The notes below the pieces were generated by a model. It saw nothing but the letters and a program-made list of their open reading frames with translations, was not told where the DNA came from and searched no databases. A DNA stretch of 64,000 nucleotides from Hemileia vastatrix (Eukaryota > Basidiomycota > Pucciniomycetes > Pucciniales > Zaghouaniaceae): positions 42,170,797 to 42,234,796 of the forward strand of contig JASXTE010000004.1 of NCBI GenBank assembly GCA_030280995.1, read 5' to 3'. The position numbers and the translations under genes are program-made. Shown here piece after piece: positions 1 to 64,000 of this stretch (position 1 is its first letter; each line of letters opens with the position of its first letter).

Positions 1-1062
1 TCCACTTGCATTGATACCACTTTGGTTTCAGCAAAGTTCATCACAGGGATGCTCAACAGGCTTAGAATTACCGTCCAGAGAATCAATACTACTAAAATCA
101 TTGACAACTTTGATTTCGATTACGAACTTTCTAACCCTGAAGAAAATATCAAAAGATGAGGTGAAAGATTTAGAAAACCTTCTTTTTGAATACCGTCAAT
201 GTCTTCAGAGTGGATGGAAACATCAAAGGATAAAGCCAAACCTCCACCTAACTCAGCATTTCCCTGATGTGATAAAACGATTTGGGCCACCTGCTTATAC
301 TGCCACATGGGCAGCTGAAAGAATAAATGGTAAACTTTCAAGTATTTCAAATAATCATCATTCTTGTATGTCAAAATAAAAATTTTCATTGAATATTTAA
401 CAATTATTAATATCATATTTTGTATGTAAGATGAGATACCAAAAACGATTCTCAAGTATTGGCATGTCAAGACAGTTCTAATGCAGTATGAAAAAGAAGA
501 AAACATGGAGCTAAACAAAGATGAAAAAATGACGAAAGATTTGGATAGTGTGAAAGAGTGTATTACGCTGGATGAAGCAATTTTTCAAAAATGGGCAAAA
601 GCACGAATTGGAAAAGATAGTTTAAGACGGCATTTGTCATTATCAGAGATCAAAGTTGAAAGAGTGGTGCAAGTACTCAGAAGCTTTGTGTTAAAAGGAA
701 AACGATTTATGACGAAATCTAAGCATGAAGGTAACTCAACAATCGAATTCAAATATTGTGATGATTGGAGTTTTGGTCAGATTGATATGTTATTCACATC
801 AAAAGAGGACAAGGGAGAGGTTTGGGCGATTGTTAGTCCTTTCAAAGAAATCCTGCCTAGCGAAACACACAAGGATCCTTATGAGAGTCATACTCTTCTA
901 AATAGCAGAGTACTCAGGGATTCTAAGGCCGCCGCTATTGTTGTAAGTGAAAAGTCGATAATAGGACATGCAGCTATCCTGAAACATCAGCGAGGAACTT
1001 TTGGTATGAAAGAAAAGATTATCACGGCTGTTGGGTTGAGGTCCATTGTAAGTCAAAACTAA
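1..1062 (+). CDS. Tnp2/CACTA-type transposase, C-terminal part (truncated by window edge)
   Basis: The first exon is open from the window edge to 329 and ends in a PNLHLTQHFPDVIKRFGPP ... ERIN stretch. This matches the 'PNxHxxxH...FGP...ERxN' block (DUF4218-like) at the C-terminus of basidiomycete Tnp2/CACTA transposases. A GT-AG intron at 330-430 (phase 1) joins it in frame to 431-1062, which encodes about 210 residues including FKYCDDWSFGQIDMLFTSKE and ends at TAA. The catalytic core would lie to the left of the window. Both exons are free of internal stops, so decay is not visible here. The family assignment rests on the conserved block only. The downstream genes may be companions within the same element, but no terminal repeats were identified. 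Confidence 0.6.
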
Positions 1063-1594
1063 TTACTCTGAATAGAAGCAGTTTGAGTTAATTTTGATCC
1101 TTTGGCATTTGAAAGGAGTGGTAATGCAAGCAAAGTGATGAATGGCACAATTTTGGGTGGAGAATGGGAGAATAAAGATTTTTTTGATTGAGCAATGCCT
1201 TAACAATGTGATATAAAAAAATAGTTGCATAATTCCAAACATCACTCAGCATTATGAGATATCAAACATGAATTTGGTAGGAATTCGACAGAGATAAAAA
1301 AATTTAGAAAAAGTAATAAGTAAGGTGGGAAGTATAAATAATACTCATTTCAGTTTAGGAAGGCAATTTTCAAGCCCAATTCCAAAACTCTTTATAAATT
1401 TTTCTCTGATTAATTAACAACACTTTTAAAAAAATTATTGTAAAGGATTAAAATATGGACAAAGATTTTGATATGAGTAAGACATTGTTATCTACTAAAT
1501 CATTCTGCCAAGTTAATAATTTGATATTTCTAATTTGACTTCAATTTCACAAAAAATAGGTCAATTGTTAAATTCTATTATTGATAATGGAACT
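1063..1594. other. intergenic, no gene seen
   Basis: AT-rich spacer between the Tnp2-like gene and the next gene. An ATG at 1455 opens a 27-codon frame that ends before the downstream gene and does not splice into it in phase. It could belong to the 5' leader. Confidence 0.4.
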
Positions 1595-3179
1595 ATGGAT
1601 ATGGATGTGGAATACGAGACTCCAAATCCAGAAGCTAAGGATGGTAACAGTAACCCCCACGCTGGTCCTTCTACATCTACATCTAACGACCAAAGGCAGA
1701 AAAATACTCCGCATCAAAATCGAGAGGAACAGACGAATCAAAATGGGGCTGCTAAGAATGCTGAATTTGTTGCCGGGTTACTGAATGATTTCCTGCCCAA
1801 GAATACTGAACAAAATCCAGATGAACCTGAATTTTCTAGTTGAGTACTTGAAATTATTTTGATAAATGCAAATGTACTTTTAATGACTGATTTAATTTTT
1901 TTCCCTGTTTTGTAGGCACTTTTGATCCAAAGCTACGAAATAATTTTAAGGAGCAAAAAAGGAAAGCGGCTGAGAGAAGAACAGCAGAGGGTCGTCAAGA
2001 AAAAGTCATAAAATCCATCTCAAAAGCAAGAAATGCACCCAGAAGTTCTGAAACAATCAGCCGAAATATTCATCACTTCTTAAGAGTGTGCCTGGGTGGC
2101 CCGACACAACTGAATCACTATCCAGAAAGCCCAACTGAAGAGGAGGTTAAAAATTGGCTTAATTGGACTCAGAACAAAAAGAATCTACTTCGACAGGCAA
2201 TTGAAAAGGTTTTCTCAATTCATCAGCCAAAAACTGCTGCTGATAAAGACTATTTAGCTAGAACTGCAGCTGCTCACATTGGAGCGAAAATTGGTTTGCC
2301 TGCTTTTCAGCCTACGAGTGATTTATTGAACATTCCTGGTGGTCCTCCTGTCCCGATGACATTGAAGAAAAATCTTGAGCGGGCTTTACAAGAAAAAGGA
2401 TTCCCGAGACTTACTTTTGAATGGTCATGCAAATCATTTTCAGGATCAGTCTGGAATCAAGTAGTATCGGCAATTTTGGCAGAATTTTCACTGACTTGGC
2501 TTAAGACGGTGAATTGGGTGGACGCAGAGAAATTCAAATTTATTTCCATTGTCATTGAACAGTGGGTTTTAAATAAAGGTAAAGAGTTGAGGAAGTATAA
2601 AGGAAGAAAAGATACTTCTCTTGCGGATATCAAGAAGATAAACCATTCCAAGGCACAAGTGCAAAGACACCGAAAAAAAGTGAGAATTTCCCCTAATCTT
2701 TCAAAATAAAAGCTACTTACAAGATATGATTTTATTTAACATTTTAGATAGCTGAAACACGTTGGACTATATCGGGTAAATACTGCCATGGAAATGAAGA
2801 TTTTATCGCCCTCTTTTTGACAACTGAATGCACATCAGATATCGAGGAAGAAAAAGAGTCTACAAAGCGGCCCATACGTGTAATACCTGCATGGAGAAGC
2901 CAACGACTCACTGAGTGTATCCATTTACTTGATAAAGTAGCATTTTCTTTAGCAACAAATCAAAGGGCTCTTCTCCAGTATAAAAAGACATATGAGCGCT
3001 CTTCTGAGAAAAAATCTTCAAAAAATGGTATAATTGGTGTTCCCCGAAATTTACCAAAAAATTTTTACTCAAGTGATTTTTTAAATAGTCTAAATAAGAT
3101 TGAAAGTGATATTCTTGCAGCTAAAAATGAAGTTGATTTAGAAAAGATTTATTCAAGCTTGAATAATTTATGTATATAG
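1595..3179 (+). CDS. three-exon gene of unknown function, 479 aa
   Basis: Exons 1595-1838, 1916-2679 and 2748-3179 join to 1440 nt (479 codons plus stop). The introns are 77 and 68 nt, with a GTTGAG donor and TTTTGTAG acceptor, then a GTGAGA donor and ATTTTAG acceptor. Both restore frame exactly, so the gene looks intact. The N-terminal ~80 residues are polar and low complexity (Asn/Gln/Ser/Thr). The middle is basic and rich in Lys/Arg and includes an FDPKLRNNF ... RKAAERR stretch. A folded-looking part follows (residues roughly 160-330) with ARTAAAHIGAKIGLPAFQP and the Trp-rich WSCKSFSGSVW. I do not recognise the family. It sits between a Tnp2-like gene and another unknown gene on the same strand, so an element-encoded companion protein is possible. 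The start is the first ATG in the open frame; an upstream exon is not excluded. Confidence 0.6.
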
Positions 3180-4480
3180 TTATACTTATAAGAAGCTCTT
3201 TCATATATCATATAAGAAATATATTGTTTACTGTAGATATTACATAGTTGTTCTTACAGGGGATTAATGCGAAAATTGTATTTACTAGCCGACCAGCTTT
3301 TTTCCTAATCTAATTATAAATAGTAAGAAAAAAAGTGTTTTATTTGTAAATATATCTTTAAATGTAAATGAGCCAAAAGTGCAGTGAAATGTTTTAAGTT
3401 TTAATCATCGGATTCTTATGATAGAACAATTAAGTGTGTGTAGGTTTGATTGAGACATACAGGTGCGTACCTGTGATATGTGCCGTGTTGGCACAAATGC
3501 ATTGGATAATCAAAGTGATCAAAGATATGCAATAGTGGAATAAAAAAGTCTAAGGATAATTTTACATTTAAGTACATGAATACTAGACAACCCAAGGTAG
3601 GTCAACCGGCATTAAGAAGTGAAAATTTGAAAGTGTATTCTTTCACTAAAAGCTAAGTTTCATTCCAATTTGAATCAATATGTTTAACGAATGTTCAATG
3701 TAATCTTGAATAACTGTTTTGATTTGGATTGAATATTTATATTAGCCATTGTATAATTTTTAAGGTGATTATGATGTGGCAAATTTTTTTTCCTAACAAA
3801 ATTTTGAAGTATATCACTTAAAAAATGTTTAAGTTTCTTGTAAACTTGTGCCAAACTCATGCTGAACTCTGGTTGAACACCGGTGGGAGCTTGTTGTGGG
3901 GCGAAGTTCGGTACATATTCAAACTTAGTCTGGTGAATTTTCCATAATTGTTTTTTTAATAGTTCAAGTGTATGGTGCATATGCCTAAGGCCATTTTAGT
4001 GATGTTCAATTCATTTTAAACGTTCTGCTTGAGGAATGTTAGAAAGTTTAATGTATGGAAAATCCTTTAATTTGAATTTTGCTCAACCAGCTGAAGTATA
4101 GTTATTAAAGGACTTAGTGCTTAGCTGGATAATTATTTACAATGCATGTTTAGTTTGAAATTTATTTCGCCTGTCTTTCCTTGAAAGGTATTCCCTAACA
4201 ACCAAACAATGGGGGTTGCATATGCAATCACAATTTTCAAATTGCACAATAGTTTGCTCAAGGAAAAACATTACCGTAACTTAAGAATGAAGGCTTCAAT
4301 AATTATATAAGGGAGTCTGATTTCAAAGTTTTTTCACATCATCCCACATTACTCTAAATAAAACGAAACATTATCGATTTCAAATATTTTCTCCATTTGC
4401 TAGATTAGTTAAATTTAAATAATTCATCTATTAATAAAGATTATTGTCCTCTTCATTCTAATTTTTTTTAATCTTATAGC
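3180..4480. other. intergenic spacer
   Basis: 1.3 kb of AT-rich sequence with no supported coding region. Only short inverted repeats such as GTGCC/GGCAC near 3480 were seen. It presumably holds the terminator of the upstream gene and the promoter of the next gene. Confidence 0.5.
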
Positions 4481-6862
4481 ATGTCAGACTCAAGTTCCGA
4501 GCTATCATCAGTCCCGTCTTCAGGTTGTAAGAAAAATGCAACACCATCACCCGGTTAGTAATAAGTCAGTGATAAAAAACTATTTATGTGAAAGCTTACT
4601 TTTCATTTTGTATGTAGATGCTCAAGCAATAAAAGAAAATTTCAATGAGACTGCCACTTTCGAAAAATTTTCACTCCAATCAAGCAATCCATTACAATCA
4701 ACATCTAGGGAGCCAGCACTTCAGTCAGAAATTATTGAGATTACGGCTGAAGAATACTATGAAAAACTCAATATGATGGAGGAACGAGCAGCATCTTTTG
4801 TTTGGGAGTTGGAAGAAATGAGAGTTCACAAGGCATATGTGGACTCAGCATCATCGTTTCTTAACTTTGTTAAACATCAAAAAAAATGTGAGTAATTTCA
4901 TACTTTAATTGTTATTGAATCTAAAACATTATTATTTATAATTATTAGCATATCTGGATACTAAGAAAGTTCCCGAAGATTCTCATATTAAGGTCAAGGA
5001 GGCACAAGAGTCAGAATCGGGTAGTGCTTCAAGAAATGTAAACAAGAGGTTGGATCATACTCATCGGACAAAAAGAGCACGTACCTCATTAAGCTCCTCA
5101 TTGGTTCCAGAATATTCTTCATCTCCTACTCCTGATGGAGAAGAAGAATCTGAAAGACAAGAAGACCCAATGTTATCAAGTAATTCGTAAGTATAATTTT
5201 AATCATACAACTTTCATGAGATATACTGATATCCCTTCTCATAAACTATTGTCGTGCAATTTAACTTTAGGAAAAACGATCAAGGTGAATCTGCAGCAGG
5301 TAAAAGATGAATATAATATCATAGCTGATAATTTAAAATTTATTTTGTGAAACTGACACATTTCTTTTTATAATATTTACAGACATAGATGCAGAAAATT
5401 CACAAAAGAAAAAAGAAACACCAATCATTGCCAGTGACGATCACAACAGAGAGATATCATCTGCGGCTGAAGAAACAACTGCAAGGGATGATGCGGTACC
5501 ACATTCTCAAACGGAACCGTTAAGTATGTGTATTTAATATTTTTATTCAAAAAAAAATGTGGCTAAATGTTTAACATTTCTGTAGTATCTTCTGCATCAA
5601 AAGAGCCGTCCTTGTTGAAAGATATGAATTTAAAATCAGATATCAAAGAACTTTATTATTTTTTTGAAGGAAAAATCAGCTGGCAAAAGGTGAACAAGGC
5701 ATGTAATGCAATCACATTCTTTCTGAATTTTCGAGGAACGGAGAAGATTTTAACACCGTCGTTTGATGCGTTCTCGTTTCATTTCACCCAAGGCACTCAT
5801 GCAGAATGGGTTAAAGTCATCAATGAATTGGGTAATTTCTTCACTATTGAAAATATAATTTTTGTATTTATTAACTTTATGACTCTTATTGTAGGCCCTC
5901 AATTTTTGGATTTAAATGAATCTACGCAACCATGGTACTCGACCGATCAAATTGACTTTTCAAAACTTGCCGAGTTCAATGCAAAATCATTGAATGAAAC
6001 TTATGGGGACTTGTGCAAAAAGAAGACATCAAATCCAGAAACCCACCTGTTTCGTTTGCTTAGTCGATGTCAATTTGTCAGCCCACATTCTCAACAGTAC
6101 TGGTCGACACTGATTGCCTCGTCTCTAGAGTTAATGGCAAACGAAACACATCAGGCACCTCCACCCGAAATGATTGAGAATGATGATCCGGTAACACGAA
6201 GTCTTCTATTAATCGATCATATTGACAAACTTATGAACAAGACTCCACCAATTTCGAGTTCAGCAAGTGAGATGAAGAAGTACAAAGCCATGACCAACTC
6301 AATGACGCCGCTTTTACAATTTCAAAATGTCATATCCAACTGTTTGAAGTCATACTTGTCATTGTATGCAAGATCACAGGCGAAACCGAAAACAGCTTCA
6401 GAAAAGCGGAAAAGAAAAGAAAAAGACGGTGGACAATTGATTCAGTCTGGATCCAACAATGCAGAAGAAAGGTCACTGATTCAGATTGAACAAAGCACAG
6501 CAAATCATAACTTTCAACCTTTTATTATGTATTTGATAGATGGGGTAAGGGGTTTATTTATATGTTCGCATGATTATAGATTTGCAAGTATCAGTGATTG
6601 TTTAGCATTTATAAGTCAGGTTGATTGTATTCGCAAAAAAAGTAATTGCTTATTTAATTCAGAAGAACGTATATGGAAGAATCTCAATAGCTACATCATA
6701 GGTCTTTTTTACAAAATTATCAAAAATCCAGCAAACACGAAAGACTTCTGTATGCCATCACACTTGGAAATAGCTCGTGCAATAACTGCTGATTTTTTGG
6801 ATCATTGGAAAATAGTCCAACCTGATACATATTTTTTTCAAACTCCAAGTATTAAAGAGTAA
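4481..6862 (+). CDS. eight-exon gene of unknown function, 629 aa
   Basis: Proposed exons are 4481-4553, 4618-4887, 4949-5186, 5271-5299, 5383-5523, 5586-5831, 5895-6544 and 6620-6862. They total 1890 nt, exactly 630 codons. Introns are 61-84 nt with GT donors (GTTAGT, GTGAGT, GTAAGT, GTAAAA, GTATGT, GTAATT, GTAAGG) and AG acceptors; exon 4 is a 29-nt microexon. The last two introns are multiples of three and contain no stop, so they are less certain. The N-terminal third is Ser/Glu/Thr-rich and disordered-looking. It has a basic RTKRARTSL cluster, and KRKRKEKDG occurs further on, so a nuclear location is plausible. The C-terminal part is ordered (RLLSRCQFVSPHSQQYW; FCMPSHLEIARAITADF). No family was recognised. 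Consistent splicing phases across eight exons argue for a functional gene. Confidence 0.65.
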
Positions 6863-7500
6863 ATATTGATTATATTTATATAAATAGATGCTATACTTGA
6901 TATAATATTGATGTAAATAGCTACAATAATATGAATATTTCAAAATAATAATAATAAAATTAAAAATTAAAAAAATTTGGAAATAAGAAATATGCAAGAA
7001 TTGTGTAAAATGTGCAATAATTATAATACATGGATTAAAAATAAATGTGAATAATAATAAATATGAGGTATGCAAATGAAGTGTGGAAAGATGGAAAAAT
7101 AAGAATTATAAACAACTTTAAAAAATAAGATGACAGTTATAAATGTATTAAATGAGTATAAAGTGTTAGAAAAGAAGAATAGGTAATTGAAAAAACATCA
7201 ACAATTAAATATGAAGTACAGAATCATAAAAAATGTAAAAACTCATAAGTCGAATGATTAAATGATATATTCATTCATAGAAAGAAAGCAGCAGTGTTAT
7301 TCCTGATAATAATAGAAGTATACAAAGGCAAGGAATAATGAATATAATATACTCATCAAAAATATAATTAGATGAAGAAAAGAGAAAGAATAATGTGAAC
7401 ACATTCAAATTAAAAAATGTGTACTCTAACCTATAATGGTAGTTAAGGGTAATCCAAATTGATATTCCAAAACAGATTGAAATAGAAGCAAAAAAACACA
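6863..7500. other. AT-rich spacer
   Basis: No gene seen. A/T runs and simple sequence lead into the palindrome array. Confidence 0.5.
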
Positions 7501-8190
7501 AGTGTACCCTGATCTTCGCGCGAAGACCAGGGTACACTTCTCAAAATCTCTGATACAAATTTTATCAAGGCCAATATACAATGGTGGACTCTGATGTTCG
7601 GCCGAAGATGAAGGTCCACCTCTTCAAATATCACTGAACACATGGTTGCAGGCAAAAATACCATGGTGTACCCTGATCTTCGGCCAAAGATCAGGGTTCA
7701 AGTCTTCAAATTTCAAGAAATATTTGAATAGGAGAAAAAACATATGTACCCTGATCTTTGTGTGCAAATCAGGGTACACATCTTCAATTTTCACACACAA
7801 TGTGTAGGAAGGCAAAAATACAATGGATGCCTCTGATGAAGGTGTTAGAACAAGGGTCATTTATTTTCAAATTCATGAACAATTTGAATACAGGGAAAAA
7901 TGAAAGGTGAACCCTGATCTTCGCGCGAAGGTCAGGGTACACATCATCAATTTTCATGTAGTTTTTGAATAACGGCAAAAAAACACATGTGTACCCTGAC
8001 CTTCGTGCGAAGATCAGGGTTCACTTGTCTAAATCTCACATACAATTTAGTCCAGGTAAAAAATACAAAGGTGGACTCTGATCTTTGCCTGAAGATCAGG
8101 GTACACATCATTAATTTTCATGTACTTTTTGAATAACAGCAAAGAAACACAAGTGTATCCCTGATCTTCGCGCGAAGATCAGTGTACACT
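7501..8190 (+). repeat. left arm of 690-bp inverted repeat
   Basis: Nine palindromic units with unique spacers. The arm is repeated in reverse complement at 8702-9391, roughly 95% identical by eye, with a 511-bp centre (8191-8701). The inner part 8186-8348 is also a direct copy of 7535-7698, indicating a higher-order period of about 650 bp. Confidence 0.85.
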
Positions 8191-8701
8191 TCTCAAAATC
8201 TATGATACAATTTTGATCAAGGCCAATATACAATGGTGGACTCTGATCTTCCGCTTGTGAAGAAGGTCTACCTCTCTGAACACATAGTTGCAGGCAAAAA
8301 TACCATAGTGGACCCTGATCTTCAGGGAAAAATCCGTGTACACCTCTAAATTTTTTTTCATATAATTTAAAATAATGCAAAAATACAATGAAGGAATCTG
8401 ATGTTCCCCTGCAGGTAAGATTTTCCTTGAAAGATTATTAAGTGAAGTTAAAATATACTTTCGAAAACCACATGTAAATCTTGACCTGTGCAGATTAATC
8501 ATGGTTGGTTTGTTATAATTTATACATGAACAAAATTACTTCAAATTCTAACAATCAAAGACTATATATCATATTATTTTATATTAACTAAAATAACAGT
8601 GTTCATCTTTGAATTTGGAATAGTTGACCTTTATTGTTTGCTTTAGATGGATGCCCACCTGTGATTTTTACTCCTACTCATATGTTGTTGAAATTTGAAG
8701 A

Positions 8702-9391
8702 GGTGTACCCTGATCTTCGCGCGAAGATCAGGGATACACTTGTGTTTCTTTGCTGTTATCAAAAAGTACATGAAAATTAATGATGTGTACCCTGATCTTC
8801 AGGCAAAGATCAGAGTCCACCTTTGTATTTTTTACCTGGACTAAATTGTATGTGAGATTTAGACAAGTGAACCCTGATCTTTGCACGAAGGTCAGGGTAC
8901 ACATGTGTTTTTTTGCCGTTATTCAAAAACTACATGAATATTGATGATGTGTACCCTGATCTTTGCGCGAAGATCAGGGTTCACCTTTCGTTTTTCCCTG
9001 TATTCAAATTGTTCATGAATTTGAAAATAAATGACCCTTGTTCTAACACTTTCATCAGAGGCATCCATTGTATTTTTGCCTTTCTACACATTGTGTGTGA
9101 AAATTGAAGATGTGTACCCTGATTTGCACACAAAGATCAGGGTACATATGTTTTTTCTCCTATTCAAATATTTCTTGAAATTTGAAGACGTGAACCCTGA
9201 TCTTCGGCCGAAGATCAGGGTACACCATGGTATTTTTGCCTGCAACCATGTGTTCAGTGATATTTGAAGTGGTGGACCTTCATCTTCGGCCGAACATCAG
9301 AGTCCACCATTGTATATTGGCCTTGATAAAAAGTGTATCAGAGATTTTGAGAAGTGTACCCTCATCTTTGCACGAAGATCAGGGTACACAT
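8702..9391 (-). repeat. right arm of 690-bp inverted repeat
   Basis: Reverse complement of 7501-8190, palindrome for palindrome and spacer for spacer. Further palindromic units continue outside the arm at about 9450-9487 and, degenerate, near 9530-9567. Confidence 0.85.
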
Positions 9392-9567
9392 GAGTGGGTT
9401 TACCACTATATTGTTTGCTTTTAACACATTGTTATTAAAAATTGAAAAGGTGCACCTTGATCTTAAAGCAAAGATCAGCGTAAACATGTGTATTTTTGCT
9501 TCAATTCAAAATGTTTATGAAATTTGTAGAAGTGTGCCTTGACCAGCAGCCGTTAATCAGTGTCTGT

Positions 9568-10194
9568 CCTGTTATTTTTACCTGCTGAAATTGTCCTATC
9601 CTTTAATCACATCATTAATAATATTTTCTTAATAATCACATCTATATTAATATTTACCATCCTTCAACCTCCTTGAAAATTTATTCATCATTTATAATTC
9701 CTTGATAATATTTTCTTTGTATCTCCTTATTTGATCATCTTCATATTTATTTTACCATGTACTTTAACATCTACATAAGATTCTATTATATTCTCTAGTT
9801 TTATGTTACTGTGCTTGTGCTATCTATGTCATTTTAATGACTTCACTATCAACTACATATCTCTCCTTCAGTCTCAATACATCAATATACATTGTTAACA
9901 AAACCCTTTTACATATGATTACTCCCTTTTTGTAAACTTCACTATCTCTCTCTATACTGCTTTTCTTAATTTAGTGGGACCTCATTATTCAATTTCTTTC
10001 TGGTGCTCTCACATAGATCCTTATATACACATACCTCCATAACCTTTTTTTATAACATTCTTTACCCTCATTTTGTTCCTTCAACCCACAGCCATCACTT
10101 TACTCTACCTTTTCACACTACTTTTTCAAAGTTTCAGAACCTACATATGATATACTCAGTATTTTCATCTTTTAAAAAATGCTTAATATTATTT
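9568..10194. other. spacer, pyrimidine-rich on the plus strand
   Basis: C/T-rich AT sequence with no supported gene. It is presumably the 3' flank of the minus-strand dioxygenase gene. Confidence 0.4.
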
Positions 10195-11453
10195 TTATTT
10201 AATATTGTTCTTACCATCTCTTTTCTTCTTAAGAGAATTATCAACACTTTTCTGATAAGTTATGAGTTTTTCATGATCCTTATCTGCCAGATTTTCGTTT
10301 TGTAGTGTCGTTCTAATTTTTTCTTTTAATAATTTTAGCTTTGTCGTTTTGTCTTTTGTTGCAATGTACTGTGGAACGTCTATTCCTAGAAGAGAAAAAA
10401 TTTCAAGTCCTTTGAATAGCTTCTTGGAAACTTGAATTGATGATCCCAGACGTGTGAACCCTTCTTCCTCATTACATTTTGACGTGTAATGCAGTACTTC
10501 ATTCGCTGGCCAAAGTATCAACCATAGTCCATCACAGTTGTTGAAGTTTATTTTCGTCTCCAACTCTGGGAAAATAAACTCTCCTCCTTCTTGTCGTGGT
10601 TTATTCTTATTGTATGGGCGCTCATCGAGTTCATTTTTATACGTATTTTTGGGGTATCAAATCCCAAATGCATATCGACTCCCATCCCTATCGCAGTGCG
10701 GAGTGTTACTGTATCCATTACCATTAATCCCCGTGGTCCATGTCAGATTTCCAAAAAAAGAGTCCTCTTCCTCTTCCCAACCCGGTATATTTAACTCTTT
10801 TGACAATACCCGTGCTTCCTCATATAACTTCTTGGACAACAACTGAAAGAAAAATCTATAAAAAATTGATAATCGTTTTTTTGCTTGATCTCTTTCAGCT
10901 TTTGTAATATTTTTGTTCACATATTGCCCTAATACAGTCTATTAATGTTTAAATAATTGGAAAACATGAAAAAATGCTTACTTAAATCGAGAGGAATCGA
11001 GCATCCCATCAAAATTCCTTCAGCAAACATTACTCCACTTTCTTGTGGTCCGTTACATGAGACCACATGCTCCAAAAGTTGAAGATCTCTCATGGCCTGT
11101 CTCATATCGTCAAGTTTATTGAGCATTTTTAACTGCTCCAACGAAATCGATGATATAATTATTGGTCGTACACCTCTTTTTCTGGGCTGGATGAAGTATG
11201 TTCCCTCATTCAGCTGCTTGAAATCTTGTGGGTCTAATGCTCCATATTGTGTCTTGTGTATCGGTTTTACTTTCAATTGTCTACCAAACATCAGATTTCC
11301 TTCTATTACACTAATTCCCCCCTCTTCTGCTTCTTTACTTGCCATAATATTTCTTTTTCCATTTTTGTTTGGATGTTTTTTCTTCCCTGCCCTTCTCCCT
11401 CGATTTTTTCCTTTACCATCCTTTCTCACAAAGTCTTCTTCTGAATCACACAT
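10195..11453 (-). pseudogene. TET/JBP-like 2OG-Fe(II) dioxygenase with one in-frame TGA
   Basis: ATG at 11453. Exon 1 is 11453-10982 and exon 2 is 10928-10195, separated by a 53-nt intron (GTAAGC...TTAG), giving 402 codons. A single TGA at 10659-10657 (codon ~248, AFGI-stop-YPKN) interrupts an otherwise open frame; a TGG-to-TGA change would explain it. Residues 1-45 are Lys/Arg-rich. The C-terminal half has the rust 'Tet-like 2OG-Fe(II) oxygenase' layout: HxD iron ligands in SNTPHCDRDGS (~235-237), a GGEFIFP strand, a distal His in EVLHYTS (~304) and a cosubstrate-type Arg in FTRLGSSIQVSKKL (~317). This superfamily oxidises 5-methylpyrimidines in nucleic acids; activity here is inference. Basidiomycete TET/JBP genes are known to be expanded together with transposons. 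It is flanked by hairpin arrays and preceded by a spliced leader with hairpin-bearing introns. Confidence 0.75.
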
Positions 11454-11550
11454 GGGTTACTCTACTAAAACTTCGATTCAGATATAAATTCATGGTCAGT
11501 ATATGACTTCTCAATCATTTAAATTACATAAATTAAATGTTTGAGTTGAA

Positions 11551-11626
11551 ATAACATGATTCAGAGTCTAAGAGGGGCAATAATGCTCTAACAACATGCT
11601 CGCTGCATTAAACCTCAATCATGTTA
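11551..11626 (-). ncRNA. intronic hairpin RNA candidate, copy 5 of 5
   Basis: Inside the intron 11686-11465, the one nearest the TET/JBP ATG. Outer stem ATAACATGATT/AATCATGTTAT with an identical interior (AGAGGGGCAATAATGCTCTA). The middle of the basal stem is imperfect. Confidence 0.5.
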
Positions 11627-11799
11627 TTTCATACTAATCAAACACTAGACAATTTTTTGTTATAAAATGAAGATACTTTGACATACATTAATTTATTTTA
11701 ATCCAAAAATTTTCAACCTCCTATTTTGTAACCAAAAAAAACAAGAACGAAACGTTAATTAAAACTCAAATGAAATTTATTACTTTTAAGTTATCATTG

Positions 11800-11870
11800 C
11801 ATGAATGAGTGACTAAGAGGGGCAATAATGCTCTAACAGCACGCATGCTGCATTAGTCATAAATCACATA
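11800..11870 (-). ncRNA. intronic hairpin RNA candidate, copy 4 of 5
   Basis: Inside the intron 11926-11721. The basal stem is TGACTAA/TTAGTCA. The sub-hairpin that reads ATGCTCGCTGCAT in other copies is GCACGCATGCTGC here, again with pairing retained. Confidence 0.5.
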
Positions 11871-12050
11871 ACATTTACTATTCCCATAACTTCAAGAGAA
11901 CAATTAACAAAAAAAAATCCACATACTTTCGTTAATATTCCAGTTGTTGTTGTGTACAGAAGAAAATCTGTAATACAAAAATAAAAATAAAATAAAAAGT
12001 ATTAGTACAAATAATTACTATATCTAAACAATCTCTTGTCTAAATATTTT

Positions 12051-12120
12051 TTGATTGAATGACTATGAGCAACAATATTAAATTCACAACACTATCGCTG
12101 CATCAGTCATCAATCATGTA
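12051..12120 (-). ncRNA. intronic hairpin RNA candidate, copy 3 of 5 (divergent)
   Basis: Inside the intron 12178-11968. The interior is diverged (ATGAGCAACAATATTAAATT on the plus strand), but ATTGAATGACT/AGTCATCAAT still pairs at the base and the CGCTGCAT segment is retained. Confidence 0.5.
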
Positions 12121-12300
12121 ATATATTACCCCAAATTACAAAATTAAATGTGAAGAAAACCTAAGATTACTTACATACTTTTTTTAAAACGTCTATTTGC
12201 CCTAACTATAACTGAACCTACATTAAACAAATGCCATCCAAAATTCATAATGTTAGTAAATATATCCATTATTTTATGAAAATCTGTCTAGTAAAAATTA

Positions 12301-12371
12301 TATGATTGAGGGTACTAAGAGGGGCAATAATGCTCTAACAACATGCTCGCTGCATTAGCCCTCAATCATGT
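12301..12371 (-). ncRNA. intronic hairpin RNA candidate, copy 2 of 5
   Basis: Inside the intron 12433-12218. The basal stem reads GATTGAGGG/CCCTCAATC, where copy 1 has GAGTT/AACTC. Both sides of the stem changed together, so pairing is kept while the interior sequence is unchanged. Confidence 0.55.
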
Positions 12372-12540
12372 AATATTTTCCCATTATGACAATTATAAAG
12401 TAATATTTTTAAAAATTATAACCATTTACATACATTTTATACCGTGCAGCTTCTGTTCCCAAATAAGAGCATGTAAAAGAAAATTAAAAAAAAATTAGCA
12501 AAATCTTTTATTTATTTAAAACATTTTTTTGTATATATTA

Positions 12541-12611
12541 CTTGATTGAGTTACTAAGAGGGGCAATAATGCTCTAACAACATGCTCGCTGCATTAGAAC
12601 TCAATCATGTA
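12541..12611 (-). ncRNA. intronic hairpin RNA candidate, copy 1 of 5
   Basis: Lies inside the intron 12668-12453. The basal stem is TGATTGAGTT paired with AACTCAATCA, then CTAA with TTAG. This encloses a conserved ~35-nt interior with two small stems (TGC/GCA and AGAG/CTCT on the minus strand). It is nearly identical in the interior to copies 2, 4 and 5. The functional class is not recognised. Confidence 0.55.
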
Positions 12612-12668
12612 ATAATACAAAAAATTTTAAAGAATTTTCTTTGATGGAAAAACAATAATTTTACATAC

Positions 12669-13343
12669 CTTTATTTACGCAATGATATAATTTTGAATCA
12701 ATAAATATTATTAAATAGATATGAGTGAAACAGAACCTGAAGAAAAAAATCCAAGTCAATTTCAGAACCACTCATACTACGTTTAACAATGTAAAATCAA
12801 TTCATTCATTCACTAAAATTATTTGTAATATTTACGTAACTCATCATGCCATATATCAAAAAATATATTTGCCTGAATAACATGCTCAAACCTTTCAATA
12901 GTAGTTTGTTTTTATTCACCAAATATCTTCAAGCAATCCAGGTAGATATTTTCTGGATGGCTGGCGGAAAAAAGAAGATGGGGTGCTATAAAATTGCACT
13001 CAGCTTGCAATTTCGCAAGAAAAAATAGTATCTGAAGTTGCAAAGGCAAAATTCCCCACAAGTATCTACAAAAATCATACTTGTTTCATGAATGAGCTAG
13101 GATAGACATATTTATCACACAAAAAGGTACAAATTTAATGTTAAGCTGTGTGGAAGGTCAAATTCAAATTCTTGTAGACCACTTGCTGCTAATCGATACA
13201 ATCCATGAACACATCTAGTCTTATATTTACTAGATTGAATGTCGAAAAATGTGATAGATATATATCACTTGCTTCCTAGCAATTAACTCACTCTTTGTTG
13301 GATGGAAACCAATCATCACATTATTATTTGCAGGGGGATACAT
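12669..13343. other. spacer between hairpin families
   Basis: AT-rich. It may contain the promoter and first exon of the minus-strand TET/JBP transcript. No coding region supported. Confidence 0.4.
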
Positions 13344-14434
13344 CCTGCTATCAAATTCCTGCCAGCAATCTTGAATGATATTCTTGCTGGAAGGTTACAA
13401 TGTTAATCAATTATTTTGACCACTTTCCAGCCATCGATTCAATATTTAGATGGCTGGCAAGCCAAAAATAGGTGCAAGTACCTGCCAGCCAGCAAATCGC
13501 TTGTAAGCTGACTGGCAGGTTGGGTGAATCAATGATTTTTTTAGCCCCTAATTTCATGCCAGCTAGAAACAAACCAATTCGGTTTCTGGCTGGCAGGGTA
13601 GCAGATTGAGTGGTTGGGGAAATGCATCAATTTCTACTTCCTTTCGGCAGGAAATATGATGCTTAGCTTGCTGGAAGGAATGAAGCAAATCTATGCTTTT
13701 GTGGAAACCTGAAAATGCCTGCCAGCCAGCTGAAAAGCATATCGCTTGCTAGCTGGCAAGTTGTGATTTCAATTGATCATATTTGATCAATTTGCTTGAG
13801 CAACTCGCTTGCTTCATGTCAGCAAGTTTAAAAAATATTGAGGGGAAGGAGATAAAAATTCATATTTGAGAAGATGATTTGCCTTCCAGCCAGCAGAAAA
13901 TGATTAACTTGCAGGCTGGAAGGTTGATGTAGCATGCAGTGGTAATCAATTGATCGATTGATCGATCGATCGATTGATCGATCGATCGATTGATCGATCA
14001 ATTGATTGATCGATCAATCAATTGATCAATTGATTGATTGATCGATCGACTTGACAGCTGCCTGTCAGCCATCCATACAGATTTTTTTTGGCTGTCAGGC
14101 AGCCGTCAAGTTGATCGATCGATCGACTTGAACGCTACATCACCCTACCAGCCAGCTGCGATGTGACTTTGTCGCTGGCTGGCAGGGATGTACAATTGAT
14201 TTGCTGTCTACATGCCAGACAGCTAGGCAGCAACTTGCTGTCTGGCATACAGCAAGCGATTGATTTTTGGGGGTGATGCTTGCCAGAAAAGGGTGGCAAG
14301 TGCCTTGCAAACTTGCACATGCCTGCCAGCCAGCTTAAAAGTAATTGGTATGCTGGCTGGCAGGGTCAGGATAAGAATTTTTTTAAGATGCCAGCCAGAC
14401 AGCGATTAAAATGACAGCTGTCTGGCAGGCACTA
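13344..14434. repeat. array of ~13 hairpins with CTGCCAGCCAGC-type stems
   Basis: Serial stem-loops share the arm CCTGCCAGCCAGC and its complement but have different 10-25 nt loops. They lie at about 13358-13394, 13428-13463, 13480-13522, 13557-13598, 13717-13760, 13880-13922, 14047-14120, 14144-14187, 14211-14246, 14277-14299, 14322-14366 and 14391-14430. The best is 14322-14366, with 13 paired bases around a loop of about 18 nt. The 14047-14120 hairpin has a ~22-bp imperfect stem. No ORF or transposon end explains the array. Confidence 0.8.
13945..14049. repeat. GATC/GATT palindromic microsatellite
   Basis: About 105 bp of alternating GATC and GATT tetramers (with AATC), self-complementary over its length. 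It lies within the hairpin array and abuts the long hairpin at 14047. Confidence 0.9.
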
Positions 14435-16160
14435 AGTGAGACAGGAGTTAAACAAACTAAATATAAGAATAGAAACGAAATAAAAAACAAAAAGAGGCAG
14501 GAAATGAAAATGAAAGAGAAATACAGGCCAAAAAATGAGAATGAGAGAGTGAAACGATATAAAAATAATTAAAGAGAGAAAAAAAGAGAGAAACAGTCAT
14601 TGATGAGCCACCCAAAAAAAAAACTTACTAATTAATTATTGACAGGTTCTGTAGGAAGTGATCAGAAGCAAGTCAAGGGGTCAAAGAGTTTGTTGGAGGA
14701 AGCGTAGGTAGTCCGTTTTTGATGAATAATGACAATTTAAGAATATCAAATTAAGACTCAGTCATAGAAATAAGTGAGGGCAAGCAAATAAAATGAGCAA
14801 ACTTCAGAGATGGATAATATGCAAATTTCAACGTCAAAAAACATTTGGCATGTAAATAAGAGTGATGTTCTGTCAAACAAAAATCCATGCATAATATTTA
14901 AATCTTTAAATTCAAAAAAAATATTTAATATTTCTTAATTCAATTTTAATCACCTACATTTCAATTTCTAACTATAGTTAGTTGAATATTTCTGATTTTG
15001 TAGAATAGAATGTACACTACCAACTCAAAAATGTTTGAACAATGACAAAAAAAAATTGAAAAAAATGATTTTGTGTAGAATTTATGATAACCATTGGTAA
15101 GTCAATGATTAACTTCAATTATTTATTTAAATTTTTCCTATATCGGACATATCTTCTTTCAATTTCATACAATTTCAACCAGAATTGGTTATGAATTATA
15201 TGGAGAAGTTAATTGTAAATACATGATGACAGTGGCATTGTAACATAACAAGAAGCAAAAAAAAGAAGGAAAACTGCAGCATCAAAGATTATTGCATGAG
15301 AGGAACAATATTTGAAAATCTACCAGATTGAAAAAACAAATACCCCAACTAATGGGGCAGTGGGAGAGTGACAGATAAGACTTATAGTGTCAATGGGATC
15401 TTTAAGCTGTTGTGCTACTTTCAAAAGGCCACAGAATTGTTTTTGGTGAGCAGGAAAGGGGAGGATGACACATTCTTGATTATTTTTGGTCCATAAGGGG
15501 CTTATGAGGCAGTTTGGAGAAGGTGAAGCATTGAATTGGTTAAGGTACCTTTACAGGAGAATGGCCTGATAAAAATTGAATAAATTCCATAGCATGAGAT
15601 TAGGATAACCTTGTCAAAAATTTATACATACTGGCTGGGTCACAATTTCCCCTTAATTTTCAGAGTGGATTAGAATATGGGGGGTTAGGGGCCAGGAGAT
15701 AAAATTATTTTCAAGTATTATAAACATATTTTCACTTTTTTCCTGGTTGTTTAAATGTTTGTACAGATTATGTCTCCTCTTAATTATTATTCATTCACCA
15801 AAATTTATTCATATTATTTATAATTGTTCCTGTCTATCACTAATCATTTTTGTATATTAGCTATTATAAAGTTCTCCTGCTTATTTAATATTGAGAAAAA
15901 TGATATATTACAAGAATATTCTGAATGAGAAGATATTATAAGTAAAACTCTTCTTTTATACCTTTATAATAATAATTTTTTTTAGGGCATCATTGGCTTA
16001 TTTTCTTTTTTTTTTGGTAAACAACATTTATATAACAATAATCTGAAAAGTTGAAAACCCCAACTTGGAAATTTTATTGGACTGTCTAAAATGAAACTTT
16101 GTTTCAATTATTGAGAATGTGATTTCAACATGTTCTCAACAGATAATCATTTACTCATCA
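14435..16160. other. no gene recognised
   Basis: Begins with a purine-rich stretch (AAATAAAAAACAAAAAGAGG-like, 14440-14610), followed by AT-rich sequence without open frames of note. Confidence 0.4.
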
Positions 16161-16320
16161 GTGAGTGTTCACATGAGCTTCAAGGTGTGTTCAAAGTAAA
16201 TTCAATACTTCTTCATGATGGTTTCATCACTTCCTCAATGTGTGCTCAAAAAGATATGAATTAGGGTTCAAGGTTGCGGACTTGCTAGCAAGTCCGCCCC
16301 CCATATTGCGTGGTGAATGC
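16160..16320. repeat. MITE end with TTGCGGACTTGCTAGCAAGT core
   Basis: Contains the palindrome GGACTTGCTAGCAAGTCC followed by CGCCCCCCATATTGCGTGG. The same end occurs at 16615-16760, 45180-45312 and both ends of 53310-53570, so this is a terminal repeat of a DNA transposon or MITE family. Confidence 0.65.
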
Positions 16321-16614
16321 TTCAAACTTTTGCTTAAAAGGAGCTATAATTAAAAAGAACCACTGATCTTATTTTATATTTTTTCAGAAAAAAAAATAGA
16401 ATAAAATCATTAGAGAGGTTAAAAGTGAAGTTTTTGAAATAAATAGTATAATTTTCAGTCTTTTTAATGATCAAGTGAAATTCAAAATGAAAATGAAAAT
16501 GAGTTTTCTGAAAAAAATTTTTTGAATGGATCAGATTATTAATCTTCACTTGTTATTCTTTCTATAAATTATTCATTAAATTTTCACTATTATTCCAGCA
16601 CAGACTCATCCATT

Positions 16615-16760
16615 TTTGGTTAAGATCTCAAGATGAGTTCAAAGTAAAGTTCAGTCTGAGTCAAGTCTGAGTTCAGTCTCAGTCCAGTCTGACCTCCATC
16701 TGACTTCAAGTTGAGGACTTTCTAGCAAGTCCCCCCCTCAAATATTGTGTGGTGTGTGGA
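16615..16760. repeat. second MITE end with GAGTTCAGTCT subterminal repeats
   Basis: A run of GAGTTCAGTCT-like 11-mers leads into a degenerate copy of the same terminal palindrome (GGACTTTCTAGCAAGTCC). It matches the right end of the MITE at 53310-53570. Confidence 0.6.
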
Positions 16761-18440
16761 TTTCTAGCAGGAGTTGATTGGAGGTACTTTAGTAGTATAT
16801 GTTTTTGTTAAGAAGAGTTTTGTTGAATTTTGGACTTAATGGTGGTAAAATGATTGGGTGTTGGTGTCTCAATGGCTACCACATTGTCATCATCACTTTC
16901 TGGATGGAGACGAACTTAAAAAGTCATTATTTTTAAATGCAGTATGAGGAAATATAGGCCTTACCATCAGAAGGACCAGGTATGGTGAAACTATTGTTTG
17001 TAATGGTGTTGCAAATATTTTTGGAAGGGTTAATTTTGTTGATTAATCTGGGTATCAGGATAGAAGGCCTAGATCTTTTGGTTCTGTTGGCAAATGGACC
17101 AGGTTGAGGTGTAGATAAAGTTGATGAAGAGGATTAAGGACCACGTCTGTAGCAAGATTTCTTTCTGGAGGAGCAGGCATCATAAGCAGTTCTGTATGGA
17201 TGAGCTGGTGGTGTTATGGTACAGATGTGGTTATGGTCAATACAGTATTGACAGGGACCCATCTAAAGGGGTTGATTTTGAAAGATGTTTGAACATGGTG
17301 GTGGTTGAAGAAGGATGAATGTGGAAATTCTTAATTGGAGGGAGGATGTAGTCATCCAACATTAGCTGGGGCCTTTGGTGTGCAATTTGGTACTGTTTGT
17401 TTATGTCATAAATTGCATTGATTTCTGTTTAAGGTGTTTTTTTGGATTCATGGGCTGGATATTGAAGCTACGGGGATGATGCTATTATCATTGGATAGCC
17501 CTGGTTTCACTTTAAGTTTTTATAAGAGTATTTTTGGTATTTTTGGGTTTCAAGGGCTCAAATAGGCATATTTCACTTTTTCCTATGACTGTTTAATTTT
17601 TTTTTCACTTTTTTCGGCTAAAATTAAGTCTTAGGGTTAAGTTCTTAGTACCATTAGTTAGCCCTGGCTTTTCTCTATGTTTTTTTGTGATTTTTAGCAT
17701 ATTTTAAGGTTTTAGTGGTTTTCTGTTGTTTTAGATTTTTTAGTTGTTTTTAGTGGTTTTCTGGCTTCAGGGGGCTTGCCTGCTTTGCTTTTGGAAAGCT
17801 GGGGAGTGCTTCTAGAGGGTTTTTAATGCAATTTGGCTCTCAGAAGCACCAAGTTAGTTTATGTAGCATAGATTTTTAGATGGTGGTCTGTGTGTACATA
17901 CTGAAAAAGACAGTTTAGGGAAATCTTAATAATCATACAACCATTTGGTAATTTAATCACTGTTTCACACTTAGTTTTCACTTTTTTTTAGCCACAATTG
18001 GCTGTGTTTGTTTCAATTTGAGTTCTTCATTTGACTTACCTTTGGAAACTGGTTTATCTGGTGTAGCTTTGCAGCCTGAATCAAGTATTATTTCCGTTTT
18101 TCTGTAAAAAAAGTGCACAGTGTTTTTGGTTTTCTGGTGTGGATCTTTCTGAATTTCAGGGTTTGTTTTGTTCTGTGATCTATCTAGTTTACTGTCTTGG
18201 CTTTTTAAGCATTCAAGAAGTTGTTGGAAGGTGTATAGTAACAGTCTTCAATTTGATGTAGAAAATAAATCTCACCTGATATTTCTCAAATGGACAGGGG
18301 TTTTTCCCTCTATTTTTTCTCCAACTCCCTTGATTAAGGCCTATAGCTAGTACTATAAGATTTTCTACAACAGAATCACTTCGAAAATTAAAACTGAATA
18401 TTTACCTTAAAAACTAGCTTTCAGACACAAATAAGTTTTA
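16761..18440. other. decayed sequence, probably old retroelement
   Basis: G/T-rich on the plus strand with no intact frame. It lies immediately upstream of a gypsy integrase tail and may be its decayed pol, but no motif was recognised. Confidence 0.3.
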
Positions 18441-18485
18441 CCAATTGATCTAGATTCTGAATCATATCTTTGCATAGCCTGGGAT

Positions 18486-18866
18486 ATGTTCAAATCTACT
18501 GAAGAGCTACTATGTAAAAGAATGGTTCAGTTAGAAAATAAAGAAGAAACCTTGGAGAAGGCATATTCTAGGATGATCAAAATCCAAAGTCAGTCAGTTA
18601 GGTCTTGGGATAAGAGGTTAGCTCATAGACTCAGAAAGCCTTTGAAAGCTGGAGATATGGTCTTGGTGTATAATAGGAGTTTGGAAATTCAGTGGGGGAA
18701 TATTTTTTCAGATAGGTGGAATGGAACATATAGAGTCAGAGATCAAGTATTGTTTGGTTCATATTTTTTAGAGGAGTTGGATTGTGTTGTAAGAAAGAAA
18801 AGTTCAGCTTCTGAGAAAGTCAAGCAGTTCTATCCTAGGGGCACCAGGAGCTCTGAAAACTAAGTC
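18486..18866 (+). pseudogene. Ty3/gypsy integrase C-terminal fragment
   Basis: 125 codons with the 'SVRSWDKRLAHRLRKPLKAGD MVLVYNRSLE' to 'DRWNGTYRVRDQ ... YFLEELD ... KQFYPRG' layout. This is typical of the integrase tail of basidiomycete gypsy elements (quoted with gaps). No integrase core or RT was seen upstream and no chromodomain follows. A short duplicated motif, AATGAGGATAAACTAC, follows at 18871 and 18916. Confidence 0.7.
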
Positions 18867-20411
18867 CAAAATGAGGATAAACTACCTTCCATCATTTATC
18901 AAGTTTTCCTCCAGAATGAGGATAAACTACTTACCATCATTATGAAGAATAAAATTGTTAAAATTTATGTTAAAATTTTTATGAAGAAGAATTCTGTTAT
19001 AATGTAATAATTTTTGGTAGAAGTGTTTACAGGGGAACCTTCTAAATAAAATATTGGCAAGTTTTGGGGTAATTGATGGCCTGGCTGCTCTTTGCTTAAT
19101 TACCCTATAATTTTGATTATCAAATTTTCCCTTTTTCTAGTTAAATCCTGGCTTTTTTTTTGTTATATTAGTGGTCCTCTAAGGGTATAAACTGGATCAC
19201 TACAACATCAAATTGATTTCATTAATTCAAAAGCCAGATTCAACAGTTATTTTTTATGTTTTATTTTTTTATTGAAATTTTATTATTTGAATTATTTTTT
19301 AATCTTATTAAAAATTAATTTGTTCAGGGATAATGCTCACTGGTGCTCTCCAATCATCTTTACAAATTAGAGGTAGCCCACCCAGTGACTATCTCTATAT
19401 TTTGTTTATCATGTTTTCAAAATTTTCTAAAATTGTTTATATTTATCATCAATTTCTTTCCTGTGTATCCCACAATCAAGGTGTACTTGGATGTGGGTAT
19501 GATGTCATGAGTATGACTCATCAAGTTGCTGGGGGGCATCTTTATATATTTAATTTTAATTTTCAAATTTTAGGACATCTTTATATTTCAATTTGAATTT
19601 TTAAATTTTTGTTTTCATAAAAAAAGAGAAAAAAGAAAAAAAATCAAATCATTAATTTAAATTAATATTACTAAATCTTTTACAATATATAAAATTAAAT
19701 TTTCTTTTTCTAATATTTATTTTCTTTAATTATTTTCTTTTTTTTATTATTATGTTTTGAAATGAAAGATGGGGTTTAATGATGTTTAAAGAATACTTTA
19801 ATTTACCTCAAGACATTCTGTTAGTCCTCCAAGACTTTAAACTGGCTAGTTTTCAAGATTTGTCAAAAATTTTGACTTTATGCTTTTTTGATCTGTTAGT
19901 CCTTTAAGACTTAAAACTGACAATTTATGAAGCTTATGGATTTCTATTGGATTGGTTATTCCATCAAGACTTAAAACAGAACATTCAGGAAGAAGTTTCA
20001 AGATTTTACAATCAATTGAATGTTTGGTCCTCCATGACCTTGAGCTGGAAAGTCATCATTCTTTGTTCCACTATGACCCTTAACTGGAAATTACTTTCTC
20101 TTTGGTCCACCAAGACATTAAATTTGAAATTCAATCTTTATATGAATGATTCATGTGGGATTTGTAGAAGAGTAGTCCACCAAGACTATAAACTGGCAGT
20201 CAATTAAAGTTTTGGTTCCCTAAGGCTTTCAATTGAGAATTTTAATCTATTTGGACACTCAATTCAATCATTTTTAATTTATCACTGGTTCATCAGTACT
20301 CATACTGATACTCACTTGTTTGGACAACTAAATCATTGATAGATATGGTGCAACTAACTTTACAAAATGAATATTTCCAATGGAATTATTTTATTTTATG
20401 GTCAAAGAAGG
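18867..20411. repeat. AT-rich flank with degenerate 'GTCCTCCAAGACTTAAACTGG' units
   Basis: At least eight degenerate units occur near 19166, 19831, 19900, 19956, 20027, 20068, 20104, 20168 and 20210, spaced 35-75 bp. Each reads approximately GGTCCxCCAAGACTxxAAACTGG. Element A is inserted at the right edge. Confidence 0.5.
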
Positions 20412-21588
20412 TGTCAGCCTAAATATCCTTAGGACTGAGTATTTCTTATGCTTAAAATAAGATAACCTTAACTAGATTAAGCTTATATCTTAAAAATAAG
20501 GTTAAAATAATAATATATATTATTTTATTATATATATATATAATTATTATTCTATTATATAATTTATAATAGTTTAAATAGCTTATCCATGGCCTAATAA
20601 TACTTATTAAGGTGTTAATGGAGTCATAATATACTTATCTTAAGTGATATGAAGTAATTATTGACATACATAAGCTTATATGTATACATAAATCTCATAT
20701 TCAGTGAAATATGCAGTATATTATGTATAATTAGGTATATAAGTGGGTTTTAGCCCCTTAATAGCCTATAACCTTTGTTTTTCTGCTTATTTTAGGTCAT
20801 ATGGACGAAATCAGTGGACTCACAATGCCTACAGAAGCATAGACACCTATATCAGGCGCATACACCCAGTTTGGACAACTAAAATTACTTCCTTGGATGG
20901 TTATTCACGGATTTATGGGTTGGAAAGATGTTTCTGGGTTAATGTGGATGCTTGGGGATGTTATTGGGGGCTTGGAAATTTTATTTGTTTCCTTTATATG
21001 CTTTTAGTTTCATTAAATCTCTTTTTGATCTTTTATTTTACCTGTTTCTTTATGGTATCCGCTTTTATCTGGGATTTCTATTTATGGTATGACTCTGTGT
21101 TATTATTAATAGTGATGGAGGGTCCTTACTGGAGGTCTGGGTGTTGGAACTGCTTGAAGTGGACGCCATGGGGAGGTGATGGGCCCTCACAGTGCTGTAA
21201 TTGCCGGGGATAGCAGTGACATCATCTGGATTGAAGGTCTGTGCACTCCAGTGGATTTGGGTATAAGTAAGGAGGGATTTTGACGGTTTATTATAATCAT
21301 TCAATTACTACACTTCAAATAAACACTACACTACAATTATTAACATTCAGAAATATATTATAAAGCCCTTATAAATTGATATTATCTTTATAATAGCTAT
21401 AACTATATTTTATTCTTCTATTTTCCACCACTAGCACGCATTTAAATCCAAGTATTGTGAGTTTAATTTGAGTATAACTATTCTATTAGTCTTCCCCTGA
21501 GGTTTAATCACTAAATCATTTATTAATAAGTAGTAGGACCATAAAATAACACTATTATATCATACTTATATACTAGACTGTACTGACA
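20412..21588 (+). repeat. Element A 5' LTR
   Basis: 1177 bp, TGTCAGCC...TACTGACA. It contains a TATATAAG box near 20733-20740, a plausible promoter. The 156-codon open frame across it (20743-21213) is not treated as a gene because related LTR copies break it. Confidence 0.9.
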
Positions 21589-22098
21589 ATTGGGGGTCTT
21601 TCCTTATATTTTACTTATTATTTAGTATAAGCCTTGGGACGTGATTTTTACCTTAGTACAACTCAAAATTAACCAAATATTTGGGTCTGCGGCATATTAG
21701 TGGGTCATCATAACTCATTGATTGCGGAAAAGAACCCTTATAATAATTGTACTAATTTTTTATCATAAAAATTAGATATTTACAGTAGTAACTGTACCCA
21801 ATATAAACCCAATTTCACTTGGTATTTGGACACCAATATAACACCCAATTAAATTGGTATTTGGCTAAAGCTTGGTAAGCTAATTATTCACCCTTATAGA
21901 GGTCTAGTTAAACTTATTATTATATTTTTAACAGATTTTTTCGAATTTTTCTTATATTTTATTTAAATAAATAAAGATATAAATTCAGGGTAAGCTCCAT
22001 TGCTTTTTTATTAGTAATATAATTACTAATATCTTTTGTCTACTAATTCCACAGAGTTTTTCCTTTTGTAGACGTAAAATATTGTTATTCTGAACAAT
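21589..22098 (+). promoter_or_regulatory. Element A 5' untranslated leader and primer-binding region
   Basis: A TGGGGGTCTTTCC stretch begins four bases after the LTR and is the candidate primer-binding site; the matching tRNA was not identified. The rest (510 bp) has no conserved frame. Confidence 0.4.
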
Positions 22099-24396
22099 AT
22101 GAGTGCTCCTCAGGATAGTGTAAGTGAACAGCCTGCTTATAATACCAGGTCTAAAGCTAATAAAAACTTTCCAGGACATCACCATGGAGGGACAACAGTA
22201 CCCCCAGCCAGAAAGCATGAGTATAGAGGAAAAGGACGCCCTCTTAAAAAAGATAACTATCAAAAAGACGTCTCCTCCTCTTCAGGATCAACTGTCCCAT
22301 CTGGCCAAACAGGTTCTGAAGCTAGAGGAATCAAAATCTCTCATGTTCAAAGAAGTAGAGCAGTTGCAAAACAATTGCAAGGTAGGATTTCAGCAGATGA
22401 ATCAGGCAATGGCAGAATTAAAGGGAGGCCAGCCCAGTCAATCAAATCAGCAACCCCCTATCCAAGGAGGGTCCACTCACTCCCAGGAGAAAATCCTGGT
22501 AGACAAATGGAAATGGGACTGGTTTCACCAACAGTGGACAAGCCACAGTTGCAACAGGGATCCACCCCCTCATCTGACTTCCTCAGCTCACCCTTACAAG
22601 GGAAAAAAGCGCCAAAAATCAGGACTGGCAACCATCCCTTGGTAAGTAACTTACCCTCTCAGATTAGACATAATACTGATAATTACAATATAGGTAATTC
22701 TATTGATGTTAAATCTGTACAAAAAATAGAGGAGGATTTAAGAAATTTAGGTTTTAGAGTAGATACACCTGACTTGTCTTTTGTCCATAATAACAGTACT
22801 ATATACAATGATAATACAGTTAATCCTCAGTTGCAACCACCTACTAGTGAGATGAGAAGTTCACAGGAGAGTGAGAGAATTGAAAAGGAGGACATGGAAT
22901 ATTTTAACAATAATCCAACTGTCCATAGAATTGTTTCAGCATTGTGGAATAGAATGACTGATTGTGAGGAACAGACAGTTAAGCTCACTAGTGATACAAT
23001 TTCATCCTTAACATTGAACATTTCTCAATTAGCAACACGTAATAAAGAATTAGAGAAAGAACATTTGTCTCTAACTCTTAAATATGATTCATTGAGTAAT
23101 AAATATAATGACCTTTCAAACAAATTTTGTGAGTTAGAAAAATTATATGAAACACACTTATTAAAGACTGAATCAAGAACAAAGTTATCTTTTGCACAGA
23201 CAAATCAAAGTGTCTCTGAGCTGCTACAAAGATTAACTAAAGTTGAGATTGAAACTGCCAATCTACTAATGAACCAGGATAATCATAAGTATAATCAATA
23301 TAATAATAATCCTTTCATTGGCAAAAGTGAATCTCATTCCTTCCCTGTACCACCACAATTAAAACCATCTGGTGGTAGTGTCAAATCTGAAAATGTAAGT
23401 CACAAATCCGTGCAGGAAGAAATACAAGACCATTTATCAAAAGTAAATGAGTTGTTGAATTTACCTAAGATTAGTGAGATAAAATCCAATCAGAAGAACT
23501 GGCCTAAGATAGATCAGTACCCAACTTATGATGGGGAAGCCAGCTCTGATTGGCAACATTTTATTCAAAGAATTGACAACTTGAAATTCTCATATAAGTT
23601 ACCAGATGAAGAGATAACATCAAAATTAATTTCTTTATTTAAGGATGTTGCTTTATTATGGTTTGAAGCTGTCTTAAGTGAGGGTAGAGACTACTCTTGG
23701 GCTGAATGGAAACAACTTATTGAAAAACAATTTGGAGGTTCTAAATTCAGGCTTACTCAGCAGAGATTGTATGAGAAGACTAGGTATAATCCGTTGAATG
23801 GTGACAAACCTATGGTATTTTTAATGAATTTAAACAAAATATTAAAAGCCATTGAGCCTCATATGGATTTTAACTTATGGAAAGATAAGATAATATACAA
23901 ATTACCTATATCTGTCAGAGACATTGTTGTAGCTAGAACATTAAATGTTACTGAATATTCTGACTTTATTAATATTTGCAATGAAATATTATTAAACCAT
24001 AAGTATGAATCAAGGTATTCCACTTATAAGCAAAATGTTGAACCTGTAAAAACTCAGAATTCAAAAACACTTCAGGAGAAGCAGAAAAAACCTACTGCAC
24101 CTGTAGTACCTAAAAAGTATGAAACAAATACTTGTTATAAGTGTAACAAACCTTGGGTTAAAGGTCACAAATGTGAGGAAAACATAAATATTGTTGAAAA
24201 TCAACATGAATCTGAAAATGAAGTAGAAAAGAGTAATGATTCAAGTGATTATGACAGTAATATCTCATATAGTGATGAAAATGAAGTCTGTATGTTGGAA
24301 GATGATTTGTCCATCTTTTACAATCCAATATTAAATATAGACTCAAATGAATCTTTAATGAATTTTGAGGATGTTAAAATCATTAAGGATATATAA
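22099..24396 (+). CDS. gag: Element A Gag, 765-codon frame
   Basis: Open from ATG 22099 to TAA 24396. The N-terminus has PAYNTRSKANKN. Residues ~290-350 are predicted coiled coil (heptads such as NKELEKEHLSLTLKYDSLSN). The retrotransposon Gag domain lies at ~466-610 (DWQHFIQRIDNL ... ALLWFEAVLS ... FLMNLNKIL). A zinc knuckle CYKCNKPWVKGHKC lies at ~678-691. In the related element this frame continues directly into protease, so here Gag ends at a new stop made by the deletion. The first ~180 codons overlap another frame (22184-22645) that is better conserved. The true protein may therefore start in that frame and enter this one by a -1 shift near 22603. Confidence 0.8.
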   Translation: MSAPQDSVSEQPAYNTRSKANKNFPGHHHGGTTVPPARKHEYRGKGRPLKKDNYQKDVSSSSGSTVPSGQTGSEARGIKISHVQRSRAVAKQLQGRISADESGNGRIKGRPAQSIKSATPYPRRVHSLPGENPGRQMEMGLVSPTVDKPQLQQGSTPSSDFLSSPLQGKKAPKIRTGNHPLVSNLPSQIRHNTDNYNIGNSIDVKSVQKIEEDLRNLGFRVDTPDLSFVHNNSTIYNDNTVNPQLQPPTSEMRSSQESERIEKEDMEYFNNNPTVHRIVSALWNRMTDCEEQTVKLTSDTISSLTLNISQLATRNKELEKEHLSLTLKYDSLSNKYNDLSNKFCELEKLYETHLLKTESRTKLSFAQTNQSVSELLQRLTKVEIETANLLMNQDNHKYNQYNNNPFIGKSESHSFPVPPQLKPSGGSVKSENVSHKSVQEEIQDHLSKVNELLNLPKISEIKSNQKNWPKIDQYPTYDGEASSDWQHFIQRIDNLKFSYKLPDEEITSKLISLFKDVALLWFEAVLSEGRDYSWAEWKQLIEKQFGGSKFRLTQQRLYEKTRYNPLNGDKPMVFLMNLNKILKAIEPHMDFNLWKDKIIYKLPISVRDIVVARTLNVTEYSDFINICNEILLNHKYESRYSTYKQNVEPVKTQNSKTLQEKQKKPTAPVVPKKYETNTCYKCNKPWVKGHKCEENINIVENQHESENEVEKSNDSSDYDSNISYSDENEVCMLEDDLSIFYNPILNIDSNESLMNFEDVKIIKDI
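22184..22645 (+). CDS. overlapping frame, probable true Gag N-terminus (153 codons)
   Basis: The ATG at 22184 lies in a near-ideal context (ACCATGG), also present in element B. The frame encodes MEGQQYPQ ... IEEKDALLKKI ... LAKQVLKLEES and ends at TAA 22643-22645; the open frame extends upstream to an ATG at 22124. My hand alignment with element B over these codons gives 59 substitutions, distributed 15/9/35 over codon positions 1/2/3 of this frame. That is the signature of selection on this frame and not on the longer overlapping one. It ends within 40 nt of a slippery heptamer. Confidence 0.6.
   Translation: MEGQQYPQPESMSIEEKDALLKKITIKKTSPPLQDQLSHLAKQVLKLEESKSLMFKEVEQLQNNCKVGFQQMNQAMAELKGGQPSQSNQQPPIQGGSTHSQEKILVDKWKWDWFHQQWTSHSCNRDPPPHLTSSAHPYKGKKRQKSGLATIPW
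22603..22609 (+). promoter_or_regulatory. putative -1 ribosomal frameshift site A_AAA_AAG
   Basis: In the 22184 frame the codons read A AAA AAG, a canonical slippery heptamer. A -1 slip enters the 765-codon frame at GCG (22609). It overlaps a second candidate, G_GGA_AAA (22600-22606), in element A only. The heptamer is conserved in element B at 39436-39442. No pseudoknot was established. Confidence 0.45.
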
Positions 24397-25148
24397 GAAG
24401 ATACTGTGCTTTTGGTCTTAATTTTAAAGACAATGAAAAATTCACGCATGATTGGGTAACCCTTATCCCAGGTTTAGAATTTGCATATAATAGTACAGTA
24501 CATTCTGTCACTGGCAAAAAGCCATTTGAGTTATGGTTGGGTTATGTACCTAATACCCCTGCTAAAACTCTTAATAAGTTACCTAGATTGGATATTCATC
24601 CAGGTACTAAATCTTTTCTTCAGATGCAAGAATTATGCAGAAAACATGCTCAAGAATGTATAAATAAGGCTTTTGAGTATGAAAAGAAAAGATGAAATAA
24701 AGCCCATAAAGAACAAATGTTCAAAGAGGGTGATGAAGTCCTTATTTCAACGCTACATTTCAATTTAAATGGTAATGTTAAATTGAAGGATCCATTCATT
24801 GGACCATTTGTAGTTAAAAAGATGGTTGGTAATAATGCTGTTGAGGTTATTCTATATGCACCTTATGATAGAAAACATCCAGTATTTCCTATTTCTCTTA
24901 TAAAACCATACCATTCTAATGATACTTCTCTCTTTCCAAGAAGATCAGGAAGGCATAAACAGCAACCTGAAGAAATAGTGGAAAAAGCAGAAATTGAAAA
25001 GATACTTAAAAAGAGACACCTTACTAAAGAAAAGGGAGTTGAGTATCTATTAAGATTTAAAAATAAATCAAGTGAATATGACCAGTGGATTCCAGAAAAT
25101 GAAATCTCTGATCTTAAAAATCTCTTGAAAAAATTTAAATCTAAATAA
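24397..25148 (+). pseudogene. Element A integrase C-terminus with chromodomain (remnant)
   Basis: After the deletion joint, sequence homologous to the end of element B integrase resumes (YNSTVHSVTGKKPFELWLGY readable from about 24484). A TGA at 24693-24695 replaces TGG of the relative. From 24717 an intact 143-codon stretch encodes the GPY/F-like tail and a chromodomain (EKILKKRHL ... VEYLLRFKNKSSEYDQWIP), ending at 25148. It is unlikely to be translated as a unit with Gag. Confidence 0.75.
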
Positions 25149-25263
25149 TACTGTTCATTCAGTATATGTATTATAAAAATTATTTTTTATTTTTTATTTC
25201 ATTCCTTAAGATTAATTAAAATGTCTTAACATTTTTTTTATTGTTTTTTTTGGGGTAAGGGAG

Positions 25264-26440
25264 TGTCAGCCTAAATATCCTTAGGACTGAGTATTTCTTA
25301 TGCTTAAAATAAGATAACCTTAACTAGATTAAGCTTATATCTTAAAAATAAGGTTAAAATAATAATATATATTATTTTATTATATATATATATAATTATT
25401 ATTCTATTATATAATTTATAATAGTTTAAATAGCTTATCCATGGCCTAATAATACTTATTAAGGTGTTAATGGAGTCATAATATACTTATCTTAAGTGAT
25501 ATGAAGTAATTATTGACATACATAAGCTTATATGTATACATAAATCTCATATTCAGTGAAATATGCAGTATATTATGTATAATTAGGTATATAAGTGGGT
25601 TTTAGCCCCTTAATAGCCTATAACCTTTGTTTTTCTGCTTATTTTAGGTCATATGGACGAAATCAGTGGACTCACAATGCCTACAGAAGCATAGACACCT
25701 ATATCAGGCGCATACACCCAGTTTGGACAACTAAAATTACTTCCTTGGATGGTTATTCACGGATTTATGGGTTGGAAAGATGTTTCTGGGTTAATGTGGA
25801 TGCTTGGGGATGTTATTGGGGGCTTGGACATTTTATTTGTTTCCTTTATATGCTTTTAGTTTCATTAAATCTCTTTTTGATCTTTTATTTTACCTGTTTC
25901 TTTATGGTATCCGCTTTTATCTGGGATTTCTATTTATGGTATGACTCTGTGTTATTATTAATAGTGATGGAGGGTCCTTACTGGAGGTCTGGGTGTTGGA
26001 ACTGCTTGAAGTGGACGCCATGGGGAGGTGATGGGCCCTCACAGTGCTGTAATTGCCGGGGATAGCAGTGACATCATCTGGATTGAAGGTCTGTGCACTC
26101 CAGTGGATTTGGGTATAAGTAAGGAGGGATTTTGACGGTTTATTATAATCATTCAATTACTACACTTCAAATAAACACTACACTACAATTATTAACATTC
26201 AGAAATATATTATAAAGCCCTTATAAATTGATATTATCTTTATAATAGCTATAACTATATTTTATTCTTCTATTTTCCACCACTAGCACGCATTTAAATC
26301 CAAGTATTGTGAGTTTAATTTGAGTATAACTATTCTATTAGTATTCCCCTGAGGTTTAATCACTAAATCATTTATTAATAAGTAGTAGGACCATAAAATA
26401 ACACTATTATATCATACTTATATACTAGACTGTACTGACA
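25264..26440 (+). repeat. Element A 3' LTR
   Basis: Near-identical to the 5' LTR. It is preceded by a polypurine tract candidate GGGGTAAGGGAG (25252-25263). Confidence 0.9.
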
Positions 26441-28109
26441 GAAGGGGAGAAATTTTTTAGGATTGTTGATTGAGATTGTAAAGACTTGAAATAAAGGCTC
26501 TAAGAAAGTCTGGAAAATATGAAAAATTCTGACAAAGTTTTGGAGTGGTTTAGAGGGTTAGAAATTTTATTTAAATGTTGTGATGCTGAATATTTTGAAG
26601 TGGAAAAGGAGCTGGGTTATTAGTTGGTTTCTTTGGTAGACTCTTTAGGTGGAAGCTTTGAGGACCTTATGGAAAGAATGGAATCAAAGTATTTTAGCTC
26701 AGTGTGTGAGGAGCCCACTCTATCATTCTGTGACAAAGTAGAGATTGGTAGAGGGGAGTTTGAAGAGATTCAAACCTTGCTCTCAGTTGTGGAATCATCA
26801 CAAGGCAAATATGTTTTATTACAAGTTTATTTTACTAAATCATACAGAAAATTGAAATCAACCAGAAATCATATTTATCAGCACTAAAGAATCAAATTTA
26901 AAAAAGAGAAGAACAGGAAAAATAAATAATCTCTATGGAATCCTTCTACATCAGTATCAAAACTTTGCATTAGTAACCTTCTCTTCATAATTCCTTCATG
27001 TTTAAGAGGATGACGAGGAGATGAATATGTGATCAATAAAATATGCAAATTTCAGAATGAGGACATTCTTTATTTGAGGGATGATGTCGAAGCCTAAAGA
27101 TTATTATGTCATTCAGAACTAATTTAGGGCTTACAAGCATGGTTATTTTAGGAATTAAGAGAGTCAATTTAGCTTCAAATATTTTTATTATTGAAATAAT
27201 GGATGGTTTAGTTGCAAGAATGGGTACATTATAAGAGTCAAGAAATATCAATTATTTAATGGTCATGAAGGTCAAGTATAGGTCTAAAGATACATGGAAA
27301 TTAAATCTAAGAGTCACAAGATCTTTTGGAAATTTTTTAGAATTTTTACTATTTTTCTTATAATTTTAATAATTTTATAAAGTATTTTTAATTATTTTTG
27401 ATATTTAATAATATACTTAATTTTAATGATTTTTGCTTAGTGAATAGGGCTGCACAGGCTACCAAAATTTAATTTGAGTCTTCTCAGATTTGATTATATC
27501 ATTTTTAATTTCTTTAGATTTTTTATTAAAGTTTTAAGATCCTAATTTAGTCATGAAGTCTGTGTGACCTCCATGATGCTCTGGTGGGAAGAGTAGGGCA
27601 TGTAACTTACCTATGCATACAAGGGCTGCTGACTTGAAATCACAACTATTATGGGGTCTCAAACATTACCAAACACACTTAATGTGTTTCATTTGAAAAA
27701 CTCCACACAAATACACCATGAAGCATGGCTGATTTGGTACTTGGGGTCTCAAACATGGCTTCAAATTTTTCCTACTTTTGTACAATTTTCTTAACCACAA
27801 ATTAGCCCACAAGTACCCATATCCTCCCAATAAGCTATGTATCATCTTCCTTTATCCTCACTCATATACTCCATGTCACAAATCTTCCCCCCCCAGTCCA
27901 TTTCCAAATCAAGTTTTTCACTTTCACACCACAGTAAGTCTATCACATTTTATTCTGTTTTTTAGAAAATTTTCCTTCCAAATTTCTATACTCAAAACTT
28001 CTTATTTTTATACAAGGCATCATAAATATCTAATATATTTATTAGTTTCTCCTTTCCTTCAACAAAATTTTCTTTTTTCACTAATTTCTTTTTTTACTGT
28101 TAATTTATC
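26441..28109. other. flank of element A, no intact gene
   Basis: Starts with the GAAGG target duplicate. An 88-codon frame at 26624-26887 (SFEDLMERMESKYFSSV) is isolated and unrecognised. The rest is AT-rich decayed sequence, with a C/T-rich stretch at 27775-28100 just upstream of the next relic. Confidence 0.35.
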
Positions 28110-28600
28110 ATGCCTTACCTAAAATCTACTTCTCAAAAATTTACTCATTTGAAACTGTCTGACCTACAGATTGTAATTAACTGGGTAAAAATTAAATCTG
28201 ATTTAGATGCCTGTTTTAGCTGTGCAAATTCCACTCAAACTTTCCCTCCACCCACATCAAAATTGAGTGGCTTTAATCAAATGGAAGTGGAGTTAAAATC
28301 AAAAGCTAAAGGTGAGATGTATTTGACAACAAAGCAAATGAGGGAAAGATTCAAAAACTAACAAACAAAATGCAAGAAGGCAAAGATAGCTTCTAATTCA
28401 ACTGGGTTTGAAGTAACCAAAGATGATGAAAATCATGGAATCACATCTATTTCTGAAAAACTCAGATTTATGTGTCCTCTTTATGATCAAATGGAAAAAC
28501 TCTCTGGGAAAAGGCCTGATTTCAATCCCTTGCACATGATCAAGGCGCAAGAATCACTGAGTCTCATACAAATAGTCAAGATTTTCCTTTGGATCCTTCA
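28110..28600 (+). pseudogene. rust-type SANT/Myb-like gene relic
   Basis: ATG at 28110. The N-terminal part reads LKLSDLQIVINWVKIKSDLD ... SGFNQMEVELKSKAK ... TTKQMRERFKN, a pattern I associate with large rust-specific families with SANT/Myb-like DNA-binding regions. An in-frame TAA at 28359-28361 interrupts it. The same frame continues afterwards with FEVTKDDENHGITSISEKL and MCPLYDQMEKLSGKRPDFNP, as expected for the family. A single nonsense change plus an undefined 3' end makes it a pseudogene. Confidence 0.55.
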
Positions 28601-29469
28601 CTTGACTCTCCCAAATTTGAGAACCATCTGCTTATTCTGACATTGATTTTGATGAGCCCATGGTACTAAGACTAAACTACTTTTTCTATTAATATTCTTT
28701 TGTAGCTCTGATTTACTTTCTATGTAAAAACCAGACCCAAGCCTCATCAAATCTTGAAATTTGTAAGGAAGTAGGTGACAATGAAAGATTAGAAGATGAA
28801 TAATCAACCCCTCCTAGCAGCAGACTCAATCAAAGAGCTTCTACTAGTTTTAGGACAACTCAATAAATTTCAAAGGCTGTTTTTTCTGCTTATGGGGAGA
28901 TTGTTAATGAAAACAAAATAGGTTATAGTTTTTATTTTTGTTTTGACTAAAGCCAGACCACCAAATTATTTCTATGTCAAAAAAAATATGTCAAAGAAAA
29001 TGTTTTTGGAAATACTATCCCCTGCTATTCACTATAACAGGGGGTAGAGATCACCATTTTTTTTAATTCAGTGAAAAATTTATGGAAAAAAAAATTCCAA
29101 TACCCTCTCCTGTGTTTTTTTGAAGTAGGTGAATAGATTGCCAAAATTTATGTTCATTGCATAAATTAACATGTAAACAAGTCTTATAAGATAATTAAAA
29201 AACCTTAATTAATTATAATTCAAGTGAAAATGTGAGTGCAAATTGTCTGTGACCAAAGTCAATAAAATCAAACACAAATGTATACATGAACCCCATGAGA
29301 AAACAGATTTCCTCATGATTACCATTATACATCACATGGCTTGATGGCTCATTAATTTAGGTAAGTAGAGTATCATATATAAGTTGTAAAATTTTAATTT
29401 GTAAAATAAAAATAAAATTTAAAACCCTATGTTGCACCCCATACTTAATTGAAATTGGATGAAACTTAC
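28601..29469. other. no gene recognised
   Basis: AT-rich, no supported feature. Confidence 0.4.
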
Positions 29470-29479
29470 CTAAAAAGCT

Positions 29480-30010
29480 CTCCTCAAACTACCTGAAAGA
29501 AATAGTCCCAAAAATTGCCAGAAAAAAAAGAGTGCCCAAACTTTAACAAAAGAGCCCCAAAATTTTCCAAAAAGCAGTCTTAAAATCACCCAAAAAAGTT
29601 TCCAAAAAATTGTCCTGAAAGTCCTTAAAACCTCCCCAAAAATTGCAAGAAAAGTGCGAAAAAGTGCCACAAAAAAAGTTCCAAAAATCAACCAAAAAAG
29701 TGCCAAAACAACTTAAAAAAACTATAAAATGCTTTTAAAATGTTTCCAAATGGTTCTGAGCATCTCCAAAGCTATTTAGTGAAGAAAAACACCTAAAATT
29801 CACTGAGAAATGCTTGGAAAATGTTTCTGGAAGGTTTTAACAAAATAAAATACTAAAAACAGGCCAAAAATACCTCAAAGTAAGTGGAAATTTCTTGGAA
29901 AAGTTAAAAAAATTGTTTCCAAATGATTCCAAAGCAATTTAGCAAAGAAAATGGTCAAAATGGTGAAAATGCCTAAAAATGAGCAAAAAACACCAAAAAG
30001 TCAATGGAGC
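29480..30010. repeat. degenerate A-rich repeat (CCAAAAAxTTxCCxAAAA-type)
   Basis: Short irregular units such as CCAAAAATTGCCAGAAAA and AAAAAGTGCCAAAAC recur at roughly 20-25 bp. The minus-strand open frame through it is Phe/Leu/Trp low complexity and not a gene. Confidence 0.5.
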
Positions 30011-30595
30011 AAGAATAAATATGATAGAGAACATAAAAAAGGGAAATAAGAGCATTTAAATAAGCAATTAAAACAAAAAATATGATAAAAAAAGAAACGC
30101 AAAAAGAGACAAGAAAAAAGATATTTCAATTAGCAATTAAATTTAAAAAAATGAGAAAGTGACTTACTTTGAGTGCTGTGAAGTAAGAAGTAACAGAACC
30201 AACAATGAATGATGGAAGTTGGAGTTGAAGAGAAGATTAAATGTCTTAGTGAGATAGAATCTTTTAAATTTCATGCTTTTGCAAATGTTATGCAATTTTA
30301 ATTCTGGGATCTGAACCAAAATAAATGAAACTGAGAAGCTGGGAAATTTCATTGGAAAAAATGATTACACAAAATAAATTGTAAATTATTTAAGATAGGC
30401 CCTCAAAATGAGTGACTTTCTTTGTATAAAGGTGAACTTTTCATTGATGGTGGACTAAAAGTGGCCTTTTATGTTGGTTAAAAGTGTTAAAGATTAAGGG
30501 TAAGTGTATGATTATGGGATTTATTAAGTTCTGGTAAGTCACATAACTTGCTCATATGAATAAGCCACTAAGGATAAGGTGAAAATAAAATCTAG
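30011..30595. other. no gene recognised
   Basis: Purine-rich then AT-rich sequence without supported features. Confidence 0.35.
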
Positions 30596-30811
30596 GTGTT
30601 GGTGCTTTTTTACCTAATTCTTACTAATCATGATGATGAAGGGAAGTTTTTTTATGACTTTTTTGACCCAAAAGAAGATGTTTTTGGGGACAAAAACGCT
30701 GTTGAAATACACCTGTCCTGGGCAGGTGTATTTCATTTTTTAAGAGCAGGTTTGGTACCTCTTTTGTGGTGTGTTTATATGGAATATTTGGTAATGTTTC
30801 AGACCCCCTAA
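30596..30811 (+). other. unrecognised coding-like fragment with perfect 12-bp hairpin
   Basis: A short frame (DVFGDKNAVEIHLSWAGVFHF) resembles the fragment at 45485-45691 (GVLRGKNTVEVKHLFTGVL). Both contain an inverted repeat at the same place, here GAAATACACCTG with a 7-nt loop (30704-30734). The family is unknown. Confidence 0.35.
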
Positions 30812-32798
30812 TATATAAAACTCAATAACAACACAAAAGCATAAACAACCATATTTACTTTACATATAATTTTATATATTTATAATACCCTTATAAATAT
30901 AACACTTTTACCTAACATTTCTTAAATTTTTTATAACAACTCATAAATCTATACATATAGGGTACAGTTGTAAAGATCTAAACTTCAGAGACTCAGTTTT
31001 AAAAACTGTTCAGAAAAATAAATACTTTATAAAAACATATAATACAATAATTTATATAACTCTTCTAATTTCAAATCCACTGTTGTATTTCTTTTCTTCA
31101 TCTTAAAGAACACCAATTCTTCACCTCTAAACCGTTAATAATAATTTTTAAACTATTCATCTTACATCAAGTAGAATTTTTCAACTTTTTAATTGTGAAT
31201 TCCTTAATTAATTAAAGGGAAATGTTTTCTTCTGTTTATCTAACTCCCTTGGATTCTGCTTACAGAAAGGCAACTGTAAGAGTCTTTCTACAATGGTAGG
31301 AGCAGTAGCAACGGCAAATTTCTGGATATCTTCAAGTAAATAATTGTTGGTTTTAATGATAATATAGAGAAGAAGATAGAAGAAAAGAAACTAGTAGTAG
31401 AAGATATAAAGGGAAAATTGAGGAATGAGAAGAAAGTGCAAGATATGTACCTGGTTTTATAGTGCCTGTGGACAGTTGCAAGTAGAGGGAGACTGTGGTA
31501 CACATCTCACAGTAACATATAAATGCCACAGTTTTCAACAAGTGAAACAAAGGGATTTCTATGAAGGTTGGTTATGAGAGTCCAACAAAGGGGTTTTCAG
31601 AAGCACAGAAAATTATAACCTCCATGCACAGTTTTTTAGTGCAGTATCGAAATATAGGCCAAGGTGAGAAGAAATTTAGAGGAAGTTAATACTACACTAT
31701 AGGACAAGAGTATGGTATGTACTTGAAGAAAATGTGGCTAGTGCAAAAGGTATAATATAGATTTAGGAGGCAGTTTCAAGAAATATTATTGGTTTCACAC
31801 TTAGATAATTGCAACGGTACTTGAATGTAATTTTACAGATACCCATTCCCAATAGAAACCTATAAGGATTCTCAAACATAACACTAGAAAAGGAGCAATT
31901 AACAAGCAGAGCAGATGGGAAGCCCTTGATAAATGAAAATTCAAGTCAGAATCTAGATCTGGGAGGGTACTTACTCAGTGCTGAGGGTTTCATGACTAGT
32001 GGATACTCACACAGCCAGTGCACATTCCATAATAAGTATAGAAGATGGTACAGTACTTATTATAAAGCTAAGTGTCAGCCAGGCTATACCAGGAGCCCAT
32101 TAAATGTTATGTCAATTTACTGGAACCAAAAGAGGGCATAGAATATGCTTATTATGTATATAAATTAATATTATTTTGTATAATGAAATTATATAAGTAT
32201 TTTATTAAATATAACTAAAATAAGTATTATATTAATTTTATTATTATATAAACTATATATACATTTAAATTAAGCATAATAAATGTTACATTCTATAAAT
32301 TATGGTGCTTTTTTATGTATTTAATAAATATAAATTAATAATTAATTAATTATAAACATATATTATAATTATAAGTAAAAAATCAACTTATAATGTAATT
32401 AAATTAATTAATTAAATTTATATATTAAATAAAACCTTACATATGTTATTAAACAATAATATTGGGTGCTTTTTGATTCCTAATTGTGTTATCAAAGTAT
32501 TAAACAAGTTAAAATACTTTATTAAATAAATTATTAATGTTTTATTCTATAATTAAGTAATTTTGTTATAAGTATTTGTTTTATTTAAAATATTTATTAA
32601 ACTAATAAAAGTAATTAAAATAATTAATTACTCATGTTTTATACTAAATTAATTAATTACATTATTTTTACGTGTTAAAATAAGTTTGTTTTTCATGTTT
32701 CATTTAAATTGGTTATTACTTAAAAGATTATAAGATATGTTTTAAATTAAATTAATTATTTTTATGTTTCTAAAACTTATTTAATTACTCACTGATTT
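30812..32798. other. AT-rich flank of element B
   Basis: Includes 31246-31300, which matches 42190-42260 in opposite orientation around GCAGAATCCAAGGGAGTT, and a >75% AT stretch from 32140. No intact gene. Confidence 0.4.
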
Positions 32799-33955
32799 TG
32801 TCAGTATAGTCTAGTATATAAGTATGATATAATAGTGTTTATTTATGGTCTTACTACTTATTGATAAATGATTTAGTGATTAAACCTCAGGGGAAGACTA
32901 ATAAAATAGTTATACTCAAATAAAACTCACAATACTTGGATTTAAATGTGTGCTAGTGGTGGAAAATAGATGAATAAAATATAGTTATAGCTTATATAAA
33001 GATAATATAAATTTATAATGGCTCTATAATATATTTATAAATGTTAATAATTGTATTGAAGTGTTTGTTTGAATTGTAGTAAGTGAATGATGATAAATAA
33101 CCGTCAAAATCCCTCCTTACTTATACCCGAATCCCCTGGAGTGCACAGACCTTCAATCCAGATGATGTCACTGCTATCCCCGGCAATTACAGCACTGTGA
33201 GGGCCCATAACCTCCCCATGGTGTCCACTTCAAGCAGATTCAACACCCAGGCCTCCAGTAAGGACCCTCCATCACAATTAATGATAACACAGATCTATAC
33301 CACAAATAGAAAATCCAGATAAAAGCGGATACCATAAAGAAGCAGGTAAAATAAGAAATCAAAAAGAGATTTAAGGAAACAAAGAAAATTTCCAAGCCCC
33401 ATAAAACATCCCCAAGCATCCATATTAACCCAGAAATGACCTTCCAACCCATAAATCCTTGAATAACCATCCAAGGAAGTAAATTAAGTTGTCCAAACTG
33501 AGTGTATGCGCCTGATATAGATGTCTATGCTTCTGTAGGCGTTGTAAGTCCACTTATTTCGTCCATATGACCTAAAATAAGTAGAAAAACAAATTTTATA
33601 GGCTATTAAGGGGCTAAAACCCACTTATATACCTAAATATACATAATATACTGCATATTTCACTGAATATGAGATTTATGTATACATATAAGCTTATGTA
33701 TGTCAATAATTACTTAATATCACTTAAGATAAGTATATTATGACTCCATTAACACCTTAATAAGTATTATTAGGCTATGGATAAGCTATTTTAACTACTA
33801 TAATTTATATAATAGAATAATAATTATATATATATATAATATAATCATATATATTATTATTTTAACCTTATTTTTAAGATATAAGCTTAATTTACTTAAG
33901 GTTATCTTATTTTAAGCATAAGAAATACTCACTCCTACAGATATCTAGGCTGACA
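32799..33955 (-). repeat. Element B 3' LTR
   Basis: 1157 bp, terminal TGTCAG/CTGACA. Adjacent purine tract on the minus strand (GGTGAGGGAG) at the interior side. Confidence 0.85.
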
Positions 33956-34077
33956 CTCCCTCACCCAAAAAAAAAACAATAAAAAAATGTTAAGACATTT
34001 TAATTTAAAGTAAGAAGTGAAATAGAAAAATAAAAAAAAATTTTTTTTTTTATAATACATATACTGAATAAACAGTA

Positions 34078-34782
34078 TTATTTTGATTTAAATTTTTTCA
34101 AGAGATTTTTAAGATCAGAGATTTCATTTTCTGGAATCCACTGGTCATATTCACTTGATTTATTTTTAAATCTTAATAGATACTCAACTCCCTTTTCTTT
34201 AGTAAGGTGTCTCTTTTTAATTATCTTTTCAATTTCTGCCTTTTCAACTATTTCTTCAGGTTGCTGTTTATGACTTCCTGATCTTCTTGGAAATAGAGCA
34301 GTATCATTAGAATGGTATGGTTTTATAAGAGAAATAGGAAATACTGGATGTTTTCTATCATATGGTGCATATAGAATAACCTCAACAGCATTATTACCAA
34401 CCATCTTTTTAACTACAAATGGTCCAATGAATGGATCCTTCAATTTAACATTACCATTTAAATTGAAATGTAGTGTTGAAATAAGGACTTCATCACCCTC
34501 TTTGAACATTTGTTCTTTATGGGCTTTATCCCATCTTTTCTTTTCATACTCAAACGCCTTATTTATACATTCTTGAGCATGTTTTCTGCATAATTCTTGC
34601 ATCTGAAGAAAAGATTTAGTACCTGGATGGATATCCAATCTAGGTAACTTGTTAAGAGTTTTAGCAGGGGTATTAGGTACATAACCCAACCATAACTCAA
34701 ATGGCTTTTTGCCAGTGACAGAATGTACTGTACTATTATATGCAAATTCTAAACCTGGGATAAGGGTTACCCAATCATGCAT
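34078..34782 (-). pseudogene. pol: Element B integrase tail with chromodomain
   Basis: 234 codons: FAYNSTVHSVTGKKPFELW, a GPY/F-type module (FIGPFVVKKMVGNNAVEVIL) and a C-terminal chromodomain (EIEKIIKKRHLTKEKGVEYL ... QWIPENEISDL). The chromodomain places elements A and B among chromoviruses, whose integrases read chromatin marks when choosing targets. Confidence 0.9.
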
Positions 34783-34905
34783 GAATTTTTCATTCTCTTT
34801 AAAATTAAGACCAAAAGCACAATATCATCTTATCATATCTTCTAAAGTTTGTATCATTATTTCTGCTAGCCCATCAGTTTGTGGATGGTGTTCTGTAGAA
34901 AGTTT

Positions 34906-36423
34906 TCATTGACACCCTGAAACATCCATAAGTGATGTCCAGAACTCAGAAGTAAATTTAGGATCTCTGTCAGAAACTATTGCTTTGGGGAAACCTGCTA
35001 TATTTAACATTTGTGTCCACCATAAAAAAGCTAAGTCCTTTGCAGAAACCTCTCTGTGGGTAGGAATAAATTTACACATCTTTGTAAATCTATCTACAAT
35101 TACACAGCAGGAGTTATAACTCTTATGCCCTGCTATTGGAAAACCTGTTACAAAGTCCATGTTAATTATTTCCCATGGAGCTTTTGGTTGCTCAATTTGT
35201 TGTAATAAACCAGCTCTTTTGCCTGTTAATCTTTTAGATTTTTGACAAGAATCACATGTCTCAACATATTTCTGAACATCCTCAGACATGTTAATCCACC
35301 AAGCTGTGTTTTTTACTCTGGTTGATGTTTTATGGTAGTCAAAATGAACTGCCAATATATCATCATGACATATACTTAACATTAACTCCTTCATTGAAGG
35401 GGGAATTACAATTATATTACTTAATTTTTTCCTGTAATATATAAAACCATCCTCAATGGAAAATTTTCCTTTTTCTAATTCCTCTTTATACTTATTTGGT
35501 AATGTTTTTATTAAAACATTCATTGAATCATTAGATGGATCATTTAATATTGTAGTGAGTTTACTCAAGTCAGGATCTGAATCATAATTATCAAGAATTG
35601 ATTGCATAAATTCATCCTCAAGATCTACAATATAAATGCCATAAATTTTAATAATCTCTGACTCAGGAACATAAGCAGGATTATTATCATTATTAGGCAG
35701 TGGTACTCTAGATAACAGATCTACATTAGAGTGCAAGGTTCCTGCTCTATGTGTAATAGTCATCCGTCCTCTGTATTCTTGTGCAGCTAATTTCCATCTA
35801 AACATGTGTCTATTAGGAGTTTTCATGTTTAAGAGTGACTTAACTGCACTACAGTCAGTTATTAACTCAAATTTTTGGTCTTCAAGGTAATAATGTAGCT
35901 TCTCAAGAGCCCATACTACTTCCAAACATTCAAGTTGAGTAGCACCATACTTCAATTCACTACTTCTTAGAGTATGTGAAATATAGCAGATTGCTACTTC
36001 TGACATTTTTCCTTCAATAAGTTGTTTTTGATGCAAAGCAGCACCCAGACCAATAAAACTTGCATCTGTATATAATACAAAAGGTAATTGGAGATCTGGT
36101 AATCCCAAGATAGGAGCTGTCATTAAACAATCTTTCAACTTATCAAAAGCCTGTTGTCTTTCATTATTCCAAATGAAAGCTTCTGATTTCTTTATCAGTG
36201 TGGTCAATGGTGCAGCAATTGATTGGTAGTTTTTTATATATTGTCTATAATAACCACACATTCCAAGAAAAGATTTTACATCCTTTACATTTTGAGGAAT
36301 GCCAATATTCTTTATTGCAGCCACTTTATTTTGGTCTACACATATTTGTAAGCCAGATACAATATGACCAAGCACTTTTAAAGATTCAAACCCAAATTTA
36401 CATTTTTTCAATGCAAGGGTCAT
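34906..36423 (-). pseudogene. pol: Element B RT thumb, RNase H and integrase
   Basis: Continues RT (LKVLGHIVSG ... FLGMCGYYRQYI). RNase H follows (VLYTDASFIGLGAALHQ, TDCSAVKSLL, HRAGTLHSNVDLLSR), then the integrase zinc-binding region (HFDYHKT ... CDSCQKSKR) and the first two acidic catalytic residues (NMDFVTGFP; VSDRDPKFTSEFW). It is cut by a TGA next to DVSGCQ. The third catalytic residue (TDGLAEIMIQTLED) is readable just beyond at ~34850 and is followed by another TGA. Confidence 0.9.
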
Positions 36424-37753
36424 TTTTTATTTCATCCATTTTCTGAAATACCTTCTTTAAATGGATTAAGTGTTCATCATAAGTTTTAGAGAAAACCATG
36501 ATGTCATCAATATATACCATTAACCATCCCTCAATTATTTCATTATGGAATGTTATATCCATTAACTTCTGAAATACTGATGGAGCATTTTTTGGTCCAA
36601 ATGGCATTCTGACATATTTATAAATTCCCATGTGTGTTGTTATCAACAAAAATTTCTGTGAATTCTTTTCAACAGGAATTTGATGGTACCCTTTATTTCC
36701 ATCTAGGCAACTTATATACTTAGCAACTTTAAGGGTAGCATTTATAGAGGCAAGCCTTGGCAAGGGATAAATATCATCTACTGTAAATGTATTTAATTCT
36801 CTATAATCACCGCACAGTCTTGCTTTATCTTGTTCATAAGAAATTAGCACTGGTGATATTAAACAATATTTTAATGTAGTTTCAACCTTCTCCAGAATGT
36901 TCATTTTCAATAACATCTTAATATTATCCTCTATGTCTTTCCTCTTCATTGGTGAAGCAGGGTATGGTTTCTTTTTAAGACTAGCAGGAATATTATCCAT
37001 ATCACAGGTTAAAATAATCTTCATTTCATGATTTTTTGCAAGGACAAGTTCATTTGTACCATGTGCAAAAGCCATTGGAAATGCTTTAATTAATTCCAAA
37101 ATATTATTTTTCTCAGCTGTACTTATCTGAGTGCTAAATGATGCTTTTGAAATTTCTTTTTCCAGAAGTTCCATCTCATTGGATTCTCTTCCTTTACACG
37201 GAGAATTTGTTACTGACTCAATGTGTAAGACTGTGTTAAAAGAATTTATTTTAAATTTCCTTTTACCATTCATGCCAATTGTAAAATTGTTATTAGCAGG
37301 GTCTAATTTCACACCAAATTTAGTCAGAATATCATTTCCAATGATAAAACAGTTACTACAGTTAGTATTATCCATTACTACAAAGTCACAAGTTACTCTT
37401 ACATAACCATGTTGGTTTTTAAAGAAAACAGCATCTTTGTATCTACCAATGGGGTGTATCACTGATCCAAAACCTCTCCAATTTTTACTTTGAAGTGGTT
37501 CAAGCTTAGACTTATATTCACTATCAATTTTTTGTAACGTATTAGTAGAAACAACAGATCCAGCAGCTCCTGTGTCCAATACTATATTAACATTTTCACC
37601 AGAAATGATAGCTGGAACCGTGATAGGTGTCATTCTAAAGTTATCAGCTTGTATATCTTTAATAATTTCAGCATCCTCAAAATTCATTAAATATTCATTT
37701 GAGTCCATATTTAATATTGGATTATCAAAGATGGACAAATCATCTTCCAACAT
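36398..37753 (-). pseudogene. pol: Element B protease and reverse transcriptase
   Basis: In frame with the end of Gag. The protease carries NIVLDTGAAGSVVST (DTGA active site). RT follows with LCGDYRELNTFTVDDIYPLP, GYHQIPVE, MPFGPKNAPSVFQ and the YIDDIMVFS catalytic box. The frame ends at an indel in an A-run near 36426 and RT continues in another frame at 36423. DTGA and YIDD residues are present, so inactivation is by frameshift. Confidence 0.9.
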
Positions 37754-39946
37754 ACAGGCTTCATTTTCATCACTATATGAGATATTGCTGTCATAATCAC
37801 TTGATTCTTTACTTTTTTCAGTTTCAGTTTCAGATTCACATTGATTTTCAACAATATTTATATTTTTCTCACATTTGTGACCTTTAACCCAAGGTTTGTT
37901 ACACTTATAACAAGTATTTATTTCATACTTTTTAGGTACTACAGGTGCAGTAGGTTTTTTCTGCTTCTCCTGAAGTGTTTTTGAATTCTGAATTTTTACA
38001 GGTTCAACATTTTTTTTATAAGTGGAATACCTTGATTCATACTTATGGTTTAATAATAATTCATTGCAAATATTAATAAAGTCAGATTATTCAGTAACAT
38101 TTAATGTTCTAGCTACAACAATGTCTCTGACAGATATAGGTAATTTATATATTATCTTATCTTTCCATAAGTTAAAATCCATATTAGGCTCAATGGCTTT
38201 TAATATTTTATTTAAATTCATTAAAAATACCATAGGTTTGTCACCATTCAATGGATTATACCTAGTTTTCTCATAAAGTCTCTGCTGAGTAAGTCTTAAT
38301 TTAGAACCTCCAAATTGTTTTTCAATTAGTTGTTTCCATTTAGCCCAAGAGTAATCTTTACCCTCACTCAAGACAGCTTCAAACCATAATAAAGCAACAT
38401 CCTTAAATAAAGAAATTAATTTTGATGTTATTTCTTCATCTGGTAACTTATATGAGAATTTCAAGTTGTCAATTCTTTGTATAAAATGTTGCCAATCAGA
38501 GCTGGCTTCCTTATCATAAGTTGGGTACTGATCTATCTTAGGCCAGTTCTTCTGTTTGGATTTTATTTCACTAATCTTAGGTAAATTCAACAACTCATTC
38601 ACTCTTGATAAATGGTCTTGTATTTCCTCTTGTACGGATTTGTGACTTACATTTTCAGATTTGACACTACCACCAGATGGTTTTAGTTGTGGTGGTATAG
38701 GGAAGGAATGAGATTCACTTTTGCCAATGAAAGGATTATTATTATATTGATTATACTTATGATTATCCTGGTTCATTAGTAGATTGGCAGTTTCAATCTC
38801 AACTTTAGTTAATCTTTGTAGCAACTCAGAGACACTTTGATTTGTCTGGGGCAAAAGATAACTTAGTTCTTGATTCAGTTTTCAATAAATGTGTTTCATA
38901 CAATTTTTCTAACTCACAGAATTTGTTTGAAAGCTCATTATATTTACTACTCAATGAATAATATTTAAGAGTTAGAGACAAATGTTCTTTCTCTAATTCT
39001 TTATTATGTGTTGCTAATTGAGAAATGTTTAATGTCAAGGATGAAATTGTATCACTAGTGAGCTTAACTGTCTGTTCCTCACAATCAGTCATTCTATTCG
39101 ACAATGCTGAAATAATTCTATGGACATTTGGATTATTGATAAATATTCCATGTCTTCCTTTTCAATTCTCTCACTCTCCTGTGAACTTCTCAACTCACTA
39201 GTAGGTGGTGGCAGCTGAGGATTAACTGTATTATCATTATAAATAGTACTGTTATTGTGGACAAAAGACAATTCAGGTGTATCTACTCTAAAACCTAAAT
39301 TTCTTAAATCCTCCTCTATTTTCTGCACAGATTTAAAATCAATAGGATTACCTATATTGTAATTATCAGTATTATGTTCAATCTGAGAGGGTAATCTACT
39401 TACCATGGGATAGATGCCAGTGCTGATTTTTGGCGCTTTTTTCCTTTGTAAGGGTGAACTGAGGAAGTCAGATGAGGTGGTGGAGCCCTGTTGCAGCTGT
39501 GGCTGGTCCATTGTTGATGGATCCAGTCCCATTTCCATTTGTCTACCAGGATTTTCTCCTGGGAGTGAGTTGACCCTCCTGGGATAGGGGGTTGCTAACT
39601 TTGTTGACTTGGCTGGCCTCCCTTTAGCTCTGCCAGTGTCTGATTCATTTGTTGAAACCCTACCTTGCAATTGTTCTGTAATTGCTCTACCTCTTTGAAC
39701 ATGAGTGCCTTGGATTCTTCCAACTTCAAAACCTGTTTGGCCAAGTGGGTTGGCTGATCCTGAAGAGGAGGAGACGTCTTTTTTATGGTTATCTTTTTTA
39801 AAAGGGTGTATTTTTCCTCTATGCTCATGTTCTCTACCTGGGGGTATTGTTGACCCTCCATGGTTATGTCCTGGATAGTTTTTGTTAGCTTTAGACCTGG
39901 TATTATAAGCAGGCTTTTCACTTACACTGTCCTGAGGAGAACTCAT
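37754..39946 (-). pseudogene. gag: Element B Gag, broken
   Basis: ATG at 39946. It aligns with element A Gag throughout but has a 1-nt deletion near 39112-39100, a second frameshift near 38850 and a stop near 38087. The coiled coil and Gag domain (DWQHFIQRIDNL) are readable. The zinc-knuckle region is readable around 37870-37920 (CYKCNKPWVKGHKCEK). The alternative N-terminal frame from 39861 (MEGQQYPQ) is interrupted by TAG at 39597-39595, where element A has CAG. Confidence 0.8.
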
Positions 39947-40455
39947 ATTGTTAATAATGACAATATATCATGTCTACAGAAAGGAAAAACTCTATGGAAT
40001 TAGTAGAAAAAAGTTATTAGCAATGTTATTACTAATAAAAAAGCACTGGAGCTTACCTTGAATTTATATCTTTATTTATTTAAATAAAATATAAGAAAAA
40101 TTCAAAAAAATCTGTTAAAAATAAAACAATAAGTTTAACTAGACCTTTATAAGGGTGAATTATTAGCTTACCAAACTTTAACCAAATACCAATTAATTGG
40201 GTTTTATATTGGTGACCAAATACCAAGTGACATTGGGTTTATATTGGGTACAGTTACTACTGTAAATACCTAATTTTTATTATAAAAAATTAGTAAAATT
40301 ATTATAAGGGTTATTTTCCGTAATCACTGAGTTATGATGACCCACTAATATTCAGAAGACCCAAATATTTGGTTATTTTGAGCTATACTAAAGTAAAAAT
40401 CACGTCCTAAGGCTTATACTAAATAATAAGTAAAATATAAGGAAAGACCCCAAAT

Positions 40456-41631
40456 TGTCAGTATAGTCTAGTATATAAGTATGATATAATAGTGTTTATT
40501 TATGGTCCTACTACTTATTGATAAATGATTTAGTGATTAAACCTCCGGGGAAGACTAATAAAATAGTTATACTCAAATAAAACTCACAATACTTGGATTT
40601 AAATGTGTGCTAGTGGTGGAAAATAGATGAATAAAATATAGTTATAGCTTATATAAAGATAATATTAATTTATAATGGCTTTATAATATATTTATAAATG
40701 TTAATAATTGTATTGAAGTGTTTTTTTGAATTGTAGTAATTGAATGATGATAAATAAACGTCAAAATCCCTCTTTACTTATACCCAAATCCCCTGAAGTG
40801 CACAGACCTTCAATCCAGATGATGTCACTGCTATCCCCGGAAATTACAGCACTGTGAGGGCCCATAACCTCCCCATGGTGTCCACTTCAAGCAGATTCAA
40901 CACCCAGGCCTCCAGTAAGGACCCTCCATCACAATTAATGATAACACAGATCTATACCACAAATAGAAAATCCAGATAAAAGCAGATACCATAAAAAACA
41001 GGTAAAATAAGAAATCAAAAAGAGATTTAATGAAACCCAAAGCATATAAAGGAAAAAAATAAAATGTCTAAGCCCCCAATAACATCCCCAAGCATCCATA
41101 TTAACCCAGAAATGACCTTCCAACCCATAAATCCTTGAATAACCATCCAAGGAAGTAAATTAAGTTGTCCAAACTGAGTGTATGTGCCTGATATAGATAT
41201 CTATGCTTCTGTAGGCATTGTGAGTCCACTTATTTCATCCATATGACCTAAAATAAGTAGAAAAACAAATTTTATAGGCTATTAAGGGGCTAAAACCCAC
41301 TTATATACCTAAATATACATAATATACTGCATATTTCACTGAATATGAGATTTATGTATACATATAAGCTTATGTATGTCAATAATTACTTAATATCAAT
41401 TAAGGTAAGTATATTATGACTCCATTAACACCTTAATAAGTATTATTAGGCTATGGATAAGCTATTTTAACTACTATAATTTATATGATAGAATAATAAT
41501 TATATATATATATAATATAATCATATATATTATTATTTTAACCTTATTTTTAAGATATAAGCTTAATTTACTTAAGTTTATCTTATTTTAAGCATAAGAA
41601 ATACTCAGTCCTAGTGATATCTAGGCTGACA
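40456..41631 (-). repeat. Element B 5' LTR
   Basis: 1176 bp, homologous to 32799-33955 and to element A LTRs. Confidence 0.85.
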
Positions 41632-42848
41632 AATTTTATGGTAACTGTTTGGGTTTAAATTGGTGGATATTTGTGCTCTAAATAATGTGTCTTAGTTAAT
41701 TGTGTCATATTTCCCCTTACATTTACTCAACATTAGTTATATGTTAATATGTTTTTATTATTCTTTGTATATACTATATTATTGCGCTTCAGAGGGCCCC
41801 TTGCCTATATAAAGGCCTTGAGTAACCCCCTGTAGCCCCACCACCTATTACACACTTTATTTTTTATTATCATTAATATTATTATTAATATAAAATGTTA
41901 TATTTACATTAGTTTTACTTATGGCGCTTTTGTGCCTCTGAAATCTAGTATAAAATATATATATAAAGGTTGCTTTAAGATTATTTAATATTAGTATTTG
42001 TTACTTAAGCAGAGAGAATAAAAAACTTACTATATATCCTCCCCTAAATATCTTATTATAATTTTTGTAACTCCCCAGGCCAAGTTTTGCCTAATTGTTG
42101 TTGTTATTATTGTTTTTCCCTTTCATCTTTTCTTTCTTCTTCTTCTTTCTTCTTCTTTTTCTTCTTCTTCTTCCCTTGTTCTGCTTCTTCTAGATGACCG
42201 GTGTAGAGTAGAATCCTACAGTCACCTTGCTGCAGGCAGAATCCAAGGGAGTTGGAAAAACAAAAAGAAATCCCTGTCCCTCTAATTAAACGTAAGATTC
42301 AATTAACTAAGCTTGAAGATCTGCTTGAATAGTTGGATAAGTTGAATATCTGAGAGAAAGACTTTGAAAGTGTTGGAAACCTTATACCAGATTACACTGA
42401 TACAAGTCACAGCAAATACTTAGAACAAGCCGCAACACTTGCCCCAGAGACTGAAAAGTACAGTAAAGTACCCCAGAAACTACCCTTGGGATGATCTGTT
42501 CAAAGGTGCCTTATTAAAGGTCTGCCCCAGATTTACCCAGTTTCCCACCAAAATTAAAGAGTGTTCTTTATTAAATTTTTATTTTATAAATTTTATAAAA
42601 AAAGAAATAAATTTGAGTCACCCAGGATGAGAGCTATCCAATGGTACCCTATATGTTAATATTTTTTATTATAATTGTTGTTATATGTTAAATATTGTTA
42701 ATTATCAAAAAAGACCCTTATTATTGAAACTAAAAGACAAAAAACATGTAGAAGACTAAGATTCTCTTGCTCCAGACCTTTCCAACAATACCCTACATGC
42801 ATATGATCTACAATAAACTATTGATCTAGTAAGCATAATAACTTTCTA
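41632..42848. other. right flank of element B, decayed
   Basis: Contains a TATATAAAGG box at about 41806 in an LTR-like context, a (TTC)n run at 42130-42175, the block at 42190-42260 shared in inverse with 31246-31300, and a stop-broken coding-like stretch (KYLEQAATLAPETEKYSKVP near 42412). None was assigned. Confidence 0.35.
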
Positions 42849-43128
42849 ACCAAATTTTGCCACAATAGCCAAACTTTTGGCACAGTGACCAAACTTTGCA
42901 CTGGTGATCAGACTTTTCTACAGTGACCAAACTTTGCCACAGTGCCCAGACTTTTCTGCAGTGACCAAACTTTGCACTGGTGATCAGACTTTTCTACAGT
43001 GACCAAACTTTGCCACAGTGCCCAGACTTTTCTGCAGTGACCAAACTTTGCCACAGTGCCTAGACTTTTCTGCAGCAATGACCAAATTTTGCCACAATGA
43101 CCAACTTTGCCACAGTGACTTTGCTTTT
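42849..43128. repeat. tandem repeat of ~38 bp
   Basis: About seven units of ACCAAACTTTGCCACAGTGC followed by CCAGACTTTTCTGCAGTG, alternating with a GCACTGGTGATCAG variant. The minus-strand open frame across it is an artefact of the repeat (GTVAKFGHCRKV recurs). Confidence 0.85.
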
Positions 43129-45179
43129 GCACCGGAAAATCACCAGAGCGCACCGGAGCGCACTGGAAAAAAAATGGCTACTCCATGAGCACACTGCATC
43201 CACCAAAAATACCAAGAGAGCCCTAGAAAATCCAATAAAACCAATACCCAATCCATGAAACCATCAAATAACAATAGGAATACCAACATATATCCATTCC
43301 AAAACACCATAATTCCTCCAAAAAATCACCATAAATCCTCCAAAAATCACCATAAATCCACCAAAAAAAAACCAGTTAACTCCCTTCAACCAAATTAACA
43401 CCTGCTAACACCATGATTTTCTTCCAACCAAGGTCCAATCAAATTTTCACCTAAGTAGCCTACCCAGATTTGGAATGCCACACCGGCTGACACTAAGGAT
43501 CTCAGGAAGTGTAGGGTATGTAATGATAGATGTAGTGTAAGGTTCTAATAGTTAATTTTCCTTGATAATGTAAATTCTATTAGAATAGACTGATACTAAA
43601 ACTGTATTTAGATTACTGTTTGATACACTTAGATTAGTGTTGAACTTTTTTAGGAAATCCAGTAGGCGAAGAAAGCATAGGCAAAGGGCACTGAACATAC
43701 AGTGTATATATAAAAGAGAACTCACTCTTTACAAAAAAAAGAGGGAGATTTTAGATATAAAATTAGATATAGAGTATTTTTAAGAATTAGAATGACATAA
43801 TTACATTTTATTTTTACCTACATAGAGGGTGTACATAACTAGAAGTAGTGCTGTATAGTTATCTTATTACTACAGTAAGGATAGTATTAGAGAGAGTGCT
43901 TCAAAGCAAGAATTACAGAGAATAGATCTAGCCAGAAGTTATATTACTTCTTTTTTTCAAAATTATCTTATAAGGTATTCTTTCAACTCTTCTTTTCTCC
44001 ACCATACTTGCATCTTTGCTTTCTCTGTCTTTAAAATTATAGAGGCAGGAACTTCTGTCTTAAATTAGTTTTGGATAGGAGAACTAACCCATGTTGGATT
44101 GTGTCTATAGCTTAGTATTATAAAAATCTCTTTTTCTACAACATCTTTTTCTATATTGCCCACTGCTTTTTTTTCCACCCTTACTCTATCACTCTTCAAT
44201 ACAATCCAACCCTCACACTTTTCACCCCCTCACTTTTACTTTCTACCTTACCTCTTTCATTCTAAAGTTATTAAAAGGTGATGGAGAGGGGAGTGTAAGG
44301 AGTGAGCTCAAAGGGGGTGGAGATGCATGCAAAAAGTGTGAAGAGGATATAGAATATGAAAGAAAAAGTAAAATGAAAATAAGGGAGAAGATTTAAAAGG
44401 GGAAAAAATGATTTGACCCAGAAGTGGGAGGGAAAGATATGGAAGGAGAGTTTTAAAATAAAATAAATAATATATATATATATAAAATAACAAGAAATGG
44501 GACAGGTAATACCCTAAAACTTAGAAAAAACACCAAATTTCAGTGTACTAATTATTAGACATATGGTTTATCATCATAAACTTCCCCCTTTAATACTTTG
44601 ATTTAAGGAAGAATAAGGAAATTTATTATTTAAAAATACTAGTGACTATATCATTTTTTCACTTGGTTGAAAAAAATGATATGTATTAATTATAAAAATG
44701 ATACCTCTAAATTAATGTATTTTAATTACATTTGAATAAGATTTCTAACTTTCACAAAAATTTTAAAGCTTGAAAAATATAATAATTCCTGATTATAAAA
44801 TTAGAATAAATATATATATTTACAAAGTGTTTAATGAATAAGTCCATTGAAAAATATCAGTTGCCTATATAATTTCTTTTAAAAAAATTCTTATTATATC
44901 AAGTAATTTCTCTATAGAATGATAGCTTTACAAAATTATTTAATTAAGTAAAAAAGCTTTTGATTTTATTTACATGAGAAATTTACCATTTTGTATGAAT
45001 TCATAAAGCAGAAGCACAATATTTCTAAATTCTTATGAAACTTCCAGTCTGTTAATGTTGTGGACTTTTCTCATATTAATATTCTTTTATTAATTAAATT
45101 AAGTCAGATTACAAGACGTTTTGTAATAATGATCAACTTTACTTCAATAAATCTTCAACTTGTCCTTGAGTTTATTTCA
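43129..45179. other. no gene; possible LTR-like promoter segment
   Basis: A TATATATAAAAGAGAACTC promoter-like block lies near 43701-43720. The rest is AT-rich low complexity, including (TA)n at 44468-44482. Confidence 0.3.
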
Positions 45180-45312
45180 GAGATGTTTCAAGCTTGATTT
45201 TTTGCTGTTTCATCACTTCCTTATTATGTGCTAGATCAGACATGAATTAGGTCTCAAGGTTGCGGACTTGCTAGTAAGTCTGCTCCCCATAATTCATGGT
45301 GATAGCTGACTG
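45180..45312. repeat. MITE end (degenerate copy)
   Basis: GTTGCGGACTTGCTAGTAAG and the flanking ~100 bp match 16160-16320. Confidence 0.6.
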
Positions 45313-45484
45313 GTTTGTTTTTTATAGTCACAGACATATATGGGGGGCAGGATACATATTTCTTTTATTTTATTTTTTGAAAATGTTGTGCAATCACATT
45401 GAGAAGGTAAAGGTGTGGTGGAGAGATGGGGGGGGAGGGGTATAAAAAAATGTCAGCCAGGAAGCTTCACTACATAGCTGTTTT

Positions 45485-45691
45485 TTGAGGTGTAGATGGC
45501 ATGGTGGAGAGTGTGCACATGTGTACCTGGTGCTGAATAATCAAGATAAGGGGATTAAGTGTTGTAAGGCTTGGATTTACCCAACAGATGGTGTGTTAAG
45601 GGGAAAAAACACAGTTGAAGTAAAACACTTATTCACAGGTGTACTTCAAATTAAAGTTACTTACTTGGTACTGTTTTTGGAGTGTTCTTGA
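45485..45691 (+). other. unrecognised coding-like fragment
   Basis: A short frame (TDGVLRGKNTVEVKHLFTGV) similar to 30596-30811, with TTGAAGTA/TACTTCAA inverted around it. Probably a relic of the same repeat family. Confidence 0.3.
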
Positions 45692-46099
45692 ATCATGTAT
45701 ATGATCATTTTTACACACCCTATTTGAGAGGCTTAGGGCATATACCATTGTGTTGTTAATACCACACTCCATGCATACTTGGCTATTACTTTGATAGATA
45801 TTCTGGAGCTGTTTCATTTACACCTCACATTATATATTCATTTTGGTAAATGTTGGGTACAAGTAAGTATATATACTAACAGATACTTACTTTGTATCAT
45901 TAAATTGCGCCTCTCCCTGCCAAATATTTTTCATTTTGCATTGCCTATCAAGATACTAAATCACACCCTTGATTCCACCACTGTTTCATAAATTATCTTT
46001 TCAAGTCACTTTACTCACCATTTATCACTGATTTTCCTCTATTTCAACTACTATAAACTACTTGAAACAAATTCTCAACCCAAAATAACAAAAAATGTC

Positions 46100-47270
46100 A
46101 ACAATCCTAGGAAATAGTAATCTACAAACTGGAACCCCCAGGAAGAAGAACGACTAGAAATATCTTGGATATCAGTTAGCAAACAACCAGAGTTTTCTAC
46201 TTCACAGTCAGGAGAAAAATTTTACAAGAAAATAGAAGAACACTTTAATACTCATAGTAAACTGCTATGAGCATTAAAACATTCTTCTATTTTCTAGTAA
46301 AATGTTTCTCCTGACTGTGAACAGATTAAAATAAGGTCCGTAAAGTTTTGATTATTACTACTACAATACCTAAAAACTTAATAATGGCTAATAGAACCTC
46401 TATCTAACACTATATAGCAAGCCTTTAAAACAAATACTCTTAAATTTAGTGCTATATATCATGGTATCAAGAGAAATACACCTAGTGGAACATGCCCAAG
46501 TGATTGGATCCAAAGTTCACTTTCAATCTATCAAGATCAATGTAAAACTACATTAAAGAGTTTATTAACTTGGGAGAAACTCAAATTTTCCTAAAAATGG
46601 TGTTTAGAACCTAACATAAACTTACATTTAGACAGTTTTTTGAGTGCACAAATATTGGCTTATATAGAAACCAGATCAAGTACAAAAAGATTGTGTGTAC
46701 ATAGTTTTTCTAGTCAAACAAGCACCCAAATGGAATCGGGCATCTGTCCTGCCTCACATTCTCCATCATATAATGAACATCCTCTTAATCAGAACGCACA
46801 AAAAAAGCGCTTACATGCAGAATCTTCAGAAGTGGAAAAGAAAGAAGCTTTCTCACATTACAATGACATAGCTGAAAAAAGGATTGAAGCTATTTTTGAT
46901 AGTAGTGAGTTAGCTGGAAACAGATTAGATATATCAGAAAAACAACTCAATGTAGCTCAACAGAAACTTGAACTCACAAAAGAGAAAATCTTGATTCAAA
47001 AGGAAGACAGTTTCTCAACAAAACAAAATTGGAACATGATGAATCAAATATGAAAATTAATCAGCAAAAAATAAGAATAAATTTGGAAAAGTAAGACTGT
47101 GAGATGAGGAGCAGTGAGATTAAACATGTTCTAATGCTAAAAGAAAATAATTTATACAATTATGAAGATATAGAAATTTTATATAAAATGAAAGAAGATT
47201 TTAAAAAAAAAGTTGGTGTGGTGGCAGGTCATAATATATTAAGTTTTTATGACAAAAAATAATTTTATTT
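46100..47270 (+). pseudogene. NAM-associated (Myb/SANT-like) gene relic
   Basis: Reading in pieces: NWNPQEEERLEISWISVSKQ then GEKFYKKIEEHFNTHSK (46120-46260), matching the 'xxFxxEEDxxLxxxWxxxS(Q/E)DPxxGxxQ...FWxxVxxHFN' block of NAM-associated/Myb-like proteins abundant in rusts. Then SDWIQSSLSIYQDQCKTTLK and LLTWEKLKF (46498-46590), and a coiled-coil C-terminus (46640-47053 and beyond: ISEKQLNVAQQKLELTKEKI). The frame is interrupted by stops, frameshifts and an inverted duplication at 46201-46321. The parent family is a DNA-binding, plant-NAM-like domain group. Confidence 0.55.
46201..46321. repeat. 121-bp near-perfect inverted duplication (foldback)
   Basis: Arms 46201-46258 and 46263-46321 are reverse complements (TTCACAGTCAGGAG ... 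CTCCTGACTGTGAA) with few mismatches and a ~4-nt loop. The left arm is the coding sequence of the NAM-like relic; the right arm is its inverted copy. Confidence 0.9.
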
Positions 47271-47462
47271 AAATAAATAATATACAGAATTTAAGTGTGG
47301 TTGAAAAAAATACTACAAATACTTTATATTTATTAGTCCTATGTTTTCTTCTATTTAAAAAATGTGAACATGTATTATTACTTATTTATTAAAAATTTGA
47401 TAATACAAAAAATAGGGGGTGTCAGTTCTGGCAAATCCGCACTTAACTTAAGTGCGGATTTC

Positions 47463-49116
47463 AAACCAAATCAGCACTTACAAATCAGCACTTAAATTTT
47501 GCAAAAAAGTCACTTATTTCAAAAAAGGGTGTCAGTTATGACCTCAAACCAGCACTTTTTTCCTGTTTTTTTTCACAACCACATTTTGGCCACAAAACAT
47601 CCCTTCCTTTCTTACCCCATCCCTGTCACATGTGACACACTGACCTTCCTTGCTACCTACCCATCAATCCTCGGCACACACCCCTTCCTGACATTTTCAA
47701 TATTTTGACCAGGCATGTTTACATTCTTTTTTACTTATTTCTTCTACTTCTTAATCTTTTTTCTATGGGTTTCAGTTCTGACCTCAAATCAGCACTTTTT
47801 TCATGATTTTTTTTTCAAAACCACATGTTGGCCACATCATCCCTTTCTTTCCCATATCATTTTGTACTCTCCAAATGTCCTCTTTGTGTACTTCATTCAC
47901 TTGGGTTGGTATTTTGGTTTGTTGCATATTCATTTTTTTTTGGAATTTACGGTGAAAATTTTTTTTTTGGATGGCTCATTGGTTTTCTTTCACCAGCTCA
48001 ACATGAAATCGCATATTTTCTGAAATCGCATATTTTGTCAGTGATTTTTTTTTTCATTCATCCCTCATATCCTTTTCCTATTCTCCTCCAACATCCCTCA
48101 AACAATTTGGTTTCATTCATTTTGTCATCTCAACTCTCCAGGTAAGTCACTTTATTCTTTTTTTTTGATTTTTTGATTACTAATTATAATTTTTTTTGTT
48201 TTTTTCCGTTTATTTTATATTTTTTATCTAAATTTTTTTTGTAAGTGGTTATTTTGGATTTCAATGGTATAAGTAACCTTTTTTTCTCTCCCTCTTTACT
48301 TTCTTTTTTAGCTCCATCACCCTACTCTTCATCCCTCCTTGGCATGGTCATTATCCCCCCTTTCCCTTATTTCACTTTTTTTGGCTCCATTTCATTGAAA
48401 CACATACATTGCACATTCTTTATGCATTTCACTTACTCCATATTCAATTTCCCCACAATTCCAACATCAATCTTTCTCACTCTATTTTTCCTACTTTTCA
48501 ATCAAGGTAAGTTTTATCTCCTTTTTTTCATGCCTATATGATATCTCATTCCTTTTATGAAAAGTTCATACTTAAATATATGCATGACTCTTATCTGGAT
48601 AACGGTGAACTTATAAAACTCCTTCTGATCTCATCTTCATTACCACTTTTCAAGTTTTTGTAAAATTTTGAAAATCAGACTCGGAATTAGGGTTAGGTTT
48701 ATTCAAATCTAATGATCTTTTTACTGAAGATTCTCCTGAAGGCTACCTTTCATTTCCCACAAACAGATTTGAATTTGATTCAGTGGTTGCTGAGATATTG
48801 TCCGTTAAAGTTGAGCCTTTTTTTCCCAATTTAAATTTTTATTTCATTTTTTTATGTAAAAAATTAGGGTTAGGTTTATTTAAATCACATGTCCTTTAAC
48901 TGAAGATTCTACTTAAGCATATCTTTCATTTCCCTCAAACAGGTTTGAATTAGGTTCAGTGGTTGCTGAGATTTTGACCTTTGAAGTTGAGCCTTTTTTC
49001 CAAATTTCACTTGTCTTATTTCACATTTTTATATTGCATATTTAGAGGATAAGGATTCTGAAACTCTTATATGATTATTATCTAGGCATTTCAATTATAT
49101 AGGCATATATTTGTTG
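47463..49116 (+). other. 5' region of the TET/JBP gene inside the TIR element
   Basis: C/T-rich on the plus strand, with donor-like CCAG|GTAAGTCAC (48141) and CAAG|GTAAGTTTT (48506) sites. This suggests a spliced leader or upstream exons. A duplicated block (GGTTAGGTTTATT.AAATC ... AAGATTCT) occurs at 48693-48820 and 48861-48990. Exon limits were not resolved. Confidence 0.35.
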
Positions 49117-49731
49117 CTCAAGAATATCACTAAAGCTCAAAAAGATGAAGATTTTTGCTTATGGGACACTCTACCTTCCTTTAACTCTTTTCTTGCTCTT
49201 TGACTCAAAAAGCACTGTAATAAAGCATTTGAAAAAAATCATGAACTTGCAACCAAATTTGGAATACCAAATTGGTGTGACTCCAATTGGGAAGATATCA
49301 GCCACGAATATCTTTTATTTTCTAATGTTATTATCACTCATTCTGGATTTCACAATAAAATTCACACCGATACCAAGGACACCAATTTTCTTACTTTTGG
49401 TATATTCTCATATATCAAACCGATTACTGGCCAACCAATACCATCTCCAGCTAAAATCAAATGACATGGTTTATATTTTTCAGACCACTGGTGCATCATT
49501 GATTTTGGTTTGGGAAATGGTATCATCGAAACTATTTGGAATTCTTCTAAGGATAATCATCAAACGACCAAAGCTCCTCCTGGTTTGGAATCCTGTCAAG
49601 ATTTATCACATTTTGGTTGCTCATTTCAAATCAGTCATAAGTTGATTCAAAGAATCAATAAGGTAATGAAAGAAGGTAAAGTTAATCGATTTAAAAAAAC
49701 TTTATTTAGATCCAAAAAGTATGGGGATTAG
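49117..49731 (+). pseudogene. second TET/JBP-like dioxygenase (C-terminal domain), two in-frame TGA
   Basis: In one frame: KNITKAQKDEDFCLWDTLPS ... ELATKFGIPNW ... ITHSGFHNKIHTDTKD ... FLTFGIF ... IDFGLGNGIIETIWNSSKDN ... HFGCSFQISHKLIQ, ending at TAG 49729-49731. HxD is HTD (CAC at 49363) and the distal His is at 49558. The KNITKA start and the LNIPGW/FGIPNW block align with the gene at 10195-11453, so the two are homologues. Stops are TGA at 49201 (in CTT-TGA context, consistent with TCGA) and TGA at 49462. The position equivalent to the conserved Arg before GSSIQ appears not to be Arg. The start lies upstream in unresolved exons. Confidence 0.65.
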
Positions 49732-50249
49732 AGTTGTCATCGAAAATTTTATATTTTTTCATAAATTTTTAATAAATATTTTTTATGTATCAATTTCCTC
49801 AACTAAAGTAATGGGCCAAAGACCTTGCGTTGTATAAAAGGTAATCATGATAACATTTATATGTTTCATGGGGTTCCTCTAGCCTATACCTGTGGAAAGT
49901 CCCAAACTTTTGTTTCTAGACTTGGTCTGCATTTTGGCTTGAGGGATTGTCATTACTTTAAACTAGGGAAAGTGATATATATTAGATATTTATTTAATAA
50001 TTTACATAATTATATTAAATTTAGATGACTTCCACCACTTACTTCAATAAAATGCAGGGGGGGTATTGCCAAATTTTCAAATCTGACATGTGAAATTGAT
50101 GACTTGGAAAAATTTTGGTGATATCCACCCCTTGCTTCAATAAAATGCAGGGGAGAGTATTGCCAATTTTTTAAAAAAGATATAGAATTTTTTTGACTTG
50201 TAAATATTTTGGTGAAAATCTTTGACGAGAATGTGAAAGTAATTGTTTC

Positions 50250-50865
50250 CACCTTGAGCAGGTTTCTGGCTCAAAGGAATAGCAGTACCATCAACAAAAC
50301 CAATACATCCTGGGAAGCCCTCTGCTTGCATAACCTGAGATGATTCAAGTTGCTTTTCTTTTGTTGTCCAGGTGAAAAGTTGAGATTCCAAGGAGTTGAT
50401 GGCAGTGATTCATCTTTTGGTATAAGTGTTAACTGAACCATAACCTAAATCAAAGACATTTTCTAAACGTTTCAAAGCGGCTCCATTACCATTTGAACCC
50501 AAATGACATAGTGTGATGGCCAATTGAATTGAAGGATGTTGTTGTTCTTTTTGAGAATTATTGTGAAATATGGGATGATCCTGAATAAGCTCAAGCAATT
50601 TAAGGAAACATTCCTGAGAAGTCCTGAACAGCTGTCTAAAACTGGGTGTAGATAGTTTAAGAAGTGTTTGGACGGTGTACTTGGGGGTATGAAGTACTTG
50701 AGGCTTTCTGGGAAGAAGGTAACATTTTGTGGCCATTTTTGATAAAAAGACAAAATCTTCTTCTAGATCAGAATCAGAATCTCAATAAGAGTCCAAGAGC
50801 AGTTCAAGAGCCATGAAAGTCATTGCTTTATGTAATTTATCACGATTTGAAAGTGAGGAAGGCAT
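50250..50865 (-). pseudogene. PIF/Harbinger-type transposase, N-terminal two thirds
   Basis: ATG at 50865 (MPSSLSNRDKLHKAMTFMAL). The frame continues through one TGA (about 50787) into DSDLEEDFVFLSKMATKCYL, a helix-turn-helix region (LAITLCHLGSNGNGAALKRL, VFDLGYGSVNTYTKR) and a second TGA (50409-50407). It ends at the first catalytic Asp block, GFPGCIGFVDGTAIPLSQKP. After GGNNYF the expected continuation (…RYSxNAQ…, later Asp and Glu) is absent and replaced by duplicated noncoding sequence, so the catalytic domain is truncated. Confidence 0.75.
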
Positions 50866-51136
50866 AACTCTTATATGATATGATATGAAGATGTAAGTGA
50901 TGTACGATTTTTTGAGTTATGAAGTGTTATTCTGCAGAGTGCTGCGTATGAATGGGATGATGCTGACAAATCAATGAAATGGGACTTGATGGTGAAATCA
51001 GCACTTTTGGTTGAGAAAGTGCAGATTTGAGTGAAATAAGTGACTTATTTCATTTTGAAATCCACCAGTATTGGGGCTAGTGTGTTTTGGAAATCCGCAC
51101 TTATTTAAGTGCAGATTTGCCAGAACTGACACCCCC

Positions 51137-51651
51137 TAATATATATTTTACAATTTAAATATAACTGGATGATTAGAAAAAATTAGCTTAAACTGTTTTC
51201 CAATTAAAAAAATGATTAAAGATAATTCTTACCTTTAAATACTTTATTGAATGCCCATTATCTTGCAATTTATTTTATATATATTAGTAAAATATAAAAT
51301 ATATAAATATTATTTAAGTAGAGTTGAGATTAAATATTAAAATTAATATGATAAGTAAAAAGGAGCCTGGAAAGGATAAAACTATAGCAACAGAGAAGTG
51401 CCTACTAATAAATTGATAATCCATAGGTAGATTATTAAAATGTCAAATAATATGTAAGGATTTTGAAAAATGTTGATTGTTATTAATATATATAGATTTA
51501 TAAAGGAAAAGGGTCACTTATATTAATTTATATAAATTTATAATAGAAATGGTTTGCTTTCATTAATATATATAAATTTATAATATTAATGGGTCTCTTT
51601 TATTAATATATATAAATTTATAATAGAAATTGGTTGCTTTGTTAATAAATA
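51137..51651. repeat. AT-rich flank with ~52-bp tandem ATTAATATATATAAATTTAT units
   Basis: Three to four copies of ATTAATATATATAAATTTAT plus a variable ~30 nt lie between 51483 and 51640. Confidence 0.6.
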
Positions 51652-53078
51652 TATATTTGTAATTACATGGTATGAGGAGGGAATGTTCTGCAAAACAACC
51701 CTCCTTATATATTTTAAAGTGACCCTCAATGGCCAGTTGTTTTTCCACTGGCCACTCATGTTTAGAGGGGCCACCTGACTCAAATATGTGTCACTCCTGG
51801 TGGATTGGGGTAGGCTATCATATCTGCTGAGAAAAAAAAACTACTAACCCTTACCTTGACCAAAACAATCCTGTGTATCTCCTGTAAAATATGGATATTA
51901 ACACTATAGAAACTAAAAATTAACAGTGAACCAAAGGAAAAAAAAATTAGTAAGAAAAACAAATTAAAAATAAGAGACAAAAAATTCCAACTAAAAAATA
52001 TAGGAGAGGATAAGGAAAAAAATTTAACTACTAAAAAAATAGGAGATCCAAAGGAAAAAATAAAAATAAAAACAAATTACAAATTACAAATTACAAATAG
52101 GTGAAAAAAAAGATTTGCCAACTTAAAAAGAAGGGAGAGCTGAAGGAAAAGGAAATAGTAAGAAAAACCAATTAAAATCTAAAAAAAAAAAAAAAGGAGA
52201 GCCAAAAAAAAATTACATAGAACCAAATAAAAAAAAATTGCCTACTAAACAAATGGGAGAGCTGAAGGAAAAAAAAATTAAAAACAAATTACAAAGAAGA
52301 GAAAAAAAAGATTTGCCTACTAAAAAATAAGGGAGAGCCAAACGAAAATGAAATAGTAATAAAAAAAAATTAATTTTCCTTGAAGTAGTAAGAAAAAAAA
52401 AATGATTTTCCTTTGTCTCTCCCTTCTTTTTTAGTTGGCAAATCATTTTTTTATCATCTTTGTAATTTGTTTTTTAATTTTTTTTTGTTTCCTTTGGCTC
52501 TCCCATTTTTTATAAGGTAAATTTTTTTACTTGGTTCTCTGTAATTTGTTTTTGGCTCTCCTTTTTTTTTTAGATTTTAATTATTTTTTTCTTACTATTT
52601 CCTTTTCCTTCAGCTCTCCCTTCTTTTTTAGTAGGCAAGTCTTTTTTCTCTCTTATTTATAATTTGTTTTTATTTTTTTTGCTTCCTTTGGCTCTCCCAT
52701 TTTCTTAGTAGGTATTTTTTTTCCTTTTCCTCTCCCTTATTTTTTAGTTGGAATTTTTTTTCTATTATTTTTATTTTTTTTTCTTACTAATTTTGATTTC
52801 TTTGGCTCACTGTTGATTTTTAGTTTCTATAGTTTTATTATCCATATTTTCCAGGAGATACACAGGTTTTTTTTGGTCAAGGTAAGGGTAAGTACTTTTT
52901 TTAACTTGGAAAATATGATAACCTGCCCCAATCTACCAGGGGTGAAGCATATTTGTGTCAGGTGGCCCCTCTAAACATGAGTGGCCAGTGGAAAAAACAC
53001 TAGCCATTGAGGGTCCCCTTGCAATATATAAGGAGTGTTGTTCTGCAGAACATTCTCTCCTCATACCATGCAATTATA
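51652..53078. repeat. 1.4-kb foldback with purine-rich and pyrimidine-rich arms
   Basis: The outer ~170 bp of each end are clear inverted copies (GAGGGAATGTTCTGCAAAAC ... CAATGGCCAGTTGTTTTTCC at left; the complement at 52920-53070). The inner arms are A/G-rich (left) and C/T-rich (right), built from degenerate units around GGGAGAGCTGAAGGAAAA. The centre is near 52370. No coding capacity. Confidence 0.8.
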
Positions 53079-53160
53079 AATATTTATTTATTAATAAAAT
53101 CAACCCAATTCTATTATAAATTTACACATATCAATAAAAGAAACCAATTAGATACTTGTG

Positions 53161-53304
53161 TTTTACTGAATGAGTGAAAGGGTTGAATATTAATTTTCAT
53201 GAGTGATTAGCAAAATATACTGTGTAGGGTGGTTGACTATTGAAATTCATTATGAAATGACCAAGTAAAATGCAATTATATACTTATTTTTTACCAGCAC
53301 AAGG
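53161..53304 (+). repeat. ~145-bp repeat, left copy
   Basis: TTTTACTGAATGAGTGAAAG to TTTTTTACCAGCACAAGG. A direct copy lies at 63580-63733, beyond the other side of the Tc1/chromovirus nest. Confidence 0.75.
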
Positions 53305-53309
53305 ACAGA

Positions 53310-53570
53310 CACCACACAATATGGGGGGCGGACTTGCTAGCAAGTCCGCAACCTTGGACCCAAACTCACCATAGATTGAACACACATTGAGCTATCGATA
53401 AAGGAACCATTCAATCAGGGATGAACACCACTCAGCAGAACATTTTTAGGTGGGTGTTCAAGTAGAGTTCAGTATGGGTTCAGTATGAGTTCAGTCTGAG
53501 TTCCATCTGAGTTCCATCTGAGTTCAGGTTGAGGACTTGCTAGCAAGTCCACCCCCTATATTGCGTAGTG
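53310..53570. mobile_element. 261-bp MITE with complete inverted ends
   Basis: The left end CACCACACAATATGGGGGGC continues with GGACTTGCTAGCAAGTCC; the right end is its inverted copy (CTATATTGCGTAGTG). The interior has GAGTTCAGTCT-type repeats. AGA occurs on both flanks. It is the complete version of the ends found at 16160, 16615 and 45180. Confidence 0.75.
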
Positions 53571-53658
53571 AGATGCCCTTAGAGAATAAGTTCAAAAGCA
53601 ATAAACTAAAAAATAATTAACATATGTATATATATATATATTGATTTTTCAACAGGGA

Positions 53659-54112
53659 TTACCAGAAAGTAGACCCATATTGTACCTCAACACATGCTTG
53701 CATTTAAGCCACTACCTTATCTGGAATGTTGTTTAAAAAGTTTTTGCAAGAAGCATAGACTGCTTGAATCATTGCATCTCTTGATTTTGAATTTCATTTC
53801 TGTTTCCAGACAGTTTCATGAGATACCACACATTCTCTATAGGATTGAGATCAATAGACTGAAGTGGTTAATTTTCAAGTTTGATAATATTGACAGAGTC
53901 ACAAAAGTTTTTTTCATAGTTTGGAAGTGTATATTGGTGCATTATCTTCCATTAATTTAAGTTTGTGGCATTGATTGTGTCATGATAAGTGAAGAACCAG
54001 ACTAGGGAGATAAACTTATTCAAAAAATATAGAAGAATTGATTGTTTTAGCTGGCTAAATGACAATGGGGAGAATAGTCATCCCATGAAATGCTCTCCAT
54101 ATCATTACAGAG
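53659..54112 (-). pseudogene. Tc1/mariner transposase, C-terminal part (split by element C)
   Basis: From the LTR boundary on the minus strand: SVMIWRAFHGMTILPIVI, then LMEDNAPIYTS (second catalytic Asp) and SIDLNPIENVW (third acidic residue, DD34E-type spacing), then a C-terminal tail with a stop at 53661-53659. Several stops and a frameshift are present. It continues the fragment at 62481-63058. Confidence 0.85.
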
Positions 54113-54918
54113 TGTCACCGGACGACCTACGCACAAGGTCGAGGATGTTCCTGCAAGTGAGATAAAAGGTTCAGATACTTCTTCGAAGCACAGAGGGATA
54201 GTTTGAGGAAGTGATTCGAAGATGACTCAAAGGAAGAACTACTGCTTTGAGTTATGTTCGAGAAGGATTCTAATATAATTGAACGGTAATATTAAAATTT
54301 TTAAGATCTCACGAAGGGTTGGAAAACTCAAAAATCAAAGATTTAGGATTTAGATATGATTATTGAGAAAATAAATAAAGATTCAATAATAATGATTTTC
54401 ACTTAGAGTTTTATCACTATTAACTATAAATATGTTTTATAATTTAATTCTAAGGAATGTCGAACCAAAAACCCAGCCCCTTTTATATCCTTTACTCCTC
54501 CTCGCATTGACCTCATACTCATCCACCATTCCGCACAACATAACCCATTTAAAATATATATCCGTTACACCTGGACCCTCCTCACTAACATACGTTAATC
54601 CCTTAATCCTTCACTAACCGTTCCGTCCATGCTCACTACCCCTTAATAACCCACAGGCATTTCATAAACCTTTTAATGTACTATTATATTAACTATTGCG
54701 CTGTGCGTCGCTTATTGGGAAAAAGACTAAGACACACTATTGAGAGATTGACTAATTTAGATTTAGAGTTTTAGGCTAGTGCGATTGAATAGCGAGTACA
54801 CAAAGGAAAGTCGCAGTTGCTATGGAGAGTTGCTTTCTGTGCTTCGAGTATGGATTTGAACCCTTTAGTATTGATTTAATGAGCTACTTTTGCCTCGAGT
54901 GTCACGTGGCGTGTGACA
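54113..54918 (-). repeat. Element C 3' LTR
   Basis: 806 bp. It also lies immediately upstream of the plus-strand gene at 55024, so it may act as that gene's promoter. Confidence 0.95.
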
Positions 54919-55023
54919 GATGCCCGGGTATAAGAACGCAAGCTCCGTTGAGCGTAAAACATATTTCCCACACTAATTTCCCTTCCTATTTACTTAATTA
55001 TTATTTTATTACTTTAATTCATT

Positions 55024-56005
55024 ATGACGGATTTTCCTACACCGACTCCCACGCCTCCACACCCTAAAGCAGATGTTGGTGTTGTCACACGGCAATTTTT
55101 GAAGACTTGCACAGCTTGCGAGTCGATGGAGTATTTCTGCATGGAGAGCACGGCAACACGAGGGCCTCGCCAGAAGTGCGAGTTTTGCCAATGGAGAAGA
55201 GTGGCGTGTGACGCCTTAGCGAAGAATGCCGACATTGAGAGTTGGTTTACTAAGACGAAGTATTGGGTGATCCCTAAAATGAAGGAAGTAGTCGAGGACA
55301 TCTGGGATGTGTCCATTGGAGACGATCAATCGGTGGGGGAAAATGAGGAAGAAGTTGAAGATGATGTGAACATCTGGGTGACTAGGGCTGAGAACAAGAG
55401 GGGGGTCCTCGAGGAGGAAGTTGACGAATTGGTCGAAGAGGAAGAAGAAATTCCCATCTTGAGGAAAACCCCGAAAAAGTGACGGGTGGTCATTGAAGAT
55501 GACAAAGAGGAAAGGGAGGTGGCAGAGAAGGTCACTCCTAGATTATTTTTGGAGCCTGACCCAATCTTTGAAGTAAGTTCACCCTTTATTAATTTATAAA
55601 TTTAATTACTGATGATTCTGTTTTTAGAATTCAGACGTCATCATCGAGGCCCCTACGACAGAAGCTTCAAATGTGGAAGCGACCCTTGTGGGACCCATTG
55701 CGGTGGAAGTGGCAGTGGAGGATAGATTACCAACTGTTACCTCGAGGGAGGAAAACGAAGAAACCCTTGATAAAGTTTGGTCAAAGAAACCTTGTCAGAT
55801 TCGATGAGCAAAATATATTGAAGACTTCAGCGGCAAGATTGATAACATTATTGATTCCGCTTCCTTCGACGTAGCCGAGGAGTTGATTCCGGTAGGAGAG
55901 GGGGAGAATTTTGAGAAATGTAGAAAGGAGATAAGGGAAATTTTGGAGAAGATGAACGGATTGGTTTGGGAGAAGATAAAAGAGAAAAGAAGAAAAAGAA
56001 TGTAA
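55024..56005 (+). pseudogene. antisense gene with Zn2Cys6-like cysteine array in element C
   Basis: ATG at 55024. Exon 1 is 55024-55572 and exon 2 is 55628-56005, joined by a 55-nt intron (GTAAGT ... GTTTTTAG, phase 0), giving 309 codons. Residues ~28-58 have cysteines spaced C-X2-C-X6-C-X12-C-X2-C-X6-C (TCTACESMEYFC ... KCEFCQWRRVAC), which fits the spacing of fungal Zn2Cys6 binuclear clusters, although the basic residues lie in the second half. A long acidic stretch follows (EEEVDELVEEEEEIP), and the C-terminus is basic and helical (EILEKMNGLVWEKIKEKRR). Two in-frame TGAs (55480 and 55805) break this copy. It starts 106 bp after the LTR, opposite to gag-pol, and is less AT-rich than its surroundings. 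The family was not recognised beyond the cysteine pattern; a DNA-binding or antisense regulatory role is speculation. Confidence 0.6.
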
Positions 56006-56783
56006 AAACAATTTGTATTTAATTATTTTACTTTGTTATTTTATTTAGAATTTTATTTTTATTTAATTTTATTTATTTTTTATATAAGATTTTGAGAGAA
56101 AGAAGGAAAAGACAGAAAAAAGATTTAAATAGAATTTGTTTTAAGATTTTGAAAGAAGAAGTTTAAATGAGAAAAAAAAAAGAAAGAAAGAATATTTGAT
56201 TGAAGGAGTTTTAGTTTTAAAGTTCAAAAAGAAAAGAATTAAGTAAGAAGAAAGAAATAAGAAAGAAATAATTGATTGAGATAATTTAGGAAAAAAAATT
56301 GTTATTTAAGTTTGTTAATTGAAGATTTGAGTGATTTTAGTTATTTGAAAAAAGAAAAGAAAGAAAAGAAGAGACAAAAAAAAAATTCTAAGAGGATTTT
56401 GAAGAAAGAAGTAATTTGTTTTGAGGGATTTAAAAAGGTGATTTAGAAGTTGGAGTGAAGTTCGAGAAAGATGGTCATGTAATGTTCGTGAAGAATTTTG
56501 ATAGTTCGAGGAAAATAAAATTTTAAAGAAAAAATGTATATAGAAAATTGAGAAGAAATTTTTTTTTTTTTATTATTTGTTTTATTTTTATTTTATTTTA
56601 ATTTGGTTTTTTTTTTATTTTTTTTTATTTTTACTTTTATTTTATTTTATTTTATTTTAAAAGAAGATTGAAACATTTTGAAAAGAGAAAGAATAAAGAA
56701 GAAAATAAAAGAATTATTTAGAAATAAAAATGTTTTAGATTTTAAAAGAAAGAAAAAAAAACATAGAGAAGAAAAAGAGAGTT
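56006..56783. other. purine-rich spacer between convergent genes of element C
   Basis: A/G-rich on the plus strand with a T-rich block at 56560-56660. No coding region. Confidence 0.5.
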
Positions 56784-57503
56784 TTAAGGTTTTGGTTTTA
56801 AAGGGTATTTAAGATGAAAAGATTTTAGGAGTTCAGGGGCGTTAGAAACATTGATGGCTGGTTCCCAGGATGTTTTGTCTGAGTCATCGAGGAAGCCTTC
56901 CCATTCCACAAGGTATTGAAGTTTCCCCATGCGCATTCTTGAATCAAGGATACGGCTTACTTCCCACTCTAGATGGTCTTCTACTTCGACCGGTTCCGGA
57001 GGAGGTTGGTTCTTGCCCGGGTATGTTTCTTGAGCCAGTTCCAGGAGAGATACGTGAAAAACAGGGTGAATAGCCTGCCATTTAGGAGGTAGCTTGAGTC
57101 AAAATGCAGTTTTAGAGACTTCAGAGTTGATTTCAAATGGCCCCAAGCGTTTTTCAGCCAGTTTCTTTGATGGTCAAGTTGTTCGAATGTTCCGTGCGTC
57201 GAGCCATACTTTGTCACCTGGTTTAAAAGGAGGAGCAGTTTGTTGATGTTTGTCAGCCTGTTCTTGTACCTTCAAACTGCTAATTCCAGATTTGATTTAA
57301 GTTCCTCTTGGAGTCGTGATATGGTTCAAAGATAATGTTCCGCAGGATGATTAGTTCCTACATGGATTGAATTGAATCGAGGATGTCTTCCATAAACAGT
57401 TTCAAAAGGAGATTGTTTTGTCAAAGAATGAGTCGAGTTATTATAAGCAAATTTGGCCAATGCTAGCCATGTGGTCCAATTGTCTTGTTGGTAACTGACA
57501 TAC
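56784..57503 (-). pseudogene. pol: Element C integrase C-terminus and chromodomain
   Basis: Readable as WLALAKFAYNNSTHSLTKQS, then PPFKPGDKVWLDARNI, EKRLGPFEI, WQAIHPVFHVSLLE and the chromodomain WEVSRILDSRMRMGKLQYLV plus EWEGFLDDSDKTSWEP, ending at TAA 56786-56784. It is broken by TGA near 57503, 57334, 57174 and 57099 and by a frameshift near 57275. Confidence 0.85.
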
Positions 57504-57505
57504 AT

Positions 57506-58351
57506 TCAAAGGTATTGTTCGAGGATTTGGTTGACCCTTTCTGTTTGCCCATCGGTTTCGGGATGATAGGCTGTGGAGAGGTTCCTCGTGATATTGAGTT
57601 GTCGACACAGTTGAGTCCAGAATTTGGATACAAACAATGAGCCTCTATCTGAAATAATATCATTAGGTAAGCTGTGTTTGGAAAATACATATTCTAGAAA
57701 CAATTTTGACAGATCTTCTGCAGTAGCAATAGTAGTGGTTTTAATGAAAATAGACATTTTTGAGAATCTATCTACTATTACTAATATAGCATCAAAATTA
57801 TTAGAAAGAGGAAGTTGAGAAATAAAATCCATCAATAAAGATTCCCAAGGTTTAGAGGGAATAGGAAGTGGTTGAAGCAACCCATACTTCCGGTGACGGG
57901 GAGCCTTATTCCTATTACATTCGTAACAAGCTTTTATATAGGCCTTGATTTCCCTGGTCATACCTGGCCAGAAAAAATCCCTCGCTATTAACTGGTAGGT
58001 TTTATCAACACCAAAATGAATAGCTAATGGAGAATCATGTTGACTGTTGAAAATCCATAATTTTATCTCATTGTTGTCGGGTATGACTACTCTACCTTCA
58101 AAGACTAATAGACCTGATTCAATACTAAATCTTTTGGTTCCTTGCTTTGAGAGTATTTTGTCTTTTAACCCTAAACAATAATTGTCCTTCGACTGAGCTT
58201 TGAGGATGTTGGATAGTGGATTTTGAAACAATTGAATTGTCATCGAATTAAGTTGATGAGTCGTTAACATTGATTCGTGTAAGATTGATTTCACATTTGC
58301 TGGATTTTTGTAAGCAAATGCGTCCCCCGCTGTGGGTAAACGTCGTCCCAA
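57506..58351 (-). pseudogene. pol: Element C integrase, zinc-binding and catalytic core
   Basis: HFGVDKTYQLIARDFFWPGM ... CYECNRNK zinc-binding region. DDE core: LLMDFISQLPLS, IISDRGSLFVSKFW and YHPETDGQTERVNQILEQY, with all three acidic residues present. It is joined to RNase H by a 1-nt frameshift near 58328. It ends at a TGA that follows EQYL. Confidence 0.9.
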
Positions 58352-58722
58352 CGTGACAATATATCTGGGACAATGCAGTTCTTACCTGGGCGATAGGAAA
58401 TAGAAAAGGGAAATTCAGACAGAAATTCATCCCACCTGGCTTGACGCCTGGTTAACACTTTGGAAGACATAAAGTATTTCAAAGCATTATGGTCTGTTAA
58501 AATTTGAAAAGGACTATCTAGGCTGAGAAGAGAAGAGTGCCATTTTTTAAGACAGTGAATAATAGCTAAAAGCTCTTTGTCATGAATTTCATAATTTAAC
58601 TCTTCTGCAATGAGTTTGCGTGACTCAAAAGCAACAGGATGAAACAGTTTTGTTTCCGGATTCAATTGAGAAATGACCCCTGCGATAGCATAATCACTTG
58701 CATCTGTCTCGACTATTGTCAA
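58291..58722 (-). pseudogene. pol: Element C RNase H
   Basis: VETDASDYAIAGVISQ, ESRKLIAEELNYEIHDKELL and TDHNALKYFMS are the catalytic-region motifs of gypsy RNase H. Separated from RT by a TGA at 58743-58741. Confidence 0.9.
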
Positions 58723-58740
58723 AGCAGTAGGATCAAAGTG

Positions 58741-59715
58741 TCAAAGAATTGGAGCTGTGGTGAACTCCGTCTTCAATGCTTCGAATTCCTTTTGCGCTGT
58801 AGAAGTAAAAACAAAAGGAATGTCTTTTCTAAGAAGAGAAGTAAGATTGGAAATAGTTTTAGAGTAATCTTTAATAAATCTTCTATAGAAGTTTGCAAAC
58901 CCCAAAAATCCTTGGAGTGATTTAATGGTTTTGGGCTCAGGCCATTCCAGGATTTTCTGGACTTTTTTGTCATCCATGACTAAACCGTCAGTGGACAACG
59001 TAAAACCCAAAAAATCAATTGATTTGAGGTGGAATTCGCATTTATTATGCTTGGCATAGAGACCATGATCTCGAAGACGATTTAGGACCTGTCGAACATG
59101 ATGAATATTTTCATCTAGTTTTTTCGAGAATATTAAAATATCATCTAAATAGACGACTACAAATTGATCAACAACATCTTGAAAGATGTCATTAACAAAA
59201 GTTTGAAAAGTTGAAGGTGCGTTACACAATCCAAAAGGCATAACTAAATATTCAAAACTACCAAATCTAGTGCGCATTGCAGTCAGTGGTTCATGACCTT
59301 CTGCAATGCAAATCAGATTGTAAGCACCTCTAAGATCAATTTTAGAAAAGAAATTAGCACCATTGAAATGGGTAAGAAGTAATGACATAGGAGGAACAGG
59401 ATATGCATTCTTAGTGACTGTGTTGAGCTTTCTATAGTCAACACACAACCTAAGACTACCATCCTTCTTTTTTACAAAGAGGACAGGGGAGCCGGTTGGA
59501 GATTTACTGGCTCTGATGAAACCTTTGGCTACATTCTCTGCAATGTAGTCTTGAAGAACTTGAGATTTGTCCTTTGACAAAGAATAGACAGGACCTGCAG
59601 GAGGTACTGGGCCTATTAACTCTATTTGATGGTCGTAGGGTCGATGAGGTGGTAACTTATCGGCTTTGTGGATTGAGAAAACATCGAGGAAATCGTGGTA
59701 GATTTCTGGTAGAGT
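58741..59715 (-). pseudogene. pol: Element C reverse transcriptase
   Basis: After the TAA at 59718-59716 the frame continues (TLPEIYHDFLDVFSIHKADK). RT boxes: SPVLFVKKKDGSLRLCVDYR, KIDLRGAYNLI, MPFGLCNAPSTFQ, VYLDDILIFS (YLDD) and FLGFTLSTDG. The frame is intact from 59715 to the TGA at 58741. Confidence 0.92.
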
Positions 59716-60435
59716 TTATTTAATGGCTTCAAAGTTGATTTGGTCGTCCTCTTCATCTTCGAGAGAATCTGTCAAGGGGATACCTGAATTGAGAGAGCAG
59801 AATTTGATTACTTCGAGGCAATTTAAATCCTCTTCGAGTGAATTCATTGAGCTAGAAGGGTTAGCCAATTGCTCATTTAAAGAAAGATCAGATGCTTGCA
59901 AGTCATCTGGCAGAGGTTTGTCCTCTAGCTGGACATTGTCAGGTGTGTTGTTTAACTCCCTATTGACATGCATTGAAGAATTAGAAATATACTTAGTCCT
60001 TGGGGTGATCAATCCCCGTGTCCAGTCAATTTCAGGATTCCAATGCGTTAAAAAGTCATGGCCAAGAATGGTATCATCCATCCTTGGGGCGTCCAAGACT
60101 GTTAGTTCCCACTCGAAGGGGGGAAAATTCGGAAAGTTTAAAACCCATAAAACTTTCTTACTGACCCAATATTTGGGTTCCTCTGATTTGACCAAATAAA
60201 TTGGAGTTCGATCGATATCTGTAAATGTTAGCTGTAACTTCTTGGCAAAAGATAAACTAACAAAAGAAATTGAAGCTCCAGAGTCTATAAGACAACTGAA
60301 GGGGATATCCTCCTTAAAAAGAATGAATCTCAAGCGGTTTAAGGCAACTCCAGTCCTTAAGACATGGAGGTTCTGTGCACTGGGAGATATAAGATAGTTT
60401 GCTTTGCACACAAGTAAACTATCTACTAGTTTTTT
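59716..60435 (-). pseudogene. pol: Element C protease region (start of Pol)
   Basis: The -1 frame relative to gag begins in the slippery site. It reads KKLVDSLLVCKANYLISPSA, then the protease active site CLIDSGASISFVS and the flap-side DDTILGHDFLTHWNPEIDW. It ends at TAA 59718-59716, probably a CAA-to-TAA change because RT follows in the same frame. Confidence 0.9.
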
Positions 60436-61598
60436 GGCTTCGAACTAGTACCTTCTCTTTCCTTCAACTTTACACAATCTTCCAGCTTTTGCTTACCCCC
60501 ACAATACATACATAACCCATTATCTGTTCGCCTCTTCCTCTCAGCTTCCTTAAGTTCCCCTTTAGGATCCAGTACTTTACTGATATTTCCTGGGGTCGAG
60601 CTTTTTGGTGGAGGTTTGTCCTTTCCCTTAATAGGTTTGGATTGAGTTGTTCGTGGGTGGGAAGAAGGTCCCGATTTGAAATTTAAGCCTTGAGATTTGT
60701 TGGCGTATCGACGATGTTGATGTCGTCCTTGGTAAACGCAGTCAAGTTCAAGGGTTCGATTTATTAAATCTTTTAAAGTAGTCATCTTCTGACCATGAAG
60801 ATTTAACTGATCCAGAATCCTCGAAGGAAGTCCTTTTTTGAAATGATACTTAAGGGCAGCATCATTCCAACCTACTTGAGTTTGAAGCGCTCTGAAGTTT
60901 GAGATATATTCAGAGGCTTTCCCATTATCACTCATGCGAAGGAAATCAAGTTCAATTTCTGCGTTGTCAGTTTCATTAGGGTCACCAAACAGCGTGAAGA
61001 GTTGGTCTTCGAACTTTTCGCAGTTATTAATAAGTAAGTGGGTTTTGGTTGAAGAGAGCATGAGAAGATAAGGTTCGAACCATCTTGCTGCTTTTCCGGC
61101 CAGGAATGAAGAAGCATAAACAACTTTCGATCGGTCGTTATTGAAGGTTTGAGGGTGATTATGGAACAGGAGCTTGCAGGTTTTCAAGAAGGGTCGCAAT
61201 CTGTCTGGATGTTCTCCATCAAATTTATCAGGAGATTTCATAGAAGGAGTTTTGAATTTAGATCCCTCTGAAGACATTGAATTTGAAAGGTTCTTCATGA
61301 AAAGTCTCATGAATTCTTCCAGAGAATTGGATGGTCCAGGTTCTGAAGGTTGACCAGAAGGGTGGTTAGCAGGAGCGGACGGTGCCTCGTGCATTGTATC
61401 CTCTCCTTCTTCATCATCACTAGAATCATTGAAATCTTGTGGGATGTCTTCTACCAATTGGACTGAATGTTGCCGTTCCCTAAGGTCGAGTGGCTCCAAG
61501 GAGTGAGTGCGGGAAACAGGCCTAGTGGCTGTTGGCCTGCCTCTGGCGCGAGCTCTAGTAGTAGTGCCTGTAGGAGGAGTGCGTTGAAAAGGTGACAT
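60426..61598 (-). CDS. gag: Element C Gag, 390 aa, intact
   Basis: ATG 61598 to TAG 60426. The N-terminus is Arg/Pro-rich and then acidic. The Gag core (Retrotrans_gag type) lies at ~130-290 (ASSFLAGKAARWFEPYL, FGDPNETDNAEIELDFLRMS, YISNFRALQTQVGWNDAALK). The zinc knuckle is degenerate: CMYCGGKQKLEDC has C-X2-C-X8-C without the usual His (expected C-X2-C-X4-H-X4-C). The last sense codons form the frameshift site. Confidence 0.9.
   Translation of the reverse strand: MSPFQRTPPTGTTTRARARGRPTATRPVSRTHSLEPLDLRERQHSVQLVEDIPQDFNDSSDDEEGEDTMHEAPSAPANHPSGQPSEPGPSNSLEEFMRLFMKNLSNSMSSEGSKFKTPSMKSPDKFDGEHPDRLRPFLKTCKLLFHNHPQTFNNDRSKVVYASSFLAGKAARWFEPYLLMLSSTKTHLLINNCEKFEDQLFTLFGDPNETDNAEIELDFLRMSDNGKASEYISNFRALQTQVGWNDAALKYHFKKGLPSRILDQLNLHGQKMTTLKDLINRTLELDCVYQGRHQHRRYANKSQGLNFKSGPSSHPRTTQSKPIKGKDKPPPKSSTPGNISKVLDPKGELKEAERKRRTDNGLCMYCGGKQKLEDCVKLKEREGTSSKPKN
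60429..60435 (-). promoter_or_regulatory. gag-pol -1 frameshift site A_AAA_AAC next to the gag stop
   Basis: In the gag frame: CC-A AAA AAC TAG. A -1 slip gives AAA AAA CTA GTA and enters the protease frame without a stop. A_AAA_AAC is a canonical retroviral slippery heptamer, and its position one codon before the gag terminator fits. Confidence 0.75.
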
Positions 61599-61675
61599 TT
61601 TAAGAATTTAGAGAAAACATCTTAAAAGGGACGTAGTAGTGCAAAGAATGAGAACTACGGAGAATTAAATTATAC

Positions 61676-62480
61676 TGTCACCGGACGACCTACGCACAAG
61701 GTCGAGGATGTTCCTGCAAGTGAGATAAAAGGTTCAGATACTTCTTCGAAGCACAGAGGGATAGTTTGAGGAAGTGATTCGAAGATGACTCAAAGGAAGA
61801 ACTACTGCTTCGAGTTATGTTCGAGAAGGATTCTAATATAATTGAACGGTAATATTAAAATTCTTAAGATCTCACGAAGGGTTGGAAAACTCAACAATCA
61901 AAGATTTAGGATTTAGATATGATTATTGAGAAAATAAAGAAAGATACAATAATAATGATTTTCACTTATAGTTTTATCACTATTAACTATAAATATGTTT
62001 TATAATTTAATTCTAAGGAATGTCGAATCAAAAACCCAGCCCCTTTTATATCCTTTACTCCTCCTCGCATTGACCTCATACTCATCCACCATTCCGCACA
62101 CCATAACCCATTTAAAATATATATCCATTACACCTGGACCCTCCTCACTAACATCCGTTAATCCCTTAATCCTTCACTAACCTTCCGTCCATGCTCACTA
62201 CCCCTTAATAACCCACAGACATTTCATAAACCTTTTAATGTACTATTATATTAACTATTGCGCTGTGTGTCGCTTATTGGGAAAAAGACTAAGACACACT
62301 ATTGAGAGATTGACTAATTTAGATTTAGAGTTTTAGGCTAGCGCGATTGAATAGCGAGTACACAAAGGAAAGTCGCAGTTGCTATGGAGAGTTGCTTTCT
62401 GCGCTTCGAGTATGGATTTGAACCCTTTAGTATTGATTTAATGAGCTACTTTTGCCTCGAGTGTCACGTGGCACGTGACA
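61676..62480 (-). repeat. Element C 5' LTR
   Basis: 805 bp. Differences from the other LTR include TCG/TTG and GCG/GTG changes. Confidence 0.95.
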
Positions 62481-63058
62481 CAGAAGTATGGCCACTCTGG
62501 AAAATTGCTTGAAGGCATGAGTCATGAAATCCCTCAGATTGATTGCCCCACACCAAGGTGGGTCTTGCATGCTTCCCAGCTTTGAAGGTGGATTCATCAG
62601 ACCAGTTGACCTTTCTCCAGTTATCAATGGTCCATTTGAGATGATCCATAGCAAGTTTTAGGAATTTTTCACAGTGGATTGGGCTGATATAGGGCTTCTT
62701 GAAAGCCACACAATTAGAAAATCCAGCTTGATGAGCTATTTTGCTTGCCATATGGGGTGATACTTTTGTGCTCATGGAGTTGTAAATATCCTTTAAAGTC
62801 TCTGTGCAATGATTAAAAATGAAATCTTTAAGTTTTTTCAAGTTATTATCAGAGGTTTTGACTGAGCAAGTATTTTGGAAGGGAAGTTGGGAAGTTCCCC
62901 TCTCATGGTATCACACAATTATTGAGTGAATTGTGGAGTTGGAAATTCCAAATTATTGTGAAATATCAGTTGGAGTTGAACCTGCATGTGCCATACCAGC
63001 TATGAAAGCTTTTGGTTTTGAGGTCAAGTTGCTTGGTCCCAGCTTGAGGAGTCCCCAT
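62481..63058 (-). pseudogene. Tc1/mariner transposase, N-terminal part (split by element C)
   Basis: ATG at 63058 (MGTPQAGTKQLDLKTKSFIA). A helix-turn-helix region follows (AHAGSTPTDIS-stop-FGISNSTIHSII), then a second HTH and the first catalytic Asp in KVNWSDESTFKAGK. It ends in QSGHTS at the LTR junction. Two in-frame stops (TAA, TGA) lie in the first 80 codons. Reading resumes in phase at 54112 across the target-site duplicate (CAGAG/CAGAA). Confidence 0.85.
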
Positions 63059-63284
63059 ATTAAAAAAAAAAACCCCCTAAAAAAATGTGTGGCTTTCATG
63101 TGGATAAAGATTTAAGAGAAAGAGAGAAAACAACAAGAAGGGACTTACTAGTTGGTAGCGGGGAGGTCAGCGAACCCAAAAAAAGTGATAAATTGGTTGT
63201 ATTGTGGTTGTGCTGGTTGCTGGAGGAAGATGAAGGTGAGTAAAATATGCAAAATTTTGGCGAGGACTTATTGTACCCTACTAT

Positions 63285-63478
63285 CACTACAGCACATGTT
63301 TGTTTCGCCATGGGGCGCAACAATTACGCAACAGTTGTGCAACGGTTACGAAACAATTGTTTTTTGCACTTAAGACCCACCTAAGACTTTTAAGTGCCAA
63401 AAATAATTGTTACATAACTGTTGCGTAATCGTTGTGCCATTGTTGCGCCCCAAGACGAAACGAACATTTATTGGAGTG
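63285..63478. repeat. ~194-bp palindromic MITE
   Basis: Arms of ~93 bp (CACTACAGCACATGTTTGTT ... GCACTTAAG and its complement) around a short loop. Internal GCAACAGTTGTGCAACGGTT units. Inserted upstream of the Tc1 transposase start. Confidence 0.8.
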
Positions 63479-63579
63479 TGTACATACATACATAGGAAAT
63501 AGTATACTCTTCTTCTTCTTCCATATCAAGTAATTCATTGAGCAAATTGAATGGCATGCAAGAAAATTAAATAGTTGAG

Positions 63580-63733
63580 TTTTACTGAATGATTGCCAAA
63601 GTCCCAGGGTTAAATATTAATTAAAAATGGTGAATAGTAAAGGATACTGTATAGGGTGATTGAATGAGTCGATTCATTATGAAATGACCCAAGTATTATG
63701 CAATTGTATACTTATATTTTACTGGCACGGAGG
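63580..63733 (+). repeat. ~150-bp repeat, right copy
   Basis: Direct copy of 53161-53304 with small indels. Confidence 0.75.
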
Positions 63734-64000
63734 TAGCTGCTCTTAAGAATTAACAATATAACAATATAACAATATATCTTTATATTTAGATACACCAGTA
63801 TATTATATTAATATATATATATATTCATCATCACGCATTTAGTTAACTTTGAAATGTACAAATTCCACACTTTATCTCTATCAAATCATCAACGAAATCA
63901 TACTCATCATCATAAAAATTTTCCTTTTCATCAACGGTCTAATTCATTTCCTCACTCCTATTCATCTTGTTTTGATTCAAATAAACAACACTCCAAATCA
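63734..64000. other. AT-rich window end
   Basis: Simple AT repeats (TATATATATATAT near 63811), no gene. Confidence 0.5.

Follow-up and report, generated by a model that had tools for sequence, protein, structure and literature searches.

A transposon-borne array of intron-hosted hairpins, possibly a small-RNA cluster, in the predicted leader of a TET/JBP-like gene of Hemileia vastatrix

The window, which is the whole 64,000-nt stretch of Hemileia vastatrix DNA that was analysed, begins inside a multi-copy DNA transposon, here called E1. The right part of E1 occupies positions 1 to 16315, and its right end at 16315, which reads inward CACCACGC..., finishes in GTG. Six fetched copies match the window at 98.4–99.6% up to positions 16315–16323, after which their flanks differ, and one copy (c4) matches the window only from 754. 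On the left side, the sequence shared by the window and the loci L062 and L063 extends to −6028 or beyond, and copy c1 breaks at −5134, so that E1 measures no less than 22.3 kb. Across the 747.6-Mb genome, 687 candidates were obtained, and all 40 of the 40 that were scored matched at 99–100% over 91 nt. The array described below thus belongs to a repeat and not to a single-copy locus, a context that the original prediction had overlooked.

At the left edge of the window, positions 1–379 of the plus strand encode the C-terminal end of a Tnp2-type transposase (PF02992, 54.9 bits, cut-off 28.6), the remainder of whose frame lies to the left of the window in L027. Named relatives of this transposase include a protein of Puccinia striiformis (39% identity, 97% cover). 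A gene for a TET/JBP-like 2OG-Fe(II) oxygenase with at least two exons is found on the minus strand at 10195–11453, where two frames match PF20515 with 38.1 and 35.7 bits (cut-off 27), and it falls within the stretch common to the six copies. The TET-like frame is interrupted at 10195–10938 in the window copy, and nine other compared copies differ there. SNF2-related and helicase-C domains were identified at L027:333–2413 (window −7667 to −5587), and the copies share at least the 3′ (helicase-C) part of this SNF2-type gene. Thus, the TET-carrying transposon also seems, from its sequence, to carry a chromatin-remodeller-type gene. The pairing of a TET/JBP protein with a chromatin-remodeller-type protein is reminiscent of JBP2. 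Other long frames of E1 are located at 1891–3179 and 4419–6862, including a 431-aa open reading frame at 5567–6862, and the scanned frames of these two regions gave no Pfam match above cut-off. Palindromic arrays of 82-nt units are present at 7748–9389, in the interval that separates the 3′ side of the TET gene from an opposite-strand frame. Genome-wide, PF20515 gave 10,849 first-look candidates, of which 150 were scored, all above cut-off; these are candidates rather than confirmed genes, and their count would amount to a very large TET-like expansion in this genome.

Directly upstream of the TET/JBP-like gene, five introns are predicted in a row on the minus strand between 11465 and 12668, each hosting one hairpin. 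Intron 1 (12453–12668, 216 nt) hosts hairpin h1 and has CTAAT at 12498 and CAG at 12453; intron 2 (12218–12433, 216 nt) hosts h2, with CTAAC at 12256 and TAG at 12218; intron 3 (11968–12178, 211 nt) hosts h3, with CTAAT at 12005 and CAG at 11968; intron 4 (11721–11926, 206 nt) hosts h4, with TTAAC at 11758 and TAG at 11721; and intron 5 (11465–11686, 222 nt) hosts h5, with CTGAC at 11499 and TAG at 11465. The predicted splice sites enclose four minus-strand leader exons of 19 nt (12434–12452), 39 nt (12179–12217), 41 nt (11927–11967) and 34 nt (11687–11720). All five introns begin with a GTATGT donor, located 72, 76, 73, 71 and 76 nt ahead of the start of the conserved hairpin head, and only four other GTATGT sequences occur on the minus strand in the 21.45 kb examined. 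In all five, the predicted branch point lies 97–111 nt past the head start and the acceptor then follows. The introns contain 38 ATG in 1071 nt, while the predicted leader after splicing, 212 nt up to the TET start, contains a single ATG, which is created at a junction. The scarcity of ATG in the spliced leader relative to the introns provides independent support for the intron calls, and the five introns are likely real. Donor geometry and the ATG contrast bear out, as predictions, the original proposal of five tandem introns of 206–222 nt with GTATGT donors, and the two PF20515 scores agree with the placement of this leader directly before a TET/JBP-type gene. A pyrimidine-rich AG at 12737–12738, upstream of intron 1, suggests that the leader may begin farther upstream with an additional exon. 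More palindromic, GCCAGC-rich repeats are found upstream of the leader at 13400–14400.

The array comprises five 82-nt repeats at 11540, 11785, 12035, 12287 and 12526, whose spacings of 245, 250, 252 and 239 nt reproduce the 239–252 nt given originally, and each repeat forms the centre of a stem-loop whose head measures 43 nt. On the minus strand, h1 spans 12526–12630 (head 12554–12596), h2 12287–12383 (head 12315–12357), h3 12035–12125 (head 12063–12105), h4 11785–11875 (head 11813–11855) and h5 11540–11630 (head 11568–11610). Judged by the majority letters of ten copies, the heads of h1, h2 and h5 are identical, that of h4 has a few differences and that of h3, the most diverged, has many. 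The window h4 is closer to the other hairpins than the h4 of its sibling copies, via one private substitution. At the 3′ side of the head, a stretch of 24 nt is identical in four of the five window hairpins and is matched four times in the window, compared to none in 100 shuffles, in keeping with the earlier description of a hairpin interior that is nearly constant in four copies. When the five units were aligned with one another, the mean z was 10.7 for heads, 2.9–3.1 for stems, 0.13 for exons, 0.71 for the donor-side flanks and 0.78 for the acceptor-side flanks; the exons of 19–41 nt are indeed unrelated and the intron flanks unconserved, as had been stated. A model built from these five hairpins (R1) found only the same five at E<1e-5 in the window and had no match in L027, the DNA to the left of the window.

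Compared with 200 shuffled sequences, four of the five hairpins fold far better than expected (z of −5.19 for h1, −4.67 for h2, −5.01 for h3 and −7.00 for h5), while the fold of h4 is weak (z of −1.07) and was equalled by 31 of the 200 shuffles. The claim of a hairpin in every intron therefore stands for the five related heads and for the folding of four of them, but not for the folding of h4. In the basal stem, six pairs carry changes in both partners where 3.0 would be expected, and 19 of 500 shuffles reach six; the compensatory change originally proposed is thus present but modest. Consistent with pairing of these arms, 85.9% of the cells are paired, compared to 33.7–51.2% after the partner is slid, and upon swapping of arms only 2–7 of 120 permutations (the identity included, depending on arm length) equal or exceed the stability of the cognate pairing, in which h4 is again the weak member. 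We regard the basal-stem covariation as real but modest, and since five related sequences are few, it supports rather than proves a structured RNA. The minimum-energy fold encloses the head with 36 pairs in h1 and 25 in h2. The head itself can be modelled either as part of a long imperfect helix or as a local hairpin with GCAGC paired to GYUGU (25 of 25 cells paired), and head pairs are kept through G-U changes.

Comparison of ten young copies of E1 revealed variable columns at 15 of 442 hairpin positions and 18 of 762 positions elsewhere. In a set of five older copies that are 85–95% identical, for which changes common to three or more copies were counted, the shared changes numbered 8 in 215 positions of the heads, 6 in 243 of the stems, 15 in 746 of the remaining leader and 18 in 454 of TET exon 1. 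The heads thus changed no less often than the remaining leader, and by our reading several of the head changes in the older copies are at CpG sites. Purifying selection on the heads is not visible at the recent time scale. Relaxed pattern searches of the genome likewise gave no independent hairpin family indicating long-term use: one pattern returned five scattered 15-mers, about the level that we estimate for chance, and the other two places that are both within E1 copies (one inside L006; the other L064, 85.7% over 1.5 kb). The hairpin model matched none of the stretches upstream of four other TET genes (L058–L061) chosen from the 150 listed PF20515 matches. Those stretches contain long inverted repeats that are unrelated to the hairpin, such as the 240-nt arms of L060, which are 94% complementary. 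Exact fragments of the head were found neither in a viral-contig nor in a genome-contig collection, neither of which is expected to contain rust DNA.

Beyond the window, a 33-place pattern of the head matched 512 places in the genome, compared to 0 for the control. Among the first 100 of these 512 matches, the clusters of heads with the spacing of the array look like further E1 copies. Twenty solitary head copies were fetched, of which 18 had the flanks of a second element, E2, one was a hybrid and one was an old E1 copy. E2 is a 3.6-kb transposon with inverted ends (L049:1485–5085; also in L050 and L051), which we take from its open reading frames and ends to be Harbinger-like, and in which Pfam gave just one Myb/SANT-like match, below cut-off. 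It carries a 144-nt fragment of E1 intron 1 (12523–12666, minus strand; 100% identity in L031 and L049) that includes h1 and begins just past the GT of the intron 1 donor. The hybrid, L051, has a longer captured piece (14563–12523), and the E2 fragment was thus probably captured long and later shortened. Introner elements are structured, repeated and intronic, as the array is, and create introns by dispersed insertion into unrelated genes. The suggestion that the hairpins belong to a family of structured introner-like elements had to be abandoned: the 18 solitary copies with E2 flanks are one captured fragment hitch-hiking on E2, and no new insertion into an unrelated intron is found among the 20 solitary copies. 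It had also been held that head copies lying mostly outside introns would count against a structured intronic RNA; such a distribution would arise only via hitch-hiking on E2, and therefore it does not decide the matter.

Rfam gave no match in the window at the gathering threshold. Relaxing E to 10 added MIR397 and HOTAIRM1_3 alone for the array and, for an older copy, five matches including snoR30 and SNORA79, all far below gathering; a known RNA family was thus rejected as the identity of the hairpins. By eye, the alignment of the copies contains neither box C/D nor two hairpins with H and ACA boxes; a single hairpin is seen, and CTGA is not kept at its 3′ side. Together with the Rfam results, this is in line with the earlier remark that no C/D or H/ACA boxes are recognisable. 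The hairpin has what we take to be a resemblance to a twister-like ribozyme. This candidate was also rejected, as no ribozyme family appeared in Rfam up to an E of 10 and the accessible text of two papers (PMC6154101; PMC10085705) lends it nothing.

The 43-nt head has kept its sequence, in contrast to the drift seen in the stem, the other intron parts and the exons. This combination matches that of a host gene that yields its product from its introns, and we tentatively favor reading the array as a cluster of small structured RNAs that are hosted by introns and borne by a transposon, a reading to which we assign a substantial, though less than even, probability. For such a cluster, an intron-hairpin-exon unit would have been duplicated in tandem on the transposon, with selection then acting on the hairpin heads only. 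The leader would presumably be transcribed and spliced, as in small-nucleolar-RNA host genes; by the same analogy, each lariat would be opened and trimming would halt at the stem, and the output would presumably be five nearly equal RNAs of ~90–110 nt. These RNAs could next be bound by protein or undergo a Dicer-type cut; of these, we would put an RNA-protein particle ahead, since conservation lies in the head, loop included. Counting for a cluster of this kind are the similarity of the heads (10.7) against that of exons and flanks (0.1–0.8), the constant geometry, with donors 71–76 nt before and branch points 97–111 nt after the head start, the four well-folding hairpins with their double-changed pairs and preference for cognate arms, the density of ATG (38/1071 compared to 1/212), and the restriction of R1 matches at E<1e-5 to the five window hairpins, with none in L027. 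Counting against it are the lack of visible recent constraint, the poor fold of h4, and the absence of any RNA family match and of an independent hairpin family in the relaxed searches.

The position of the hairpins between donor and branch point in all five introns also fits the possibility that, like the zipper stems that are common in yeast introns (PMC12350175), they shorten the path from donor to branch point and thereby control the splicing of the TET leader and the removal of the 38 intronic ATG. For zipper stems, the linkers that join the stem to the 5′ splice site and to the branch point are reported to total 42–85 nt (PMC12350175), but the linkers here, which rest on branch-point predictions and a single minimum-energy fold, are 59 nt for h1, 86 for h2, 112 for h3, 117 for h4 (with the stem unformed) and 37 for h5, so that only h1 falls within this range; we consider such a role rather unlikely. 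The extensive pairing around the heads of h1 and h2 and the 24 identical nucleotides at the 3′ part of four heads would suit a polycistronic cluster of miRNA-like precursors, whose long imperfect stems Dicer would cut to ~22-nt RNAs, and four of the five hairpins are better precursors than chance. Rusts do produce miRNA-like RNAs from hairpin precursors (PMC8444563), but in the array the sequence of the best-paired part, the basal stem, is not conserved and the head, which is, pairs poorly, complementarity to either arm rises above the maxima obtained with shuffled arms neither in E1 and E2 nor elsewhere in the window, and mi/milRNAs within introns are very rare in fungi (PMC9757828). Thus, miRNA-like precursors are an unlikely explanation.

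Two readings without an RNA product also have low probability. The array could be an inert relic, that is, a duplicated older palindromic repeat whose heads resemble each other through local conversion or duplication; the copies indeed reveal no constraint, E1 has other palindrome-rich repeat arrays (7748–9389) and h4 folds poorly. Against such an origin, which we judge as improbable as miRNA-like precursors, the flanks have fallen to chance similarity while the heads stayed related and the geometry constant, and the stems show some compensatory change. Very improbable, in our view, is a cis element acting at the level of DNA, for example as binding sites of the transposase or the TET/JBP protein. 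Its tandem arrangement within a transposon and the retention of one copy by a second transposon family (18 of the 20 solitary loci fetched) would accord with binding sites, but the array is ~3.7 kb from the right end of E1 and inside predicted introns at a fixed donor distance in all five cases, and the preservation of head pairs via G-U changes fits RNA better than DNA.

A bolder extension of the favored intronic RNA cluster, which we consider distinctly unlikely, is that the transposon fights host silencing on two fronts, with the TET/JBP enzyme and with five copies of a trans-acting intronic RNA, one of which a second, unrelated transposon family acquired. In that case the RNA might, for instance, divert the silencing machinery as a decoy or assist the co-transcribed enzyme as a cofactor. 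If an array of noncoding RNAs is truly present in the TET leader, the product of the transposon would be more than protein, and the array would supply a structured-RNA family that is missing from Rfam. With 512 places in the genome carrying the head, reads should be easy to find by ordinary RNA-seq.

Among the titles and abstract openings listed by literature searches (up to 12 titles each), none describes such an array, which is not proof of its absence in print; the array looks like an undescribed small-RNA cluster. The intronic snoRNA host genes of fungi carry one structured RNA per intron in consecutive introns between unconserved exons. The array is like them in having one RNA per intron, several introns running and unconserved exons, and it differs from them in being built of single hairpins with no C/D or H/ACA anatomy and no Rfam match and in lying within a leader that belongs to a protein gene of a transposon. 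With the zipper stems of Saccharomyces it shares a stem between donor and branch point, from which it departs by agreeing with the reported linker rule in only one of five introns and by its conserved head sequence (PMC12350175). Similar to fungal miRNA-like loci, it has a long imperfect hairpin, but its conservation is in the poorly paired head and not in a well-paired duplex (PMC8444563; PMC9757828). The closest counterparts of E1 itself are the EnSpm transposons of rusts that carry TET genes and have CAC..GTG ends, and that are thought to evade methylation-based silencing (Kojima, 2025; PMC12730594). The main text of that paper contains neither "hairpin" nor "noncoding," and its three passages with "intron" concern gene prediction (PMC12730594). 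Consistent with those elements are the Tnp2/EnSpm-type transposase of E1 (PF02992, 54.9 bits), its internal TET/JBP gene and, at the right end, a CAC terminus, and E1 differs from them in also bearing an SNF2-type helicase gene, or at least its end.
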